This document shows, piece by piece, positions 1 to 64,000 of a stretch of 64,000 bases of DNA. The notes under the pieces were generated by a model. The model searched no databases. It worked only from the letters and a program-made list of their open reading frames with translations, and was not told the origin of the DNA. A program made the translations under genes and the position numbers. Position 1 is the first letter of the stretch. Each line of letters opens with the position of its first letter. The DNA is from Natrialba asiatica DSM 12278 (GTDB taxonomy: Archaea > Halobacteriota > Halobacteria > Halobacteriales > Natrialbaceae). The stretch is taken from contig NZ_AOIO01000021.1 of assembly GCF_000337555.1 (NCBI RefSeq), positions 271,853 to 335,852 of the forward strand, written 5' to 3'.

Positions 1-1330
1 TTGTCAGGCCGTCCTCGGCGTGTGCGAGCAGGTCGTCGTAGAGCGCCAGCGTGTCCGTCGTTTCCTTGCCGTCGTTCGTGATCCAGACCAGATCCGCGTC
101 GAGCCCGTCGCGCATCGCGGCGTAGAAGTTCTCGCGGGCGGTCTGCCAGTCGAGTTCGTGGACGGGATGTTCGAGCTGGACCAGGCTCTCGAGCAGGCCG
201 GCGAAGGCGGCCAGGAAGGAGACGGAATCTCGAACCGTCGGCTGGGCGGGAATCGGCCTGAACTCGATGCGCGCGTTCGCGGCCGAGCGCGTCGGCCCGC
301 CGAAGACGGGGCGCACCCACCGCCAGTATGTGCCGTGCTTGCGCCGGAAGTGAGGGAACTGGTCGTCGAAGCGCTCGCCGGCCTCGACGGGCATGGGGAC
401 CATCGTGTCGTCGCTGGCGACGCGGTCGATCGCCTCGTCGACCGACTCGAGATCGTGTGGGAATCGTACCTTCCCCTCGCCCGTGTTCGGATCGTTCAAC
501 ACGGTCTCGAAGACGCTGATGCGGTGTTCCATCCAGCCGTCTTCGAGGATATCCGCGGCGGTCGCCCCGTCGTCATAGAGATCCGCGGGGAAAAAGGGCG
601 AGTTCACGCCGAGCGCGAGCAGCGGGCCGGCGGTCCGGACGGCGTAGTTGAAGTACGCGGGGAGGTCGGGCGCGTGGGGGACCTGGTAGTGGGGCTGGAT
701 CGACGTGATGAGGCTCTCGGGCATGACCGTATCGGCCTGCAACGAGACGTGCGGCGCGTCGATACGCATGCCGGCCGCGTCGGCTCGGTCCGTGTTGGCC
801 ATCGCGTGGTAGCGCGCGGAGTCGCTCATGTTCGTCGCCGCACGGATCGACCGCGCGTTGCCGTCCGCACTATCGACGGTTCGCTCGACGCTGTCGGTAA
901 GGTACGTCGTCGCGTCCTCGCCTTCCGGCGGAATCGTCCAGAGCCCGTCGCTGACCAGCCGCATCTGATCGGACTTGGTCACCTTCAACGCCGTCTGCAA
1001 GCGCGCTTTGACCTCGGACTCCTGAGCGGCGAGTCCGTGGACGTTCAACGGCTGTGGACTCGTCGTCATCTCGGCGTTGTGAAGTCCGAGTTCTTTCTCG
1101 AAGCCGATGAGTTCGAGCAGGCGACGAGGAACCCGCCGCAGCGCGCAGTCGTCGTCCTTGATCGCGTAGAACTCGTACTCGAGGCCGACGATGGCCTGGG
1201 GGTTGTCGAAGACGCCGTCCTCGACTTCCTCCTTGATCACCTCGGCGTCGGCTTCGGCTCGCTCGCGAAAGCCGTCGGCTTCGACCGACAACACGTCCGC
1301 GACCCGCGCCGCGAGGTCCGCTGTTGGCAT
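1..1330 (-). CDS. GCS2-like glutamate-cysteine ligase family protein (partial)
   Basis: The frame is open from ATG at 1330 to the left window edge, about 443 residues without a stop, so the C-terminus is missing. Near residue 47 it reads IVGLEYEFYAI, like the glutamate-binding strand of GCS2 carboxylate-amine ligases (usually G-E/L-E-x-E-F). Further on RIEFRPIPAQPT resembles the R-x-E-x-R-x-x-x-x-Q-P-T strand of the same fold. The family joins glutamate to an amine or cysteine using ATP; in haloarchaea one member makes gamma-glutamylcysteine, the main low-molecular-weight thiol. I cannot tell whether this is that enzyme or a paralogue. It is transcribed divergently from the DNA ligase gene with about 190 bp between the starts. 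Confidence 0.6.
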   Translation of the reverse strand, partial: MPTADLAARVADVLSVEADGFRERAEADAEVIKEEVEDGVFDNPQAIVGLEYEFYAIKDDDCALRRVPRRLLELIGFEKELGLHNAEMTTSPQPLNVHGLAAQESEVKARLQTALKVTKSDQMRLVSDGLWTIPPEGEDATTYLTDSVERTVDSADGNARSIRAATNMSDSARYHAMANTDRADAAGMRIDAPHVSLQADTVMPESLITSIQPHYQVPHAPDLPAYFNYAVRTAGPLLALGVNSPFFPADLYDDGATAADILEDGWMEHRISVFETVLNDPNTGEGKVRFPHDLESVDEAIDRVASDDTMVPMPVEAGERFDDQFPHFRRKHGTYWRWVRPVFGGPTRSAANARIEFRPIPAQPTVRDSVSFLAAFAGLLESLVQLEHPVHELDWQTARENFYAAMRDGLDADLVWITNDGKETTDTLALYDDLLAHAEDGLT

Positions 1331-1521
1331 ACCTCCCTGTGCGAGCGCGACCGGTTTAAAGGTCGTCCTCGACCCTGCACGCTTGGGTGGCTGTCGCGAC
1401 CGCTCGGGAGCCGAGACCACGGCGGCTACAGTCGAACGCTATCCGCTAGCAAGGCGAGATTGTCACCGGCAGCCGACCGGTCTCAGAACCGTTTTAGGCA
1501 CCCCGGCGATAGACACCGCCG

Positions 1522-3231
1522 ATGGAGTTCGCCACGTTCGCCGACCGTGTCGCCGCGATCGACGCCGAGTCCGCGGATCTCGAAATCGTCGCCCACGTTC
1601 GCGATCTGTTTGCAGACGCCGGCGACGACCTCCCCGTCGTCGCTCGATTCGTCCAGGGCCGGGTCTTTCCCGCCTGGGACTCGACCACGCTCGACATCGG
1701 CCCGAACACCTGCTACGAGGCCATCGCCCGCGCGGCGGGGACGAACGTCGACGCGGACGACGTGGAGGAGCGCCTCGCGGAGCGCGGCGAAATCGGCGAC
1801 GTGGCGGCGAGTTACGATTTCGGCGGCCAGCAGGGACTGGGCGCGTTCACCGGCGGCGGTGGCGATAGCACCGGCAGCAGCGGCGGCGACGACCTCACCG
1901 TTCGCGAAGTCGACGAGACGCTCGCCGAACTCGCGGCCGCCGAGGGCGCGGGCAGCCAGGATCGAAAGGTCGACCTCCTCTTCGGGCTGTTCAACCGCTG
2001 TTCGAGTTCAGAAGCGCGCTATCTGGCTCGCCTCGTGCTCTCGGAGATGCGCATCGGCGTCGGCGAGGGGGCGGTCCGGGATGCGATCGCCGAGGCCTTC
2101 GACGTCCCCGAGGACCGTGTCGAACGTGCCCTGCAGGTCTCGAACGACTACGGACAGGTCGCGCGGGTCGCCCGCGACGCTGGCGTCCCGGGGCTCGACG
2201 ACATCGAACTCGAACTCGGCCGGCCGGTTCAGGCGATGCTCGCCCAGGCGGGGACCGTTACCGACGCGATAGCGGAGTGGGACGAGGCCGGCGTCGAATG
2301 GAAGTACGACGGTGCCCGAATCCAGTTACACTACGATCCGGGCGGCGAGACGCGCGTCTTCTCGCGGAACATGGAGGAGGTGACCGATGCGCTGCCGGAG
2401 GTCGTCGAGTTCGCCGCGGAAGCGCTCGACGAGCCGGTCATTCTGGACGGCGAAGTCGTCGCGATCGATGAGGGCGGGAGTCCGCTGCCGTTTCAGGAGG
2501 TGCTCAAGCGCTTCCGGCGCAAGCACGACGTGGCGAAGGCTCGCGAGGACGTGCCGGTCCGCCCGGTCTTCTTCGATTGCCTCCACGCTGGGGGCGAGGA
2601 CCTGCTCGAAGTGCCGCTGACGAGCAGGCACGAGCGCCTCGAGTCGGTGCTCGCCGCGAGGCCGGATCAGAATCAGGACCCCGCCGAAGTCGACGGCCTC
2701 TCGCTGCTGTGGCTCACCGACGACCCAGACGAGATCGAGGCCGTCGACGCCGACGCGCTCGAGGCGGGCCACGAGGGCATCATGCTCAAGAACCCCGAGT
2801 CGGCGTACTCGCCGGGCCGGCGCGGAAAGAACTGGCGGAAACGCAAGCCCGACGTGGAAACCCTCGACTGCGTCGTCACCGGCGCGGAGTGGGGCGAGGG
2901 CCGCCGAGCGACCTACCTCGGCACGTTCGAACTCTCCGTGCGCAACGGCGACGACCTCGAGACGGTCGGGAAGGTCGCAACCGGAATCACGGACGAAAAA
3001 CTGGAAGAGCTGACCGAACTACTCGACCCCCACATCGCCGCCGAGGAGGGGCAGGACGTTGAACTCGAACCCGCGGTCGTCTTCGAGGTCGGCTACGAGG
3101 AGATCCAGGCGTCGCCGACGTACTCGTCGGGCTATGCGCTTCGCTTCCCGCGATTTGTGGGCGTTCGGTACGACAAGGGTCCCGAGGAAGCAGACACGCT
3201 CGAGCGCGTAGAAACACTCCAAGGCAAGTGA
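1522..3231 (+). CDS. lig: ATP-dependent DNA ligase
   Basis: The 569-residue protein has the length and order of archaeal replicative ATP-dependent DNA ligases: an N-terminal DNA-binding domain, an adenylylation domain and a C-terminal OB-fold. The nucleotidyl lysine is K261 in KYDGAR, followed by the LDGE motif and by K-rich motif V around KNWRKRKPD. It seals nicks in Okazaki-fragment joining and repair through an enzyme-AMP intermediate. A Gly/Ser-rich linker (about residues 112-127) sits inside the DNA-binding domain and is probably a lineage-specific flexible insert. The start follows a T-rich box near 1492, fitting a short or absent leader. The divergent neighbour encodes a GCS2-like ligase. 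Confidence 0.95.
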   Translation: MEFATFADRVAAIDAESADLEIVAHVRDLFADAGDDLPVVARFVQGRVFPAWDSTTLDIGPNTCYEAIARAAGTNVDADDVEERLAERGEIGDVAASYDFGGQQGLGAFTGGGGDSTGSSGGDDLTVREVDETLAELAAAEGAGSQDRKVDLLFGLFNRCSSSEARYLARLVLSEMRIGVGEGAVRDAIAEAFDVPEDRVERALQVSNDYGQVARVARDAGVPGLDDIELELGRPVQAMLAQAGTVTDAIAEWDEAGVEWKYDGARIQLHYDPGGETRVFSRNMEEVTDALPEVVEFAAEALDEPVILDGEVVAIDEGGSPLPFQEVLKRFRRKHDVAKAREDVPVRPVFFDCLHAGGEDLLEVPLTSRHERLESVLAARPDQNQDPAEVDGLSLLWLTDDPDEIEAVDADALEAGHEGIMLKNPESAYSPGRRGKNWRKRKPDVETLDCVVTGAEWGEGRRATYLGTFELSVRNGDDLETVGKVATGITDEKLEELTELLDPHIAAEEGQDVELEPAVVFEVGYEEIQASPTYSSGYALRFPRFVGVRYDKGPEEADTLERVETLQGK

Positions 3232-3348
3232 CACCCCTTGTGGGCCTGATGCCGGAGCAAACGACGTTCTCATTGAGTTCAAGTAAACTACGCTCGGTCT
3301 ATCCGACGAATACCGATTCTGCTGAATTGCCTGTTGACGGATTCATCA

Positions 3349-3993
3349 CTACCGCTGAAGTGCCAGCGAAGCGAGTCCGGCGACGAGCAAGGAAGCAAAA
3401 AAGAAGACCACGCCCGGTTCGCCAGCCTCGAAGACGAGCCATGCAAGCAGGCCCTGTGTTCCGTCGGTGGCAGACGTGTGACTCGCCGGATCGATTCCTG
3501 TCGATCCAGGTCCGGTAGGCGAGAACAGCCCGTAGACTCCCCACTGGACAAACAGCGCACCGACACCGAGAATAGCGATACCGGCGACGACCTCGGAGAG
3601 CGATCGTTCAAGTCGGGGTCGGATTTCTTCTTGCCCGACGAACACGAGCGGATCGCTCGTGGGACCGTACACGATCATCTCGTTTCCCTTCTCCGAGTAC
3701 CGACGTCCGACAGGTTCGATGAGTGTTGACTCTTCAAGCACCGAAACGTGGTGAGAGACGTTTTGTACGGAGGTATCGACCCTCGTTGCTAACTCCGATG
3801 CTGTCGCCGGCTCGTCGAACAGCGTTCGGTACACGTTTCGGCGCGTCTCGCTCGAGAGCACGTCGAAGAGTTCGTCGGCTTCCTCATCGTCCACGTCGAT
3901 AATCCGGAGGGAAGCGTCTGCGGTTGGTGAGTTAGACGGAAGAACATCAGTGAGCGTCGACATTACACCCGAGTCGGTCCCCGTTCGAGACAT
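3349..3993 (-). CDS. ArsR-like winged-helix regulator with C-terminal membrane segments
   Basis: This 214-residue protein has a winged HTH at about residues 37-105 (DVLSSETRRNVYRTLF, then SELATRVDTSVQNVSHHV). The C-terminal half carries two hydrophobic stretches (about 133-155 and 183-210), so it is likely tethered to the membrane. The layout is a common haloarchaeal variation on ArsR-type regulators; the signal sensed is unknown. It lies downstream of, and on the same strand as, a membrane subtilase and a surface protein, which hints at control of envelope functions (inference). ATG at 3993 is chosen; ATG at 3963 is a possible alternative. Confidence 0.8.
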   Translation of the reverse strand: MSRTGTDSGVMSTLTDVLPSNSPTADASLRIIDVDDEEADELFDVLSSETRRNVYRTLFDEPATASELATRVDTSVQNVSHHVSVLEESTLIEPVGRRYSEKGNEMIVYGPTSDPLVFVGQEEIRPRLERSLSEVVAGIAILGVGALFVQWGVYGLFSPTGPGSTGIDPASHTSATDGTQGLLAWLVFEAGEPGVVFFFASLLVAGLASLALQR

Positions 3994-4078
3994 ACCTTTC
4001 CATACGTTAAACGACGATTTGAGTGATGGTCCGAAGTCGGCTTAGACGCGACCTGCCTCGTGATCCGTGAGAAATACC

Positions 4079-5371
4079 CTACTCGCTCTCGAAGGAGGAA
4101 TCCGCGGCCAACACGGCTTCACGGGGATCGACCCGCCCGTGTCCGGTCTCGACATCAATGCCGTCGACCGGTTCAGCCGTCGAGGTAATCGTCCAGCGAA
4201 CCTCATTCGGTTCGAGAGTCGGAGACGCGTCGACGACAAGCGCGGCGATGCCGCCAACGTACGCGGCCGCAGCGGACGTTCCCTCAAAAGACGGAGAAAT
4301 CCTAGTCGGCTGGCTTCCTGAAGCGACTACGTAAACGCCGAGTCGCCCGTCGGTAGTGGGACCACGAGAGCTATACGGCTCAACCTCGTCAGATGTCGAG
4401 TCGATGGCCCCTACGGAGATCACTCCGGGGGCATCAGCAGGCGCGGCGATGCTTCCACTCGGTCGATTGTCCGTCAGAGAGTGCGTTGCCGACGCGATCC
4501 GGAGCCGCGTTCCGGTCTCTCTTTTCGGCCCACTCACAGCGAGAGCGTAGTTGTCAGCATCGAGCCGGGCGGTCAGTCGCTCGCTGGGGGTATTTCCGTG
4601 TTCGCGCGGAAGCGACTGTGCGACTCGTGAGATACTTCCACCGTCGTTGATCCGGTGGAGTTCAAGGAGATACTCCTCGTCTGGGTCCTCCCAAGAGAGG
4701 TGAAACTCCGCGCGACCGGGGGCACCCGTCACTTTGTTGAGCGAACCACTCTCGAAGGTGTGAGTGCCAGTTCCATCAGGTGAATAGTTTCCCGACCAAT
4801 GACCAGTTCCAAGATTTCCCGCCGGTGCAACGACCACGACGCCGCGTTCAGTCGCCTTCGTCGTCGATTGTGCAAGTTGGGAGCTGCCACCGCCGAGCGT
4901 CCCCGCGTCTGCGACTGGCGCGACGACCACGTCCACGTCACGCGTGATCAGCCACTCAAGTCCCGCCTCGTAATCATCGGGCGTCTCAAATGTGGCTAGG
5001 TACAGTTCCGCGTCCGGAGCGGTGCGAGCGATCGTAGCTGCCACCGACGTGCCATGGCTGTCGCCGCCATCGACGGCGGATGCACCGCTGCCGAACTCGT
5101 TCGCAGCGACGATTCGATTTTGAAGGAGCGGGTACTCGATGTCGAAGCTGGTGACGTCAAGGACGCCGATTGACACGTTTTCGCCGGTAATGCCAGCTTC
5201 GTGGATCGTGTTGATCGTCTCGTCAGCATCAGTTTCTACCACAGAGGGGTCGTCCGATCCGGGGCTTTCGCCAATTGTGAGGGCGAGATAACCGATACCG
5301 CCGGAGAACGCGGACACGAGAAGGAGAACACACAGTACGACTAGCGCGTCAGTTCGATCCATCGATAGCAT
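4079..5371 (-). CDS. Membrane-anchored subtilisin-like serine protease (S8)
   Basis: The 430-residue protein begins with one hydrophobic segment (about residues 8-33) that should act as signal anchor and place the protease domain outside the cell. The S8 triad can be assigned as D72 (IGVLDVTSFD), H106 (DSHGTSVAA) and S366 (FEGTSAAAA); an APAGN stretch supplies the likely oxyanion Asn. The Asp motif departs from the usual D-T/S-G form. There is no obvious propeptide and no C-terminal domain beyond the catalytic core. ATG at 5362 is an equally possible start. It lies between a membrane-linked HTH regulator and a surface protein on the same strand, with more than 200 bp on the upstream side. Confidence 0.85.
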   Translation of the reverse strand: MLSMDRTDALVVLCVLLLVSAFSGGIGYLALTIGESPGSDDPSVVETDADETINTIHEAGITGENVSIGVLDVTSFDIEYPLLQNRIVAANEFGSGASAVDGGDSHGTSVAATIARTAPDAELYLATFETPDDYEAGLEWLITRDVDVVVAPVADAGTLGGGSSQLAQSTTKATERGVVVVAPAGNLGTGHWSGNYSPDGTGTHTFESGSLNKVTGAPGRAEFHLSWEDPDEEYLLELHRINDGGSISRVAQSLPREHGNTPSERLTARLDADNYALAVSGPKRETGTRLRIASATHSLTDNRPSGSIAAPADAPGVISVGAIDSTSDEVEPYSSRGPTTDGRLGVYVVASGSQPTRISPSFEGTSAAAAYVGGIAALVVDASPTLEPNEVRWTITSTAEPVDGIDVETGHGRVDPREAVLAADSSFESE

Positions 5372-5600
5372 TTCTCAGGGTGTCGAGCAAGCGAAGGGAA
5401 ACGAGCAGGCAAATGGGTGCGTGATTTGGTCGATCCCTTTCGCTTAGAGAGTTTGGGTGAGGTTGCGACGCACTTGGTTACCGTGTGAAGCTCTACTCAC
5501 GGTCATTCGTCGCCGCTTACGACGTTCGTTGATCGGAGTTTTTCTTGGGGGCTATTCAATATCGTGCTTCCGGAGCAAATCGGGACGCTATTGTCCCGAA

Positions 5601-6914
5601 TCAGGAGTTTCGAAGCGAACCCGAACGACCGACTCCGAGGATAACGCTGACACCGACGACAGAGAGCACCGTTCCGACTGCGAGAAGTCCGATTCCGAAG
5701 GTGGACGAACCGGCGAACAGCGAATCGTCCTCGTCAGCGCTATCGGAAATTTTCCCTTCTTCGTGCTCGGTGACCGTAGTATCGTCCGATACAGCCGGTT
5801 CAGTGACCGTTCCGGGGACTGATACGTTCATCTCGGGGTCGGTGGCTGACTGCGCGTCAACGACGAAATCGGTACCAGGTTCGACGTAATCGAGATCGAG
5901 ATCCAACTCGAATACGCCGTGCTCGTCGATTTCAGTCTCCTCTTGAAGGAAGAACGTCCCTTCGGAGTGCAGTTCCACTTCGACGACCTGACCGGCATCG
6001 AGATCTGCTTCACCAGTTATCTGCTGGTCGGGAGCCGCTTCAAGCTCGAGTTCGTCTCCCCCGTGGACGATGACGATGCCGTTACTTTCGGCAGCGTTGT
6101 TACCGTCCTGGTTGCCAGTATCATCGGCGTCGATATCCGCTATCGAAATGACCGCGGTCCCTTTCGTTAGCCCATCACGTTCGGCCGTGACGTCGAGCAG
6201 ATGGGTCTTCGGGAGGTTCGTCAGGTCGAACGTCGTCTCGAACCGTCCGTCCTCGTCGACGATGACCTCGTCTTCGAGCAGGAACGATTCGTCATCGGAC
6301 GTCTCGAGGCGAATCTGTAGCGAGTTACCAGGCTTGATGCTCGTCGTTCCCGAAATCGTATGAGTCGGCTCGTTCTTCAGGTCAGCCCACTCCAGTTCTC
6401 GATCGAAGTCGAACTGGACGCTCGGTTCGACTACGAGCGAACCGGAGTTACCGCTGTCATCGCTCATGGCCGTAATATAGTAGGAGCCGCCAGGGAGCTC
6501 GTCATCGACTTCGTTCGTATGCACGGTGATATTTCGAACGTCGGCATCGGCCGCCGAAAGGTACGCGTCCGGATCGTCGGCACTGACATTTGCGGTGTCT
6601 AGCAGGATCGTGACGTTGTCATTACCCTCGACATCCGCCTCGAGGTGGAAGTGACCGTCGCGTGATTCGATCTCGAAATCGAAGGATTCACCGCCGGTGT
6701 TCACAACATCCATCTCCGCCGTTTCAGGGGGTTCGACGTCGTACGGGAGCTCTGTAAAGCCGAACTGACCGCCTCGGTCGGAGTCGTCCGATACGTTGTC
6801 GGCTGCAACGGGGGCCGCGAGTATGGCAGCGCTGAGCGTGATAACGAGTACTGCGACCCGAAGGTGATTCACTTGGAAGGCATTCGATACGTCTTGGAGG
6901 TGATTATCGGGCAT
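5601..6914 (-). CDS. Secreted, C-terminally anchored surface protein
   Basis: The 437-residue protein has an N-terminal signal sequence (hydrophobic core VAVLVITLSAAILAAPVAA), a long acidic extracellular part, and a C-terminal transmembrane segment with a short basic tail. Two similar beta-rich modules occur around residues 175-255 and 285-355, each with the pattern T/Q-x-x-x-G-x-x-x-x-x-G-x-x-V/L-x-x-x-L, typical of Ig-like domains in haloarchaeal surface proteins of the BGTF type. ATG at 6914 is preferred over GTG at 6923. Function is probably structural or adhesive. It shares strand with the subtilase, but a gap of about 230 bp argues against a tight operon. An inverted repeat lies upstream at 6939-6959. 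Confidence 0.75.
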   Translation of the reverse strand: MPDNHLQDVSNAFQVNHLRVAVLVITLSAAILAAPVAADNVSDDSDRGGQFGFTELPYDVEPPETAEMDVVNTGGESFDFEIESRDGHFHLEADVEGNDNVTILLDTANVSADDPDAYLSAADADVRNITVHTNEVDDELPGGSYYITAMSDDSGNSGSLVVEPSVQFDFDRELEWADLKNEPTHTISGTTSIKPGNSLQIRLETSDDESFLLEDEVIVDEDGRFETTFDLTNLPKTHLLDVTAERDGLTKGTAVISIADIDADDTGNQDGNNAAESNGIVIVHGGDELELEAAPDQQITGEADLDAGQVVEVELHSEGTFFLQEETEIDEHGVFELDLDLDYVEPGTDFVVDAQSATDPEMNVSVPGTVTEPAVSDDTTVTEHEEGKISDSADEDDSLFAGSSTFGIGLLAVGTVLSVVGVSVILGVGRSGSLRNS

Positions 6915-6938
6915 CACCAGCACAGAGGGGCCAATTGG

Positions 6939-6959
6939 TAGTTAAATTCATGATAACTA
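6939..6959. promoter_or_regulatory. Inverted repeat upstream of the surface-protein gene
   Basis: TAGTTA at 6939-6944 and TAACTA at 6954-6959 are perfect inverted copies with a 9-nt spacer. They lie 25-45 bp upstream of ATG 6914 in the promoter position of this minus-strand gene, in a locally AT-rich stretch. This could be an operator; the nearest candidate regulator is the winged-helix protein at 3349-3993 (inference). Confidence 0.35.
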
Positions 6960-7090
6960 AAATTTCTCGTTAACGTATCAGAGCCTCGACTCCGAGTTCC
7001 GCCGACGAGCGGTCCGAAGCCGAATCCGATCAGCGCTCCCACCGAGGACAGGTGAGCACCCTTAAGAGCCACGACGAACAGGATTCGCGT

Positions 7091-8248
7091 ATGCAACCGC
7101 GCGACCTGTCCGATCACGTCGCATACGAGGCGGGTCGGGGCATCGAGGAGGTCGCCCGTGAACTCGGGCGCGATCCCGCTGAGTTCGTCAAACTCGCCTC
7201 GAACGAGAACCCGCTCGGGCCCTCGCCGGCGGCCGCCGACGCCATCCGCGAGGCCGCCTCGAACGTCAATTCGTACCCGAAGTCCGCCCACACCGACCTT
7301 ACCGACGCCGTCGCCGACCGCTGGAGGGTCTCTCCCGCCCAGGTCTGGCTGGCAAACGGCGGCGACGGCGCGCTCGATTACCTCTCGCGGGCCATGCTCG
7401 AGCCCGGCGACGACGTGCTCGTCCCGACGCCCGGCTTCGCCTACTACGGGATGAGCGCGCGATTCCACCACGGCGACGTCCGCGAGTACGCGCTCGACCG
7501 CGAGGACGAGTTCACCCAGACCGCAGACACCGTCCTCACCGCGTACGACGGCGAGCGAATCGTCTACCTCACCAGCCCGCACAACCCGTCGGGGTCGACG
7601 ATCGAACTCGCGGAGATCGAGCGTCTCGCGGACGAAACCGACGCGGAGACGCTCATCGTCGTCGACGAGGCCTACGGCGAGTTCGCCGAGACCGACAGCG
7701 CCGTCTCGCTCGTCGAGGGGCGGAACGGCTTCGACGCTCGCGACGATGTCGCCGTCTTACGGACGTTCTCGAAGGTCTACGGCCTCGCCGGGCTTCGTCT
7801 CGGCTACGCCGTCGTTCCCGGGGAATGGGCCGATGCCTACGCCCGCGTGAACACGCCCTTCGCCGCGAGCGAACTCGCCTGCCGGGCTGGCCTCGCCGCC
7901 CTCGAAGACGGCGACCACGTCGAGCGAACCGTCGAGACGGTCCGCAAGTCCCGCGCAACCATGCGCGAGGCAATCGACGCACACGTCTGGGAGAGCGCGG
8001 GGAACTTCGTCCTCGTCGACGTGGGTGACGCGACCGCAGTCGCCGACGCGATGCAAGAGCGCGGCGTCATCGTCCGCGATTGCACGAGTTTCGGTCTTCC
8101 GGAGTGCATCCGCATCACCTGCGGTACCGAGGCCGAAACCGAGCGCGCGATCGAGACGCTTTCCGACGTGCTCGCGACACTCGACCTCGACCACGAACCG
8201 GGATCGGAACCGGAATCGGAATCAGAACCGGAGGTGGCCGACACGTGA
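7091..8248 (+). CDS. hisC: Histidinol-phosphate aminotransferase
   Basis: The 385-residue fold-type I PLP enzyme transfers an amino group from glutamate to imidazole-acetol phosphate in histidine biosynthesis. Diagnostic stretches are KLASNENPLGPSP near the N-terminus, SPHNPSGS, the D-E-A-Y cofactor-binding strand and the PLP lysine K228 in TFSKVYGLAGLRLGY. ATG at 7091 is preferred because its N-terminus (MQPRDLS) matches haloarchaeal HisC; an upstream in-frame ATG at 7052 would add 13 unlikely residues. The C-terminus ends in a Glu/Ser/Pro tract encoded by a degenerate hexamer repeat. The stop overlaps the GTG start of the kinase gene. Confidence 0.93.
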   Translation: MQPRDLSDHVAYEAGRGIEEVARELGRDPAEFVKLASNENPLGPSPAAADAIREAASNVNSYPKSAHTDLTDAVADRWRVSPAQVWLANGGDGALDYLSRAMLEPGDDVLVPTPGFAYYGMSARFHHGDVREYALDREDEFTQTADTVLTAYDGERIVYLTSPHNPSGSTIELAEIERLADETDAETLIVVDEAYGEFAETDSAVSLVEGRNGFDARDDVAVLRTFSKVYGLAGLRLGYAVVPGEWADAYARVNTPFAASELACRAGLAALEDGDHVERTVETVRKSRATMREAIDAHVWESAGNFVLVDVGDATAVADAMQERGVIVRDCTSFGLPECIRITCGTEAETERAIETLSDVLATLDLDHEPGSEPESESEPEVADT

Positions 8249-8778
8249 AAATCGCGATCACCGGCACGCCCGGAACGGGGAAAACGACAGCGACCCGACT
8301 GCTCAAATCCCGACTCGGCGAGTCCGCAGAAGAGTTCGAACTCGTCCACCTCAATCGGGTGCTCGAGGACGAGGGTCTCTACACCGAGGTCGACGCCAAT
8401 CGAGAGAGCAAGGTCGCGGACCTCGACGCGCTAGCGGAGTGGCTCGCAGCGCGCGACGGGGATCGTATCGTCGAATCCCACCTCGCACACCACTTCGACG
8501 CCGACCGCGTCGCCGTCCTCCGGTGTGCGCCTACTGAACTCGAGACGCGCCTGCGCGAGCGCGGGGAAACCGACGCCAAGGCTCGCGAGAACGCAGAGAG
8601 CGAAGCACTGGACGTGATCCTCTCGGAAGCCGTCGACGAACACGGTCTCGAGTCGGTCTACGAAATCGACACGACCGACCGCGAGCCAGCGGCGGTCGCG
8701 GACGAACTCGTAGCTGTCGTAACCGGCGACCGGGAGCCGAGCGCCGGAGACGTTGACTTCATGGGGTATCTGACATGA
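8245..8778 (+). CDS. Adenylate kinase, AK6/Fap7 type
   Basis: This 177-residue P-loop NTPase starts at GTG 8245, overlapping the hisC stop (GTGA). The Walker A motif GTPGTGKTT begins at G7, and RIVESHLAHHF gives the conserved His-rich strand typical of the Fap7/AK6 family. Members phosphorylate AMP and, by analogy with yeast Fap7 and its archaeal counterparts, may act in small-subunit ribosome maturation. A longer frame upstream in the same phase is only the out-of-frame shadow of hisC. The next gene begins within its stop codon (ATGA), so translation of hisC, this kinase and the phosphatidyltransferase is probably coupled. Confidence 0.9.
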   Translation: MKIAITGTPGTGKTTATRLLKSRLGESAEEFELVHLNRVLEDEGLYTEVDANRESKVADLDALAEWLAARDGDRIVESHLAHHFDADRVAVLRCAPTELETRLRERGETDAKARENAESEALDVILSEAVDEHGLESVYEIDTTDREPAAVADELVAVVTGDREPSAGDVDFMGYLT

Positions 8779-9386
8779 CACTCGATAGATTCAGACCGTA
8801 CGTCTCGCGATTTCTGGACCCGTTCGTCACCGGCTTCGACCGCGTCGGTATGACGCCCAACGGGGTGAGCGTCCTCGCGTTCGGCATGGCTGTCCTGGCC
8901 GCTGGCGCGTTCTTCCTCGGCGGGCGGGCGGACCCGGTCTGGTATCTCGTCGCCGCGGTTCTCGTCTTCATCAACGGCTGGCTCGACATCGTCGACGGCG
9001 CACTCGCCCGCGAACAAGAGGTCGCCTCCGCGGGCGGCGATCTGCTTGATCACGTCCTCGACCGCTACGCCGACATCGTCATCATCGGCGGTCTCGCGGC
9101 CGGCATCGGCAACTACCTGCTCGGCTTCCTCGCCGTTACCGGCGTCGTCATGACCTCCTACCTCGGGACCCAGGCCCAGGCCGTCGGCCTCGACCGCGTC
9201 TACGGCGGTCTTGTCGGCCGCGCCGACCGCCTCGCGATCATCGGCGTCGCCGGCGTCCTTGCTTTTCCCGTTTCGGGTGACCTCGGCGGGTTGACGATGG
9301 TCGGCTGGCTGCTGGTCTTCCTCGCCGTCGTCGGCCATCTGACCGCTCTCCAGCGGTTCTTTTACTCCTGGTCTGCGCTGGATTGA
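8775..9386 (+). CDS. CDP-alcohol phosphatidyltransferase family membrane protein
   Basis: The 203-residue integral membrane protein carries the complete CDP-alcohol phosphotransferase signature: D71-x2-D74-G75-x2-A78-R79-x8-G88-x3-D92-x3-D96. These enzymes displace CMP from a CDP-activated archaeol or alcohol to make polar lipids; which head group is added here cannot be read from the sequence. Five to six hydrophobic segments surround the motif. It overlaps the kinase gene by 4 bp (ATGA) and is the last gene of the three-gene operon. Confidence 0.88.
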   Translation: MTLDRFRPYVSRFLDPFVTGFDRVGMTPNGVSVLAFGMAVLAAGAFFLGGRADPVWYLVAAVLVFINGWLDIVDGALAREQEVASAGGDLLDHVLDRYADIVIIGGLAAGIGNYLLGFLAVTGVVMTSYLGTQAQAVGLDRVYGGLVGRADRLAIIGVAGVLAFPVSGDLGGLTMVGWLLVFLAVVGHLTALQRFFYSWSALD

Positions 9387-9529
9387 GGTCGTTTTCAGGC
9401 GCCCGGACTTCGGGGATAGGGCGTTTCGTGACGGGGAGTTCGGTTCCAGCGAGGGTCCAGCGAGAGCGTTCTTCTCTGCGACAGGGCCGCGCCGCATGGT
9501 TTATGACTCGCCGGGATATAGGTCCACTC

Positions 9530-10075
9530 ATGGTTCAGTGCGAGATGTGTGGCGCCGAGACGTCGTCTCCGAAGACCATCAAGGTCGAGGGCGCGAAGCT
9601 AGACGTGTGCGCGGACTGTACCGACTTCGGAACCGAGGTCAAACAGACCTCGAGTTCGAACACGTCCACCAAGTACTCGACCGGGTCGTCCTCGAGTTCA
9701 GGCGGCCAGTCCGGCGGGTCGGCCTCGGGCGGGACGAGTTCGTCGTCCTCGTCCTCGAGTTCACAGCGCCGGTCGGACATGTTCGACGACATGGACGAAC
9801 TCGCGACGGATTACGACGAACTCGTCCGCTCGGCCCGCGAGGAGCAGGGTCTCAGCCAGTCGGATCTGGCGAACGAACTCAACGAGAAGTCGAGTCTCAT
9901 CCGCAAGATCGAGCGGGGTGATACGCTGCCGAGCGATCGCGTCCAGTCGAAACTCGAGCGCTTCCTCGAAATCAATCTGAGCGCGGAGGGTGGGTCGAGC
10001 GAGGACTCCGAGTGGTCCGGTGGCTCTTCCTCGGGCAGTTACACGCTCGGTGATGTCGTCAAGCGCAAGGATTGA
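9530..10075 (+). CDS. MBF1-like zinc-ribbon/HTH transcription factor
   Basis: The 181-residue protein has an N-terminal zinc ribbon with cysteines C4, C7, C27 and C30, a Ser/Gly/Thr linker (about 36-82) and a Cro/CI-type HTH at about 95-150 (LVRSAREEQGLSQSDLANEL, then a K-I-E-R turn). This is the arrangement of archaeal multiprotein bridging factor 1, a coactivator that links regulators to TBP and associates with ribosomal subunits. ATG 9530 starts directly at the ribbon (MVQCEMCG); the upstream in-frame extension shows no conserved features. A second low-complexity Ser/Gly segment precedes the C-terminus. Confidence 0.9.
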   Translation: MVQCEMCGAETSSPKTIKVEGAKLDVCADCTDFGTEVKQTSSSNTSTKYSTGSSSSSGGQSGGSASGGTSSSSSSSSSQRRSDMFDDMDELATDYDELVRSAREEQGLSQSDLANELNEKSSLIRKIERGDTLPSDRVQSKLERFLEINLSAEGGSSEDSEWSGGSSSGSYTLGDVVKRKD

Positions 10076-10219
10076 GGGGGGATAGCGGATCACGGACCGC
10101 AACCAGAGCGGGACCGGTGAGAGACTGAGTCGGTTACAGCCCGCCGTCGACCGCGGATATTGCCGCGAGTCGACGACCGACTCGCAAGCTATTTCTTTCG
10201 CGGGACGGGCCTCTCTGCT

Positions 10220-10864
10220 ATGTTCGTCCTCGTCAACCTGAAGACGTATCCGTGTGATCCGGTCGCCGTTGCGGAGGCCGTCCGCGACGTAAACGAGACA
10301 ACTGACGCTCGCCTGGCCGTTGCACCTCAAGCGGCCCACCTCGAACGCGTCGCCGAGACCGGTGTGGAGACGTGGGCCCAGCACGTCGATCCGATCGACT
10401 ACGGGAGCAACACGGGACACGCGCTCGCCGAATCCGTCGCCGAGGCGGGCGCGGTCGGGACGCTGATTAACCACTCCGAGCAGCGCCTGAAGCTCGCAGA
10501 TATCGACGGCTCCGTTCAGGCGGCACAGCGAGCCGACCTGGAAACCGTCGTCTGCGCGAACAACCCGGCCCAGATCGGCGCTGCGGCGGCGCTCGGCTCC
10601 GACGCCGTCGCCGTCGAACCCCCCGAACTCATCGGCACCGGCACGCCGGTCAGTCAGGCCGATCCCGACGTCGTCGAAGACGCCGTCGACGCCGCGGCCG
10701 GCGTCGATTCCGAGGTATCCGTACTCTGCGGTGCCGGCATCAGCACCGGCGACGACGTGGTCGCCGCGGGTGAACTCGGTGCCGAGGGCGTCCTGCTCGC
10801 AAGCGGCGTCGCGAAGGCAGACGATCCGACGGCGGCGCTCGAAGCGCTCGTCGATCCGCTCTAA
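10220..10864 (+). CDS. tpiA: Triosephosphate isomerase
   Basis: The 214-residue protein is the short archaeal form of TIM and interconverts dihydroxyacetone phosphate and glyceraldehyde 3-phosphate. The catalytic residues are K8 in the opening strand (VLVNLKTYP), H85 in TLINHSEQR and E133 in the [11 protein letters not shown] loop. The phosphate-binding GAGIS and GVLLASG segments follow. ATG 10220 removes an upstream extension that has no TIM similarity. It sits between the MBF1-like gene and a small haloarchaeal protein; spacing suggests separate promoters. Confidence 0.95.
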
Positions 10865-10927
10865 CGCGACCCGACACGAAGACGACCAGCCCGACGACTT
10901 TTCTCTCGCCGCGCCGATGTCCCACCT

Positions 10928-11338
10928 ATGACCGACCAGCGACCCGTCGGTGTCGCACTCGAGAACCGGCTCATGAGCCACGGCATCTACGTCACCGCGT
11001 TCGAAACGGCGGGAAGCGACGGAAACACGACGGCCGAAACGGCGGGTGCAGCTATCGACGATGGCGCGCGAATCGAACTCGAATACGAGACCGTCTCGGA
11101 GACCCCCGGGATCACGAGCGACGAAGTCGGAGCCGTCCTCAGAACATTGCTCGCGATCGCCGACGAACGCGAGTGGCAACCCGGTCGACTTGAGGCGACC
11201 TCGCTGACACCCGAGGACGACCGCCGTGGCACCTGGCACGTCGAGCGCGAGTGGTTCGACCGCCTCTCGGCGGACCTCTCGCAGGTCGAGTTCTCCCAGC
11301 GCGTTCTCGAGACGGTTACCCAGGAGGGCTTCGATTGA
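10928..11338 (+). CDS. Conserved small haloarchaeal protein, function unknown
   Basis: This 136-residue, soluble, acidic protein lies 63 bp after tpiA on the same strand. It has no membrane segment, no cysteine and no motif I recognise. The middle (residues 38-90) is predicted as strand, loop, then helix (ARIELEYETV, GITSDEVGAVLRTLLAI). Codon use and composition match its neighbours, which supports a real gene. It may be co-transcribed with tpiA, but nothing in it points to a metabolic role. Confidence 0.65.
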   Translation: MTDQRPVGVALENRLMSHGIYVTAFETAGSDGNTTAETAGAAIDDGARIELEYETVSETPGITSDEVGAVLRTLLAIADEREWQPGRLEATSLTPEDDRRGTWHVEREWFDRLSADLSQVEFSQRVLETVTQEGFD

Positions 11339-11429
11339 TCCGAGATACTGACTATCAGGAACGAGTGAGAGTCAGTCTGAGTAGATACGTTAATAATGAT
11401 TCACACACCAAGGTACCGACGACCGCTGT

Positions 11430-12029
11430 ATGTCCGGAGAACAGGTATTCGTCTCGCACGCCCCCGGTGATCTCGAACTCGTCCAAGACCTGTTCTCGAC
11501 GGTCAAGAACTTCCCGTTCGGCGTCCACATCGCCTTAGAAGAGATCGAATCCGGCCGCTCGCGGGCGCGTCTCGAGGGGCGACTCGCCAACAGCGACGTG
11601 GTCGTTGCCGTGTTAACCGAGCGGGCGGCGACCAGCCAGTGGATCAATCAGGAGACCGGCTACGCGCTCGCAAAGGGCATTCCCGTCCTCCCGCTGTACG
11701 ACAGCGAGGAGAATCGCGGCGGCTTCATCACCGACGTCGAAGGCGTCGCGATCGACCGCGAGAACCCGTCGGTGACCATCTTCAACCTGCTCTGTCGGCT
11801 CCGAAGTGAACTCGCGCCGCTCGGCGCGCTCTCGGTACCGAACTGGTACGTGCGGTTCCCGTGTACGGTTTCGAACTGCGACCACCCGGTGACACTCGAA
11901 ATCGAGCGCAACCAGACGAAACTCTGGAAACTCCACCAACACGGCCAAACGCTCTCGACGGCCTGTGCGAACTGCGGGTCGCAGTATTATTTCGATCCGG
12001 GAACGATCGGGTACCTTCGTCGGGAGTGA
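11430..12029 (+). CDS. TIR-domain protein with C-terminal cysteine-pair domain
   Basis: Residues 4-120 read as a TIR domain: VFVSHAPGD opening strand, a middle LANSDVVVAVLTERA strand, and SQWINQETGYALAKG, where E75 sits at the position of the catalytic glutamate of NAD-cleaving TIR proteins. IPVLPLYD follows as the next strand. The C-terminal part (about 135-199) has cysteine pairs C145/C150 and C179/C182, so it is probably a zinc-binding module. Prokaryotic TIR proteins often act in antiviral defence by hydrolysing NAD or making signal nucleotides; others are not defensive. No recognisable partner gene is adjacent. TATA-like AT-rich sequence (AATAATG) lies just upstream. Confidence 0.75.
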   Translation: MSGEQVFVSHAPGDLELVQDLFSTVKNFPFGVHIALEEIESGRSRARLEGRLANSDVVVAVLTERAATSQWINQETGYALAKGIPVLPLYDSEENRGGFITDVEGVAIDRENPSVTIFNLLCRLRSELAPLGALSVPNWYVRFPCTVSNCDHPVTLEIERNQTKLWKLHQHGQTLSTACANCGSQYYFDPGTIGYLRRE

Positions 12030-12133
12030 GTAAACCCGAAGGATTTGCGATGTTCGGCGAGTCCGCTACTCGAAGCGAGTGAAACGGCGGGAGAATCGGG
12101 ACACCAATAGTGGTTCGGGTCCGATGAGTACGT

Positions 12134-12550
12134 ATGGACACCGCAGTCCGGGTTGCTGATCGGGGAGTGACCGTCGACCGCGAGACGATCGCGATTGGAA
12201 TTGTCGATGTCGTCCTTCTTACGGGACTGATCATGTTCGGGCAGTCTCACCACGGGTCACTCGGCGGCCCACTCGCAACGCTCGAACGCGTCGCGCCGTT
12301 TTTGATCGGGTGGTTCGCGATGGCGTTGCTGGCAGGTCTCTACACCAGAGTCGCGACTCGATCGCTCGTCGAGACAATTCGAATCACGGCGCTGACGTGG
12401 ATCGCAGCGGCGAACATCGGGCTTGCGCTTCGCGCCTCGCCCTATTTCGAGGGTGGGTTCCACTGGACGTTCAGCTTCGTGATCACCGGCTTCGGGCTAC
12501 TCGCACTGGTCAGTTGGCGGTTCGGCTACGTCGCCATGCGCCGATACTGA
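12134..12550 (+). CDS. DUF3054 family membrane protein
   Basis: The 138-residue protein has four hydrophobic segments (about 20-37, 52-70, 82-100 and 112-133), a short basic C-terminus, and the ETIAIGIVDVVLLTGLIMFG opening typical of DUF3054. The family is found in actinobacteria and haloarchaea and has no assigned function. It is the last gene before an AT-rich intergenic stretch. Confidence 0.75.
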   Translation: MDTAVRVADRGVTVDRETIAIGIVDVVLLTGLIMFGQSHHGSLGGPLATLERVAPFLIGWFAMALLAGLYTRVATRSLVETIRITALTWIAAANIGLALRASPYFEGGFHWTFSFVITGFGLLALVSWRFGYVAMRRY

Positions 12551-12894
12551 TCTTTCCTCGACTCGCCTGCGTCGAGTTCTATCTCGCGTGTCGACGATTG
12601 CACACAGCGATGGCGATACAGAAGGTACGCAAAGTGGTCGTGCATCCGCTTTCGGCAGTGACAGCTAGAAACACAGTTTCTGAGAACGGAACGTGTGCCG
12701 GATATCCGCCGCTAGGCGATTCTATGAGTAATTATAGGGTATGTAATACGATATATTTAACCCACATTGTGGATTTATAACCAATTCATAAGTTATAGGG
12801 ATCCAGTACGGTGAATATGGATTAGAAACCAGTTCAATATCAAGCGATTATGGGAAACACTTATATACTTATTTCGCGTACTCTAGGATAGATT
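12551..12894. other. AT-rich intergenic region with palindrome
   Basis: No gene is seen here. The last 190 bp are much richer in A and T than the flanks. Within it CCACA-T-TGTGG (12762-12772) is a perfect palindrome set between ATATATTTAA and ATTTATAA blocks, an arrangement suited to a regulator-bound promoter. Confidence 0.4.
12861..12870 (+). promoter_or_regulatory. TATA box of the small membrane protein gene
   Basis: TTATATACTT is centred about 30 bp upstream of ATG 12895. In archaea transcription starts about 25-28 bp downstream of the box, so the mRNA should begin at or within a few bases of the start codon: a leaderless transcript. Confidence 0.6.
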
Positions 12895-13110
12895 ATGACT
12901 GGATACTACGACCTTGTTCTTGGCCTCATCCCAGTCGCATTACTCGGGATCACTGCAGCCCTGACGGCCGTCGGCCTTTCGTTGATCGCTGCCGTTCCTA
13001 TCGGCGCGTTAGCCGCGATGGCGATCATCGGCCACGCAATGTTCATCAATACGCCTGCCGATGTCTCGGACGAAGCGAGATCCGCAAAGCCGCCGCTCAA
13101 CGCGGACTAG
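12895..13110 (+). CDS. Small two-helix membrane protein
   Basis: The 71-residue protein has two hydrophobic segments (about 6-28 and 32-52) separated by a short turn, then a charged, likely cytoplasmic tail ending in PPLNAD. I do not recognise a named family, though small proteins of this build are common in haloarchaea. It has a strong TATA box at leaderless distance and an unusually AT-rich upstream region, suggesting its expression matters. It is a single-gene unit; the next gene runs towards it from the opposite strand. Confidence 0.65.
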   Translation: MTGYYDLVLGLIPVALLGITAALTAVGLSLIAAVPIGALAAMAIIGHAMFINTPADVSDEARSAKPPLNAD

Positions 13111-13247
13111 GCGTCCCTTTCCAGTCACCCTCGTTTTAGCTTGGCCCGAGTTCGTCGCTGTCTGGGCGTCTGTCCTCTCAAGTCAGGGCGCACGCTGGGT
13201 AGAAAACGATGCACTGCCGAGTGCGCGACGAGTCGTGGCGTCGACCG

Positions 13248-14771
13248 CTATGGCGTTTGCGGTCGGATCTTGAATCCGTATCGCGTCACCCCTTCCTGGG
13301 TGTAGATGCGGCGGATCGTCGTCTCGACGCGATCACCAACAGCGAAGGCATCGGGTGCAGCGTCGGTGCCCATCGCAGGAACGCTGACCGTGCGAGGAGT
13401 GGCTGTATCCCCGTTCGTATTTGCGCCTGCGGTTTCGTTTCCGTTTCCATTTCCGTTTCTGTTTTCGTCTCCGTCTCTGTCGCGGTCGTCCGCCGCTGCG
13501 TCGAGTGCAACGATCGCCGCCGCGTAGTCGCCACTCCGGGATTGGTGGGAGGCGAACTCCGGTGGAGCGCCCCCCTGCGAAATCGTCGTGACGGCTTCGA
13601 CGGTCCCAGTTCCGGCGAGTTCAACTGACTCGGCGGCATCGAGCGTCCCGCAGCCGTCACAGGCACCCGTTGGCGGGAACGAGAGTGCGCCACAGTCGGG
13701 ACAGCGGCCGGCTTCGAGGCGGTACCGCTGGGGGATCGAACGCTGCCAGGAGGGGACGCTAACGTACGCGCCGCCGCCCGATGGCGGACCGGTCGTGACG
13801 ACGCCGCGCTGGCGCAGGTACTCCGCGTACGAGAGGGTGTCCTCGCCTTCGAGATCGATGCGCGCCGGCACGTCCCCGGCGGTCTCGAGCGCGAACGCGT
13901 CGGCCCCGGCCCCGCTGCCGTAGGAGACAGCGAGGATCGACCCGGTGCCGGCGGCGAGTGCAGCGGCGAGCGAGACGGGGACGCTCGCGGCACCGAGATC
14001 GCCGAGGTCGTGGACGGTCGCAGCGGCCTGGATGTCGTCGGTGTCGACGCCCGCTGCGCCGGCGGCGCGGTAGGGAAGTTTGCCGTCCGGTGCCTGGATC
14101 ACCGCTGCCTCGGGATCCGGCTCGCGCTCGAGTTCGGCGACGGCACCGCCGATCGTTTGGGTGAACGCCCGGCGGTCGTACTGCGTGACGCCGAGCCCCT
14201 GCGTCTCGTCGTCGCCGGTATTTCGGAATCGCGTTCCGGGATAGGGGCGGGCGAACTCGGCGCGGTCGGCGATGTGGGCGGGGCCGTCGGGTTCGAGGAC
14301 GAGCGCCGCGGCACCCGCGCCGGCGGCGTGGTCGAGTTCGCCGTCCGGGTGGCCCACCGGGGCGTCGGCGGTGACGACGAGGGCGGTCGCCCCGGAAGCG
14401 TTCGCGTCGATCGCGTCCACGCCGGCCCAGATCGCGCGCGTTCCGGCCCGCGTGCTTCCCGTGAAGACGTGGCGGGTGGCCGACTCGGAGACGGCGAGCA
14501 TCGCGCCCAGACGGGCCGTCAGGTCCCCCTCGGCGACGGGCGGAGTCGAGGTGGCGAACGCGAGCCAGTCGACGTCCGTGCCCTCGAGTTCAGCCGCCTC
14601 GAGTGCGCGGATTGCGGCCTCGTAGCCCATCGTCAGGGCGTCCTCGTCGGCGGCGGGGACGGCCTTTTCGGAGATGCCGGCGGCCTGGAAGTGGCCCCAG
14701 GCCGCCTCGAAGGCCTCGGCGGAGATCCGGAACCGAGGGGTGTACGCGCCGACGGCGGTGACGGCGGTCAT
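13248..14771 (-). CDS. HMG-CoA-synthase-like protein fused to DUF35 zinc-ribbon/OB-fold
   Basis: The 507-residue protein has an N-terminal thiolase-fold part (1-330) similar to archaeal 3-hydroxy-3-methylglutaryl-CoA synthase and a C-terminal DUF35 part: zinc ribbon C357/C360/C371/C374, then an OB-fold acyl-CoA-binding domain. In archaea DUF35 proteins usually bridge thiolase and HMG-CoA synthase as a separate subunit; here it is fused. The catalytic-cysteine loop (A-C-K-A-G-T in archaeal HMGS) reads STRAGT, with T107 where Cys is expected, so classical HMGS chemistry is doubtful. A low-complexity insert (about 426-458) interrupts the OB-fold. The start overlaps the thiolase stop (ATGA), so the two are co-translated. 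A longer open frame upstream is antisense shadow of the thiolase. Confidence 0.82.
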   Translation of the reverse strand: MTAVTAVGAYTPRFRISAEAFEAAWGHFQAAGISEKAVPAADEDALTMGYEAAIRALEAAELEGTDVDWLAFATSTPPVAEGDLTARLGAMLAVSESATRHVFTGSTRAGTRAIWAGVDAIDANASGATALVVTADAPVGHPDGELDHAAGAGAAALVLEPDGPAHIADRAEFARPYPGTRFRNTGDDETQGLGVTQYDRRAFTQTIGGAVAELEREPDPEAAVIQAPDGKLPYRAAGAAGVDTDDIQAAATVHDLGDLGAASVPVSLAAALAAGTGSILAVSYGSGAGADAFALETAGDVPARIDLEGEDTLSYAEYLRQRGVVTTGPPSGGGAYVSVPSWQRSIPQRYRLEAGRCPDCGALSFPPTGACDGCGTLDAAESVELAGTGTVEAVTTISQGGAPPEFASHQSRSGDYAAAIVALDAAADDRDRDGDENRNGNGNGNETAGANTNGDTATPRTVSVPAMGTDAAPDAFAVGDRVETTIRRIYTQEGVTRYGFKIRPQTP

Positions 14772-15949
14772 CGGGCGCTCACCTCCTGTTGCTTCTCGAA
14801 AACGTGCACGACCGCAGCACCGCCGCTGCCGCCGACGTTGTGCGTGAGTCCGCGCGTCGGGGTTTCGACCTGTCGATCGCCGGCCTTCCCGGAGAGCTGT
14901 TTGAACGCCTCGACGACCTGTCCCGCACCCGTCGCGCCGATCGGGTGGCCCTTGGACTTGAGGCCGCCGGAGGTGTTGACCGGGAGGTCGCCGCCGAGTT
15001 CGGTCGCGCCGGACTCGATGAGGTCGCCGGCGTCGCCGGGTTCGCAAAAGCCGAGGTCCTCGTAGGCGAGCAGTTCGGCGATGGCGAAGCAGTCGTGGAC
15101 CTCCGCGAAGTCGAGGTCGGCGGGATCGATGTCGGCCATCTCGTAGGCCGTCTCGGCGGCGCGCCGGCTCGCGGGGACGCCGGTGTAGGTGTCGCGCTGG
15201 AACAGTCCCACGCTGTCGCTGCCCGCGCCGACGCCGGCGACGCGGATCGGGTCGTCGGTGTAGTCGTCGACGACGTCCTCGCCGACGATCAGGGCGCAGG
15301 CCGCGCCGTCGGAGGTCGGACAGCAGTGATAGAGATTGAGCGGGTCCGCGACGACGGGGGCGGACTGGGCGTCCGCGAGCGTACACTCGAATCCGAGCTG
15401 GGCGTGGGGATTCTTCGCGCCGTTCGCGTGGTTCTTGACGGCGACCCGCGAGAGCTGTTCGCGAGTGGTGCCGTACTCGTTCATGTGGGCGCTGGCCATC
15501 TGGGCGTAGACGCCGGAAAAGGTAGTTCCGGAGAGCCGTTCCCACTCGGTTTCGCCGGAGACGCCGAGCCAGTACTTCGTCGCATCTGAACTCGTGTCGG
15601 TCATGACCTCGAAACCGCCCGCGAGGGCGACATCTGCCATGCCGGATTTGACGGCTTGGACGGCCTGCCGGACGGCGAAGCCGCTCGCCGCGCAGGCGTT
15701 TTCGACCCGCGTACAGGGAACGCCGTCGAGGCCGACGTGCTCGGTGACCGCCGGCCCCGAAAGGCCGAGTTGCCGGCCGCCGACACCGAGCGTGCCGATG
15801 AAGGCCTCGTCGATTTCGTCCGCGTCGAACTCGTCCGGAACGCTGTCTACGGCCGCGTCGAACGCCGTTCGAAACAGTGAGCGGTAGCTCTCCTCGGGAA
15901 AGGCCCCGTAGGCCGACTGTCCCGCACCGACGAGATAGGCGTCTCGCAT
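14768..15949 (-). CDS. Thiolase family protein (SCP2-thiolase-like acetyl-CoA acetyltransferase)
   Basis: The 393-residue protein has the thiolase nucleophile C86 in VENACAASG, a GHPIGATGAGQ histidine loop, and a C-terminal HNVGGSGGAAVV motif of the SCP2/archaeal thiolase type in place of the C-x-G loop of bacterial thiolases. Such enzymes condense two acetyl-CoA or cleave 3-ketoacyl-CoA. ATG 15949 (MRDAYLVGAGQSAYG) is a typical start; further upstream residues are not thiolase-like. It is the first gene of a two-gene operon with the HMGS-like/DUF35 fusion, matching the archaeal thiolase-DUF35-HMGS complex. The substrate could be acetyl-CoA or a longer acyl chain. Confidence 0.88.
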   Translation of the reverse strand: MRDAYLVGAGQSAYGAFPEESYRSLFRTAFDAAVDSVPDEFDADEIDEAFIGTLGVGGRQLGLSGPAVTEHVGLDGVPCTRVENACAASGFAVRQAVQAVKSGMADVALAGGFEVMTDTSSDATKYWLGVSGETEWERLSGTTFSGVYAQMASAHMNEYGTTREQLSRVAVKNHANGAKNPHAQLGFECTLADAQSAPVVADPLNLYHCCPTSDGAACALIVGEDVVDDYTDDPIRVAGVGAGSDSVGLFQRDTYTGVPASRRAAETAYEMADIDPADLDFAEVHDCFAIAELLAYEDLGFCEPGDAGDLIESGATELGGDLPVNTSGGLKSKGHPIGATGAGQVVEAFKQLSGKAGDRQVETPTRGLTHNVGGSGGAAVVHVFEKQQEVSAR

Positions 15950-16211
15950 ACACGAGAACGGTCGGCCCGGTATGAAATAGATTTCGTCAACGGTTCGCAC
16001 GCGCTGTACCGAGTCGTTGCTCGTCTCGGCCCCGCACGTAGGCCGGGCGTTCTCGAGTCGGATCTCCCTACTCGAACGCGGCGTTTTCGTACGCTCTCCG
16101 TACCCGCGGGCGACGCCGGTCAACGGCGAGTTTCGACGCGACGGAGTCGACACGGTCCCCGTTACCGTCACTGGGTTCAAACCTCTGTTTCCCGTAGAAC
16201 GAGTTCAGCCT

Positions 16212-17231
16212 ATGTCCCGTGCGGCCGACCTCGTTTCGGTGCTCGAGTCGACCTCGTCGCTCGCGATCGTCTGTCACGACAATCCGGACCCGGACTGTCT
16301 GGCCAGCGCCATCGCACTCGAGGCGATCGCCGAGGAGCACGACGTCGACGAGGTTATCATCACGTATGGCGGGGAAATTTCACACCAGCAAAACCGGGCG
16401 TTCGTCAATATGCTCGCCGTCGACGTGCAATCGATCGAGGAACTCGACAGCGATATTGACGAGTTCACGACCATCGCGTTCGTCGATCACACCGTTCCGG
16501 GGAGCAACACGGCGCTTGACACGGACATCGAACCCGACATCGTCGTCGACCACCACCCCGGGGAGCCGGTCGAAGCGCCCTTCGTCGACGTGCGAACCGA
16601 ATACGGCGCGACGGCCACGATCTTCGTCGAATACCTCGACAGCCTCGATATCGATCTGACCAGTCGCCTCGCTTCGGCGCTGCTCTTTGCGGTCCACCGC
16701 GAACGCCTCGACTTCGTCCGCGACCCGACCCGCCGCGAGTACGAGGCCGCACTCACCGTCTATCCCGACGCTGAACTCGACGTGCTCGAACAGCTCTACG
16801 GCAGTGCGTTCTCGCCGGCGACGCTCGACGCGATCGGCCGAGCGATTGCAACTCGGGATCGCCGTGGCTCCTCGATGATCGCCAGCGTCGGCAAAACCGG
16901 CGAGACCGATGCGCTGCCACAGGCAGCGGACTACCTCCTCAACTTGGAGGGTGTCGACACCGTCCTCGTCTACGGCATCGTCGGCGACGCGATTCGGATC
17001 AGCGGCCGGTCGATCGACCCGCGGATCAACATGGGCGAGACGCTCACCGATGGCTTCGGTGAACTCGGGTCGGTCGGCGGGCACCACGACATGGCCGGCG
17101 GCCACATCGGACTCGGTATCTTCGCCGATAAGCAGGGCGACGCAGACGAACTCCTCGCGTTCGTCAGCGGACGGATCGCCCAGCGGTTCTTCGACGCGTT
17201 GAACCTGGACGAGTACTCACCACCGACGTGA
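16212..17231 (+). CDS. DHH/DHHA1 family phosphoesterase
   Basis: The 339-residue protein carries DHH-family motifs in order: HDNPDPDCLAS (metal-binding D-x-D), a VDH strand, DHHP, then a DHHA1 domain ending in GGHHDMAGG. Two metal ions are bound and phosphodiester bonds of small nucleotides or short oligonucleotides are hydrolysed; NrnA- and RecJ-like enzymes share this core. Archaeal proteins of this size are annotated as oligoribonuclease-like or RecJ-like, and the exact substrate is uncertain. ATG 16212 (MSRAADLVSVLES) is chosen over an extended start at 16017 that runs back over the divergent thiolase promoter. Confidence 0.85.
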   Translation: MSRAADLVSVLESTSSLAIVCHDNPDPDCLASAIALEAIAEEHDVDEVIITYGGEISHQQNRAFVNMLAVDVQSIEELDSDIDEFTTIAFVDHTVPGSNTALDTDIEPDIVVDHHPGEPVEAPFVDVRTEYGATATIFVEYLDSLDIDLTSRLASALLFAVHRERLDFVRDPTRREYEAALTVYPDAELDVLEQLYGSAFSPATLDAIGRAIATRDRRGSSMIASVGKTGETDALPQAADYLLNLEGVDTVLVYGIVGDAIRISGRSIDPRINMGETLTDGFGELGSVGGHHDMAGGHIGLGIFADKQGDADELLAFVSGRIAQRFFDALNLDEYSPPT

Positions 17232-17236
17232 TCGAT

Positions 17237-17719
17237 TCACTGGATGTCGATCTCGTGTGACTCACTGTCCGGATCGCGTTTGGGAAGTTCTACCGTCAGG
17301 ATTCCGTTGTTGACCGTCGCATCGGCGTTCTCGGCGTCGACCGGTTCCGGGACCGATATCTGTCGGCTGAACGACTGGACCTCGCGCTCGCGGCGAATGT
17401 AAACATCGCCGCTCTCCTCTCCCTCATCACTCCCGTCGTCTTCCGTCGCCCGCTTTCGCTCTCCTTGAATGGACAGCGTCTTTCCCGAAAGGCGAATATC
17501 GAGGTCATCGGTCTCGTAGCCGGGCACGTCGACGGTGACGACGAAGGTATCACCCTCGTCGGTCAGATCGAGACTCGTCGCTGAGCTACCCATCGAGAGG
17601 TCGAACCGGCTTCGGTCCTCCATCCCCGACTCCCACGAGCGTGCGGCCGTCTCGAGTTGGCGATTGAGTCTGTCGAGCAGTTCGTCGATGCCGTCGAAGG
17701 GGCTTGGTCTGTCTGCCAT
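17237..17719 (-). CDS. Hsp20/alpha-crystallin small heat-shock protein
   Basis: The 160-residue protein has an alpha-crystallin domain (about 50-150) with the ETDDLDIRLSGKTLSIQGERK strand pair and a terminal V-x-L-P-K-R motif resembling the I/V-x-I/V oligomerisation tail. sHSPs hold unfolding proteins for DnaK/DnaJ, both encoded about 10 kb away. It ends convergently with the DHH gene, with only 5 bp between stops. The upstream side faces the DJ-1-like gene, so the two share a short divergent control region. Confidence 0.9.
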   Translation of the reverse strand: MADRPSPFDGIDELLDRLNRQLETAARSWESGMEDRSRFDLSMGSSATSLDLTDEGDTFVVTVDVPGYETDDLDIRLSGKTLSIQGERKRATEDDGSDEGEESGDVYIRREREVQSFSRQISVPEPVDAENADATVNNGILTVELPKRDPDSESHEIDIQ

Positions 17720-17873
17720 AGTCGCATTCAGCTACGTTCTCAGCGGCGAAAAAAGCCACTTCAGGATCGATTGAGGGTTCCGTATGCGAACATGTATCAC
17801 AGGCCCCGTGTCGGTACCGGCAGTATCATTGGCATGGATGGAGGTTTTGAGTCTCCACGGCCTACCGGAGACG

Positions 17874-18551
17874 ATGACACGCGCACTGTTTGTCGTTAGC
17901 GAGGAAGGCTACTGGGGAGAGGAGTGTGTCGAGCCGCTCGAAACGCTCTCGAACGCCGGGATCGAGATTACGGTCGCCACGCCGTCCGGCAGTCCACCGG
18001 AAATCGACGACCGCTCGCTCGACCCCGACGAGGTCGGCGAGGAAACCGCCGAACACGTCCACGATGTCCACGAGAACGACGAACGGCTCAACGACCCGAT
18101 CCCGACGGCACGGGCCGACGCCGACGCATACGACGCCGTCGTCTTCCCCGGCGGCCACGGGACCGAATGGGACGTCAACCAGGACAGCGATGCCCGCCGG
18201 CTGCTCCGGGACACCGTCGAAGGCGACGGCAAAGCGCTCGTCGTCTGTCACGCCCTCGGCCTGCTCGCGTTCGCCCGCGACAGCGACGGCGGGTTCATCG
18301 TCGACGGCCGCGACGTGACCGGCTTCCCGAACGAGTGGGAAGCGAACATCGTCGACGAGAACGATCTGATGCCGAGCGGGCGCAAACTCCCCTACTGGGT
18401 CGAGGACGAAGTTATCGCCGCCGGCGGCAACTGGGACGCCGAACTCGACCAAGACACGAGCGTCACCGTCGACGGCGACCTGCTCACCGCCCGCGGCCCC
18501 GGCTCTTCGAGCGCGGCAGCCGAGACGCTGCTGACTGAACTCGAACGCTGA
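17874..18551 (+). CDS. DJ-1/PfpI family protein (Hsp31-like)
   Basis: The 225-residue protein has the DJ-1 superfamily nucleophile elbow VVCHALG with C125 followed by H126, an EEGYWGEE N-terminal segment with the conserved acidic residue, and FPGGHGTEWD before the elbow. The inserted middle region and the FPNEWE segment fit the class I Hsp31/glyoxalase III group rather than PfpI protease. Members detoxify methylglyoxal or act as chaperone/deglycase; which applies here is not visible. ATG 17874 (MTRALFVVSEEG) begins right at the first beta strand. It is divergent from hsp20, again suggesting a stress role. Confidence 0.87.
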   Translation: MTRALFVVSEEGYWGEECVEPLETLSNAGIEITVATPSGSPPEIDDRSLDPDEVGEETAEHVHDVHENDERLNDPIPTARADADAYDAVVFPGGHGTEWDVNQDSDARRLLRDTVEGDGKALVVCHALGLLAFARDSDGGFIVDGRDVTGFPNEWEANIVDENDLMPSGRKLPYWVEDEVIAAGGNWDAELDQDTSVTVDGDLLTARGPGSSSAAAETLLTELER

Positions 18552-18666
18552 GTTCGGGTGAGCGGGTAGATCTCCCGACCGACTAGTTGGCTCCTTTTGA
18601 TTGTGCGTTTGACACTGGGATCGCCAATGAGAAGGGGCTTTAGGTAGTATCTATTTCGACCACACG

Positions 18667-19557
18667 ATGAGGCGTCGGCGCGCTCTGGCCGCCGTCACCG
18701 CACTCGCAGGCACAGCGACTGCTGGGCTCGCGAGTTCACGGACGGGAAACGATCGCCTACTCTCCGTGGCGCGCACTCCTGGAGAGGCAGGCGAGGCCAG
18801 CACGAGCACGGAACGGCTGCTCCCCGGGACGGTTCACGAAACACCGCTGTATTCGATTGAGAGCCACCGAGACGGGCCGACAGCGATGGTTTTCGGCGGC
18901 ATCCACGGGGATGAGCGAAGCGGCATTCGAGTCGCCCACGAGGTCGCCGACTGGCACCCCGATGCGGGAACGATCGTCGTCGTTCCCGAAACCAACCGCG
19001 TCGCCGTCGAAAACGACGCTCGAATGGGGACCGACGGCGATCTCAATCGCCAGTTCCCCGGCGGCAAATCGCCGACCAGCACGCTTGCAGCCGGCATCTG
19101 GGACGCTGTCGAACGGCACGACCCGGATGTCGTCCTCGACTTACACCGTTCGCTGGGTATCTACGGCCTCCACCGGGAGTACGTCGGCCAGGTCGTCTTT
19201 CACTCGGCCGCCGCTCGTGGCAAGTCACTCGTCGATGCGCTCAACGACGACGCCGTCCCGTGGTACCTGCCGTTCCACCGATTTACCGCCCAGGAAAGCA
19301 CCGCCGGCGGTCCGTTGCTCTTCCAGAAGGTCGCCCACGAACTGGACGCCGCCACCTACCTCTTTGAAACCACCGAGTTCCTCCTCGACCAGGCTACCAG
19401 AACCCAGCAAGCACGGCTCGTCACAGCACACGTCCTCGCGTTACACGGCTTACTCGAGTCCGAGCAGACTCCGGCGAACTCGACTCCGTCGAATACGCGA
19501 ACCAAGACGGCCACAGACTCGACTGAGAGGAGTTCAGAGACGAGGGCCGACTCGTGA
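18667..19557 (+). CDS. Exported AstE/aspartoacylase-like M14 zinc deacylase
   Basis: The 296-residue protein starts with MRRRRALAAV and an Ala-rich hydrophobic stretch, a probable Tat-type signal. The zinc-binding set of the succinylglutamate desuccinylase/aspartoacylase family is visible: H80 and E83 in GGIHGDERSG and H160 in LDLHRS; an FETTEF strand carries a candidate catalytic Glu. The family cleaves amide bonds of acylated amino acids or related small molecules. A Ser/Thr-rich tail follows the core. The stop overlaps the GTG start of a membrane protein gene, so both are likely co-expressed. The substrate is unknown. Confidence 0.8.
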   Translation: MRRRRALAAVTALAGTATAGLASSRTGNDRLLSVARTPGEAGEASTSTERLLPGTVHETPLYSIESHRDGPTAMVFGGIHGDERSGIRVAHEVADWHPDAGTIVVVPETNRVAVENDARMGTDGDLNRQFPGGKSPTSTLAAGIWDAVERHDPDVVLDLHRSLGIYGLHREYVGQVVFHSAAARGKSLVDALNDDAVPWYLPFHRFTAQESTAGGPLLFQKVAHELDAATYLFETTEFLLDQATRTQQARLVTAHVLALHGLLESEQTPANSTPSNTRTKTATDSTERSSETRADS

Positions 19558-19952
19558 CCACTGCATCCGATCCGAACGCGGAGTCTGTCCCGCACCCACA
19601 GGAGGAGGATCTGCGTACAAGCCCCCTCTTGCTCGTCCGACGAGCCCTTGCGAGTCCCGTCACGATCGCGACCTACATCCTGCTCGTCGTCCCGTTCGCC
19701 CTCGGTTGGCTCAAGACCGAACTCTTCTCACCGCTTGCGTTGCCGGGCTACGTGCTCTACAACGTCGGCTCTGCCATCGGTAACGCCCTCGCTCCCCGAT
19801 TCGAGTTCTGGGTGTACTGGATTCCGTTCCTCGGAAGCTGTTACGGCCTCGCAGTCAGCGTCGGAGTCGGATACGAGTGGCTGCGTGTTCGGTTGACCGG
19901 GTCCGAGCCGGGAGGCGCGAAGTCAGCGGACGAACAACGCCGCCGGCTGTGA
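19554..19952 (+). CDS. Small membrane protein, function unknown
   Basis: This 132-residue protein starts at GTG 19554, inside the stop region of the deacylase gene (GTGA). It has an acidic N-terminus, two clear transmembrane stretches (about 36-52 and 88-108) and a possible third between them (about 62-80), ending in a charged tail. I do not recognise a family. The translational overlap with the exported deacylase is the only functional hint. Confidence 0.65.
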   Translation: MTTASDPNAESVPHPQEEDLRTSPLLLVRRALASPVTIATYILLVVPFALGWLKTELFSPLALPGYVLYNVGSAIGNALAPRFEFWVYWIPFLGSCYGLAVSVGVGYEWLRVRLTGSEPGGAKSADEQRRRL

Positions 19953-20063
19953 GGACGCTTTCGCGGCGGCCGCCTCGAGATCGTCACCAGATCGTCACCG
20001 GCACGACCGCGCTATCGTGACGCGAATCAGTCCCTTTTTACGCGATGGCGGGGAACTGCGACT

Positions 20064-20291
20064 ATGAGCTTCGAGGAAGACGACAGGGTCGTCCTGAACG
20101 ACAAGCACAGCGAGTTCGACGGCGAAACCGGCACCATCACCCAGACGATGGAGTCGATGTTCGGCGACGTAACCTACACCGTGAGCTTCGAGGACGGCCA
20201 GGAGACGGGGATTCCGGAGGACGATCTCGAGGCGGACGCGGACGCCGACACGGATGCAGACGGCGACACAGACACAGACACCGACAACTAA
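20064..20291 (+). CDS. Small SH3-like/KOW-like acidic protein
   Basis: The 75-residue protein has a compact N-terminal part (1-53) with the rhythm of a small SH3-type barrel: DDRVVLND, GETGTITQT, DVTYTVSFEDG, then I-P-E-D-D-L. Similar little domains in haloarchaea are of unknown function, possibly nucleic-acid or protein binding. The last 20 residues are a pure Asp/Ala/Thr/Gly tail encoded by a degenerate GAYACR hexamer repeat. A T-run (20035-20040) precedes the gene. Confidence 0.6.
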   Translation: MSFEEDDRVVLNDKHSEFDGETGTITQTMESMFGDVTYTVSFEDGQETGIPEDDLEADADADTDADGDTDTDTDN

Positions 20292-20400
20292 CGCGATACA
20301 CGGGCGGCATCCGCCTCTCGACGCTCGGCACACGACCGCCTCTCTTGTCGGGTGTGGCCGCTGACCGTGTGAACACCGACGTCACGCGCTGTCCCGTTTT

Positions 20401-20525
20401 GTCACCGACACCGAGAACGATACCGACGCTGACGGCGAGACCAATACTGCCACTGCGATCGACACCGAGATCGATACCGATACCGATACCGACACTGAGA
20501 CTTACACCCACACCGACACCGATGC
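20401..20525 (+). repeat. Degenerate GAYACC hexamer tract outside a gene
   Basis: About 120 bp of imperfect GAYACC/GAGACC units run up to the start of the next gene. In one frame it would read as Asp/Thr/Glu repeats like the tail of the preceding 75-residue protein, but that frame has no start and is out of register with both neighbours. It looks like a slippage-grown simple repeat in intergenic DNA. Confidence 0.6.
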
Positions 20526-20974
20526 CACAGATCCCGCTTCACTACGTCGACATCCGAACGTTCTGCTACGCCACCGAAGACGAAAAGCGCGTCGAGCAAG
20601 CCCTGCGTACCTTCCTCCCCGAAGAGTTCGAAATCGACCGCGCCGAAACCGAAGGTCACTACGGCGACCGCATCCTCGTCCTCTCGGCCCGCGTCGAAAA
20701 CGCCGACGACGTTCGACACGTCCTCTCGCAACTCACCGAACTCGAGTCGTTCGACACCCTGCTCGACGAACTCGACGACCGCGTGACCGAAAACACCGAA
20801 CTCTTCGTGCGCCTGGACAAGCAGGCCGCCTTCGAGGGAACCGTCCGCGTCGGCGACGGCATCATGTTCCGGGCGAAGGTCGAAGCCTACCCGGCGAAGA
20901 AAGACCAGGCTCTGGAGAACGCACGAGACGTTCTCGAACGACTGCGCGACGAGTCGTCGGAGACCGAGGAATAA
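20522..20974 (+). CDS. RNA-binding protein of the archaeal exosome-associated COG1325 type
   Basis: The 150-residue protein reads as a conserved archaeal RNA-binding family: IHYVDIRTFC-like first strand (here LHYVDIRTFCYATED), EGHYGDRILVLSARVENAD in the middle, then a strand bearing FVRLDKQAAFEG and a basic helix. The function is assumed to be RNA handling; I see no catalytic motif. ATG 20522 begins directly at MPQIPLHYVDIR, and the upstream in-frame sequence is hexamer repeat. It converges with the MaoC-like gene, the two stops being about 15 bp apart. Confidence 0.75.
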   Translation: MPQIPLHYVDIRTFCYATEDEKRVEQALRTFLPEEFEIDRAETEGHYGDRILVLSARVENADDVRHVLSQLTELESFDTLLDELDDRVTENTELFVRLDKQAAFEGTVRVGDGIMFRAKVEAYPAKKDQALENARDVLERLRDESSETEE

Positions 20975-20988
20975 CGCTCTGTCCGGTG

Positions 20989-21375
20989 TCAGGCGTCCTT
21001 CCAAATAAGCCCCTCAATCGTCGCCCGCAACACGGTCTCGCCACCCTCGTTCTCGCAGTCGACGGCCGACGTGAACTCGTAGCGGTCGTCTCGTTCTGCG
21101 ACTGTCTCGTACGTCGACCGACACGTGACGTGTTCACCGGTGTAGACCGGCCGGATGAACTCGATCTCCATCGTCCGCGCCAGCACCTCGTTGTCGCCGC
21201 CTAACTTCGTCGGCATGGTCGCCGTCAACAACCCCTGGACCATCACCCGACCGTCCTCATCCGCATCGGTGTGACGCGGCTGTGCGTCCCCGGAGAGTTC
21301 GGCAAACCGCTCGACATCCGCTACCGTGAACGTCCGCTCGAACGTTCGCGTCTCCCCTTCGACTGGTGGATTCAT
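20989..21375 (-). CDS. MaoC-like hotdog-fold dehydratase
   Basis: The 128-residue protein has the hotdog/MaoC signature FTVADVERFAELSGDAQPRHTD, where the central Asp and His lie at the positions of the R-specific enoyl-CoA hydratase dyad. The usual D-x-N-P-x-H is here D-A-Q-P-R-H, so Asn is replaced by Gln. VMVQGLL forms the central helix, followed by the long strands. The likely role is hydration of a crotonyl-type acyl-CoA in fatty acid or polyester metabolism. ATG 21375 (MNPPVEGETRTF) is preferred because sequence upstream of it lacks fold residues. Confidence 0.78.
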   Translation of the reverse strand: MNPPVEGETRTFERTFTVADVERFAELSGDAQPRHTDADEDGRVMVQGLLTATMPTKLGGDNEVLARTMEIEFIRPVYTGEHVTCRSTYETVAERDDRYEFTSAVDCENEGGETVLRATIEGLIWKDA

Positions 21376-21539
21376 GCGACCGGACAGTACCGGCCGGGTC
21401 GTCGTAACGATGGTGGTCGCTGAACTCGTCGGGCCGGGGCAGTCGTAACGCGCTCGTCGGTGGCGTCGGATCGCAACCGTCACTGAGGGACCCAACATGT
21501 TGGTGAAGCAGCTAAGCGGTCGACGTCCGTTGATTCCGT

Positions 21540-22370
21540 ATGAACGGGAGCGACGACGTGTCTGTTACCGCCGGATACGGATCGTCCGTACGCAGACTGA
21601 CGGCGCTACTGCGGGACCTCCGCGGGAGGAATCCGATCCTGTTCTGGACCGCCACGGGGAACGCCGTTCTGGGCCTGTGTTTTCTCGTCGGGCTCGCGGT
21701 GGACCCCAGCACGGTCAACGGGGAGTCCGCGTGGCTCAAACCCACGAAATTCGCCGTTTCAATCTGTCTGTTTACCGCGACCCTCGCCTGGCTCACACCG
21801 CACTTGACGGTTTCGAGGCGATTCCGTCGATCGATTTCGTGGGCCATCGCGGGTGCGCTAATCATCGAAATCGTCGCAATCGCCGGCCAGGCCGCCCGTG
21901 GCAACGGGTCGCATTTCAACTACGCGACGACGGTCGACACGGCCATCTACGTGACGATGGGCGCGGTGATCGTCTCGATGACGCTGCTGATCGCGTGGCT
22001 GTTCGTTCGCGCGACGCGAAACGGGTTCGACGTTCATCCGGCGTTCGCGCTGGGGATTACACTCGGCGGCGGGCTGTTCGTCGTCGGCGCGTTCGAGGGG
22101 CAAGTGATGGGCGTGTTGAATACGAACTCCGTCGGTAGCGGCTACACGCTGCCGGCGGTCGGCTGGACGCTCGTCGGGGACTTTCGGGTGGCACACTTCG
22201 CCGGCCTCCACGCGTTGCAGGTGCTTCCGCTAGCAGGCTACGTGGCTGCGCGCGCGGAGCAACAGGGACGGATCGCCACACCTCGGCGCGTCGTCTGGCT
22301 CGTCGGGGGCCTCTACGCGGGACTCTTACTCCTGGCGTTTGCGCTCGCGCTTGCGCCGCTGGTCGCGTGA
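21540..22370 (+). CDS. Multi-pass membrane protein, function unknown
   Basis: The 276-residue protein has seven to eight hydrophobic segments. A W-L-K-P-T-K-F-A-V-S motif around residue 65 and a later VAHFAGLHALQ motif with two histidines in or near the membrane resemble a family of uncharacterised bacterial and haloarchaeal membrane proteins. The buried His pair could bind a metal or heme, but that is a guess. It is divergent from the MaoC-like gene and forms a single-gene unit. Confidence 0.7.
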   Translation: MNGSDDVSVTAGYGSSVRRLTALLRDLRGRNPILFWTATGNAVLGLCFLVGLAVDPSTVNGESAWLKPTKFAVSICLFTATLAWLTPHLTVSRRFRRSISWAIAGALIIEIVAIAGQAARGNGSHFNYATTVDTAIYVTMGAVIVSMTLLIAWLFVRATRNGFDVHPAFALGITLGGGLFVVGAFEGQVMGVLNTNSVGSGYTLPAVGWTLVGDFRVAHFAGLHALQVLPLAGYVAARAEQQGRIATPRRVVWLVGGLYAGLLLLAFALALAPLVA

Positions 22371-22517
22371 CCGAGTCGTTGGATTCTCGCGGGCAGCGGG
22401 TACGTCACGCGCGACCTGCAACCGGAACCGGAGACTAATATCGACCGGCGTGTACTAGGCGGTTACACGACGCCCTACGGAAACGGTGGACGATGACACG
22501 AGACAGACTAGCCCGCG

Positions 22518-23159
22518 ATGACGGAGCGGATGATTAGCGCGACGTTCCGGATACGACTCTCGGAAGACCTCTGGGTAGCCCAACTCTCCACCGCGTTCCC
22601 GCAGGCGACGTTCAGGCTCCTCTCGGGATACCGGACCGAAGAGCGGGCGCTGGAACTCGGCGAAACGATCACCGACCGGCCGACGGCCGTCGTCACGGCG
22701 ATGGCCGACCATCCCTCGATAGAGATCTCCGAGCTGCTGGAATCGGATTCGCGGCGCGCGCTCGTGAAATACGAGACCACCGATACCGCCCTGTACGAGT
22801 TCGTCGAGCGGTCGTCGCTCACGATCGAGTTCCCGATCACCGTCAAGGACGGTTGGTACGAGTTCGATCTCACGGGGACGCGTCAGGAACTGGACCGCGT
22901 GCAGGAACTGCTTGAGGGCGGACCCTACGAGTACGAACTCCTCTCGTTGATTCAGTCGCCGGACGCGGACCGCTTGTTGACGACGCGTCAGCGAGAGGTG
23001 ATCGAAACGGCGGTTCGGAAGGGGTATTTCGAGGTTCCGCGGACGTGCACCCTCGCGGCGGTGGCGGACGAACTCGGGATCGACAAGTCGACGGCGAGTA
23101 CGATTTTGCGGCGGGGTGAGGCGCGGATTATCAAGTCCTTCGTCAGCGGCCCCGACTGA
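22518..23159 (+). CDS. HTH-10 (bacterio-opsin activator type) transcription regulator
   Basis: The 213-residue protein ends in the HTH-10 domain (about residues 154-210): LTTRQREVIETAVRKGYFEV, then LAAVADELGIDKSTASTILR as the recognition helix-turn-helix. The N-terminal 150 residues form a ligand- or protein-sensing region without a recognisable domain. Haloarchaea carry many such regulators, often controlling neighbouring genes. The nearest plausible targets are the membrane protein upstream or the ABC exporter 1.4 kb downstream, neither proven. ATG 22530 is an alternative start. Confidence 0.9.
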   Translation: MTERMISATFRIRLSEDLWVAQLSTAFPQATFRLLSGYRTEERALELGETITDRPTAVVTAMADHPSIEISELLESDSRRALVKYETTDTALYEFVERSSLTIEFPITVKDGWYEFDLTGTRQELDRVQELLEGGPYEYELLSLIQSPDADRLLTTRQREVIETAVRKGYFEVPRTCTLAAVADELGIDKSTASTILRRGEARIIKSFVSGPD

Positions 23160-23476
23160 CGGGACTGGCTGAGGGGGCGCTACAGCACACCGCCCGGCGA
23201 GCGTTCAGCGGAGCGGGCGCTCGTCGATTGTCGGGATTCGCCACGACAGTTTCAGCGCCGAGCGGTGGCGGCGGTGAATTTGACCGCGGAGTTCGCTCGA
23301 GCGTCGCGTTTGCGGGCCGAGTTGTGGCGGTGGTGCTGGTGGTTGTGGTAGGTGTCGGTGGGGTTCGATGGCTGCGGTGGTGAGGGTGATGGTGGTCTCG
23401 CACACCGGCCGACAACTCGGCTGGCCGCCGCGACCCGAGTTCAGTTCGGGTGAACTCGGTTAGCGGTGGCCGTGGC
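23160..23476. other. Intergenic region with G/T-skewed tract
   Basis: I see no gene in these 317 bp. From 23321 to 23398 the plus strand is strikingly G+T rich, with GGTGG-type units repeated and very little A or C. Confidence 0.4.
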
Positions 23477-23758
23477 TTACTCGGCGTCGGAATTCGAGTC
23501 GGACCGGTTGGGGTCCGGCGGGGCGACGCGACAGCCGCAGGGGCCGGCGACGGCTTCGCCGGGGCCGATCATGGTTCGCTGTGCGATCGGCGTCCCACAG
23601 CGGGGACAGCGGGGGAGGCTGACGGTCTCCGGTTCGTCCGTCGTCTCGGTGCCGTTGCTAGCCGCGTCGGTCGCAGTACTGTTGCTCTCTACGTCGCTTT
23701 CAGTGCCGCCACTAGCCGCATCGCTCGCGGTCGCGTCGTCGGTCACGCCGACTGGCAC
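23477..23758 (-). CDS. Small zinc-ribbon protein
   Basis: The 93-residue protein has an N-terminal low-complexity Asp/Ser/Thr/Ala half and a C-terminal zinc-binding part: C-P-R-C-G near residue 51 and C-G-C near residue 74, giving a C-x2-C...C-x-C set. Such short cysteine-box proteins are frequent in haloarchaea and largely uncharacterised. It is transcribed away from the structured element at 23842-23978, so the region between holds both promoters. No partner gene is apparent. Confidence 0.6.
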   Translation of the reverse strand: MPVGVTDDATASDAASGGTESDVESNSTATDAASNGTETTDEPETVSLPRCPRCGTPIAQRTMIGPGEAVAGPCGCRVAPPDPNRSDSNSDAE

Positions 23759-23832
23759 CTCAATTTGCCCGTCCGGTTGACAGAGCGCGTTGCTACTGGT
23801 CGACTCCGTCGATGCATCAATCGTGCGGGATG

Positions 23833-23839
23833 TTTATAT
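23833..23839 (+). promoter_or_regulatory. TATA box in front of structured element 1
   Basis: TTTATAT lies so that an archaeal start site 25-28 bp downstream would fall at about 23862, exactly where the base-pairing segments of the element begin. The second copy at 26567 lacks such a box. Confidence 0.5.
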
Positions 23840-23841
23840 CC

Positions 23842-23978
23842 CGTGAGAATGTACGCAATCATGGCTTCACCGCATGTGTGGAAGCCACGTCTCGGATGGT
23901 GGCTCATCCGGGACACTTTCATGTCCGTTGTGGCTTCCGTCCTAATTGTTGACTGGTAGTGACTTATATCTACCGCTG
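23842..23978 (+). ncRNA. Structured non-coding element, copy 1 (three-way junction)
   Basis: This 137-bp element has no credible protein frame but folds cleanly. Stem P1 pairs 23880-23888 (GGAAGCCAC) with 23930-23938. It encloses hairpin P2 (23893-23898 with 23905-23910) and hairpin P3 (23911-23915 with 23922-23926). A further hairpin P4 pairs 23955-23959 with 23970-23974. An upstream segment (23862-23870) can pair with 23878-23887, competing with P1. A related element at 26567-26708 keeps P1, P2, P3 and P4 with compensatory changes. The TATA box is at 23833. It could be an independent RNA, a leader for the ABC operon 600 bp downstream, or the end of a mobile element. Confidence 0.55.
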
Positions 23979-24127
23979 GGCGGCGGGAAGGAGCGTTCGT
24001 CCGCGATAGAACTCGCGTCGCTCTCGGCCGAGAATCGTCGTTCGTACTAACGGCAGAGGATGCAGATAGGGCGTAGCCGCATCGTAACCGAGTTCACGGA
24101 TCGAAGCCGACGGCGAAACCAGCTTCT

Positions 24128-24149
24128 GTACCGCCGTTCTCGGCGGTAC
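24128..24149. repeat. Perfect 9-bp hairpin
   Basis: GTACCGCCG (24128-24136) and CGGCGGTAC (24141-24149) are exact inverted copies around a 4-nt TTCT loop. It lies in the non-coding region downstream of element 1 and is not followed directly by a T-run. Confidence 0.6.
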
Positions 24150-24257
24150 GAACCGGGCCGGGACGCGGATATCCAACCGCGAAGTCGCCACGACCGAAAC
24201 GATTATGAATATCGGTTCCGTGATGTCAGCTAATGGTAACGCTGTAGCTGGGTCGGC

Positions 24258-24263
24258 TTTTTT
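24258..24263 (+). terminator. T6 run, possible transcription terminator
   Basis: Six T follow GGGTCGGC. Archaeal RNA polymerase terminates at short T tracts without needing a hairpin, so a transcript begun near 23862 could end here at about 400 nt. Confidence 0.35.
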
Positions 24264-24586
24264 CGCTCGGGCTGCTTTGCGTAGACCACGCACTGTAGTC
24301 GGAGCGCCAGCTACGTGATCGTCGTACTACGTTCTCCGTAGTGTAGACAACCATGATAGTCAAGCCGACAATACATGTTACCAGCAACCAATCAGCGAAC
24401 TCGCGGCGCTCGTCCGAGCGCCTTCGAGTCGAATCGACACCTTACCCCGGACCACCGCTCCAGCCGGACGCATCGAATCGAGCGGTCCTTCTTCGACACC
24501 GAACGTGACGGGGATGACTCGCCCATCCCGCTACGCAAACGAGACGGATTCCGAAATCGGCGATTCGCCGCCGGCGGGGGGCGCTG

Positions 24587-25600
24587 ATGGCGCGACACAG
24601 CAGTGCGGAAACGGCCGTCGATCCGGTCATCTCAGTCCGCGACCTCACGAAGGTCTACGGACAGGGAGACGCTGCAGTTCGAGCGGTTGACGGCGTCAGT
24701 TTCGATATTTCTCCCGGTACCGTCGTCGGCGTTCTCGGCCCGAACGGGGCGGGAAAAACGTCGGCGATCAAGATGATGCTGGGGTTAGTCACTCCGACGG
24801 CCGGCGACGTTCGGATCGCCGGAACGGACGCACTCTCGAATACGACGGCGATCTATCGACACGTCGGTGCGATGCTAGAAGGTGCCCGCAACGTCTATTG
24901 GCGGCTCACGGTCCGCGAAAACGTCGAGTTCTTCGCGAGTCTCAGCGGCTTCGACCCGAGGCGGACCGCGGATTACCACGACGCGCTCATCGAACGGTAC
25001 GGACTCGAAGACAAGGCCGACACGCCCGTCCGGGAACTCTCGCGCGGAATGAAGCAGAAAGTCTCCCTTATCTGCACCCTGGCGCGGCGAACGGACGTGA
25101 TCTTCCTCGACGAGCCGACGCTCGGGCTCGACGTCGAAACGTCGCTCGACCTCCGGCGGGAGATACGGCGGCTTACGGACGACCGTTCGATGACGGTCGT
25201 GCTCAGCAGCCACGATATGGACCTCGTGGAAGCCGTCTGCGATCGCGTCATCATCGTGCGCGCCGGGAGAATCGTCGCGGATGACACCGTCGAGAATCTC
25301 GTCGAACTCTTCCGGACGCAGGCGTACCAACTAACCGTCGGATCACCGCTTTCGGAGGCGGCGAAAGGCCGACTCGAGCACAGATACAACGCGCAGGGCT
25401 GGGAACGGATCGGCGAACACGTACGGTTCGAAGCAACGCCTCGATCCGACGATTCCGTCTACACTCTCGTGGACGAACTCCAGCGGGAGGCCGTCCCGCT
25501 CGTTTCGATCCAGTCACTACAGCCGGATCTCGAGAACGTCTTCCTCGAACTGACGACCGAGGCGGCTCGGCCGAAAACTCAAAACGGAGGGGAACGATGA
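24587..25600 (+). CDS. ABC transporter ATP-binding protein (DrrA-like exporter)
   Basis: The 337-residue ATPase has Walker A GPNGAGKTS, a Q-loop region at YRHVGAMLEGARN, signature LSRGMKQKV, Walker B VIFLDEPTLGLD and the switch histidine in LSSHDMD. The extended C-terminal part (about 235-337), found in DrrA/NatA/CcmA-type exporters, follows. It powers export of an unknown substrate with the permease encoded next (4-bp ATGA overlap). The gene pair is bracketed by two copies of a structured non-coding element, suggesting it is a discrete cassette. Confidence 0.92.
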   Translation: MARHSSAETAVDPVISVRDLTKVYGQGDAAVRAVDGVSFDISPGTVVGVLGPNGAGKTSAIKMMLGLVTPTAGDVRIAGTDALSNTTAIYRHVGAMLEGARNVYWRLTVRENVEFFASLSGFDPRRTADYHDALIERYGLEDKADTPVRELSRGMKQKVSLICTLARRTDVIFLDEPTLGLDVETSLDLRREIRRLTDDRSMTVVLSSHDMDLVEAVCDRVIIVRAGRIVADDTVENLVELFRTQAYQLTVGSPLSEAAKGRLEHRYNAQGWERIGEHVRFEATPRSDDSVYTLVDELQREAVPLVSIQSLQPDLENVFLELTTEAARPKTQNGGER

Positions 25601-26370
25601 ACGCCCTGCTCACGTTGACGCGAGCGGTCGCACGCAAGGAACTCGTTCTAATGGTTCGCTATCCGGTTAATACGCTCTCGAATCTGTTCCTGACCTATCT
25701 CTTCTTCGTCCTGATCTTCTTCGGCGGGCAGGCGGTCGCGGGTCCCGCGCTCACGGCGTCTCTCGACGGGATAATCGTCGGCTTCTTCCTCTGGACGATG
25801 GCGTCCCTGTCGTTCGGCTATCTCGCGTGGTCCGTGACGGCGGAAGCGCAGTGGGGAACCTTCGAGCAGTTGTACATGACTCCGTTCGGCATCCGAACGA
25901 TAATGCTGGTGAAAGCGGCCGTCGGGACGACCATCAACTTCGGCTGGGGTCTCGGTATGTTGCTCCTGCTGTTGGTGACATCCGGCCGGTCGCTCCAGGT
26001 GGATCTCGGGACGGTTCTCCCGCTCGGCGCGCTCACCCTCGCCTCCGCGGTCGGTATCGGGTTTTGCTTCGCGGGACTTTCGATCCTGTACAAACGGATC
26101 GAGGACCTACTGAGCGTGGTAAACTTCGCGCTTGTCGGGTGCATCGCCGCACCGGTCGAATCGGTCGCCTGGTTGAAGGCGATCCCCCTCGCCCAGGGGA
26201 GCTATCTTCTGCGGCGAACGATGGACGGAGGAATCCGTCTCTGGGAGATCCCCGCGCCGGAAATCCTGCTACTGGTCGGTACCGCGATCGCGTATCCCGC
26301 GGCCGGCTACTACGTCTTCCGGTGGGCACAGCGCCGCGCCCGACGAAAGGGCATTCTCGGTCACTACTAG
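25597..26370 (+). CDS. ABC-2 type transporter permease
   Basis: The 257-residue protein has six hydrophobic segments in the ABC-2 pattern and a charged, Arg-rich C-terminus (RRARRKGILGHY). It forms the membrane pore for the ATPase whose gene overlaps it by 4 bp. The substrate is not readable from sequence; relatives move drugs, lipids, polysaccharides or sodium. No further operon gene follows; non-coding element 2 starts about 200 bp downstream. Confidence 0.88.
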   Translation: MNALLTLTRAVARKELVLMVRYPVNTLSNLFLTYLFFVLIFFGGQAVAGPALTASLDGIIVGFFLWTMASLSFGYLAWSVTAEAQWGTFEQLYMTPFGIRTIMLVKAAVGTTINFGWGLGMLLLLLVTSGRSLQVDLGTVLPLGALTLASAVGIGFCFAGLSILYKRIEDLLSVVNFALVGCIAAPVESVAWLKAIPLAQGSYLLRRTMDGGIRLWEIPAPEILLLVGTAIAYPAAGYYVFRWAQRRARRKGILGHY

Positions 26371-26566
26371 CCGCTGAACTCGAGCGACGCGCTCCCCTTT
26401 TGGATCGTTCACGACCGTCGAGTTCAGTTCGGTACGGGACGGTTTCCCGGGGACGATGTCAACACCGTGCCGAAAGAGCCGATCGCGGCCGCTGCGATGG
26501 CTATCGACGCGATCCAGGGCAACTAGTTGTCGTACCGTTTCGGTCGCGGCCGCCTTCCTTCTCTCT

Positions 26567-26708
26567 CGTGAGAATGTACTCGATCGTGGCTGCGTCCCCT
26601 CGCCGGCTCGGAAGCCGCGTCTCGGTTGTCTCAGCAATCAGGACACCCTACGTCCGGTTAGCGGCTTCCGTTCTACTTGTTGAATGTAGCAACGCATCTC
26701 TACCGCTG
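26567..26708 (+). ncRNA. Structured non-coding element, copy 2
   Basis: This element is related along its whole length to 23842-23978: identical CGTGAGAATGTAC start, shared CGTCTCGG core and shared CTACCGCTG end. P1 pairs 26610-26618 (GGAAGCCGC) with 26661-26669, differing from copy 1 by an A-U to G-C exchange on both strands. P2 pairs 26624-26628 with 26635-26639 (an A-U to U-A exchange plus one G-U). P3 pairs 26641-26644 with 26652-26655. P4 pairs 26686-26689 with 26700-26703. No TATA box is seen at the corresponding upstream position, so it may be silent or read from the ABC operon. Confidence 0.5.
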
Positions 26709-26871
26709 AATAACTAGAAGGACGACCGTTCCACGTCTCATCTATTGAAAACACAATATCGGCCACCAGGCTTATCCGCCTCTATCTCCACCCGTCTGCA
26801 AAATCGCCCGACGGAACAGTGACAACGGCGTGTCCAGAATTTTATTCGGCTCGCGAGGTCGGCTAGTAACG

Positions 26872-26878
26872 TTTAAAA
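26872..26878 (+). promoter_or_regulatory. TATA-like box of dnaK
   Basis: TTTAAAA is centred about 29 bp upstream of ATG 26904, which gives a leaderless or nearly leaderless heat-shock mRNA, the usual haloarchaeal arrangement. Confidence 0.5.
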
Positions 26879-26903
26879 CAAAGTGCGCACAATATCCTCC
26901 ACA

Positions 26904-28832
26904 ATGGCGAGCAACAAGATTCTCGGAATCGACCTCGGTACGACGAACAGCGCGTTCGCCGTCATGGAAGGCGGCGATCCGGAGATCATCGTCAACGCCG
27001 AAGGCGAGCGGACGACCCCCTCCGTCGTCGCGTTCACCGACGACGACGAGCGGCTCGTCGGCAAACCCGCGAAGAACCAGGCGATCCAGAACCCCGAAAA
27101 GACGATCGCCTCGATCAAGCGCCACATCGGCGACGACGATTACACCGTCGATATCGAGGGCGAAGAGTACACGCCCGAGGAAATTTCGGCGATGATCCTT
27201 CAGAAGATCAAACGCGACGCCGAAGAGTACCTCGGCGACGACGTCGAGAAGGCCGTCATCACCGTCCCCGCGTACTTCTCCGACCGCCAGCGCCAGGCGA
27301 CCAAGGACGCCGGCGAAATCGCCGGCTTCGACGTCGAGCGCATCATCAACGAGCCCACCGCCGCCTCGATGGCCTACGGGCTCGAAGACGACGCCGACCA
27401 GACCGTTCTCGTCTACGACCTCGGTGGCGGGACCTTCGACGTTTCCATCCTCGACCTCGGCGGCGGCGTCTACGAAGTCGTCGCAACGAACGGGGACAAC
27501 GACCTCGGCGGCGACGACTGGGACGAAGCCATCATCGACTACCTCGCCGACGAGTTCGAGAACGACCACGGTATCGACCTCCGCGAGGACCGCCAGGCGC
27601 TCCAGCGGCTCAAGGACGCCGCCGAGGAGGCCAAGATCGAACTCTCCTCCCGAAAGGAGACGGAAATCAACCTGCCCTTTATCACGGCCACCGACGACGG
27701 CCCGATCCACCTCGAAGAATCACTCACGCGAGCGAAGTTCGAATCCCTGACCCAGGACCTCATCGAGCGCACCGTCGAGCCGACAGAGCAGGCGCTCGAA
27801 GACGCCGGCTACGAGAAAGACGACATCGACGAAGTCCTCCTCGTCGGCGGCTCCACGCGGATGCCCCAGGTCGCCGAGAAGGTCGAAGAACTCACCGGTC
27901 AGGAACCGCAGAAGAACGTCAACCCCGACGAAGCCGTCGCGCTCGGCGCGGCCATCCAGGGCGGCGTCCTCGGCGGCGAGGTCGACGACATCGTCCTGCT
28001 GGACGTGACGCCGCTCTCGCTGGGTATCGAAGTGAAAGGCGGTCTCTTCGAACGCCTCATCGAGAAAAACACGACCATCCCGACCGAGGAGTCGAAAATC
28101 TTCACCACCGCCGCGGACAACCAGACCACGGTCCAGGTCCGGGTCTTCCAGGGCGAACGCGAACTCGCGGAGAAGAACGAACTGCTCGGCGAGTTCCACC
28201 TGACCGGCATCCCACCGGCACCCGCGGGAACTCCGCAGATCGAGGTCACCTTCAGTATCGACGAAAACGGTATCGTCAACGTCTCCGCCGAGGACAAGGG
28301 CAGCGGCGAAACCGAGGAGATCACCATCGAGGGCGGCGCTGGCCTCTCCGACGCCGAAATCGACGAGATGCAGCAGGAAGCCGAAAAGCACGCCGAAGAA
28401 GACGAGAAGAAGCGCCAGCGCATCGAGGCGCGGAACACGGCCGAAGCGACGATTCAGCGCGCCGAAACCCTCCTCGAGGAGAACGAGGAGGCGGTCGACG
28501 ACGGCCTGCGCGGCGACATCGAGGCGGCTATCGAAGAACTCGAGGCGACGATCGACGACGACGAGGCGACGGCCGAGGATATCGAAGCCGCGACCGAAGA
28601 ACTGAGCACGGAACTGCAGGAGATCGGCAAGCAGATGTACCAGGAGGCCGGCGCTGCTGGCGCTGGCGGCGCAGCGGGCGGCGCTGGTGCAGCCGGTGCC
28701 GGCGGCATGGGTGGCATGGGCGGCGGCCCCAACCCAGGTCCGAGCGGCACTGCCGGCGGTGACGACGAAGAGTTCGTCGACGCCGACTTCGAGGACGTTG
28801 ACTTCGAGGTCGAGGACGAAGACGACGAGTAA
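26904..28832 (+). CDS. dnaK: Molecular chaperone DnaK (Hsp70)
   Basis: The 642-residue Hsp70 has the ATPase domain (1-360) with GIDLGTTNS, the phosphate-2 motif [14 protein letters not shown] and the adenosine motif VGGSTRMP, then the substrate-binding domain and a helical lid. The tail is Gly/Ala/Met-rich and ends in an acidic EVEDEDDE-type terminus. It folds proteins with DnaJ, encoded 1.3 kb downstream, and GrpE. No grpE is present directly upstream, where many haloarchaea carry it; here the ABC cassette and the structured element occupy that place. ATG 26904 ([12 protein letters not shown]) fits the promoter at 26872. Confidence 0.97.
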
Positions 28833-29074
28833 CGGTCACTGACTGCGATTTCGAGCGGTTTTCTTCGGTTTACTCTAGTGACGCGATTGGATCCAACGCG
28901 AACCTCACGGGAGTCGAAGCGAGCCTTGCTGTTCCCGATCCGCCGACAGCGCCGCCGCTGGCGGTGAAGTGACCTCGGAATCGGAAGCAACGAGTCACTC
29001 ACTTTCACTCCCGCTTTCGACCGGTAAACACGCTGTTCGGTTCCCGGGATTCGGCGGGGTGAAAGCGGCGATCC

Positions 29075-29860
29075 TCAGTCGTCCTTACACCCCCAGCCGA
29101 ATGCCGTCCAGCCGCCATCAGCGGTGAGCACTTCGCCGGTGACGAACGTGTCGTCGGAGGCGAGGAACGTGACGCAGTTTGCGACCTCGTCCGGCGTCCC
29201 GAACCGGTCGAGCGGCGTCCGATCTCTGATATCCTGTTGGTCGAATCCGGTATCGTCCTGGGCCTGTTCGACCATCTCGGTCATGATATAGCCCGGTGCC
29301 AGAGCGTTTACGTGGATATCGTGTTCCGCCCATTCGACGGCGAGACACCGGGTGAGATTGTTCACTCCGCCTTTCGTCGTATTGTAGGGCGTTCGATCCT
29401 GTTGGCCCATCTGTCCCATCATGCTCGAAATATTGACGATGTGGCCGCCGTCTCCCTGTTCGATCAGTTGAGTGCCCGCTGCCTGTGCACAGAAGAAAAC
29501 GCCCGTGAGATTCACGTCGACGACCTGCTGCCAGTCCGCGGCCGACATCTCCTCTGCCGGACCGCGGATGTTGATCCCTGCGTTGTTTACAAGCACGTCG
29601 AGCCGTCCGAACCGGTCGACGGTTTCGTCGATCAAATTCTCGACGGACGACTTCTCGCTCACGTCGACTTCGACCGCGTGAGCCGTGCCGTCGTAGCCGT
29701 TCTCCTCGAACTCGTCGACGACCTGTTTACAATCCGCAAGCGAGCGCGAGCAGATAACGACGTTATCGCCGGTTTCCGCGAACCGTTCTGCAATTCGCTG
29801 TCCGAGTCCTCTCGTCGAACCCGTTACGATCACCGTTCGTGTCTCCGATTGGGGAGCCAT
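29075..29860 (-). CDS. SDR family oxidoreductase
   Basis: This 261-residue classical short-chain dehydrogenase has the cofactor motif TGSTRGLG, the NNAG strand, catalytic Ser in NISSMMG, and Y-N-T-T-K as the Y-x3-K pair. It ends in the GEVLTADGGW segment typical of the family. The overall pattern resembles gluconate 5-dehydrogenase/3-oxoacyl reductase-like members, but the substrate cannot be told. It lies on the opposite strand between dnaK and dnaJ, convergent with dnaK and divergent from dnaJ. Confidence 0.88.
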   Translation of the reverse strand: MAPQSETRTVIVTGSTRGLGQRIAERFAETGDNVVICSRSLADCKQVVDEFEENGYDGTAHAVEVDVSEKSSVENLIDETVDRFGRLDVLVNNAGINIRGPAEEMSAADWQQVVDVNLTGVFFCAQAAGTQLIEQGDGGHIVNISSMMGQMGQQDRTPYNTTKGGVNNLTRCLAVEWAEHDIHVNALAPGYIMTEMVEQAQDDTGFDQQDIRDRTPLDRFGTPDEVANCVTFLASDDTFVTGEVLTADGGWTAFGWGCKDD

Positions 29861-30087
29861 ACTATCGCTGATGGCCCGACCTATCCACTTACGTATTACG
29901 TCTTGTGATCGTGACTACCCGGACAGGAAAGAGCCAGCGACGGATCGTATCCCACGGAGTGCACCGAGTTCAGCCGCCAGGTATCCGATCAGTTGCCGGG
30001 GCGTACTGGCTGGGGACAGGAGACGGGCGATCGTTTTCGGGGAACGGTCGTTTCAAGTGGCTCAACCGAGTATCGGTGGAACAACGA

Positions 30088-31260
30088 ATGAGCGAGGACT
30101 TCTACGACGTACTCGGTGTGAGTCGGGACGCGGACGCCGAGGAGATCAAACAGGCGTACCGGAAGAAGGCCACGGAGTACCATCCGGACGTCAGCGACGA
30201 CCCGGACGCCGAGGAGAAGTTCAAGAAGATCCAGAAGGCAAAGCAGGTCCTGACCGACGAGGAAAAGCGCCAGGCCTACGACCGCATGGGCCACGACCGC
30301 TACGAACAGGCCGAGAAACACGGCTTCGACGCCAGCGAAGGCGGCATGGGTGGCGGTATGGGCGGCGGCCCCTTCGGCGGCATGGGCGGTGGCGGCATGG
30401 GTGGCGGCGGTCTCGGCGACATCTTCGAACAGGTCTTCGGGGGCGGCGGCCGCGGCGGCGGTCGGGGTCGTCGTCGGCCACAGAAGGGCCGCGATCTTCG
30501 CACCGAACTCGATATTGAACTCGAGGAGGCCTTCGAGGGCGTCGAGAAGCAGTTCTCCGTCGAGCGCCCCGAGGAATGCGATGACTGCGGCGGCGAGGGC
30601 CACCCGCCGGATGCCGAGTCTCGAACCTGTTCGGAGTGTCAGGGTCGCGGGCAGGTGACGCAGGTCCAGCAGACGCCGCTCGGTCGCGTCCAGCAGACGA
30701 CGACCTGCCCGCAGTGTGAGGGCGAGGGAACCCTTTACTCGGAGACCTGCGACTCATGTCGAGGCGAGGGCTACGTCCGCAACGAGGCGACGCTCACCGT
30801 CGAGGTGCCGGCTGGCATTCAGGAGGGCCAGACGCTCCGGATGGAGGGCGAGGGTGCGCCCAGTCCCGACGGCGGCCCCCGCGGCGACCTGCTGATCGAC
30901 GTTGCGATCCGCGAGCACGACGAGTTCGAGCGCGACGGGGACGATCTGCGCTACCGGCTGCCGATTTCGTTCCCGCAGGCGACCTTCGGCGACGCGATCG
31001 AGGTGCCGACGCTCGACGGGGCCGTCGAGTTCGACGTACCACAGGGAACCCAGAGCGGGGAGACGTTCCGGATACAGGGGAAGGGGATGCCGCGACTGCG
31101 GCGGCGCGGGCAGGGCGATCTCTACGTGAAGGTGCAAGTCGTCACGCCGGACTCGCTCAACGAGGAGCAACGCGAGGCCCTGGAGGCGTTTGCCGAGGCG
31201 GGCGGCGACGAGATCGAGGTCAACGAAGGCTTCTTCGAGCGGATCAAGCGCGCGTTCTGA
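30088..31260 (+). CDS. dnaJ: Chaperone DnaJ (Hsp40)
   Basis: The 390-residue type I Hsp40 has a J domain with the H-P-D tripeptide (TEYHPDVSDD), a Gly/Met/Phe-rich linker, four zinc-finger C-x-x-C-x-G-x-G repeats (CDDCGGEG, CSECQGRG, CPQCEGEG, CDSCRGEG) and the two-lobed C-terminal substrate domain. It delivers clients to DnaK and stimulates its ATPase. ATG 30088 (MSEDFYDVLGVS) is chosen; the upstream in-frame extension is not J-domain sequence. A T6 run shortly after the stop probably ends the transcript. Confidence 0.97.
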   Translation: MSEDFYDVLGVSRDADAEEIKQAYRKKATEYHPDVSDDPDAEEKFKKIQKAKQVLTDEEKRQAYDRMGHDRYEQAEKHGFDASEGGMGGGMGGGPFGGMGGGGMGGGGLGDIFEQVFGGGGRGGGRGRRRPQKGRDLRTELDIELEEAFEGVEKQFSVERPEECDDCGGEGHPPDAESRTCSECQGRGQVTQVQQTPLGRVQQTTTCPQCEGEGTLYSETCDSCRGEGYVRNEATLTVEVPAGIQEGQTLRMEGEGAPSPDGGPRGDLLIDVAIREHDEFERDGDDLRYRLPISFPQATFGDAIEVPTLDGAVEFDVPQGTQSGETFRIQGKGMPRLRRRGQGDLYVKVQVVTPDSLNEEQREALEAFAEAGGDEIEVNEGFFERIKRAF

Positions 31261-31301
31261 GCGGCGACTCGGCTCTCGCTCGGGCGCTCGTTTCGGCGCG
31301 C

Positions 31302-31307
31302 TTTTTT
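31302..31307 (+). terminator. T6 run after dnaJ
   Basis: Six T follow a GCGCGC stretch, 42 bp after the dnaJ stop and before the next start at 31330. This is a plausible archaeal terminator. Confidence 0.4.
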
Positions 31308-31329
31308 CGTCGCGGACCCAGTACCGGGT

Positions 31330-32091
31330 ATGACCGAGCGTGTCGCGACAGTCGACGAGTTGTTCGGCAGGGGCCGCCGCGATGACCGGACGGTCCTCGT
31401 CGACGGAACGGGCCGCGAGTTCGACGCACACTGGCTGTGTACGACGACCTGGAAGGCTGGTAACTTCCTGCGACACGTCGGCGTTCACGAGGGGACGACC
31501 GTCGGCGTCGTCGGCGGTGGCCCGCTTGCCCTGCTCGCGTGTTTCGGGACGACGCTGCTCGGCGGCAAAACGCGCTTCGAGCCGCCGACCGACCTCGCCG
31601 ACGCGGACGACCTGCAGGCGCTGGTCGCACCCATCGACGACATCGAGACTGGACGCTACGACCTGCCGCGGGGAACCGGCAAACTCGGATACGGTGACGA
31701 GCCGACCACACCGGGTGTCAGCCACTTCGATGCCGGTCTCTGGAGCGAAAATCCGTCGTTCCCGCCGCAGACGCTCGACCCTGAAACGGGGCTTCTCACC
31801 GACGGGAAGCGGACCGACACGCACGAGGACGTGATCGAGACGGCCGCTGACGTGATCGACGACTACGGTCTCGAGACAGGAACTCGGGTCGTCGTTCGCG
31901 CGCCGCTGTCGGCCCCCGAAACCGTCGCGGCAGGTGTGGTCGCACCGTTGCTCGCCGAGGGCGTGATCGTTCTCGCCGGAACCGAAGCCGAACCGGACGA
32001 CGAACCGACGGGCGATCGAGGCGCGTACGCCGTGTCGAACGATCCGGTTCCGGAGCCGAACCGCATCGCTCCCGACGCCGTGTCGCTGTAG
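31330..32091 (+). CDS. Haloarchaeal protein resembling a truncated acyl-CoA synthetase
   Basis: The 253-residue protein shows the spacing of the N-terminal part of AMP-binding acyl-CoA synthetases (TTWKAGNFLRHVGVHEGTTVG, then GPLALLACFGTTLLGG), but it lacks the P-loop-like S-G-T-T-G-x-P-K motif and the whole C-terminal lid. It is therefore unlikely to adenylate a substrate. Either it is a degenerated synthetase kept for another role or a distinct haloarchaeal family. It follows dnaJ on the same strand after a likely terminator. Confidence 0.6.
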   Translation: MTERVATVDELFGRGRRDDRTVLVDGTGREFDAHWLCTTTWKAGNFLRHVGVHEGTTVGVVGGGPLALLACFGTTLLGGKTRFEPPTDLADADDLQALVAPIDDIETGRYDLPRGTGKLGYGDEPTTPGVSHFDAGLWSENPSFPPQTLDPETGLLTDGKRTDTHEDVIETAADVIDDYGLETGTRVVVRAPLSAPETVAAGVVAPLLAEGVIVLAGTEAEPDDEPTGDRGAYAVSNDPVPEPNRIAPDAVSL

Positions 32092-32134
32092 CGGAGGGAT
32101 TGCCTGATCCGTCTCTCGACGCCCGATTCCGGCG

Positions 32135-32665
32135 CTACGCGCCGGTCACCGCATCTCGAAGCACCTCGTATCCCGAGTCGCCGGCGAGTCCCCGAAGCTT
32201 CCGGAGCGTCTTCGTCTCCTGCCCGACGATTCGCTCGATCGGGTCGGTCACGTCGTCCGCGAGGGCCGCCTGCTCTGCGATCAGCAGAAGTCCCTCGTAG
32301 GTCGCGATTTCGATGAGTTCCGTTTTCGTCGCCGCGGTGAGGTAGTAGCTGTTTGTGAGCGCGTCGTCGCGACCGCCCGCGAGGTCGTCGAACCGCGCGC
32401 GCTCGGTTAGCAGTCCGACGACGACGCGGTTCTCCCGCCGCGTCGGTTCGCGGCCGAGCGCCTCGAAGACCGTTTCGAGGTGCTCGACCTGCCGCTCCGT
32501 TTCGGTGCGGTGGATGGCAAATCCCTTGCGAAGGTTATCGTTAGTCGCTGTCTCCGCCATGTCCGCCAGCGCTTCGACCAGGCGAATTTCCATATCGTAG
32601 GCGGCCTCGAGTTCGTAGACGAACAGGTCGGCGGCGTTCCGGATGTCGTCCTCGTGCGTACTCAC
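32135..32665 (-). CDS. DUF892 (YciE/YciF) ferritin-like protein, paralogue A
   Basis: This 176-residue all-helical protein with a GTG start matches DUF892: DLFVYELEAAYDMEIRLVEAL in helix 1, HRTETERQVEHLETVFEALG in helix 2 and a TYEGL helix later, with Glu/His residues spaced as in a ferritin-like di-metal centre. Relatives respond to osmotic or oxidative stress; biochemical function is unsettled. A second member lies at 35366-35875 on the other strand, sharing the same E...H-x3-E-x3-Q layout. Confidence 0.85.
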   Translation of the reverse strand: MSTHEDDIRNAADLFVYELEAAYDMEIRLVEALADMAETATNDNLRKGFAIHRTETERQVEHLETVFEALGREPTRRENRVVVGLLTERARFDDLAGGRDDALTNSYYLTAATKTELIEIATYEGLLLIAEQAALADDVTDPIERIVGQETKTLRKLRGLAGDSGYEVLRDAVTGA

Positions 32666-32747
32666 GGTGATCCCCGCTAGAAGTTTGTGGGTCCGTCACA
32701 AAGCAGTTTTTCCGGCGAACCGGACGGTCTCCACGACCGAACTCCGC

Positions 32748-33659
32748 TCACCGGGAGCGGTCGCTCTCGTCCGGCGGCACCGGTCGGTGGTGGCGGGCGA
32801 ACCACCACCGGAGGGCCGCGTTTCCGACGGGGGACGTCGCCGCCCTGACGCCGGCGTGGATGAGCGGCGTTCGCCACGACTCGGGAATCGCGGCCGCGAT
32901 GACCGCCCCGACTGTCGCCGTCCAGCCGACGGCGTACCGACGCTTCGGATCGTCGACGGTCGCCGCCTCGAGCATGGTTTCGGCGACGGCTTCTGGCGAC
33001 GTGATCCCCGGCCCGCCGCTCTTGATGGTGTGGAGTTGCTCGTGTAACTCGTAGAGATCCGTATAGGCCGTCTTGTGGTCGACGTCGACGAGTTCGTCGC
33101 GCGTGCGGTCGTAGTGGGTGGTTGCGACGACCGTCGGTTCGACGATGATGACGTCGATTCCGTGCTCCCGAACCTCCTGGCGGAGCGCCCGGGTGGTGCT
33201 CGCGAGCGCCGACTTCGAGCCGCTGTAAACGCCGGTTCCGGCGATCGGAAACCGATCCGTGATGCTCGTGACGTTGATGATCCGTCCCTCGCCCCGGGCG
33301 CGCATGGACGGCAGTGCGGCGCGCACCAATCGGTGCGGGCCGAAGGTATTCACCTCGTACTGGTCGCGGACCTTCTCGACGGGAACGTCTTCTACGGGAC
33401 CCATCTGGCTGAATCCCGCGTTGTTGATGAGGCAGTCGAGTCGCCCGCACTCGGCGACGAGTCGATCGACCACCCGTTCGGCGTCCGCCGTTGAGGTGAC
33501 GTCGAGTCGTTCCGTCGTCGCCCCGTTCGCCTCGAGATCCGCCAGCGCGTCCGGATCGCGGGCGGTCGCCCAAACGTCCCACCCGTCGGCGAGGAACGTC
33601 CGAGCGGCCGCGCGGCCGATACCCGACGAACAGCCGGTGATGAGGACCGTGGGAGCCAT
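32748..33659 (-). CDS. SDR family oxidoreductase
   Basis: The 303-residue short-chain dehydrogenase has TGCSSGIGRAAA as cofactor loop, LINNAGFSQ, and catalytic Ser plus Y-S-G-S-K (Y-x3-K). The C-terminal extension beyond residue 240 has the look of the retinol-dehydrogenase-like/17-beta-HSD subgroup, with a hydrophobic stretch (about 250-270) that may touch the membrane. ATG 33659 (MAPTVLITGCSSG) starts at the first strand. Substrate unknown; a shared operon with the neighbouring DUF892 gene is not indicated. Confidence 0.85.
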   Translation of the reverse strand: MAPTVLITGCSSGIGRAAARTFLADGWDVWATARDPDALADLEANGATTERLDVTSTADAERVVDRLVAECGRLDCLINNAGFSQMGPVEDVPVEKVRDQYEVNTFGPHRLVRAALPSMRARGEGRIINVTSITDRFPIAGTGVYSGSKSALASTTRALRQEVREHGIDVIIVEPTVVATTHYDRTRDELVDVDHKTAYTDLYELHEQLHTIKSGGPGITSPEAVAETMLEAATVDDPKRRYAVGWTATVGAVIAAAIPESWRTPLIHAGVRAATSPVGNAALRWWFARHHRPVPPDESDRSR

Positions 33660-33891
33660 GCGACGGACTACACGGTCGAACTGAATAGACCCGAGGGGGA
33701 GCGATAGGCGTACTGAACAGTCACGCCGTCGGCTCGACCGAGTTTCGTTCGGCCGGCGGTTGCTGTCGACGCCCACCGGAGCGTTCCGCTCGCGGGATGG
33801 TTCATCGGGGGACAGCGACCGGCCGTTCGGCGAGAGATGGGTGAGTCGGTCGATCAACGTTCGGTCCGGATCGGCGCTCCGTTTTACGACG

Positions 33892-34461
33892 TCACTCCGC
33901 CAACGCGAACGCCGTCGCCAAGTCTGACTCGATCGCGTCGACTTTGCTGCGGTCGTACAGTGCGGCCGCAGGGTGGAACGACGGGACGACGGTTCGACCC
34001 TCGCGTTCGAACTCGCGGCCGTGAACGTCGGTGATCGTCTCGTCCGTTTCGAGGAGTTCGGCCGTCGCGAAACTTCCGAGGGGGACGAGAACGATCGGAT
34101 CGACGCGCTCGAGTTCGGCCTCGAGAACGGGCGACCAGGCTTCGATCTCGTCGGCGTGCGGGTCTCGGTTTTCCGGCGGCCGCACCTTGACGAGATTGGT
34201 GATGTAGAGGTCCCGTCTGTCGTAGCCGATCGATTCGAGCGCCCGGTCCAGTTGGGACCCCGCCTGGCCGACGAACGGTTCGCCCTGGGCGACTTCCTGT
34301 TTCCCCGGCGCTTCGCCGACGACCATCACGTCGGCCGAGAGGGGGCCGACGCCGGGAACGAACCGCTCGCGGTCGACATGCTCGTCCGGCACGCTCTCGA
34401 GTGCGTCGGCGAACGCGGTCTCGAACTCCCAGTCGGACGATGATCCGGATCCCGCTGTCAT
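33892..34461 (-). CDS. Uracil-DNA glycosylase superfamily protein lacking cysteines
   Basis: The 189-residue protein has the family 4/5-type UDG motifs: VVGEAPGKQE (G49-E56), the central YITNLVKVRPPENRDP segment and the SFHPAAALYD motif with H163. Such enzymes excise uracil from DNA to start base-excision repair. Family 4 and 5 enzymes normally hold a 4Fe-4S cluster with four cysteines. This protein has no cysteine at all, and the usual A-C-R-P segment reads AWSP with W109 in place of Cys. ATG 34461 is chosen over GTG 34476. Activity is plausible but would be cluster-independent. Confidence 0.8.
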   Translation of the reverse strand: MTAGSGSSSDWEFETAFADALESVPDEHVDRERFVPGVGPLSADVMVVGEAPGKQEVAQGEPFVGQAGSQLDRALESIGYDRRDLYITNLVKVRPPENRDPHADEIEAWSPVLEAELERVDPIVLVPLGSFATAELLETDETITDVHGREFEREGRTVVPSFHPAAALYDRSKVDAIESDLATAFALAE

Positions 34462-34720
34462 GAGCGAAGGGAACACTCCCGGCGGGAAAAGACGTGTCCC
34501 GACGTATGCTCGCCGTCGGACGAGGAGTAGCGAGTGGACCGGACTTCCTGGCGGGCGATCGGGTGGGTAAACGAGTCAACGGTCGAATAACCGACTGGAC
34601 GGCCGAACAACTCACTGGAGTCGACGCCGATCGGACGGACGAACGACCCCGAACCCGACGCCGATCGGTGGGTGCGTTGCCGACAGAACGTTTATCCCGC
34701 CGTCCGTTGTCGATTCGAAC

Positions 34721-35290
34721 ATGCCAGCTGTTGCGATCGTCGGCGGCGGCCCCGCCGGCCTGAGCGCCGCACTCTTCACTGCAAAGAACGGTCTCGAGAC
34801 GGTCGTTTTCGACACTGACGAGACCTGGATGCACAAGGCCCACCTGTTCAACTACCTCGGCGTCCGCAGTCTCAGCGGGGACGAGTACCTCGAAATCGCC
34901 CGCGGACAGGTCGAGGACCGCGGCGGTTCGATCAACGGCGACGAATCGGTCGTCGGCATCGAACAGACGGACAACGGGTTCCAAATCGAAACCGAGGCCG
35001 GCGAGTACGAGGCGACCTACGTCGTGCTCGCGACCGGAGCCGACCGATCGCTCGCGGAAGAACTCGACCTCGCGTTCGACGACGAGGACACGGTCGACGT
35101 GGGTCTCGACATGGAAACGAGCGTCGACGACCTGTACGCGACGGGTGCGATGGTGCGCGCCGAAGAGTGGCAGGCCGTGATCGCTGCCGGCGACGGCGGG
35201 GCGGCGGCCCTCGACATCCTCAGCAAGGAGAAAGGCGAGCACTTCCACGACTTCGATACGCCCGCCGACGTGCCGTCGCTCAGCGAGTGA
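34721..35290 (+). CDS. Mini FAD-dependent oxidoreductase (thioredoxin-reductase-like)
   Basis: This 189-residue protein keeps only the FAD half of the thioredoxin reductase fold: dinucleotide motif VGGGPAGLSAALF, ATGAD strand, and the C-terminal D-L-Y-A-T-G...A-A-G-D-G-G-A-A-A-L helix that closes over the flavin. The NADPH domain and the redox C-x-x-C are missing, and there is no cysteine in the protein. It probably binds FAD, but the electron donor must be something else. AT-rich sequence with a CGTTTATCCC box (34689-34698) lies about 27 bp upstream of the start. Confidence 0.8.
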   Translation: MPAVAIVGGGPAGLSAALFTAKNGLETVVFDTDETWMHKAHLFNYLGVRSLSGDEYLEIARGQVEDRGGSINGDESVVGIEQTDNGFQIETEAGEYEATYVVLATGADRSLAEELDLAFDDEDTVDVGLDMETSVDDLYATGAMVRAEEWQAVIAAGDGGAAALDILSKEKGEHFHDFDTPADVPSLSE

Positions 35291-35365
35291 GCGGCCGCTA
35301 TCGCCGCATCACGGCCTGCACGTTCGGGCCTCGAAACTATCCCACTTCCCGGTGGACGGACGTAC

Positions 35366-35875
35366 ATGGAGTTCACCGACTTCGAGGACGTATTCGTCCA
35401 CAAACTCGCCCAGCAGTACTACATCGAACAGGAACTCGTCGGTACGCTCGACGAGATGGCGATCAACGCGACCAACGACCGGCTGAGCGACGGATTCGCC
35501 GATCACCGCGACGAAACCCGAACCCAGGTCGGACGGATCGAAGACGTGTTCGCGGCGCTCGACCGACCCGCGGAGGCCAGGGACGCTCCCATCCTCGACG
35601 CGCTCGAGGAGGAACGACTCGAACTCGAACAGGCCATCACGGACGACGACCTGCTGAATATGGTCTACCTGAACGCGGGCATGATGACCGAACGCGTCGA
35701 GATGACCGCCTACGAAGGCTTATCGATGATGGCGGATCGACTGGAGTACGACAGGGCGGTCACTGCACCGCTCGAATCGAACTACGACGAGGAGAAATCG
35801 ACCTACCGCGAACTCGAGACGATGGCGACGGCCTCGGAGCTGAAATCCCTGTGGGACCGGCTAACCCCGTCGTAA
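35366..35875 (+). CDS. DUF892 (YciE/YciF) ferritin-like protein, paralogue B
   Basis: This 169-residue helical protein is related to the one at 32135-32665: FVHKLAQQYYIEQELVGTLDEM as helix 1, HRDETRTQVGRIEDVFAAL as helix 2, and MTAYEGL at the third Glu site. It has the same probable di-metal ferritin-like core. It lies 75 bp downstream of the mini-flavoprotein on the same strand, so the two could share an mRNA and form an iron or oxidant-related pair (inference). Confidence 0.83.
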   Translation: MEFTDFEDVFVHKLAQQYYIEQELVGTLDEMAINATNDRLSDGFADHRDETRTQVGRIEDVFAALDRPAEARDAPILDALEEERLELEQAITDDDLLNMVYLNAGMMTERVEMTAYEGLSMMADRLEYDRAVTAPLESNYDEEKSTYRELETMATASELKSLWDRLTPS

Positions 35876-35961
35876 TCGATCGGATCGAACCGCCGTTTCT
35901 CGCCGCAGTCCCCCGCCGATCGACCCGGCGACTACAAGGGATCGCACACCGAACTCCGCGT

Positions 35962-36243
35962 GTGCAACTCGAGTGCGTCTTCTTCGGCCCGTTCCGCGAC
36001 GCCGTCGGCACGAAAACCGTCCGCTACGAGACGACCGCCGAAACCGTCGGCGGCCTCCTTCGCGAACTCGAAGCCGACGTTCCCGAACTCGACGGTGAAC
36101 TCGTCGCCGCCGACGGCGCGGGGCTCGCGGGCGATACCGTCGTGACGCTCGACAAGCGAAATATAATGCATATCGACGGACTGACAACGCGAGTTCACGA
36201 GGACGACGTGATTCGACTGGTGCCGTCCGTGTACGGCGGGTGA
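35962..36243 (+). CDS. MoaD-like/ubiquitin-like small modifier (SAMP-type) protein
   Basis: The 93-residue beta-grasp protein starts at GTG 35962 and ends in VPSVYGG, the C-terminal di-glycine needed for adenylation and sulfur transfer. FFGPFRDAVGTKTVRYE and TVGGLLRELEADVPEL are the classic MoaD/SAMP strand-helix pattern. MoaD proteins donate sulfur for molybdopterin or tungstopterin; SAMPs in haloarchaea also tag proteins. It converges with the tungsten AOR gene, the two stops about 45 bp apart, so a cofactor role is attractive but not shown. The frame extends far upstream without conserved residues, so this start is preferred. Confidence 0.83.
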   Translation: MQLECVFFGPFRDAVGTKTVRYETTAETVGGLLRELEADVPELDGELVAADGAGLAGDTVVTLDKRNIMHIDGLTTRVHEDDVIRLVPSVYGG

Positions 36244-36285
36244 CCGTCAACCAGAACCGGCAAGCGTCGAGCGGCACGTGGCGAG

Positions 36286-37968
36286 TCAGTCCGCCGAGGG
36301 AACGGCCGAATCGACCGCAATTGCGGCTCGATCCGCAACCGTTCCGTCGTGATTCCAGCCGCGAGCGTCGTAATACTCCGTGAGTGCGTCCTCGAAATCG
36401 GGGATTTCGTATGGCAGTCGATCGTCGTCGCGGTCGAGGCCGCGACGATTGTTGAAGTGCCGTTCGCGTTCGACAGTACGGGCACCGATGTCGAGGAGCG
36501 TCGCGTAGTCGGCGTCGAACAACGCTTCGAGTCGGTCCTCGGTGACGTAATCTCCCCCGAACGCACAGATGATTCCCGTGTCGCGGAACACGTTGTGATT
36601 CTCCATCGCGACGAGCGTCTCGGCCTTGCCGAGCGTCCCCTCGGGATCGAGTTCGCCGCTGTACTCGAGTCCCAGCATGCCGGCGTACATGTGATCCGCG
36701 CCGCGGTTCGAAACGGCGTAGGAGAGTCCCTGACCGTGCAGGACGCGCCCGTCGTGGGCGGCGAACTCCATGCCCTTCACGGTGTAATCGTCGACGCCGA
36801 GATCGTCGTGACAGCGGGCGACCCCCTCTGCGAGCACGTCGCCAACGCCCTCACGGCGGGCGATTCGTTCCGTGATATCCCGGGCGAGTTCCGCGTTTCC
36901 GAACTCGTCCTCGCCGGCGAGGTAGGCCGCGACGGTGACGCCCGCGGAGATGGTGTCCATGCCGAGGGTATCACACAGGTCGTTGGCCTGCATCACGTCG
37001 ACGATGTCGCCGACGCCCTGCAGCGAACCGAACGAATACACGGTCTCGAACTCCGGCCCCTCCGTCTCGACGCCGCGGTCCTCGTCCCGCGTCGGGAGTT
37101 TGCAGGCGTAGGCGCAGGCCGAGCACGCGCCCTTCTTATACTTCTTTGCCTCGACCGCGTCGCCGCCGATACGGTCTGCGTTCTCGAACTCGTAGTCCTC
37201 GAAGTACCGCGTGGGCAGGGAGAAGTTGTCGTTGATGAACTCCGTGCTACCGGTCGTCCCCTGGCGGCGCATCAGGTCGTCGGACTGGGCGGCCTCGCGG
37301 TGGACGTCCGTCGTCGGGGAACTCGGGATGTCTACCTCGACGGCTGCCGCCGAATCGCCCTCAAAGGTGACGCACTTGACGTTTTTCGAGCCCAGAACGG
37401 CACCGAGGCCGCCGCGACCGAAGGCCCGCGAGTCGAAGGTCATCACCGACGCGAAGCGAACGAGGTTCTCGCCCGCGGGGCCGATCGCAATGCAGTGCTC
37501 GGGACCGAGGTCGTGGTGGTCGGCCATGTAGTCCGACGTTTCGGGCACCGTCGCGCCCGCGAGTTCAGGAACCGGCTCGAACTCGACGCCCGAATCGGTG
37601 ACGTGGACGGCGAGCGGCTCGTCGCTCTTCCCGGTGAGTTCGAGGACGCTGATGGCCGTGTCGACGAAGTTGCGTGAGAGGTAGCCGCCGGCGTTGGTCG
37701 AGACGAGGCCGTCGGTCAGCGGCGAGAGGCCGGTCATGTTCATGCGGCCGGTAAAGGACATCCGGGACTGCTGGAGCGGGCCGGTCGAGAGGTAGGCGCG
37801 GTTCTCGGGGCCGAACGGGTCCGCGTCGAACGGGATGCGTTCGTGGGCGAGCGCGGTCGCCGTCGCCCGCCCGCCGACGGTGTCGGCGAGCAGGTCGTCG
37901 ATGGACGTCTCGGTGGCCGTTCGCTCGCCGACGTCGACGGTGAGCAGCGGGCCGTTCGCGTGGAGCAT
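36286..37968 (-). CDS. Aldehyde:ferredoxin oxidoreductase family (tungsten enzyme)
   Basis: The 560-residue protein matches the AOR family along its length: TGPLQQSRMSFTGRMNM in domain 1, FGRGGLGAVLGSKNVK as the pterin-binding segment, and 4Fe-4S ligands C282-x2-C285-x3-C289 and C468 (GIICAFGG). These enzymes oxidise aldehydes to acids, passing electrons to ferredoxin through a tungstopterin site. ATG 37968 is preferred over TTG 37977. Context with a MoaD-like gene fits the cofactor need. Haloarchaea carry several AOR paralogues with unknown aldehyde preference. Confidence 0.92.
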   Translation of the reverse strand: MLHANGPLLTVDVGERTATETSIDDLLADTVGGRATATALAHERIPFDADPFGPENRAYLSTGPLQQSRMSFTGRMNMTGLSPLTDGLVSTNAGGYLSRNFVDTAISVLELTGKSDEPLAVHVTDSGVEFEPVPELAGATVPETSDYMADHHDLGPEHCIAIGPAGENLVRFASVMTFDSRAFGRGGLGAVLGSKNVKCVTFEGDSAAAVEVDIPSSPTTDVHREAAQSDDLMRRQGTTGSTEFINDNFSLPTRYFEDYEFENADRIGGDAVEAKKYKKGACSACAYACKLPTRDEDRGVETEGPEFETVYSFGSLQGVGDIVDVMQANDLCDTLGMDTISAGVTVAAYLAGEDEFGNAELARDITERIARREGVGDVLAEGVARCHDDLGVDDYTVKGMEFAAHDGRVLHGQGLSYAVSNRGADHMYAGMLGLEYSGELDPEGTLGKAETLVAMENHNVFRDTGIICAFGGDYVTEDRLEALFDADYATLLDIGARTVERERHFNNRRGLDRDDDRLPYEIPDFEDALTEYYDARGWNHDGTVADRAAIAVDSAVPSAD

Positions 37969-38138
37969 GGCGAACAATTATCGGTGTACAACCTTAGCTG
38001 TAAGCCACCGAATTGGTTCGAGTATCTATATTGACGGGTTATGGCTGCTACCGGAACGCCAGGATACCGGGAACCCAGCCGCGAATATATAATGGTACTC
38101 TCGTTTGTTACTTTAAATTATTACTGTTCCACAACACA

Positions 38139-38546
38139 TCAAATGGTGTCACAACTGTCTGATACAAAAATCTCAGTTCGATCCGCTTCTCGAATATCAA
38201 TATGAACCTGACCACAATCAGTATCAATACTGTTCGAAAAGTCAAATTCCTCGAGTGAGGATCCAGAAATACCGTATTCGATTCTATATGCCCCCGGTTC
38301 TGAAGGGAGATCCTCTTCTACGACAAAAGAAGGGACAGTAACATCATCGTCAGAATTTGGCTCTATTCGCATAGATTCGTCATAGACTGTGGATTCACTC
38401 TCGAAGATTTGTATCTCAAAGGATACCGCTGAAGATGAGAAGTTTCCAATAGCAACCCTAGCGAGTCTTGCCTCTCGGTTGTTCATCACGCATCCCGAAG
38501 TAATAGGTATTAGACATAGACTAGCGAGTGCTGTTCGTCGCTTCAT
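38139..38546 (-). CDS. Small Tat-type lipoprotein in an AT-rich islet
   Basis: The 135-residue protein starts MKRRTALASLCLIPITSGC: a short basic region, hydrophobic core and a lipobox-like cysteine at 19, so it is probably an exported lipoprotein. The mature part looks beta-rich and contains D-x-C...D-S-C cysteines that may pair. Its codons use A/T at third positions far more than the neighbours (for example many ATA, TTT, GAT, AAT), a sign of recent acquisition. A MITE lies 70 bp upstream. Function unknown. Confidence 0.7.
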   Translation of the reverse strand: MKRRTALASLCLIPITSGCVMNNREARLARVAIGNFSSSAVSFEIQIFESESTVYDESMRIEPNSDDDVTVPSFVVEEDLPSEPGAYRIEYGISGSSLEEFDFSNSIDTDCGQVHIDIREADRTEIFVSDSCDTI

Positions 38547-38886
38547 CTACTGTACAATCTATGTGTTTGGATATAAATTATTTACTTGTGTCAAGAGTGG
38601 TCAGTACGACGCTCGGCTATAGTAGCCACTGACAGTCACTGTACACTCAATCGCACGATAGCTTTGTGGTCGGTGTGTAAACAGTTTCAGTGGTTACTAT
38701 AACCGATTTCGCTACTGTTCGGACAAAGATGTCATCAGTCGATATAAAACCGAATGTCTACAGCGGCCATACGATCCAGCGTTCACCCTCTCACGTTCGT
38801 CTCCTATCGAGTGCACGAGCGACACGACACACCCCAGCGCACTTGCCTGCCCCCGCTTTTTGGTCCCCGCGAGTGGAGGTCGCGAC
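38547..38886. other. Intergenic region containing a MITE
   Basis: These 340 bp hold the promoter of the lipoprotein gene, an 84-bp MITE (38618-38701) and the promoter side of the next gene. No additional coding sequence is supported. Confidence 0.5.
38618..38701. mobile_element. 84-bp MITE with terminal inverted repeats
   Basis: TATAGTAGCCACTGA (38618-38632) and TCAGTGGTTACTATA (38687-38701) are 15-bp inverted repeats with one mismatch. The interior has no coding capacity. Short palindromic-ended sequences of this kind, related to haloarchaeal IS termini, are scattered in Natrialbales genomes as non-autonomous elements. No transposase with these ends is present in the window, so it would be mobilised in trans. 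The outer TATA may include the target duplication. Confidence 0.65.
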
Positions 38887-39825
38887 ATGAACGACGAGCG
38901 CTGGACCACCCTCAGAACCCAGTGTGAAACGCTCGACCCTGGCACTGAACTCGAGACGCCGGTCTCGGACCGTCGGTTCAGCGTCGTCCGAACGGCCGGG
39001 GATCGGATCGTCGTCCGCTTCGAGGACAGCGGCGAGGAACGCCCGCTCTGGCGCGACCAGTTCGACGTGTTCGTCGACCAGCTCGCGGACGCCCCGGTGG
39101 CCGTCGCCGACCTCCAGCCGAGCGTCGAACCCTACGCCGTCGTCGTCACGCTCGCCCCCGAGTTCACGATTGCGGACGACGCGATCGTCCCCGATCCCGA
39201 AGACGCCGTCGCCGGCGAGAGCCCGTTTCTGGTCTCCGCGGTCGAGGCGCGAACCCAGCCCGAACGCGTGCACGACGACGCGCTGTTGCTCGCCGCCTTG
39301 CTCGACGGCTTCGACGATATCGACGACGCGGCCGATCCCTCGTCCCTCGAGACGGACCCACTGACGGATCTGTACGTCCTCTCCTCGGACGTGCAGCGGG
39401 GCACGGACCGACTTCGCGGTTCGGCGCGAGACGCGTTGCTCGACAGACTGGGGCCAGATCAGGAGCTTCACGGCCGGTACGGAACCGTCCGCCGAACGGT
39501 TCGCGAGCACCGGCAGCCGCTGGACGAGGAGGCCGTGTTCGACGCCCTCGACGGGTACGATATCCCGCGCGAGTGGGTCCTCGGGATCGATCCGGAGAAA
39601 CTCGACGTGGTCCTCTCGGTGACCGATCTCGCCGCCGACGAAGTCTACGAGACCCGTGAAAGCGTCTACGTGCAGAAGACGAGTGTCGACGAGGACGAGA
39701 AGTACTCGCGGCTGCAGGGGCTCATCGATCAGGTCGCCGCACTCGAGGGCGAGGAGGGGGAGTCCATTCGCGAGGAGTTAGACGAGATCGAATCGCGGCT
39801 CGAGGCGGCGCTCGCGAGCGACTGA
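38887..39825 (+). CDS. Conserved haloarchaeal protein, function unknown
   Basis: This 312-residue soluble acidic protein has no cysteines beyond one near the N-terminus and no membrane segment. The N-terminal 80 residues look like a small beta domain (FSVVRTAGDRIVVRFEDSGE). The middle is helical, and the end (about 265-312) is a predicted coiled coil built of Glu/Leu heptads. I recognise no family. Normal local codon use contrasts with the AT-rich islet just upstream. ATG 38887 is the first start after the MITE-containing spacer. Confidence 0.65.
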   Translation: MNDERWTTLRTQCETLDPGTELETPVSDRRFSVVRTAGDRIVVRFEDSGEERPLWRDQFDVFVDQLADAPVAVADLQPSVEPYAVVVTLAPEFTIADDAIVPDPEDAVAGESPFLVSAVEARTQPERVHDDALLLAALLDGFDDIDDAADPSSLETDPLTDLYVLSSDVQRGTDRLRGSARDALLDRLGPDQELHGRYGTVRRTVREHRQPLDEEAVFDALDGYDIPREWVLGIDPEKLDVVLSVTDLAADEVYETRESVYVQKTSVDEDEKYSRLQGLIDQVAALEGEEGESIREELDEIESRLEAALASD

Positions 39826-39861
39826 GGTGGATCGTAGCGAGCGGCCGGCGATCGGGGAGGG

Positions 39862-40173
39862 TCACACGCCGCGGAAGAGAAGGACGGCCGCCACGCCGGA
39901 GACGAGTGCGAGAAGCACGTTTTCGGTCCGCCAGGCGACGAGAAGCGCCACCGCGCCAGCACCCCACTCGGGCGGGCCGGCACGGGCCAACTCGGGACCG
40001 ACGATCGAAACGATGATCGCCCCGGGGAGCACCGCGAGGCCGGCTTCGGCGTACTCCGGTACCTCGATGCGACTAAGCAGCCACAAGCCGCCCGCTTTCG
40101 TGATGTAGGTCACGGCGCTCATCCCGAGAATGACCGCGACGACGGCTGGCGTGAGGTGCAATTCAGGCAGCAA
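39862..40173 (-). CDS. azlD: AzlD-like branched-chain amino acid exporter subunit
   Basis: The 103-residue protein has three to four hydrophobic segments with the AzlD pattern VTYITKAGGLWLLSR, AEAGLAVLPGAIIVS and a terminal LLALVSGVAAVLLF. The most likely start is TTG at 40173, inside the end of azlC (11-bp overlap); there is no ATG or GTG in frame near it. AzlC and AzlD together export branched-chain amino acids or related compounds. A longer in-frame extension upstream is antisense-free but shadows azlC. Confidence 0.8.
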   Translation of the reverse strand: MLPELHLTPAVVAVILGMSAVTYITKAGGLWLLSRIEVPEYAEAGLAVLPGAIIVSIVGPELARAGPPEWGAGAVALLVAWRTENVLLALVSGVAAVLLFRGV

Positions 40174-40897
40174 CCCGGACCACCTCCGCGAAACACCCGG
40201 CGAGCCCGCCGAGTAGAATGTACCACCGGCCCGGCAGGACGGACGCGGCCCCGATTGCAACGCCGAACGCAGCCGCCCAGGGGAGAAGCCGTGATCGTCC
40301 ATCCCACAACTCGACCGCGATCGCGATGAAAACCGCCGTGAGTGCGAAATCGAGCCCGTATCGGGCGGGGTCGCCGATAGCCGCACCGGAAACCGCACCG
40401 ACGACCGTCGCGCTGATCCAGAAGATCCAGATCGCCAACCCGCTGCCGAGGAGGAACGCACCCCGCCGACTTCCGGATCTGAACTCACCCATCGTCAACG
40501 CCCAGTTCTCGTCGGCGGTAAAGAACACGCTTCCGTAGGATTGCAGCGGTGACAACCGACTAAACCACGGTTGGAGTGCCGCCCCCATTAAGACGTATCG
40601 GAGGTTCACGATGAACGTCGTGGCGATAATGGTGCCGACGGGAATCGGATGCGCCCAGAGTTCGATCGCGATCAGCTGTGCGGCCCCCGCGAGGACGGTC
40701 GCACTCATGAACGCGGCCTCCGCGACGGTTACCCCCGATTGAGCGGCCAACACGCCGAAGGCGATTCCGTATCCGGCGACGCTGAGCGCGATCGGAATAC
40801 ACTCGATAAACCCCTCGCGAACCCCCGTCATCGAGAAGTGCATCGTCCGATCGGCGCGTTCGCTTTCAGCCGGCGAGTCGGACGTCTCAGCACTCAT
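40163..40897 (-). CDS. azlC: AzlC-like branched-chain amino acid permease
   Basis: The 244-residue membrane protein carries the AzlC hallmarks: a GIECIPIALSVAGYGIAFG-like first segment (here EGFIECIPIALSVAGYG), FMSATVLAGAAQLIAIEL, NLRYVLMGAAL and a following TADENWAL segment. Five to six membrane helices are predicted. It pairs with AzlD, whose start overlaps this stop. ATG 40897 (MSAETSDSPAESERAD) gives an acidic hydrophilic N-terminus normal for haloarchaea. A winged-helix regulator gene lies 117 bp upstream on the same strand. Confidence 0.88.
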   Translation of the reverse strand: MSAETSDSPAESERADRTMHFSMTGVREGFIECIPIALSVAGYGIAFGVLAAQSGVTVAEAAFMSATVLAGAAQLIAIELWAHPIPVGTIIATTFIVNLRYVLMGAALQPWFSRLSPLQSYGSVFFTADENWALTMGEFRSGSRRGAFLLGSGLAIWIFWISATVVGAVSGAAIGDPARYGLDFALTAVFIAIAVELWDGRSRLLPWAAAFGVAIGAASVLPGRWYILLGGLAGCFAEVVRVAA

Positions 40898-41013
40898 CGA
40901 ACCACATCCACGAACCGTCGGTCCTGTGATACCTGATCGAAGCCGGCACACTCTCGTCCAGCGTCGAAACCCACCTAAAGACTCGGAGAACTAGAGTTCT
41001 CCCGGCAGAACGG

Positions 41014-41364
41014 CTAATCCCGCAGGGCCTGCGCTTCGATGATGTCTCGGGTCAGTGTTTCGCCGCGCTGGCTCAGGGAATACGTTCCGTTGTCGCTATA
41101 GAGCAACCCGAACCCGTCCAACCGCCGGAGGTGATAGTTAAATTTTCCCTTGTCCTCGATCGATGCCGATTCCCGAAGCGTCGTGTACGAGATCGGCTCC
41201 GACCGGTTGTACAACACGGTGAGAATTTCCAGTCGAATCGTGTTTGAAAGGACCGCTAACGCATCGGTGACGGTTTCGATCTCGTTCGCTTCCAGCGAGC
41301 GCTCGGCGGTCGACGGTTCGTGAGCGGCGTGGTTCTCTGAACAGAGCCAGTGCGGAATCGCCAT
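41014..41364 (-). CDS. Winged-helix (ArsR-like) transcription regulator
   Basis: The 116-residue protein has one winged HTH: TDALAVLSNTIRLEILTVLY, then YTTLRESASIEDKGKFNYHL as the recognition region, and a wing ending near SLSQRGETLTRD. It belongs to the haloarchaeal DNA-binding proteins related to ArsR. ATG 41364 is chosen over an upstream in-frame ATG at 41421. Its place directly upstream of azlCD on the same strand makes it the natural candidate for controlling that exporter, though shared transcription is not shown. Confidence 0.82.
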   Translation of the reverse strand: MAIPHWLCSENHAAHEPSTAERSLEANEIETVTDALAVLSNTIRLEILTVLYNRSEPISYTTLRESASIEDKGKFNYHLRRLDGFGLLYSDNGTYSLSQRGETLTRDIIEAQALRD

Positions 41365-41440
41365 ACTCGATCGATCAGGCCCTGTGAGTATAAACCTCGT
41401 CACGGCTTCCCGAAGGAACACATTGCTCCGTCAGCCGCCG

Positions 41441-43432
41441 TTACCTCGCTTCGCCGACCCGCCGCTCGAGAAAGTCCGCGAGCAGTTCGAACGTCCGGAG
41501 CTGCTGGCGCTGGTCGGTCGAGGCGTGGCCTTCCTCACCGAGTTCGCGATACTCGATGTCGCCGCCGGGGCTGGTCTCGTAACCCAGCGACTCGAGTTCG
41601 TCGCGGAACAGTCGGGCCTGCGAGACGGGGACCCGGCTGTCGTTGACGCCGTGGACCATCAGGAGCGGAGCCGCGAGGTTGTCGGCGTGGGTGATCGGCG
41701 AGCGCTCCTCGTACAGGCCGGGATTCTCCGCGGGCGTGCCGAGGTACTTCTCCATGAGTTCGGTGCGATAGTGGGGCATCGTCGTCTCGTACTGCTCCTC
41801 GAGATCGGTCAGCCCGATCCAGGCGATGGCCGCGTCGTACAGGTCGGGATACTGGACCGCTTGCCAGTACGCCGAGTACCCCCCGTAGGACCCGCCGAAG
41901 ACGACGACGCGGTCGGGATCGAGCCACTCCCGCGTTTCGAGGACGTGCTCCGCGGCCGTCGCCACGTCGCCCTGTTCGGCCCCGCCCCAGTCGTCGAGCA
42001 GGTGCTCGACGAACTCGCGGCCGCGGCCGGTCGAGCCGCGGTAGTTGACCTCCAGCACCGAAAAACCCTGCACGACTAGCATTTGCGTGTAGAGGTCAAA
42101 TTCCGTGGCGTCCCGGGCGCGCGGCCCGCCGTGGATCTTGACGACGAGCGGCGACGGTCGTTCCCCGGAGTCGTACAGCAGCGCGCCGATCTCGAGTTCA
42201 GCCGCCGGTTCGTGGTCGACCGCCGCGGCGGGGGTCTCGGGAACGCCGTCGGATCGGACCGTGACGTACTCCGCGTCGGCGAACTCGTCGGGAGCGAACG
42301 GGCCGTATTCGGCTTCGAGAAGCGTCTCGAACGTGTCCGTTTCGAGGTCGTAGGCGAGCAGTTCCGGTCGGCTGGTCGGGCTGGTGTGCTGGAGCAGGAG
42401 CCGATTCTCGTCGATGCTCACGCCGCGTCGGCCGGGGTGGCCGACAGCCGTCACGCCCGCGGGTACGTCGAGTTCGCGGCCGTCGCCGCTTGCCACGTCG
42501 TAGACGACGGGGACTGTCTGTGCGTCGCGGGTGCGAAGCGCGAGAAATCGGTCGGCGGGGAGAAACCCCACCGCGGACTCCTCGAACTCGCCGTCGCCGT
42601 ACCAAGTGACCGGAGCGTCGCCGTCGGTATCGATGTCCGTTCCCGCATCGGCACCGGCATCGGTACTGGTGTCCTCGAACGTCACGATCCCGGTTCGTCC
42701 AAGATCCGGCGTGTTGTCGGTGACGAGCAGTCGGGTCGAGTTCCCGTCCGGGTCTCCGCGTTCGGTTCCGCTCTTGACCCCGTTTCCCCGACCGCCCCCG
42801 CCGCCGCTCCACGCGACCGGAAACGCTTCCGCACCCACGTCGCCGAGGCCGAGGTTCTGCGGCTCGGAGCCGTCGGCGTTCGCGACGTACACGTCGAGGT
42901 TGTCGAAGTCGTCCGTCTCGTTGGTTGCGTACGCGATTCGGTCGTCACTCGGCGAAAACAGCGGATTTCTAGCAGCTCGTTCGTAGTCGGTCAGTTTGCT
43001 GAACTCGTCGGCGGGACGGTCGTAGCGGTGGACGTTCATCTGGCCGTCCGCGTTCGTGTTGACCAGGAGCGTGTCACCGTCGGCGCTGACATCTTGCAGC
43101 GTCGCCTGACCGTCGAGTTCAAGGACGGACTCGGCCGTCCCGTCACGGGTGAGTGCGTAGATGTCGTTTTGCTCGTCGCCGTCGTCGTCGCGGTGGAAGA
43201 ACACGCGGTCGCCGTCGGCGTCCCAGCGGAGGAACCAGCGGGCGTTGCGCGGGACGTCGCCGTCGGACCACCGGTCGAGTTCACCGGTTTCGGTGTCGAG
43301 GACGTGAAGCTGGTTGCGGCCGGTGGTGTCGTAGTAGAACGCGACGTCGCGCCCGTTCGGCGAGAGGGTCGGATGGGCGATCGTCGGAAGTGATGCGAGG
43401 GCTTCGAGCGCGTCTCCGTCGTCCTTGCTCAT
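41441..43432 (-). CDS. S9 family prolyl oligopeptidase-like serine peptidase
   Basis: The 663-residue protein has an N-terminal beta-propeller built of WD/TolB-like repeats (about 20-400; for example HPTLSPNGRDVAFYY and NPLFSPSDDRIAY) and a C-terminal alpha/beta hydrolase. The triad is S515 in GGSYGGYS, D598 in GVNDSRVP and H636 in EEGHAS. It most resembles acylaminoacyl-peptidase/S9C enzymes, which cut short peptides in the cytoplasm. A Gly/Asn/Asp-rich loop around 215-235 and an Asp/Thr/Ala insert near 265-280 are haloarchaeal low-complexity additions. ATG 43432 is the start with normal composition. Confidence 0.9.
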   Translation of the reverse strand: MSKDDGDALEALASLPTIAHPTLSPNGRDVAFYYDTTGRNQLHVLDTETGELDRWSDGDVPRNARWFLRWDADGDRVFFHRDDDGDEQNDIYALTRDGTAESVLELDGQATLQDVSADGDTLLVNTNADGQMNVHRYDRPADEFSKLTDYERAARNPLFSPSDDRIAYATNETDDFDNLDVYVANADGSEPQNLGLGDVGAEAFPVAWSGGGGGRGNGVKSGTERGDPDGNSTRLLVTDNTPDLGRTGIVTFEDTSTDAGADAGTDIDTDGDAPVTWYGDGEFEESAVGFLPADRFLALRTRDAQTVPVVYDVASGDGRELDVPAGVTAVGHPGRRGVSIDENRLLLQHTSPTSRPELLAYDLETDTFETLLEAEYGPFAPDEFADAEYVTVRSDGVPETPAAAVDHEPAAELEIGALLYDSGERPSPLVVKIHGGPRARDATEFDLYTQMLVVQGFSVLEVNYRGSTGRGREFVEHLLDDWGGAEQGDVATAAEHVLETREWLDPDRVVVFGGSYGGYSAYWQAVQYPDLYDAAIAWIGLTDLEEQYETTMPHYRTELMEKYLGTPAENPGLYEERSPITHADNLAAPLLMVHGVNDSRVPVSQARLFRDELESLGYETSPGGDIEYRELGEEGHASTDQRQQLRTFELLADFLERRVGEAR

Positions 43433-43541
43433 CGTGACCACATCACTCTCTGATAGCTTAATAATTAGGGAATTATCATGTTGTTCAGTCGGAGCAGGAC
43501 CCCCACAAACCCTTTTGGCCATCAGTGCCGTACGTCAAATC

Positions 43542-44189
43542 ATGTACGTGCGGGACGCGAAAAACAGGGAAGAGGTCTGGCTGCTCGATCATATCGAGTC
43601 GATGGGGCTCGACGACACGGCGTTCCGCTCGCGCGACTACGTCGTCGCCGTGGACGAAGAGTCCGGGGAAAAGGCCGGATTCGGCCGGATACGAATTCAC
43701 AAGGATCACAGCGGGACCGAGACGGGTGAGAGCGACGACGGTGACGGTAACGAGACTGGGGCGACTCGAGAGGAGCCTGCCGAAGTCTGCGAACTGACCA
43801 GTATCGGCGTACTCGAGTCCTGGCGCAGACAGGGCGTCGGTGCTCACGTCATCGAACGACTGATCGAGTACGCCAGCGACGAGGGGTTCGAAACGGTCTA
43901 CTCGCTGACCGGCGAGAGCGCCTACGTGGCCCAGTTCGGCTTTCGGCGGATCGAGGAGTCGCAACTCCCGGCGGTCCTCCAGGAGCGCCTCTCGGAGAAA
44001 CGCGACCGAACCGACCCCGATGCCGTCGCACTCGCTATCGACGTCGACCAATTCCGAATGCCGGACCGCCTTCGAGAGGCGTTCAAACGCGCTCCGGAAG
44101 GCCGGTCGACGGCCTCGGACGACGACTCCGCCGAGGACTTCGGAATCGATCCTGACTCGGCGACTTACAAGTACGATACCGGACGGTAG
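43542..44189 (+). CDS. GNAT family N-acetyltransferase
   Basis: The 215-residue protein has the acetyl-CoA-binding motif A: VCELTSIGVLESWRRQGVGAHVIERLI, where R/Q-x-x-G-x-G/A is R-R-Q-G-V-G-A, then a YVAQFGFRRI motif B. An acidic Gly/Asp/Thr loop (about 62-85) is inserted before motif A. The acceptor substrate is unknown. ATG 43542 (MYVRDAKNREEVWLLD) is chosen; it is divergent from the S9 peptidase with about 110 bp between starts. Confidence 0.82.
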   Translation: MYVRDAKNREEVWLLDHIESMGLDDTAFRSRDYVVAVDEESGEKAGFGRIRIHKDHSGTETGESDDGDGNETGATREEPAEVCELTSIGVLESWRRQGVGAHVIERLIEYASDEGFETVYSLTGESAYVAQFGFRRIEESQLPAVLQERLSEKRDRTDPDAVALAIDVDQFRMPDRLREAFKRAPEGRSTASDDDSAEDFGIDPDSATYKYDTGR

Positions 44190-44414
44190 TCACGGCTGTC
44201 GATCGAACCCGTGGCGGAACGCAACCCACGCGATCGCGCTCACGCCGAGAATCGGCGGCAGAATCACGAATCCCCACAGCGGATCGAGTCCCCACCAGAC
44301 CAGGATGACGAGATAGAAGAGTCCGAGCAAGAGAAACGGCAGCACGTACAGCGCCGCTCGACGCCGATTACGCGGTTTATCGGTTGTCGACTGTGGCGGA
44401 AGCGACGATCCCAT
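44190..44414 (-). CDS. Small two-helix membrane protein
   Basis: The 74-residue protein has a polar basic N-terminus and two hydrophobic segments (about 20-42 and 46-66). The type is common in haloarchaea, with no assigned role. Its stop abuts the GNAT gene stop (convergent, zero spacing). Confidence 0.6.
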   Translation of the reverse strand: MGSSLPPQSTTDKPRNRRRAALYVLPFLLLGLFYLVILVWWGLDPLWGFVILPPILGVSAIAWVAFRHGFDRQP

Positions 44415-44631
44415 ATCGGTGATTCAGTCACGGAAGACAAAAACGGATGTGGCGATTATAGTGAGAGTAACGGAGTCAATCAAGTCCGAGGAAGAATGCC
44501 CCCGGCCGAACGAACCACACATCCGATCCGGAATGCCACGTAGCGATGGACGCAGCGACTGAGAAAGGGACGAAAACAAGTACCAGCACAGCGAGCAATA
44601 CAAGCGGACATAGTGACAGCCCAAGCTACCC

Positions 44632-44913
44632 ATGGACACTGACGACACGACCCGCGTCTGGCTCGTCGAACGCACCTACTCGGACGACGAACTCAACCTC
44701 ATCATCCTGGTGTACGCCACGACGGACGGACGCTACTACCACCGCCGAGAACGTGCACTTCCGAGTTTTACGGGCCCGGCTCGCGAGACGAAAGCGGGTC
44801 TCTCAGTGACGGCCGACGAACTCGGAACGGTCGATGACCACTCAACGCGAGAGCGCTACGCCGCCGAAGCCGCACGCGTCGCAGAAGAGCACGACCCCGA
44901 TGACGCTATTTAG
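44632..44913 (+). CDS. Small haloarchaeal protein, function unknown
   Basis: This 93-residue soluble protein has a likely beta-sheet N-terminal half (TRVWLVERTYSDDELNLIIL, then YATTDGRYYHRRERA) and a helical, Ala/Glu-rich C-terminal half. I do not recognise it. Codon use is typical of the region. It lies 105 bp before the mutase gene, so co-transcription is possible but not indicated. Confidence 0.6.
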   Translation: MDTDDTTRVWLVERTYSDDELNLIILVYATTDGRYYHRRERALPSFTGPARETKAGLSVTADELGTVDDHSTRERYAAEAARVAEEHDPDDAI

Positions 44914-45018
44914 GAACGAACCCGACCAGCGACGGCCGCGCCCTGTCGGCTCGCTATTCGATGGCAAACAAGGCGCGTTCATCAACCTTCAAGCCCTGCC
45001 CGGTCGACGGTATTCATA

Positions 45019-46701
45019 ATGTTCGATCCCGACGAACTCGAGGAGATCCGTGCCGGACGGGACGACTGGCGGGAGACGGAGGTCGACCCGATCCTCGACC
45101 GATTCGGTGAACGCCAGGAGACGTTCACGACGGATACGGGCGGTCAGGAGGTCGATCGACTCTATACGCCCGCCGACGTGGCCGGTCTCGATTACCAGGA
45201 CGATCTCGGCTATCCGGGCGAGCCACCCTATACACGCGGCGTCTACTCGACCGGCTACCGCGGTCGACTGTGGACCATGCGCCAGTACGCCGGCTTCTCG
45301 ACGCCGGCGGACACGAACGAACGCTATCACTACCTGCTCGATCAGGGCCAGACCGGGCTCTCGATGGCGTTCGACCTGCCGACACAGATGGGCTACGACT
45401 CCGACGCGGACATGGCCGCCGGCGAGGTCGGCAAGGCCGGCGTCGCCATCGACTCGCTCGCCGACATGGAAACCGTCTTCGACGGCATCCCCCTCGACGA
45501 GGTCTCCACCTCGATGACGATCAACGCGCCCGCATCCGTCCTGCTCGCGATGTACATCGCCGTCGGCGACCAGCAGGGCGTCGACCGCGAGGAGCTTCGG
45601 GGCACCATCCAGAACGACCTCCTCAAGGAGTACATCGCTCGCAACACCTACATCTATCCGCCCGAACCCTCGATGCGGATCATCACGGATATCTTCGAGT
45701 TCTGCGCCGAGGAAACCCCGAAGTTCAACACCATCTCCATTTCGGGCTACCACATCCGCGAGGCCGGATCGACGGCCGCCCAAGAACTCGCCTTTACCCT
45801 GGGGAACGGCATCGAGTACGTCGAGGCGGCACTCGAGGCCGGCCTGGACGTCGACGAGTTCGCGCCGCAGCTCTCTTTCTTTTTCAACGGGCACAACAAC
45901 ATCTTCGAGGAGGTGGCGAAGTTCCGCGCCGCCCGCCGGATGTGGCACGATATCATGGACGAGCGTTTCGACGCGCAGAACCCCAAATCGAAGCAGCTCA
46001 AGTTCCACACCCAGACGGCGGGCTCGATGCTGACGGCCCAGCAGATCGAGAACAACGTCGTCCGGGTGGCCTACCAGGCTCTCGCCGCGGTGCTCGGCGG
46101 AACCCAGAGCCTGCACACGAACGGCAAGGACGAGGCGCTGGCGCTGCCGACCGAGGAGTCCGTCCGAACCGCGCTTCGAACCCAGCAGATCCTCGCCCAC
46201 GAGTCGGGTGCAGCAGATACCATCGACCCGCTCGCCGGCAGCTACTACGTCGAATCGCTGACCGACGACGTCGAGGAAGAAGCCTACGAGATTCTGGACG
46301 AAGTCGACAGCCGCGGCGGCATGTTAGACGCCGTTGAACAGCAGTGGGTCCAGCGCCAGATCCAGGACACCGCCTTCGACCGCCAGAAGGAAATCGAGGA
46401 CAACGAGCGGATTATCGTCGGCGTCAACGAGTTCGAAGTCGACGAGGACCCCGAGATGGACGTCCAGGAGGTGACCGAGGAGGACGAACGACGACAGATC
46501 GACAACGCCGAGTCCGTCCGCGAGGACCGGGACGAGGAAACCGTCGACGCGGCGCTCGAATCCCTGCGCGAGGCCGCACGAGACGGAGAGAACCTCATGC
46601 CGTACATCATCGAGGCGGTGAAGGCGTACGCGACGGTCGGCGAGATCTGTAACGTGCTCCGCGACGAGTTCGGGGAATATCAACCCGGCAGTGCGGTGTA
46701 G
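45019..46701 (+). CDS. Methylmalonyl-CoA mutase large (catalytic) subunit
   Basis: The 560-residue protein matches the catalytic TIM-barrel subunit: [23 protein letters not shown] near 73-95, [18 protein letters not shown], and [17 protein letters not shown]. It rearranges methylmalonyl-CoA to succinyl-CoA with adenosylcobalamin. It lacks the C-terminal B12-binding domain, which archaea encode as a separate small subunit; that gene is not in the window. The epimerase that feeds it lies 3 kb downstream on the same strand, so both serve propionate or odd-chain degradation, or the 3-hydroxypropionate-type steps of haloarchaeal carbon metabolism. Confidence 0.93.
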
Positions 46702-46871
46702 GTAGAAGCCGCTATTAGGCGGGAGTAATCCCCGTTTAGGTATCGTCGTTTCCCCGCCGCACTCGAACGTGAGCGCCGCGTTTCGGGGCCAATACACGAT
46801 TGACCCGCAAATTCGAAGGAACGGTCGCTGTTGTTTATCCAATCACCAGCCGACGCGGTGGTGAGTGCACG

Positions 46872-49373
46872 ATGAGCAAACACGAGCACGAACGCGATTC
46901 TGAACCGACGGGCGAGGACATCGACGAGTACGAGTATCACCGATCGGACGGCGCGTCCTGGTTACCCACACGACGGCGAATGCTCCAGGCGACCGCCGCC
47001 GCGGGCGGGCTTACCGCCGTCAGTTCGCTCGGGCTCGCACAGAACGGCGAGACGATCGAACTCGGCGGCGAGACGAGCGGCTGGGTCGGCCAGTCGCCGT
47101 CCGACATCGAGGGCGAGACGAATCCCACGCTCGAACTCGAGGAGGGAACTACCTACGAGGTCACGTGGGAGAACCTCGACGGCGCCGCACACAACATCGT
47201 CATCGTCGACGGCGACGGCGGCGAGATCGAGCGTACCGAACTCATGAGCGAGGAGGGCGAGACGCAGACGCTCGAGTTCGACGCGACGAGCGAGATGGCC
47301 GAGTACTACTGCGAACCCCACCGAGCGACGATGCGAGGGGACATCTCGATCGGCGGGAACGGCGGGGCCGACGACGGAACGGAGGAGGAGACGGACGCCG
47401 AACCGTTCTTCCAGCCCGGGGCGGAGATCGGCCTGCAGACGATCGGCGAGGGGATGACGGCACCCACGGACTTCGCCGCCGTCGAAGGCGAGGACCGATA
47501 CTTCGTCGCCGACCAGACGGGCGAGCTCTGGGTCATCGACGGCGATGGCGTTCAGGACGAGCCGTTCATCGACGTGAGCGATCGCCTCGTCGAACTCGGG
47601 ACGTTCGAGGGGAGTTACGCGGATCCGGATCAAGACTACGACGAGCGGGGACTGCTCGGCGTCGAGTTGCATCCGGAGTTCACCGACAACGGACGATTCT
47701 TCCTGCACTACAGCGCGCCGCCGAACGACGAGACGCCAGAGGGCTGGAGTCACGTTGAAGTTGTCGCCGAGTTCCAGGCGAACGACGATCTGACGCAGGG
47801 GGAACCGGATTCCGAACGAGTGCTGATGGAGTTCCAGAAGCCCCAGTACAACCACGACGCCGGGCCGATGGCGTTCGGTCCGGACGGTTGCCTGTACGTG
47901 CCGATGGGCGACGGCGGCGGAGCGAACGACGATATGGAGGGCCACGTCGAGGACTGGTACGACGAGAACGCGGGCGGGAACGGACAGGACGTGAGTGAGA
48001 ACCTCCTCGGCGGGATTCATCGGATCGACGTCAGTAGCGGAGCGACGGAGACCGGTGATACCGATACCGAGGAAGGCGTCGGTACCGACGACGAGATGGC
48101 TACCGACACCGAGTCGGACTCCGAGATCGGCAATGAAACCGATACCGAGACGAGCACCGCCGAAGCTGAGAACGAGACGGAAACCGATACCGAGACCGAG
48201 ACCGATACCGATACTGGAACCGACCCCGGAACCGGCGACAAACCGTACGGCATTCCGGAGGACAACCCCCTCGTCGACGAGGAAGAGGGCCTCGACGAGT
48301 ACTACGCGTGGGGCTTCCGAAACCCGTTCGGCATCTCGTTCGACAGCGAGGGACGACTGTTCGCCTCCGACGCCGGACAGGACCTCTACGAGGAGGCAAA
48401 CATCGTCGAATCCGGCGGCAACTACGGCTGGAACGTCAAGGAGGGAACGCACTGTTTCAGCACGGACACGCCGAGCGATCCGCCGGAAGACTGTCCCGAC
48501 ACGGCCACCGACGAAGCGCCGTACAACGGGCAGGAACTCCAGGATCCGATCGTCGAGTATCCCCACGTCTACAACGGCGAGATGGTCGGGATCACGATCA
48601 TCGGCGGCCACGTCTACGAGAGCAGCCAGATCGAAAATCTCCAAGGCAAGTACATCTTCGGCGACTGGACCGCCGACCCGTCGCGCCAGGAACCCGCCGG
48701 TCGACTGCTCGCAGCGACCGATCCCGACGGAACGACGGGCGGTGGGGAGACCGACGAGACAACGACCGATGACGAAACCGCCGGGGAAACGACCGACAAC
48801 GGCACCGAATCCGAAGGCAATACCACCGCTACGGACACGACCAATAACACGACCGAATCGGCCGACACGACCGGCAACGAAACCGTCGACAACACCACCG
48901 CAGAGAACGGTACCAACGGGATGGCCGACTCCAACGAGACGGTCACCAACGATACCGAGAACGGAACGACCGACGACACCGCTGACGACGGGACCGCCGA
49001 CGACGGGACCACCGACGATCAAGCAGTCCCGCGGGACGAACTCTGGGAGATGGAAGAACTCCAGGTCTCGGGCACCGACGACGGCTCGTTCCCCTACTTC
49101 GTCCGCCAATTCGGCCAGGACTCCGACGGCAACGTCTACGTCCTCGCGAACCAGGAAGGCGTCCCCGAAGGCGATACCGGCGTCGTCATGGAGTTCGTCG
49201 CACCCGACGAGGGCGAAGAACTCTCGATGCCGGATACCGAGGACGCGGACGAACAGGAAACGGACGAAGAAGCGACCGAAGACACGCAGGACGAACCCGT
49301 CGGCGAGGACGGTAACGAAACGACCGGAAACGAGTCCACCGAAACCGACGGCAACGAAACGATCGAGGAGTAA
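46872..49373 (+). CDS. Tat-exported cupredoxin fused to PQQ-type sugar/sorbosone dehydrogenase
   Basis: The 833-residue protein has a Tat signal (TRRRMLQATAAAGGL, about 36-60), then a blue-copper domain with ligands H107, C147, H150 and M154 (YYCEPHRATM), then a six-bladed GSDH/PQQ dehydrogenase propeller (about 190-760; for example DERGLLGVELHPEF, GPDGCLYVPMGDGGG, NPFGISFDSEGRLF). Two long Asn/Thr/Asp/Glu inserts (about 392-456 and 622-716) break the propeller and are packed with N-x-S/T sequons; a similar acidic tail (790-833) ends the protein. It likely oxidises sugars or aldoses outside the cell and passes electrons to its own copper site. Confidence 0.88.
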   Translation: MSKHEHERDSEPTGEDIDEYEYHRSDGASWLPTRRRMLQATAAAGGLTAVSSLGLAQNGETIELGGETSGWVGQSPSDIEGETNPTLELEEGTTYEVTWENLDGAAHNIVIVDGDGGEIERTELMSEEGETQTLEFDATSEMAEYYCEPHRATMRGDISIGGNGGADDGTEEETDAEPFFQPGAEIGLQTIGEGMTAPTDFAAVEGEDRYFVADQTGELWVIDGDGVQDEPFIDVSDRLVELGTFEGSYADPDQDYDERGLLGVELHPEFTDNGRFFLHYSAPPNDETPEGWSHVEVVAEFQANDDLTQGEPDSERVLMEFQKPQYNHDAGPMAFGPDGCLYVPMGDGGGANDDMEGHVEDWYDENAGGNGQDVSENLLGGIHRIDVSSGATETGDTDTEEGVGTDDEMATDTESDSEIGNETDTETSTAEAENETETDTETETDTDTGTDPGTGDKPYGIPEDNPLVDEEEGLDEYYAWGFRNPFGISFDSEGRLFASDAGQDLYEEANIVESGGNYGWNVKEGTHCFSTDTPSDPPEDCPDTATDEAPYNGQELQDPIVEYPHVYNGEMVGITIIGGHVYESSQIENLQGKYIFGDWTADPSRQEPAGRLLAATDPDGTTGGGETDETTTDDETAGETTDNGTESEGNTTATDTTNNTTESADTTGNETVDNTTAENGTNGMADSNETVTNDTENGTTDDTADDGTADDGTTDDQAVPRDELWEMEELQVSGTDDGSFPYFVRQFGQDSDGNVYVLANQEGVPEGDTGVVMEFVAPDEGEELSMPDTEDADEQETDEEATEDTQDEPVGEDGNETTGNESTETDGNETIEE

Positions 49374-49709
49374 CGCGAGTCGGGCTCGCTAGCCGCTCGC
49401 GGATCAACCGCACCTTATTTTTGAGCTCCCGTGACGGGTATTCGTGGACGCTCCACGTTCGAAGTCGCGCTCGAACAGTTCGCGCCCGTAAAACTCGGAT
49501 TGACGCGGCTGTAGGCGGCCATTAGAGCGGGACCCCGTCGCGCTGTCACGGCACTGTCACGGCGTTTCGTCCGTCTCGGACGGCGATACCCAACGCACCT
49601 ACAACCGGGCAACGATCGGCCGCGTCGCGATTCGGTGGCCACCGCTATCCCCCTCGTGAGACCTGCAGCAACCCTTCGATATTTGCCGTTGCTCGAACAC
49701 ACCTCTGAC
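49374..49709. other. Intergenic region with tandem 11-bp repeat
   Basis: No gene is seen in these 336 bp. CTGTCACGGC occurs twice in direct orientation (49543-49552 and 49554-49563), an 11-bp period of about one helical turn, about 150 bp before the epimerase start. Confidence 0.4.
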
Positions 49710-50093
49710 ATGCACTTCGACCACGCCGGCATCGCCACCGAGAACGCAACCGAACTCGCCGAACGCTACGCCGCCCTGTTCGACCTCGAAATCGCGCACG
49801 AAGAGACGTTCGACGGCATGCGCGTCGTCTTTCTCGATTGTGGGAACGGCTACTTCGAACTCCTCGAACCAACCGAAGGGGGGACCATCGCTCAATACAT
49901 CGAATCGAACGGTGCCGGCATCCACCACCTCGCCCTCGCGACCGACGACATCGACGACGCGCTCGACACCGTCCGCACCCACGACGTGTCCCTCGTCGAC
50001 GAGGAGCCCCGCCCCGGCGCGTGGGGACATACCGTCGCGTTCTTGCACCCAGCGGATACTGGCGGGATTCTGATCGAACTCGTCGAGCACTAA
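49710..50093 (+). CDS. mce: Methylmalonyl-CoA epimerase
   Basis: The 127-residue vicinal-oxygen-chelate protein has HFDHAGIAT at the first metal ligand (H5), the GNGYFELLEPT strand, GIHHLAL with the second His ligand, and a closing ILIELVEH with the Glu ligand. It converts (S)- to (R)-methylmalonyl-CoA for the mutase encoded upstream. ATG 49710 is the natural start. It ends convergently with the cold-shock gene. Confidence 0.92.
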   Translation: MHFDHAGIATENATELAERYAALFDLEIAHEETFDGMRVVFLDCGNGYFELLEPTEGGTIAQYIESNGAGIHHLALATDDIDDALDTVRTHDVSLVDEEPRPGAWGHTVAFLHPADTGGILIELVEH

Positions 50094-50196
50094 GGACGAC
50101 GCTGCCGTCACTCGGCTCTCGGGTCTCGTTCTCAGCGTTGGCACTCCCTACTCCGTGGAGCGTCGCACAAAATACGAAATTGACTCGTCGGCCGCG

Positions 50197-50391
50197 TTAC
50201 AGTCGGGTGACGTTCGTCGCCCGCGGGCCCTTGTCTGCCTGTTCGATGTCGAACTCGAGTTCTGTACCTTCTTCGAGGTCTGGACCGCCAACGTCCTCCA
50301 TGTGGAAGAATACGTCGTCGTCCGCGTCCTCAGTTTCGATGAAGCCGTAGCCGCCAGTGTCGTTGAAGAAATCGACAGTTCCTTTCGCCAT
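50197..50391 (-). CDS. cspA: Cold-shock domain protein
   Basis: The 64-residue CSD protein has the RNP motifs GGYGFIE (for K-G-F-G-F-I) and DVFFHMED, and ends in ATNVTRL. It binds single-stranded RNA or DNA and is abundant in haloarchaea. ATG 50391 gives the usual M-A-K-G-T start; a GTG-type extension upstream is not conserved. The long gap upstream (about 430 bp) leaves room for a regulated promoter. Confidence 0.93.
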   Translation of the reverse strand: MAKGTVDFFNDTGGYGFIETEDADDDVFFHMEDVGGPDLEEGTELEFDIEQADKGPRATNVTRL

Positions 50392-50759
50392 TGCTTTTCG
50401 AGAGAGGAGAGTCACACAGATAAGGGTTCCGTAAGGGCCCGCCTACAGGAGTGACACGCGATCGAGACTGACCGGAGCTGAACTCGGCGTAGACACCGTC
50501 ACTGGCCGTTATTCGCCTGCTAAACGTCTGTTCACATCGAGAAGGGGATTTGCCGACCGCTGCTCGTAATACTCGAGGGTCCCGCCGGCCCTGGGGAATC
50601 CGTCGCTGACTGATACGGACTGCTGTACCGATTTCCCGCGCGACCGCGAACCGTCCTGCGATCGCGCCGAAAATGGCTCACGACGGCCCGTCTGAACCGA
50701 CCGACTCCTCGAGTTCGGCCCTCGGATACGGACCAGGACGACAGGTCTGGCACTTTCCT

Positions 50760-50785
50760 TTTCGGAATGTCAATAGTATCCGAAA
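50760..50785. promoter_or_regulatory. Inverted repeat next to the TATA box of the PGF-CTERM gene
   Basis: TTTCGGA (50760-50766) and TCCGAAA (50779-50785) are perfect inverted copies, 12 nt apart, immediately upstream of the TATA box at 50791. A protein bound here would affect TFB/TBP access. Confidence 0.4.
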
Positions 50786-50790
50786 GTCAC

Positions 50791-50795
50791 ATATA
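50791..50795 (+). promoter_or_regulatory. TATA box of the PGF-CTERM protein gene
   Basis: ATATA is centred about 28 bp upstream of ATG 50821, giving a leaderless or near-leaderless mRNA. Confidence 0.5.
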
Positions 50796-50820
50796 GGAGA
50801 GAAATAAAATTACTAAGACG

Positions 50821-52707
50821 ATGAGTAGGAAACTCACTAGCGGTCAGTCTTTTCGAAGTATCGTGGCAGTCGTCATGGCTGTCGTGCTGATTACGTCGGG
50901 GTGTGTCGGTACTGCCCTGGCGGATACGGACGGTAACGAAGCCGATCCGGCCGACGAGGTGTTCATCAACGACGACGGTGACGCCGTGCTCGTCTACAAC
51001 GAAACAACCGACGAGGACGAAGCTACCGGCGAGTACGGACTCGACGTGAGCGAGTCGGTCGCGTATGCGCTCATTACCGACGACATGGAGGAGGACGTCT
51101 CCGCGGCGTTCTCGATGGCGCTCGACGACGGAGGCGTCGGTTCGTCCGGATCGCTCACCACCGATCGCCCGGCCGCCATCGACGACTTCTCGATGGACGT
51201 CACCGGCGAACAGACCGCCGAAACCAACGAGTTCGACGCCACGCTCGATCTGGCGCTCGACACCACCGAAGCCCCGATGGCCAGCTTCGTCACGTCGGCC
51301 TCCACGTCCGGAGAGGTCGTCTCGAGCGCCGACGAGTTCGCCACCCGTGGCGACTTCGACGTCGAACACGGCATGCCCGTGACCGGTCCCGAAACCGGAC
51401 TCGACCTCGAGATTACGGACAGCGACGGCGGGTACACGATCGAGGTGAGCCAGCAGCAGAACGTCCCCGCGTTCGAAACAGACGAGATGCGAACGAAAGA
51501 AAACGCCACCGCATCGCTTCAGACCCAGTTTGACGAGGTCACGCGAGACATCGGCGGCGACGCAACGGTCACCATCGACGAACACAAGTTCACTGAAAAC
51601 GACGATGGGAGCGGCCACCTCGATATGGCGTACACCGTCGAACTCGAGAACGTAACGGACGGGCTCGAACAGACCATCGCAGACGAACTCGCGAGCGATT
51701 CCGAACTCGATCTCGGGCAGAGTGAGGCCGAACGGGTAGCGTCGGATCTCCTCGGCGCTGAACTCGATACGTTCACGCTCTCGTACACCAACGGCGCGGA
51801 CGCGATCGAAGGCGACTGGAACGTCGCGTTCAGCGGGTTCGAGTCGGCCGTCCCCGCCCTGCTCGATCTCGCCAATTCCGTCGAGGGAATGGACCAGGAG
51901 ACCCCTGACTACGAAGCGATGTACGAGGCCCAGCAGGAAGCCGATCTGACCCAGACGGCAGAATGGCACGTGAGCTACACCTCGGCGGATGCCGAGCAGG
52001 CGACGCTCACCGCCAAGTTCACCTCCGAGACGGAAAACTGGGAGGCCTATACGACCGCACTCGCCGAACGGGATATCGAGAACCCAGAGTTCTCGCTCGA
52101 TGCAAGCGCCGAGACCGTCGACGACGAAATCGAGATGGAGATGAGTCTCGACGTCTCACAGGAGGACTTCCTCGAGACCGCGATGACCGGCTTGCTGCAG
52201 GACTTCGAGAACGATCCGACCGTCGACGAGAGCGCAACCGAGTTCGTCTCGGCGTTCGACGAGGCCGACCTTGAACTCGCGAAGTTCGACCTCGAGATGG
52301 ATGACGGAACGGTTACCATGGAGGCGGGCGCAACGTTCGACGATCTCAGCGCCTTCGAGGATCAACTCAGCGACGCGTACCACAACCTCTCGGTCACGCA
52401 CGTCTACGGCGGCACCGACGAGGAGGCGACGTACGTCTACGCGTCCGGCATGGTCGACGGTGAGGCGAGCGAAGACGATGTCCGTGCGGAGTCGATCGTC
52501 AGCGACGATACCACCGTCCACATGCCCGGCGAGTGGGATGCAGATCACCCGCGACTCGACATGCAGCAGGTTACTGACTATCTCGGCATGGAGTCGACCA
52601 AGGCCGATACTGAGGAGGGTGACGACGACGGGATGCCAGGATTCGGCGCTGTCGCCGCTCTCGCTGCGCTCCTCTCGACGATGGCGATAGGTCGATACCG
52701 TAACTAA
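50821..52707 (+). CDS. PGF-CTERM surface protein
   Basis: The 628-residue protein has an N-terminal signal (FRSIVAVVMAVVLITSGCVG) and ends in GMPGFGAVAALAALLSTMAIGRYRN: a PGF tripeptide, hydrophobic helix and basic tail, the sorting signal processed by archaeosortase A with lipid attachment. The mature part is very acidic, largely beta/alpha mixed with repeated D-E-A-D-L-type helices. I recognise no enzymatic motif, so it is probably an envelope or substrate-binding protein. Cysteine at 27 sits in a lipobox-like context too, so a lipoprotein reading of the N-terminus cannot be excluded. It has its own promoter. Confidence 0.82.
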   Translation: MSRKLTSGQSFRSIVAVVMAVVLITSGCVGTALADTDGNEADPADEVFINDDGDAVLVYNETTDEDEATGEYGLDVSESVAYALITDDMEEDVSAAFSMALDDGGVGSSGSLTTDRPAAIDDFSMDVTGEQTAETNEFDATLDLALDTTEAPMASFVTSASTSGEVVSSADEFATRGDFDVEHGMPVTGPETGLDLEITDSDGGYTIEVSQQQNVPAFETDEMRTKENATASLQTQFDEVTRDIGGDATVTIDEHKFTENDDGSGHLDMAYTVELENVTDGLEQTIADELASDSELDLGQSEAERVASDLLGAELDTFTLSYTNGADAIEGDWNVAFSGFESAVPALLDLANSVEGMDQETPDYEAMYEAQQEADLTQTAEWHVSYTSADAEQATLTAKFTSETENWEAYTTALAERDIENPEFSLDASAETVDDEIEMEMSLDVSQEDFLETAMTGLLQDFENDPTVDESATEFVSAFDEADLELAKFDLEMDDGTVTMEAGATFDDLSAFEDQLSDAYHNLSVTHVYGGTDEEATYVYASGMVDGEASEDDVRAESIVSDDTTVHMPGEWDADHPRLDMQQVTDYLGMESTKADTEEGDDDGMPGFGAVAALAALLSTMAIGRYRN

Positions 52708-52871
52708 CGACAACGCTTTTTCTAGCGGTTTGGACCAGCTCTTCTGGCGATCAGGTGAGTAACGGTTCTCCCCACGCCCACGAACGGAGTTGGACGCCAC
52801 GACAGCATCGTGTGGCATCGATCCCCGAACAGTCACAAATGCTTATGCGGATCCTCCAACACAATCAAAGC

Positions 52872-53186
52872 ATGAGTTTGTTCGAGCGTCTCGGAGAAAA
52901 AGTCGAATCCTTCAAGCAGGAAGCCGAGTCGGCACGGGACGAGGCGGCACCGTATCGGTGTCGTGAGTGCGGGGAGCGATTCTACAGCGAGCGGGAGACG
53001 TGTCCGGCCTGTGGCAGTACGGAACTCGCCGTTCGTGCGGACGGCAGCGAGTCCGATTCGGAATCCGAAGTCGAATCTGAAATCGAGTCCGAAACCGAGT
53101 CCGGTTCCCAGTCCGCGTCCGGGTCTGAAGCCGAGTCCGAATCCGAATCTACGGTTGAACGGCAACACGAAGAAACCAACCAGTAA
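52872..53186 (+). CDS. Zinc-ribbon protein with Ser/Glu repeat tail
   Basis: The 104-residue protein has a short helix (MSLFERLGEKVESFKQEAES), a C4 zinc ribbon (YRCRECGERF, then CPACGSTEL) and a tail of about 40 residues made almost only of Ser and Glu, encoded by GARTCC-type hexamers. Zinc-ribbon proteins of this size are common in haloarchaea with unknown partners. ATG 52872 is preferred; the longer in-frame start adds no conserved residues. Confidence 0.7.
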   Translation: MSLFERLGEKVESFKQEAESARDEAAPYRCRECGERFYSERETCPACGSTELAVRADGSESDSESEVESEIESETESGSQSASGSEAESESESTVERQHEETNQ

Positions 53187-53206
53187 CGGCGGCCAGTTGC
53201 GAGCGA

Positions 53207-53860
53207 CTAGCCGAAATTTTCGATGTGGGCCTCGTCGGCATCGCCGCCGGCGTCGTCGATCGTGTCGGCGACGAGCGTAACGAACTCGGCGAAGCCGAAG
53301 GCGTACACTTCTCCCTCGTCGAGATGGGCTTCGATCGCGTCGGCGAGTTCAGCGTCGGCGTCGTCGTCGACGACCGTGACGGTTGTGTTCGCCTCACCGT
53401 CGTCCTCGAGTTCGTCGAGCCGATCGACGTGGGCGGGATCGTCATCCTGGTAGAGCACGACGGCGTCGTGGCCGGCGTTGTGAGCGGCTTCGGCGATCGA
53501 GATGGCCGGGCCGATTCCGGGTCCGCCGGCGATGGCGACGACATCGTGTGTTCCCTCGTAGGCGATATTGCCGAACGGTCCCTCGATGTGGATGGTCTCG
53601 CCGGGGTCGAGCGCGGCGAGCCAGGGCGAGAGGTCGCCGTCGGGGTCGACACCGACTGTGATTTCGAAGGTATCCGTGACGGACGACGAAGAGAGCGTGT
53701 AGTGGCGCGCAATCGGATCGTCTTCGCCGTCGAGCAGAGCCCGAACGAGGACGAATTGGCCGGGCAGTGCGTCGAACGTGTTGGGTGCCTCGAGTTCGAG
53801 AGCGACGGTCTCGGGGCCGACGTCACGTACCGATTCGACGGTGACTTGTGTGCCTTCCAT
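53207..53860 (-). CDS. FNR-like FAD/NAD(P)-binding oxidoreductase
   Basis: The 217-residue protein has a FAD-binding barrel with R-H-Y-T-L-S (the usual R-x-Y-S/T motif), HIEGPFGNI as phosphate loop, then an NAD(P) domain starting AIAGGPGIGPAISI. It ends in a short helix without a ferredoxin domain. Such reductases move electrons between NAD(P)H and ferredoxin, flavodoxin or a dioxygenase partner. It lies divergent from korA, so a role in ferredoxin re-oxidation is plausible (inference). Confidence 0.85.
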   Translation of the reverse strand: MEGTQVTVESVRDVGPETVALELEAPNTFDALPGQFVLVRALLDGEDDPIARHYTLSSSSVTDTFEITVGVDPDGDLSPWLAALDPGETIHIEGPFGNIAYEGTHDVVAIAGGPGIGPAISIAEAAHNAGHDAVVLYQDDDPAHVDRLDELEDDGEANTTVTVVDDDADAELADAIEAHLDEGEVYAFGFAEFVTLVADTIDDAGGDADEAHIENFG

Positions 53861-54012
53861 ACCGGGACGTTCGGCCGGCGCTCGAAAAGGCGTTCCGTTC
53901 CCTGATTCCCCCGCCGAAACCCGACCAAACGTACAGATTCGTAGGTTTCTCAAGCGGCCTGAATGTGCTTTCAGAAGCCTTTTTATTGGCAGGGAGCAAG
54001 GTTCGCCTTAAC

Positions 54013-55767
54013 ATGGCTGAGGACCTCAACTGGGCGGTCGGGGGCGAGGCTGGCGACGGCATCGACTCCACTGGGAAGATTTTTGCCCAGGCGCTTTCCC
54101 GAGCCGGACGGCACGTATTCACGTCGAAAGACTTCGCATCGCGAATCCGTGGCGGGTACACGGCCTACAAGATCCGCACGTCGGTCGACCAAGTCCAGAG
54201 CGTCGTCGACCGCCTCGACATTCTCGTCGCGCTCACCCAGCGTACCATCGACGAGAACCTCGATGAACTCCACGAGGGAAGTGCGATCATCTACGACGGC
54301 GAGCGCTCCTGGGAGGCGGACATCCCGGACGACGCAGCCGCTGTCGACGTTCCGCTGAAATCCCTCGCCGAGGACGCCGGTGGGGCGATCATGCGCAACA
54401 TCGTCGCGCTCGGTGCCGCATGTGAGATCACCAGCTTCGACGTCGAGTACCTGGACGAAGCACTCGAGAAGCGCTTCGGCGGCAAGGGCTCGAAGATCGT
54501 CGAGAACAACAAGGAAGCGGCCCGCCTCGGCCAGGAATACGTTCAAGAGAACTACGACCTGGATCTCGGCTACGACCTCGAGACGACCGACAACGACTAC
54601 GTGTTGCTCAACGGCAACGAGGCGATCGGGATGGGCGCACTCGCCGCCGGCTGTCGGTTCTACGCCGGGTATCCGATTACGCCAGCGACCTCCATCATGG
54701 AGTATCTCACCGGTCGCATCGAGGACTACGGCGGTCACGTCGTCCAGGCCGAGGACGAACTCTCGGCGATCAACATGGCCCTCGGTGCCGCACGATCCGG
54801 CGCGCGATCGATGACCGCGACATCGGGTGCGGGGATCGACCTCATGACCGAGACGTTCGGGCTAGTCGCAACCAGCGAGACGCCGCTGGTCATCACCGAC
54901 GTCCAGCGCTCCGGCCCGTCGACCGGGATGCCGACCAAGCAGGAACAGGGCGACCTCAACATGGCGCTGTACGGCGGCCACGGCGAGGTCCCGCGGTTCA
55001 TCGTCACCCCGACGTCAATCTCGGAGTGTTTCTGGAAGACGGTTGAGGCGTTTAACCTCGCCGAGAAGTACCAGACGCCGGTGTTCCTCGTCTCCGATCT
55101 GGCAATGTCAGTCACTGAACAGACCTTCGAGCCGGAGACCTTCGACATGGACGACGTCGAGATCGACCGCGGCAAACTGGTCGATGAGGACGAGGTCGAG
55201 GAGTGGCTCGACTCGCAGGGTCGCTTCCGCGCCCACGCCGTCACCGACGACGGTGTCAGTCCCCGCGCAATCCCGGGAACGACTGAGGGGGCACACATGA
55301 GTACGGGCCTCGAGCACGACGAACTCGGTCGCCGGACCGAAGAGCAGGACGAGCGCGTCCAGCAGGTCGACAAGCGCTCTCGGAAGGTCGAGACCGCGAA
55401 AGAGCAGGAAGAGTGGGACTACCGCGAGTTCGGCGACGCCGACGCCGACAATCTCGTCATCTCCTGGGGGTCGAACGAGGGTGCCCTGATCGAAGCCCTC
55501 GAGTATCTCGAGGACGACGGTATCGATGTGCGCATCATCTCGGTCCCGTACATCTTCCCGCGACCGGACCTGTCCGACGAGATCGATGCTGCAGACGACA
55601 CGATCGTCGTCGAGTGTAACGCGACCGGCCAGTTCGCCGACGTGATCGAACACGACGTGCTCACTCGCGTCAAGCGCATCAACAAGTACACCGGCGTCCG
55701 CTTCAAGGCGGACGAACTCGCCGACGAAATTGCCGACAAACTCTCCCAGGAGGTGCCAGCACAATGA
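54013..55767 (+). CDS. korA: 2-oxoacid:ferredoxin oxidoreductase, alpha subunit (gamma-alpha fusion)
   Basis: The 584-residue subunit combines a gamma-type domain (1-190; WAVGGEAGDGIDSTGKIFA, RGGYTAYKIR) with the pyrimidine-binding alpha domain (about 195-560; GNEAIGMGALAAGCRFYAGYPITPATSIMEY). Haloarchaeal KOR and POR enzymes are two-subunit alpha-beta complexes that decarboxylate 2-oxoglutarate or pyruvate and reduce ferredoxin in place of NAD-linked dehydrogenases. Length fits the oxoglutarate type, but the assignment to Kor rather than Por or another 2-oxoacid is not certain. The stop overlaps korB (ATGA). Confidence 0.87.
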   Translation: MAEDLNWAVGGEAGDGIDSTGKIFAQALSRAGRHVFTSKDFASRIRGGYTAYKIRTSVDQVQSVVDRLDILVALTQRTIDENLDELHEGSAIIYDGERSWEADIPDDAAAVDVPLKSLAEDAGGAIMRNIVALGAACEITSFDVEYLDEALEKRFGGKGSKIVENNKEAARLGQEYVQENYDLDLGYDLETTDNDYVLLNGNEAIGMGALAAGCRFYAGYPITPATSIMEYLTGRIEDYGGHVVQAEDELSAINMALGAARSGARSMTATSGAGIDLMTETFGLVATSETPLVITDVQRSGPSTGMPTKQEQGDLNMALYGGHGEVPRFIVTPTSISECFWKTVEAFNLAEKYQTPVFLVSDLAMSVTEQTFEPETFDMDDVEIDRGKLVDEDEVEEWLDSQGRFRAHAVTDDGVSPRAIPGTTEGAHMSTGLEHDELGRRTEEQDERVQQVDKRSRKVETAKEQEEWDYREFGDADADNLVISWGSNEGALIEALEYLEDDGIDVRIISVPYIFPRPDLSDEIDAADDTIVVECNATGQFADVIEHDVLTRVKRINKYTGVRFKADELADEIADKLSQEVPAQ

Positions 55768-56636
55768 GCTCTCAATCCGACGTTCGATTCACCGACTTCA
55801 AATCCGACAAACAGCCTACGTGGTGTCCCGGCTGCGGCGACTTCGGGACGATGAACGGTATGATGAAAGGCCTCGCCGAGACCGGTAACGACCCCGACAA
55901 CACGTTCGTGGTCGCCGGGATCGGCTGTTCCGGCAAGATCGGGACCTACATGCACAGCTACGCCTTACACGGGGTCCACGGTCGCGCGCTCCCGGTCGGC
56001 ACGGGCGTCAAGATGGCCCGGCCCGACATCGAGGTCATGGTCGCCGGCGGCGACGGCGACGGCTACTCGATCGGATCCGGGCACTTCGTCCACGCCGTTC
56101 GCCGGAACGTCGACATGTCCTACGTCGTCATGGACAACCGCATCTACGGGCTGACCAAGGGGCAGGCCTCGCCGACCTCGCGCTCCGACTTCGAGACCTC
56201 CACGACGCCCGAGGGGCCGAAACAACCGCCGGTCAACCCGCTCGCGCTCGCGCTCGCCTCGGGTGCGACCTTCATCGCCCAATCGTTCGCTTCCGACGCG
56301 CTGCGCCACCAGGAGATCATCCAGGAGGCCATCGAACACGACGGCTTCGGCTTCGTCAACGTCTTCAGCCCCTGCGTCACGTTCAACGACGTCGACACCT
56401 ACGACTACTTCCGCGACTCGCTGGTCGACCTGCAGGAAGACGAGGACCACGACGCGACGAACTACGAGGACGCGAAAGAAGTCATCCTCGACGCCGACAA
56501 GGAGTACCAGGGCATCATGTACCAGGACGAGAACTCGGTGCCGTACCACGAACAACACGGCGTCACCGAAGACATGTCGGAGATCCCGGACGGCGCACCC
56601 GAGGACGCGATGGACCTCGTTCGCGAGTTCTACTAG
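55764..56636 (+). CDS. korB: 2-oxoacid:ferredoxin oxidoreductase, beta subunit
   Basis: The 290-residue subunit binds thiamine diphosphate: GGDGDGYSIGSGHF and MDNRIYGLTKGQASPTS are the TPP/Mg motifs. CPGCG and GIGCSG near the N-terminus hold the cluster cysteines. It completes the alpha-beta complex with the upstream gene (4-bp overlap). Loss of the complex would block the TCA-cycle step it serves, as haloarchaea lack a working 2-oxoglutarate dehydrogenase for this route (family knowledge). Confidence 0.9.
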   Translation: MSSQSDVRFTDFKSDKQPTWCPGCGDFGTMNGMMKGLAETGNDPDNTFVVAGIGCSGKIGTYMHSYALHGVHGRALPVGTGVKMARPDIEVMVAGGDGDGYSIGSGHFVHAVRRNVDMSYVVMDNRIYGLTKGQASPTSRSDFETSTTPEGPKQPPVNPLALALASGATFIAQSFASDALRHQEIIQEAIEHDGFGFVNVFSPCVTFNDVDTYDYFRDSLVDLQEDEDHDATNYEDAKEVILDADKEYQGIMYQDENSVPYHEQHGVTEDMSEIPDGAPEDAMDLVREFY

Positions 56637-56814
56637 CTGACCGGTCGCCGCTCGAGTTCGTTTTCTCGCTGGGTTTCGTGGTTCGCGGTTCGTGGTCTGT
56701 GGTCCGTGTTCGCGGGTACGGTTGCGATCGAGCGTCGATCGTCACCAGCTATTGCATGCAACTTCTTCGCACGCCATCGATCGATTTTTCGGTGCCGCCA
56801 CCGCAAGCCGATAC

Positions 56815-57321
56815 ATGGAGGTTCGGGAGGCCGTTCCGGACGACGCCGATGCGATTCGAACCACCCACGCGGCGTCGATCACCGAACTCGGCACTGAGAG
56901 CTACTCGCAGGAACAAGTCGACGCCTGGGCGGCAGGGTGTGAATCCGCGGACTACACCGCCGCCATCGAATCTCCGGACCACTATCTCGTCGTCGCCGTC
57001 GCCGAATCGGTTCGCGGGTTCGGGTCGCTCGTCTTCGTCGCTCCCGAGGAATATGAGGCGACCGTCGACGCCGAAGTAACCGCCGTGTACGTTCATCCGA
57101 GCGTCGCCCGTGAGGGCGTCGGGTCCCGGATCGAGGAGTCGCTGGAACGGCGTGCCGGAGAACGGGGCGTCTCCGCGCTCGGACTCACGGCCTCGCAAAA
57201 CGCCGTCGCGTTCTACCGGTCCCGCGGCTACGAACGCATCGGCGCGACCCGACACGAGTTCTCCGGCCACGAATCGACGGGCGTCTACGGGACGGTCGTC
57301 GAGATGCGGAAAGAACTGTAG
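56815..57321 (+). CDS. GNAT family N-acetyltransferase
   Basis: The 168-residue protein shows AVYVHPSVAREGVGSRIEESL as motif A (R-x-G-x-G/A is R-E-G-V-G-S) and NAVAFYRSRGYERIG as motif B, both typical of small GNAT enzymes that acetylate amines or protein N-termini. ATG 56815 (MEVREAVPDDADAIR) is the standard family start. Acceptor unknown. The next gene runs towards it, stops 21 bp apart. Confidence 0.85.
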   Translation: MEVREAVPDDADAIRTTHAASITELGTESYSQEQVDAWAAGCESADYTAAIESPDHYLVVAVAESVRGFGSLVFVAPEEYEATVDAEVTAVYVHPSVAREGVGSRIEESLERRAGERGVSALGLTASQNAVAFYRSRGYERIGATRHEFSGHESTGVYGTVVEMRKEL

Positions 57322-57342
57322 CCCGATCGTCCACTGCGTGGC

Positions 57343-58053
57343 TCAGACGGGGTGTTCGGCCGACTCGAGCAGTACTTCGACGTTCGCGGATTCCTCCGCG
57401 AGCACCTCCGGATGGGTTCCGAGAAGGACGAGCAGGTCGTCCTCGTGCACGAACGAGGTCAGGGTGAGTTCCACGTCGATTTCCTCGCCGTCGTACGTCG
57501 ACTGTCCGATAAACGTGTCCACGTCCCGCCCGTCGCCGAGAATGTCGAGGCCGAACGACTCCTCGTGTTCGATCCCCTCGATCCGTCCGGCCTCGCTGTC
57601 GACCTCGCCGAGCAATCGTTCGACGAGTTCACCGTTGCTCAGGTCCTCGAGCGGGTTGAACGACCGGCCGGCGACTTCGACCGCCGGAATCGAGAGCGTC
57701 GTGAACAGCGCCGCCTCCCGTTCGCCGCCCAGAACCGAGACGTCCTTCACGTACGTTGACTGCCAGATCCCCGCCTTGAACTCGCGCTCGATCCCCAGGC
57801 CGACCTCGGCCGATTCTTCGATCGATCGCTCCTCGACCGACTCTTCGGCGTATCCCGTCTCTTCGAGCGCACCATCGCTCGGCGCGACGCGGTCGCCGCT
57901 GAACTCGAGCGGGCCGTTGCCGAGCGCGAAATCAAGACAGCCGGCCGTCAGCGCGAGCGTCCCCGTCGCGCCTGCAGCTAGCAGCGACCGGCGTGATCGA
58001 GTTAGAAGACGATCGTTATCGTGACTGTCACGACGATTTGAACTGGAAGCCAT
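57343..58053 (-). CDS. Tat lipoprotein of the DUF6517 type
   Basis: The 236-residue protein has a twin-arginine signal with lipobox: SRRSLLAAGATGTLALTAGC, so it is exported folded and lipid-anchored at the cysteine near position 40. The mature part (EESVEERSIEESAEVGLGIE, then ISTLSIPAV-like strands) matches haloarchaeal DUF6517 lipoproteins of unknown role. ATG 58053 is chosen over a GTG-type extension at 58080. Confidence 0.75.
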   Translation of the reverse strand: MASSSNRRDSHDNDRLLTRSRRSLLAAGATGTLALTAGCLDFALGNGPLEFSGDRVAPSDGALEETGYAEESVEERSIEESAEVGLGIEREFKAGIWQSTYVKDVSVLGGEREAALFTTLSIPAVEVAGRSFNPLEDLSNGELVERLLGEVDSEAGRIEGIEHEESFGLDILGDGRDVDTFIGQSTYDGEEIDVELTLTSFVHEDDLLVLLGTHPEVLAEESANVEVLLESAEHPV

Positions 58054-58243
58054 TATCACAGTGTTTGAAACGAGAACCATAGTCGTTATGGCCTAATCCG
58101 GGCGTACAGGCGTCAAGTCAACTGAATAACTCGTTTCGAGGACGACTGTGTTCGGACGGTGGACCACGATCCTGGCCTCGGTTTCGGCGGTGGCAAGGGC
58201 CGACACATCAAGAGTTATCGGGGTCGCCTGCGCCTATGTAGCC

Positions 58244-59395
58244 ATGACGAAGTTTGCAACTCGGGTCGAGAACGTGTCGATCAGTGGCATCCGGGAAGTG
58301 TTCGAGGCTGCAGGCGATGAGGCGATCAACCTGGGGCTCGGGCAGCCGGATTTTCCGACGCCCGCACACGCTCGCCGGGCGGCAGTCGAGGCGATCGAGT
58401 CGGGGCAAACGGACGCCTATACGTCGAACAAGGGGACGCCACAGCTCCGGGAGGCGATCGCGGCGAAGTACGACCGCGATTACGGCATCGAGGTCGATCC
58501 CGGGAACACGATCGCCACGTCGGGCGGCAGCGAGGCGTTGCATCTCGCACTCGAGGCCCACGTCGATCCGAATCAGGAAGTCATCTTCCCCGACCCCGGC
58601 TTCGTTTCCTACGACGCGCTGACGCGGATCGCCGGCGGAACGCCGAAACCGGTGTCGCTGCGTGACGATCTCACGCTCGACCCGGCGGCCGTCGAGGACG
58701 CCATCACCGAGGAGACGGCGGCCGTTATCGTCAACAGTCCGGCCAATCCGACGGGGGCCGTCCAGAGCGAGGCGGACATGCGCGAGTTCGCGCGCATCGC
58801 GGACGAACACGACGTGCTCTGCATTTCCGACGAGGTCTACGAACACATCGTCTTCGACGGTGAACACCACTCGCCGCTGAAATTCGCCGAGACGGACAAC
58901 GTGGTCGTCGTCAGCGCCTGCTCGAAGACGTACTCGATGACCGGCTGGCGGCTGGGCTGGCTCGTCGGCTCCGGCGACCGGATCGAACGGATGCTGCGTG
59001 TCCACCAGTACGTCCAGGCGTGTGCCTCCGCGCCGGCGCAGTTCGCGGCCGAGGCGGCGTTGACGGGACCGCAGGAGCCGGTCGCGGAGATGGTCGGGTC
59101 CTTCGAGGAGCGCCGCGATGTCGTCGTCGACGGCCTCGAAGACGCCGGGCTCGAAGTGCCGACGCCGTCGGGTGCGTTCTACGCCATGCCGAAGGTGCCC
59201 GAGGGCTGGTGCGACGAGGTGCTCGACCGCGGTGTGGTTGTGGTTCCGGGCGAGGCTTTCGGCTCGAACGGCGAGGGCTACGCGCGCCTCTCGTATGCGA
59301 CCGGCATGGAAGAACTGAAAGAGGCGCTCGAGATCATCGATAACGCGACGGCGGCGGTTCGCGAAGGGCGCTCGAGAACGCAAGGGTCCCCTTAG
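58244..59395 (+). CDS. PLP-dependent aminotransferase, class I (aspartate-type)
   Basis: The 383-residue enzyme has NLGLGQPDFPTP at the start, NSPANPTGA, the D-E-V-Y strand and PLP lysine K228 in SACSKTYSMTGWRLGW, then the R-x-S-Y-A substrate-arginine strand near the end. It belongs to the aspartate/alanine/aromatic aminotransferase group; which amino acid it prefers cannot be read. ATG 58244 (MTKFATRVENVSISGIREVF) is preferred to an upstream start. It ends overlapping the stop of the opposite-strand LLM gene by 4 bp. Confidence 0.88.
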   Translation: MTKFATRVENVSISGIREVFEAAGDEAINLGLGQPDFPTPAHARRAAVEAIESGQTDAYTSNKGTPQLREAIAAKYDRDYGIEVDPGNTIATSGGSEALHLALEAHVDPNQEVIFPDPGFVSYDALTRIAGGTPKPVSLRDDLTLDPAAVEDAITEETAAVIVNSPANPTGAVQSEADMREFARIADEHDVLCISDEVYEHIVFDGEHHSPLKFAETDNVVVVSACSKTYSMTGWRLGWLVGSGDRIERMLRVHQYVQACASAPAQFAAEAALTGPQEPVAEMVGSFEERRDVVVDGLEDAGLEVPTPSGAFYAMPKVPEGWCDEVLDRGVVVVPGEAFGSNGEGYARLSYATGMEELKEALEIIDNATAAVREGRSRTQGSP

Positions 59396-60399
59396 ACGAG
59401 TTCAGCGACGGCTTCCATCGTCGCGTTCTTATCCGCGTCGGACATGCCGGTAGCGAAGCCGATGCGGACCGCGTCGACGCCGTCGATCGCGGCGTAGGTT
59501 TCGATCCACTCGCGGACCTCCGCCGGGGTACCGGCGGGCGCGAGTTCGTCGAGCACGTCGTCGGGGAGGGCGGCAGCCATCGCGTCGGTGTCGCGGTCTT
59601 CCCAGGCGGTCCGAATGTCGTCGACGACGTCCGCGTAGCCCTGGTCGGCGACCGAGTCGCCGTAGTACGGCCCGTAAGCGCCGAGCATGAACGCGGTCGT
59701 GCTGCGGGCGAGTTCGCGCGCCCGCTCGCGGTCCTCCGATGCGACGGCGCGGACGATCGGTGCGACGCGCAGGTCCGCGAGGGTCTTCCCCCCGAGTTCG
59801 GCGCCGCGTTCGAGATCGGAGAGTCGATCGCGGAGACCGTCCGGGGTGAACAACTGCGGCGTCCAGCCGTCGCCGAAGCGCCCGGCCAGCTCGGTGGCTT
59901 TCGGGCCGAGGGTGGCGAGGTCGATCGGCGGCGGGGTTTCCGGGAGCTCGTTTTCGTAGTCCAGCCCCGCGATGTCGAAGAGATCGCCCTCGTAGGCGGG
60001 CGTGCCGTTCTCGTAGACCGCGCGGATGATCTCGACCGTCTCGCGCGTGCGCCGGAGCGGACGGTCGAAGGTCGCGCCGTGCCAGCGCTCGGTAATCGCG
60101 GGTGAACTCGGGCCGAGACCGAGACGGAAGCGGCCGTCGGTAGCGTCCTGCAGCGTGAGCGCCGTCTGGGCGAGCAGAGCGGGCGAGCGACCGTAGGGGG
60201 AGACCACGTCGTTCGAGATGCCGAGTTCGTCGGTGCGGTCGGCGGCGAGGGTCAGCGGCGGGACGACGTTCCAGCCGGTCGTCTCGCCGGTCGTGATGCG
60301 GTCGAAGCCGAGGCGTTCGGCCCGGACGGCGCGCTCGGCGACGCCTTGCGGGCGGTCGTAGTCACCGAGTCGGACGAGGAGGTCGAGGTCGGCGTTCAT
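59392..60399 (-). CDS. LLM-class F420-dependent oxidoreductase
   Basis: The 335-residue TIM-barrel protein resembles luciferase-like, coenzyme-F420-dependent reductases: ERAVRAERLGFDRITTGET opening, SPYGRSPALLAQTALTLQD, GRFRLGLGPSSP and the RFGDGWTP strand. It probably uses reduced F420, which haloarchaea make, to act on an unknown carbonyl or alkene. It converges with the aminotransferase gene. Confidence 0.85.
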   Translation of the reverse strand: MNADLDLLVRLGDYDRPQGVAERAVRAERLGFDRITTGETTGWNVVPPLTLAADRTDELGISNDVVSPYGRSPALLAQTALTLQDATDGRFRLGLGPSSPAITERWHGATFDRPLRRTRETVEIIRAVYENGTPAYEGDLFDIAGLDYENELPETPPPIDLATLGPKATELAGRFGDGWTPQLFTPDGLRDRLSDLERGAELGGKTLADLRVAPIVRAVASEDRERARELARSTTAFMLGAYGPYYGDSVADQGYADVVDDIRTAWEDRDTDAMAAALPDDVLDELAPAGTPAEVREWIETYAAIDGVDAVRIGFATGMSDADKNATMEAVAELV

Positions 60400-60636
60400 G
60401 GGTCATCCCTCCGGATCGATCGCTGCGGGGTCGAACCGTCGCGTGGCGCGTGTGCATGCATCACCAACTATCGCGTGACGGATTCACATAAAGTTCAGCG
60501 TTCCCGACGGGTCGCGGAGGCCGAGAGCCGTCGGTCCGGAGTCGGTCGTCTAACCGCGTACGTCAGCCCGCTGTCCGCAAGTATCGCCGCTGGTGGGGGG
60601 AGAAACGTTGATACGGACCGTCGATAATGATATCAT

Positions 60637-62037
60637 ATGACACACGATTGTTCGTTTCTCGAGGCGCTCGATCTCGGCGACGAGCAGGTCTCGTTCGCGA
60701 CCGGACGGCGGGAGACTCACGCCGCGGACTGGGGCGCACGGCAACTCGAGGAAGGCGTGATGCCGGACGCGGTCGTCTGGCCCGAGTCGACGGACGACGT
60801 TGCCGTCGTCCTGGCTGGGGCAACCGACCGCGGCGTTCCGGTAACGCCCTACGCGGCGGGCACCGGCCTGGAGGGCAACGCCGTCCCGGCTCGCGGCGGG
60901 ATCAGCCTCGACCTGACGCGGATGGACGACGTGATCGACTACCGGCCCGATGACTTCCAGGTCGACGTCGGCCCGGGAATCATCGGCACCGAAGTCGACG
61001 AGTTCGTCGCGAGCGACGGGCTCTACTTCCCGCCGCTGCCCTCCTCGGGCGACATCTCGACGATCGGCGGCATGATCGCGACCGACGCGAGCGGCATGCA
61101 GACCGTCAAGTACGGCGAGGTCGCCGACTGGGTGCTGGCCCTCGAAGCCGTCCTCGCGGACGGCACCGTGATCCGGACCGGCTCGCGCGCGAGCAAGACC
61201 TCGAGCGGCTACAACCTGACCGACCTGCTCGTCGGCAGCGAGGGCACCCTCGCCGTCGTCACCGAGGCCACGCTCGAACTCGCCGGACGACCCCGGCAGA
61301 TCCGCGGCGGGCGCGCCATCTTCGAGACGCTCGGCGACGCGGCGGCGGCGATCGCCGACGCCATCCGAACGGACGTCGACGTGGCGCGGATCGAACTCGT
61401 CGACGAGTTGAGCGCCCACATGGCGAACGAGTACCTCGGCTCCGACCTCCCCGACGCGCCGATGGTCTTCCTCGAGTTCCACGCGAACCACGGCATCGAG
61501 GCGGAGATCGACCTCTGTCGGACCATCTTCGAGGACCACGACGTGGCCCGCTTCGAGATGAGTTCCGACGACGCCGAGATGGAGTCGCTGTGGGAGATCC
61601 GCCGGGAACTAGCCTACGCCGAAGCGAGCTACGACCCCGACCTCACGCCGATCCACCCCGGCGACGTGACCGTCCCGATCAGCTCCTATCCCGAACTCGT
61701 TCGCGAAGCGAAACGGATCGCCGCCGAGACGGACCTCCTCATCCCCTGCTTCGGCCACGCCGGTGACGGCAATCTCCACTACACCGTCCTCGTCGACATC
61801 GACGATCCCGACTTCGTCGAACGCGGCGAGCAGGCGTATCGCGAACTCGTGGAGTTGGCCCTCGAGATGGGCGGGACGGCGACGGGCGAACACGGGATCG
61901 GCCAGGGAAAACAGGCGTATCTCGAACCCGAGCACGGCGCTGGCGCGGTCGATGCCATGAAACGGGTCAAGCGGGCGCTCGACCCGACGGGGACGCTCAA
62001 TCCGGGGAAAATCTTTCCCGAGGGCGACGCGGAGTGA
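60637..62037 (+). CDS. FAD-linked oxidoreductase (D-lactate/glycolate dehydrogenase GlcD-like)
   Basis: The 466-residue protein has a PCMH-type FAD domain (PYAAGTGLEGNAVPARGGIS for the pyrophosphate loop, then SGDISTIGGMIATDASG) and the FAD-oxidase C-terminal domain (CFGHAGDGNLHYT, and GEHGIGQGK near the end). Such enzymes oxidise D-lactate or glycolate at the membrane, feeding electrons to the chain. An iron-sulfur partner (GlcF-like) is not adjacent. ATG 60637 follows an AT-rich ATGATATCAT stretch. Confidence 0.88.
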   Translation: MTHDCSFLEALDLGDEQVSFATGRRETHAADWGARQLEEGVMPDAVVWPESTDDVAVVLAGATDRGVPVTPYAAGTGLEGNAVPARGGISLDLTRMDDVIDYRPDDFQVDVGPGIIGTEVDEFVASDGLYFPPLPSSGDISTIGGMIATDASGMQTVKYGEVADWVLALEAVLADGTVIRTGSRASKTSSGYNLTDLLVGSEGTLAVVTEATLELAGRPRQIRGGRAIFETLGDAAAAIADAIRTDVDVARIELVDELSAHMANEYLGSDLPDAPMVFLEFHANHGIEAEIDLCRTIFEDHDVARFEMSSDDAEMESLWEIRRELAYAEASYDPDLTPIHPGDVTVPISSYPELVREAKRIAAETDLLIPCFGHAGDGNLHYTVLVDIDDPDFVERGEQAYRELVELALEMGGTATGEHGIGQGKQAYLEPEHGAGAVDAMKRVKRALDPTGTLNPGKIFPEGDAE

Positions 62038-62365
62038 GGGCGATTGAACTTGCAAGTCAGCGTGTCATAGAATAGCCCGCATGGATATCTGCGTATTCAG
62101 AGTCAGCGATTTCAAGAGCGTTATCTCTGTTCTCATGGCAGTCATGCGCTCCACGTCGAACCACCATCGATACTGACGATATATCAGTATCCGTAACAAA
62201 TCGGAATCTTTCTCGCTGATTCTATAGCTCGTGCACCGGGTGCACGTACTTCTAAACGCGTTACGGTTTGAAACAGTAATCAGATCGATCAAAGCGGGGG
62301 CGTATTCTATGACACGCTCTCTACAGAAAACACATATAGTAGCGCGGCGACTGGCGAAGCGACGG
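62038..62365. other. Intergenic region with two perfect inverted repeats
   Basis: No gene is supported in these 328 bp. GATACTGA and TCAGTATC (62169-62176, 62184-62191) flank a 7-nt AT-rich centre. CGTGCACC and GGTGCACG (62230-62237, 62239-62246) form a 17-bp palindrome. Local AT content is raised. Confidence 0.5.
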
Positions 62366-63289
62366 ATGACACGGTCACTGCGGCGAAGACGCGTGCTCGC
62401 CGGCGGCGCTGCTATCCTCTCAACCGCGCTGGCCGGCTGCGGGGGACACGGTCCACACCTGAAGATGCGGGCGGTCTCCGACTCGGTGCTCCTCTCCGAC
62501 GCGGTCGATTCGATCCCTGACGAGCCGACGATCGACACGAACGTATCTATCGTCGAAACTATCGAAAACGGGACACACAGGGTGAGCTACCCGTCCAGAT
62601 ACCCGCCGATGCGGCCCGCGCAACCGATCGCCGCTTCGAACGTCGAGTCGCCGATCGAGTACAGGGGCGCGTACTACACACCACTCGCGCTGACGAGGAG
62701 GGTCCCCCGGACGCTGCTCGTCGCGGAGTTCAGGATCGGGGCCGCGGAGACGCCCGCCGAGGACGATCCGAACTCGATCGCGTACGGCGACCTGCCGGAG
62801 ATAGACCGGCGGAAATTCGCCGCCGCGCTGCCGCCGAACTCCGACGGCGAGCGGATCGACGTGTACTACGACAAACGGGACGTCGACCGGTCGGAACTGG
62901 TGCCCGAACCCGACCACGAAGCGATCATCCGGGACGACAACCGGTACTCGATCGAACCGGAGAGCGCCGAGGAGAAACAGGGATACAACTACCACTACGA
63001 GGCCGAGAGCGTCGTGTCGACGGACGAGGAGTTCCTGTCTTGGCTCCGCTCGGAGTACCGGGTCGACCTGACCGGCCTCTCCGGCGACGAGCGGGAGATC
63101 GTCTCCGAAGCGATCGGGGAAAGCAGATACTCGGGGAGCGAAGACGACGAGGCGTTCAATTCGCTCGCCGAACAGTTTCTCTCTCACCCCGCGATCGATC
63201 GGGGCGACGAGGACAGCGGAACGTGGTTCGTTCGGTACGACGGCACCAAGTACCTGGCCGAACTGCGATCACCGACACAGTACGAGTGA
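62366..63289 (+). CDS. Tat-type lipoprotein, function unknown
   Basis: The 307-residue protein starts MTRSLRRRRVLAGGAAIL, with a hydrophobic core and lipobox A-L-A-G-C, so it is probably exported by Tat and lipid-anchored. The mature region is rich in charged residues with repeated short strands (YYTPLALTRRV, LVAEFRIG, YVDIY-like IDVYYDKRDVDR) and a C-terminal helix-rich domain. I recognise no family. ATG 62366 places the RR motif near the terminus; upstream in-frame ATG codons would add a long basic tail. Confidence 0.75.
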   Translation: MTRSLRRRRVLAGGAAILSTALAGCGGHGPHLKMRAVSDSVLLSDAVDSIPDEPTIDTNVSIVETIENGTHRVSYPSRYPPMRPAQPIAASNVESPIEYRGAYYTPLALTRRVPRTLLVAEFRIGAAETPAEDDPNSIAYGDLPEIDRRKFAAALPPNSDGERIDVYYDKRDVDRSELVPEPDHEAIIRDDNRYSIEPESAEEKQGYNYHYEAESVVSTDEEFLSWLRSEYRVDLTGLSGDEREIVSEAIGESRYSGSEDDEAFNSLAEQFLSHPAIDRGDEDSGTWFVRYDGTKYLAELRSPTQYE

Positions 63290-63374
63290 GCGGATCGCGG
63301 CCGGTCAGATCCGGATCGTTTATTGACCCCGTTTAATAGTTTCTGAAGGGTAGAAGTGGGAGAATCCAATAAGA

Positions 63375-64000
63375 TTACTGACTGAGATACCCGCCATCGA
63401 CGCCGAGCGCTTCACCGGTGACGAACGAGGCATCGTCGTCGCACAACCAGACGACGGCGTTTGCGATCTCTTCTGGCGTCCCGAGTCGATTCATCGCGTG
63501 GCGGCTCTCGATCTGCTCTCGTGCCTCAGAGCCGCTCGACATTCCGCCTTCCGCGAGAAGCGGGGTGTCGATGAACCCGGGGCAGACGGCGTTAATGCGG
63601 ACGCCCGTCTCGCCGTTTTCCAGGGCGGCCGATTTCGTCAGGCCGAGAACGCCGTGTTTCGCCGCGGAATAGCCGGAGGACGTCGCGAATCCGACCTTTC
63701 CGAGGACCGACGAGTTGTTCACGATGACGCCGCCTTCCTCCTGGTCCTGCATCCGGCCGAGTTCGGATCGCATGCAGTTGAACACGCCGACGAGATTCAC
63801 GTCGATGACGGCCCGCCACTCGTCGGGGTCGTACCGGTCGACCGTCGCCTGCTCGCCGCCGATACCGGCGTTGTTGAACGCGTAGTCGAGCCGACCGAAC
63901 TCGTCGACGGCGGTTTCGACCATCGAATCCGTCGCCTCCGGGTCCGTGACGTCGGTTTCGACGAAGATGGCGTCACCTCCGCCGTCCTCGATCTGCGCGA
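63375..64000 (-). CDS. SDR family oxidoreductase (partial)
   Basis: The gene is read from beyond the right window edge; at least 208 C-terminal residues are present. Visible motifs are N-N-A-G in YAFNNAGIGGE, catalytic Ser in NNSSVLG, Y-S-A-A-K (Y-x3-K), and the terminal ASFVTGEALGVDGGYLS. The N-terminal cofactor loop lies outside the window. It belongs to classical SDRs; substrate unknown. Confidence 0.88.
   Translation of the reverse strand, partial: AQIEDGGGDAIFVETDVTDPEATDSMVETAVDEFGRLDYAFNNAGIGGEQATVDRYDPDEWRAVIDVNLVGVFNCMRSELGRMQDQEEGGVIVNNSSVLGKVGFATSSGYSAAKHGVLGLTKSAALENGETGVRINAVCPGFIDTPLLAEGGMSSGSEAREQIESRHAMNRLGTPEEIANAVVWLCDDDASFVTGEALGVDGGYLSQ

Follow-up and report, generated by a model that had tools for sequence, protein, structure and literature searches.

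A structured mRNA leader widespread in haloarchaea, with two mutually exclusive folds at the start codon: a candidate translational switch

Introduction

Two related sequences flank a pair of ABC exporter genes in the window, that is, the whole 64,000-nucleotide stretch of Natrialba asiatica DSM 12278 DNA analyzed here. The original prediction, made from the DNA letters, took both to be RNA elements built around a three-way junction, made from the plus strand and bracketing the exporter. The locus raises the questions of whether structured RNAs are encoded here, from which strand they are read and on what they act. In this study, the observation was partly confirmed and the interpretation partly supported. 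The best overall explanation of the sequences is probably a cis-acting, minus-strand mRNA leader that carries a switch at the start codon.

Results

Alignment of the two elements confirmed that both exist and are homologous. About 15 copies are present in the N. asiatica DSM 12278 genome. Copy 1 is 80-89% identical to 11 of the others over nearly its complete length, and genomes of the same genus contain up to 20 matches each at E<=0.001. Resemblance of this extent is far beyond chance. The whole window gave no match to Rfam 15 at the gathering score, in agreement with the earlier statement that no haloarchaeal RNA family of such shape is known, and ten loci returned chance-level Rfam matches only (E 0.1-0.9), none of them to a cis-regulatory family. 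The leader RNA is undescribed in the literature searched, in which subscription journals and preprints were thinly covered, and this absence is no proof. Both elements of the window are members of an unnamed family of structured mRNA leaders that is widespread in haloarchaea.

The junction consists of helices P1, P2 and P3, and the helices and their covariation are directly supported. In 21 copies drawn from the genus and one near relative, 99.3% of the cells of the hand-drawn structure are paired. In two larger alignments, both fitted to the structure, the pairing is retained through sequence change: among 99 diverged copies found with model R2, 97.1% of the cells are paired, double changes occur at 14 of the 21 pairs and double-change cells number 131 against 39 in shuffles, and in a 48-row cross-family alignment (model R3), one row of which is an opposite-strand artefact, double changes occur at all 21 pairs, with 144 double-change cells against 29 in shuffles. 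None of 500 shuffles matched the observed values. Pairing fell to about 40% when partner strands were slid by one base. The covariation of P1, P2 and P3 thus far exceeds chance and bears out the view that selection acts on RNA structure. The check proposed with that view, a covariance-model search for homologues elsewhere and for covarying pairs, found both and supports an RNA family. The region upstream of the AUG is not a reading frame because its segment lengths represent all three phases, and protein coding across the junction was ruled out on this ground.

The RNA is read from the minus strand. Wobble pairs in related sequences number 103 G-U against 32 A-C on this strand, and since the wobbles would be A-C if the plus strand were read, the minus strand is the RNA strand. 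The p-value computed from these counts is optimistic because of the kinship of the sequences. Model R2, built from 21 copies with copy 1 included in the seed, scores copy 1 at 84.7 bits on the minus strand versus 23.6 bits on the plus strand, and model R3 gives the copy 1 leader 73.1 bits. Single-sequence folding alone is weak (z about -1.5 on the plus strand, -3.6 and 0 on the minus strand). A small four-cysteine zinc-ribbon gene adjoins 13 of the 15 own-genome copies and is oriented opposite to the strand first proposed; because these genes point that way, the intact copies are leaders read on the minus strand. The conserved structured RNA therefore sits in an mRNA leader, as a riboswitch does.

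A TATA-like box is present in 81 of 84 family copies, and in 79 of them its center is found 28 nt upstream of P1's first G. This spacing, likewise observed directly, indicates that transcription should start at about P1. In copy 1, the probable TATA box of the leader transcript is AGATATAAG (23963-23971, minus strand), assigned from the fixed spacing and sequence reading. The TATA box that had been ascribed to copy 1 (gtttatatcc) is actually the loop and 3' arm of a hairpin, P5, within an upstream ORF. The similarity of the two elements at their outer limits is real, but CTACCGCTG, their common end, lies directly next to the actual promoter, and CGTGAGAATGTAC, their common start, is part of the coding sequence of the upstream ORF. 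In the same way, of the RNA extent first drawn the junction stands, and the portion within 23743-23862 belongs to the upstream ORF. Distinct palindromes lie just upstream of the RNA, near the expected promoter, before several SWIM-type and other leaders (L159, L160, L162, L170, L171 and L172; examples are TTACTACGTGGTAA and AAGACACGTGTCTT); these are perhaps operators for gene-specific repressors.

An intact copy has the order TATA box, three-way junction, short variable hairpin, GAAGCC-AUG, short ORF and zinc-ribbon gene. In copy 1, all of these are on the minus strand. The structured leader (23860-23942), delimited by R2, R3 and covariation, ends with the start codon (AUG) of the upstream ORF. 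Strand A, the 5' arm of P1 (GGAAGCCAC, 23930-23938), the P2 hairpin (GGACAU-GAAA-GUGUCC, 23911-23926) and the P3 hairpin (CGGAUG-6 nt-CAUCCG, 23893-23910) were placed by alignment and model. Strand B, the 3' arm of P1 (GUGGCUUCC, 23880-23888), was placed by A:B and B:C covariation, and strand C (GAAGCC, 23863-23868), directly 5' of the AUG, by B:C covariation and sequence reading. The upstream ORF (39 aa, MIAYILTGYKHPARL..., 23743-23862) has a stop codon that overlaps the start of the small zinc-ribbon gene (GTGA), and this gene (CPRCGTPIAQRTMIGPGEAVAGPCGCRVAP, 23477-23746) has an alternative start at 23758 according to the ORF list. P5 (CGGGAU-AUAAAC-AUCCCG, 23826-23843) lies inside the upstream ORF and was recognized by sequence reading and by its stem, the arms of which change jointly in relatives (e.g. 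CGAGAC/GUCUCG in L031). It is clear in the window's family and in several others, and not clear in the SWIM-type members examined. Hairpins with an A-rich loop about 20-38 nt past the A of the AUG occur in many members (the window at 23826-23843; L150, L151, L158 and L177), and codon 10 of many members almost always encodes K, E, N or R. Such a hairpin may aid start-codon selection or be a component of the switch.

The sequence of strand A recurs in strand C, which lets strand B pair with either of them. B and C change in concert in distant families: GGCUUC/GAAGCC, GGUCUUC/GAAGACC, GGUGUUC/GAACACC, UGCUUCUCA/UGAGAAGCA, GGCUUUC/GAAAGCC and GGGUUC/GAACCC. This covariation is not a fitting effect because C is unpaired in the model. 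When C was exchanged between members, a test used in place of a composition shuffle, B:C complementarity fell in all permutations (0 of 2000 reached the observed value), and the result holds without the common AAGCC type. The B:C pairing is only 3-4 bases long in a few members. Since B covaries with both A and C, two mutually exclusive folds are conserved, and, as in riboswitches, the alternative helix involves the initiation region. Its place at the AUG is directly supported: strand C lies immediately before the AUG in nearly all members, those with unrelated genes included. The calculated energies of the two folds are similar (mean difference -2.5 kcal/mol, sd 5.0), as computed for 37 C and standard salt rather than molar KCl. 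Judged from sequence comparison, the two-fold pattern is that expected from a bistable leader.

The upstream ORF that opens at the AUG encodes 28-79 aa in the window's family and mostly begins with M[IFL]AYIL[PT]GYK[RH]PAR. Its stop overlaps or abuts the next start in all 72 copies in which the zinc-ribbon gene was found, at -1, -5, -7, -8 or -14 nt from that start when the nearest start codon is chosen. Single overlaps prove little, since length-keeping shuffles overlap in 60% per copy; it is the consistency over 22 ORF lengths that counts. The same layout occurs with other second genes in other families (L158, L217, L238 and L240). In G200 (family f4), at least seven near-identical copies (L238, L242, L244 and L246-L249) have the leader before a zinc ORF of 44-45 aa, with a cysteine-containing ORF of 174 aa overlapping the latter at offset -1. 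In L164 (G276), a weak member, the gene behind the upstream ORF starts at offset -1 and is PadR-like by eye.

The zinc-ribbon protein has no name in Pfam or NCBIfam. Distant members of the leader family precede genes for SWIM zinc-finger and other small proteins, and the AUG next to the RNA is the start of the gene itself in SWIM-type members. On two annotated plasmids, one of Haladaptatus pallidirubidus and one of Haloprofundus halobius, the CDS was deposited with the AUG of the RNA as its first codon. The SWIM zinc finger (PF04434) was matched by the L155 and L174 proteins at 20.8 and 22.5 bits (cut-off 19.6); other SWIM-like assignments were made from the CxCx(n)CxH pattern alone. The proteins behind the L159 and L160 leaders have no cysteines. 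Haladaptatus plasmids (NZ_CP085339.1, NZ_CP085302.1 and others) carry SWIM zinc-finger genes at up to 24 places per plasmid.

Of 392 Halobacteria genomes searched with model R1, 99 had matches at E<=0.01, and 68 of these 99 belong to the window's family. The zinc-ribbon type of leader can be assigned to Natrialbaceae from an annotated Natrinema plasmid. With lower certainty per hit, R3 supports members in seven more haloarchaeal families (f4, f5, f6, f9, f12, f14 and f17), among which a genome has up to at least 19 copies. The large searches scored few candidates per genome and the copy numbers are lower bounds; weak lone matches near E 1e-3 are candidate members only. Leader copies total well over a hundred in the genomes sampled, and every match in a 393-genome sample of the phylum falls within families of the window's order. 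R3 gave no significant match in the stretches examined around SWIM or related genes carried by Haloarcula, Halobacterium and Halalkalicoccus plasmids (L191-L193, L195 and L197), around one on a Haloprofundus plasmid (L196) and around a Haloterrigena turkmenica zinc gene (L190), so the leader does not precede all such genes. Phage records and viral contigs yielded no SWIM relatives.

Copy 2 (26585-26673, minus strand) is a decayed relic of a leader. It lacks a TATA box and a downstream zinc gene, one pair of its P3 is broken and its AUG has become ACG, as in its orthologues in the sister genomes G004 and G005. Both elements are retained in these two genomes, at distances of 1.1 and 1.8 kb, and tblastn for the ABC gene in their matching 10-kb stretches found none. 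The bracketing of the exporter is thus incidental and the suggested link to it is unsupported; an element of the ABC operon was rejected because the exporter is missing at the G004 and G005 loci. The exporter pair between the elements (24587-26370) was either gained here or lost in these two same-genus genomes.

Discussion

Our best reading is that the leader is a new riboswitch-like translational switch. That the element is a cis-acting leader is nearly certain, and bistable control of translation by this leader is quite probable on the sequence evidence. Transcription from the TATA box would start at about P1, as the spacing suggests, and the first part of the leader would fold as the three-way junction with A:B as P1, together with P2 and P3. 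Strand C could pair with B instead and form a hairpin ending at the AUG, in which case initiation would be hindered. A ligand, ion or protein that stabilizes the junction would let A hold B and leave the AUG free, and we consider it rather likely that the junction is the ON state. The ribosome would then translate the upstream ORF and pass on to the zinc-ribbon gene via the stop/start overlap. Elsewhere among haloarchaea, the AUG would in many cases open the regulated gene directly, for a SWIM zinc-finger or other small protein. Since the approximately 15 copies in the genome have a common leader, they probably answer to one common signal.

That signal might be a small molecule or ion, to which we give slightly less than an even chance, and zinc is a tempting guess. 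In its fullest form, which we put forward tentatively, the proposal is a natural riboswitch class restricted to haloarchaea and working in molar salt, which would sense one small molecule or metal ion and control initiation right at the start codon of numerous unlinked genes for zinc proteins, often via a coupled upstream ORF. Alternatively, an RNA-binding protein, either the encoded zinc protein or one common regulator, might flip the same switch, which is conceivable but rather doubtful. Almost all of the downstream genes code for small cysteine-rich proteins, and autoregulated ribosomal-protein leaders are known, including in Halobacteria (PMC7247131). However, one RNA stands before clearly different proteins (zinc ribbon, SWIM and the cysteine-less L159 and L160 products), and such unrelated gene types under one RNA argue against proteins binding their own leaders. 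The small cysteine-rich products would suit either way of control, by a common ion or metabolite or by an RNA-binding protein.

It is very unlikely that the element is a free-standing small RNA with a function separate from the adjoining gene. The high conservation of the junction and the orphan copy 2 could be taken that way, but strand C is held directly at the AUG in nearly all members, even with unrelated genes, and the orphan copy is decayed. The original prediction had proposed a free-standing RNA made from the plus strand at the supposed TATA box of copy 1; what the evidence favors is a cis-acting minus-strand leader. The end of a repeat or MITE-like transposable element is still less probable, even though there are about 15 dispersed copies and up to 24 SWIM-gene places per Haladaptatus plasmid: the strands covary as RNA around the start codon, the similarity spans promoter and leader and extends into the gene as in gene paralogues, and neither sharp shared ends nor terminal inverted repeats were found at the element, so that a transposon end was rejected. 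A plus-strand RNA with a TATA box at about 23832 is scarcely credible, since its weak model matches (23.6 and 26.5 bits) arise because paired arms look alike read in reverse, and G-U bias, model scores, promoter spacing and gene orientation all point to the minus strand.

If the leader is the switch proposed here, mutually exclusive folds next to the AUG of small, mostly zinc-binding proteins would look like a natural on/off control of translation. Through the family, extensive groups of paralogous small zinc proteins that have received little study are joined under a signal that is probably common to all. It also makes haloarchaeal translation control testable on leadered mRNAs without an evident Shine-Dalgarno sequence before the AUG, and its carriers include the culturable genera Natrinema, Haladaptatus and Haloprofundus.

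Among archaeal riboswitches, the crcB/fluoride class was the one with experimental proof as of 2021 (PMC8241225). Like translational riboswitches, the haloarchaeal leader has a structured 5' region and an alternative helix able to hide the start region; unlike them, it has no Rfam match and its alternative strand abuts the AUG itself. It also differs from most metabolite riboswitches in that it does not precede transport or biosynthesis genes. Ribosomal-protein leaders, including the S15 leader of Halobacteria (PMC7247131), are likewise cis-acting RNA structures in archaeal mRNA leaders, whereas the present leader is not found before ribosomal protein genes. Haloarchaea have a family of small CPxCG zinc-finger proteins, of which Brz regulates bop transcription (PMC2253796). 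The leader-associated genes also code for small CPxCG-type zinc proteins; the zinc ribbon has no Pfam or NCBIfam name, and the literature consulted describes no such leader for Brz. The synthetic theophylline switches of Haloferax volcanii (PMC8241225) are similar in that a helix hides the start codon in one state; those switches were engineered, whereas the haloarchaeal leader is natural.
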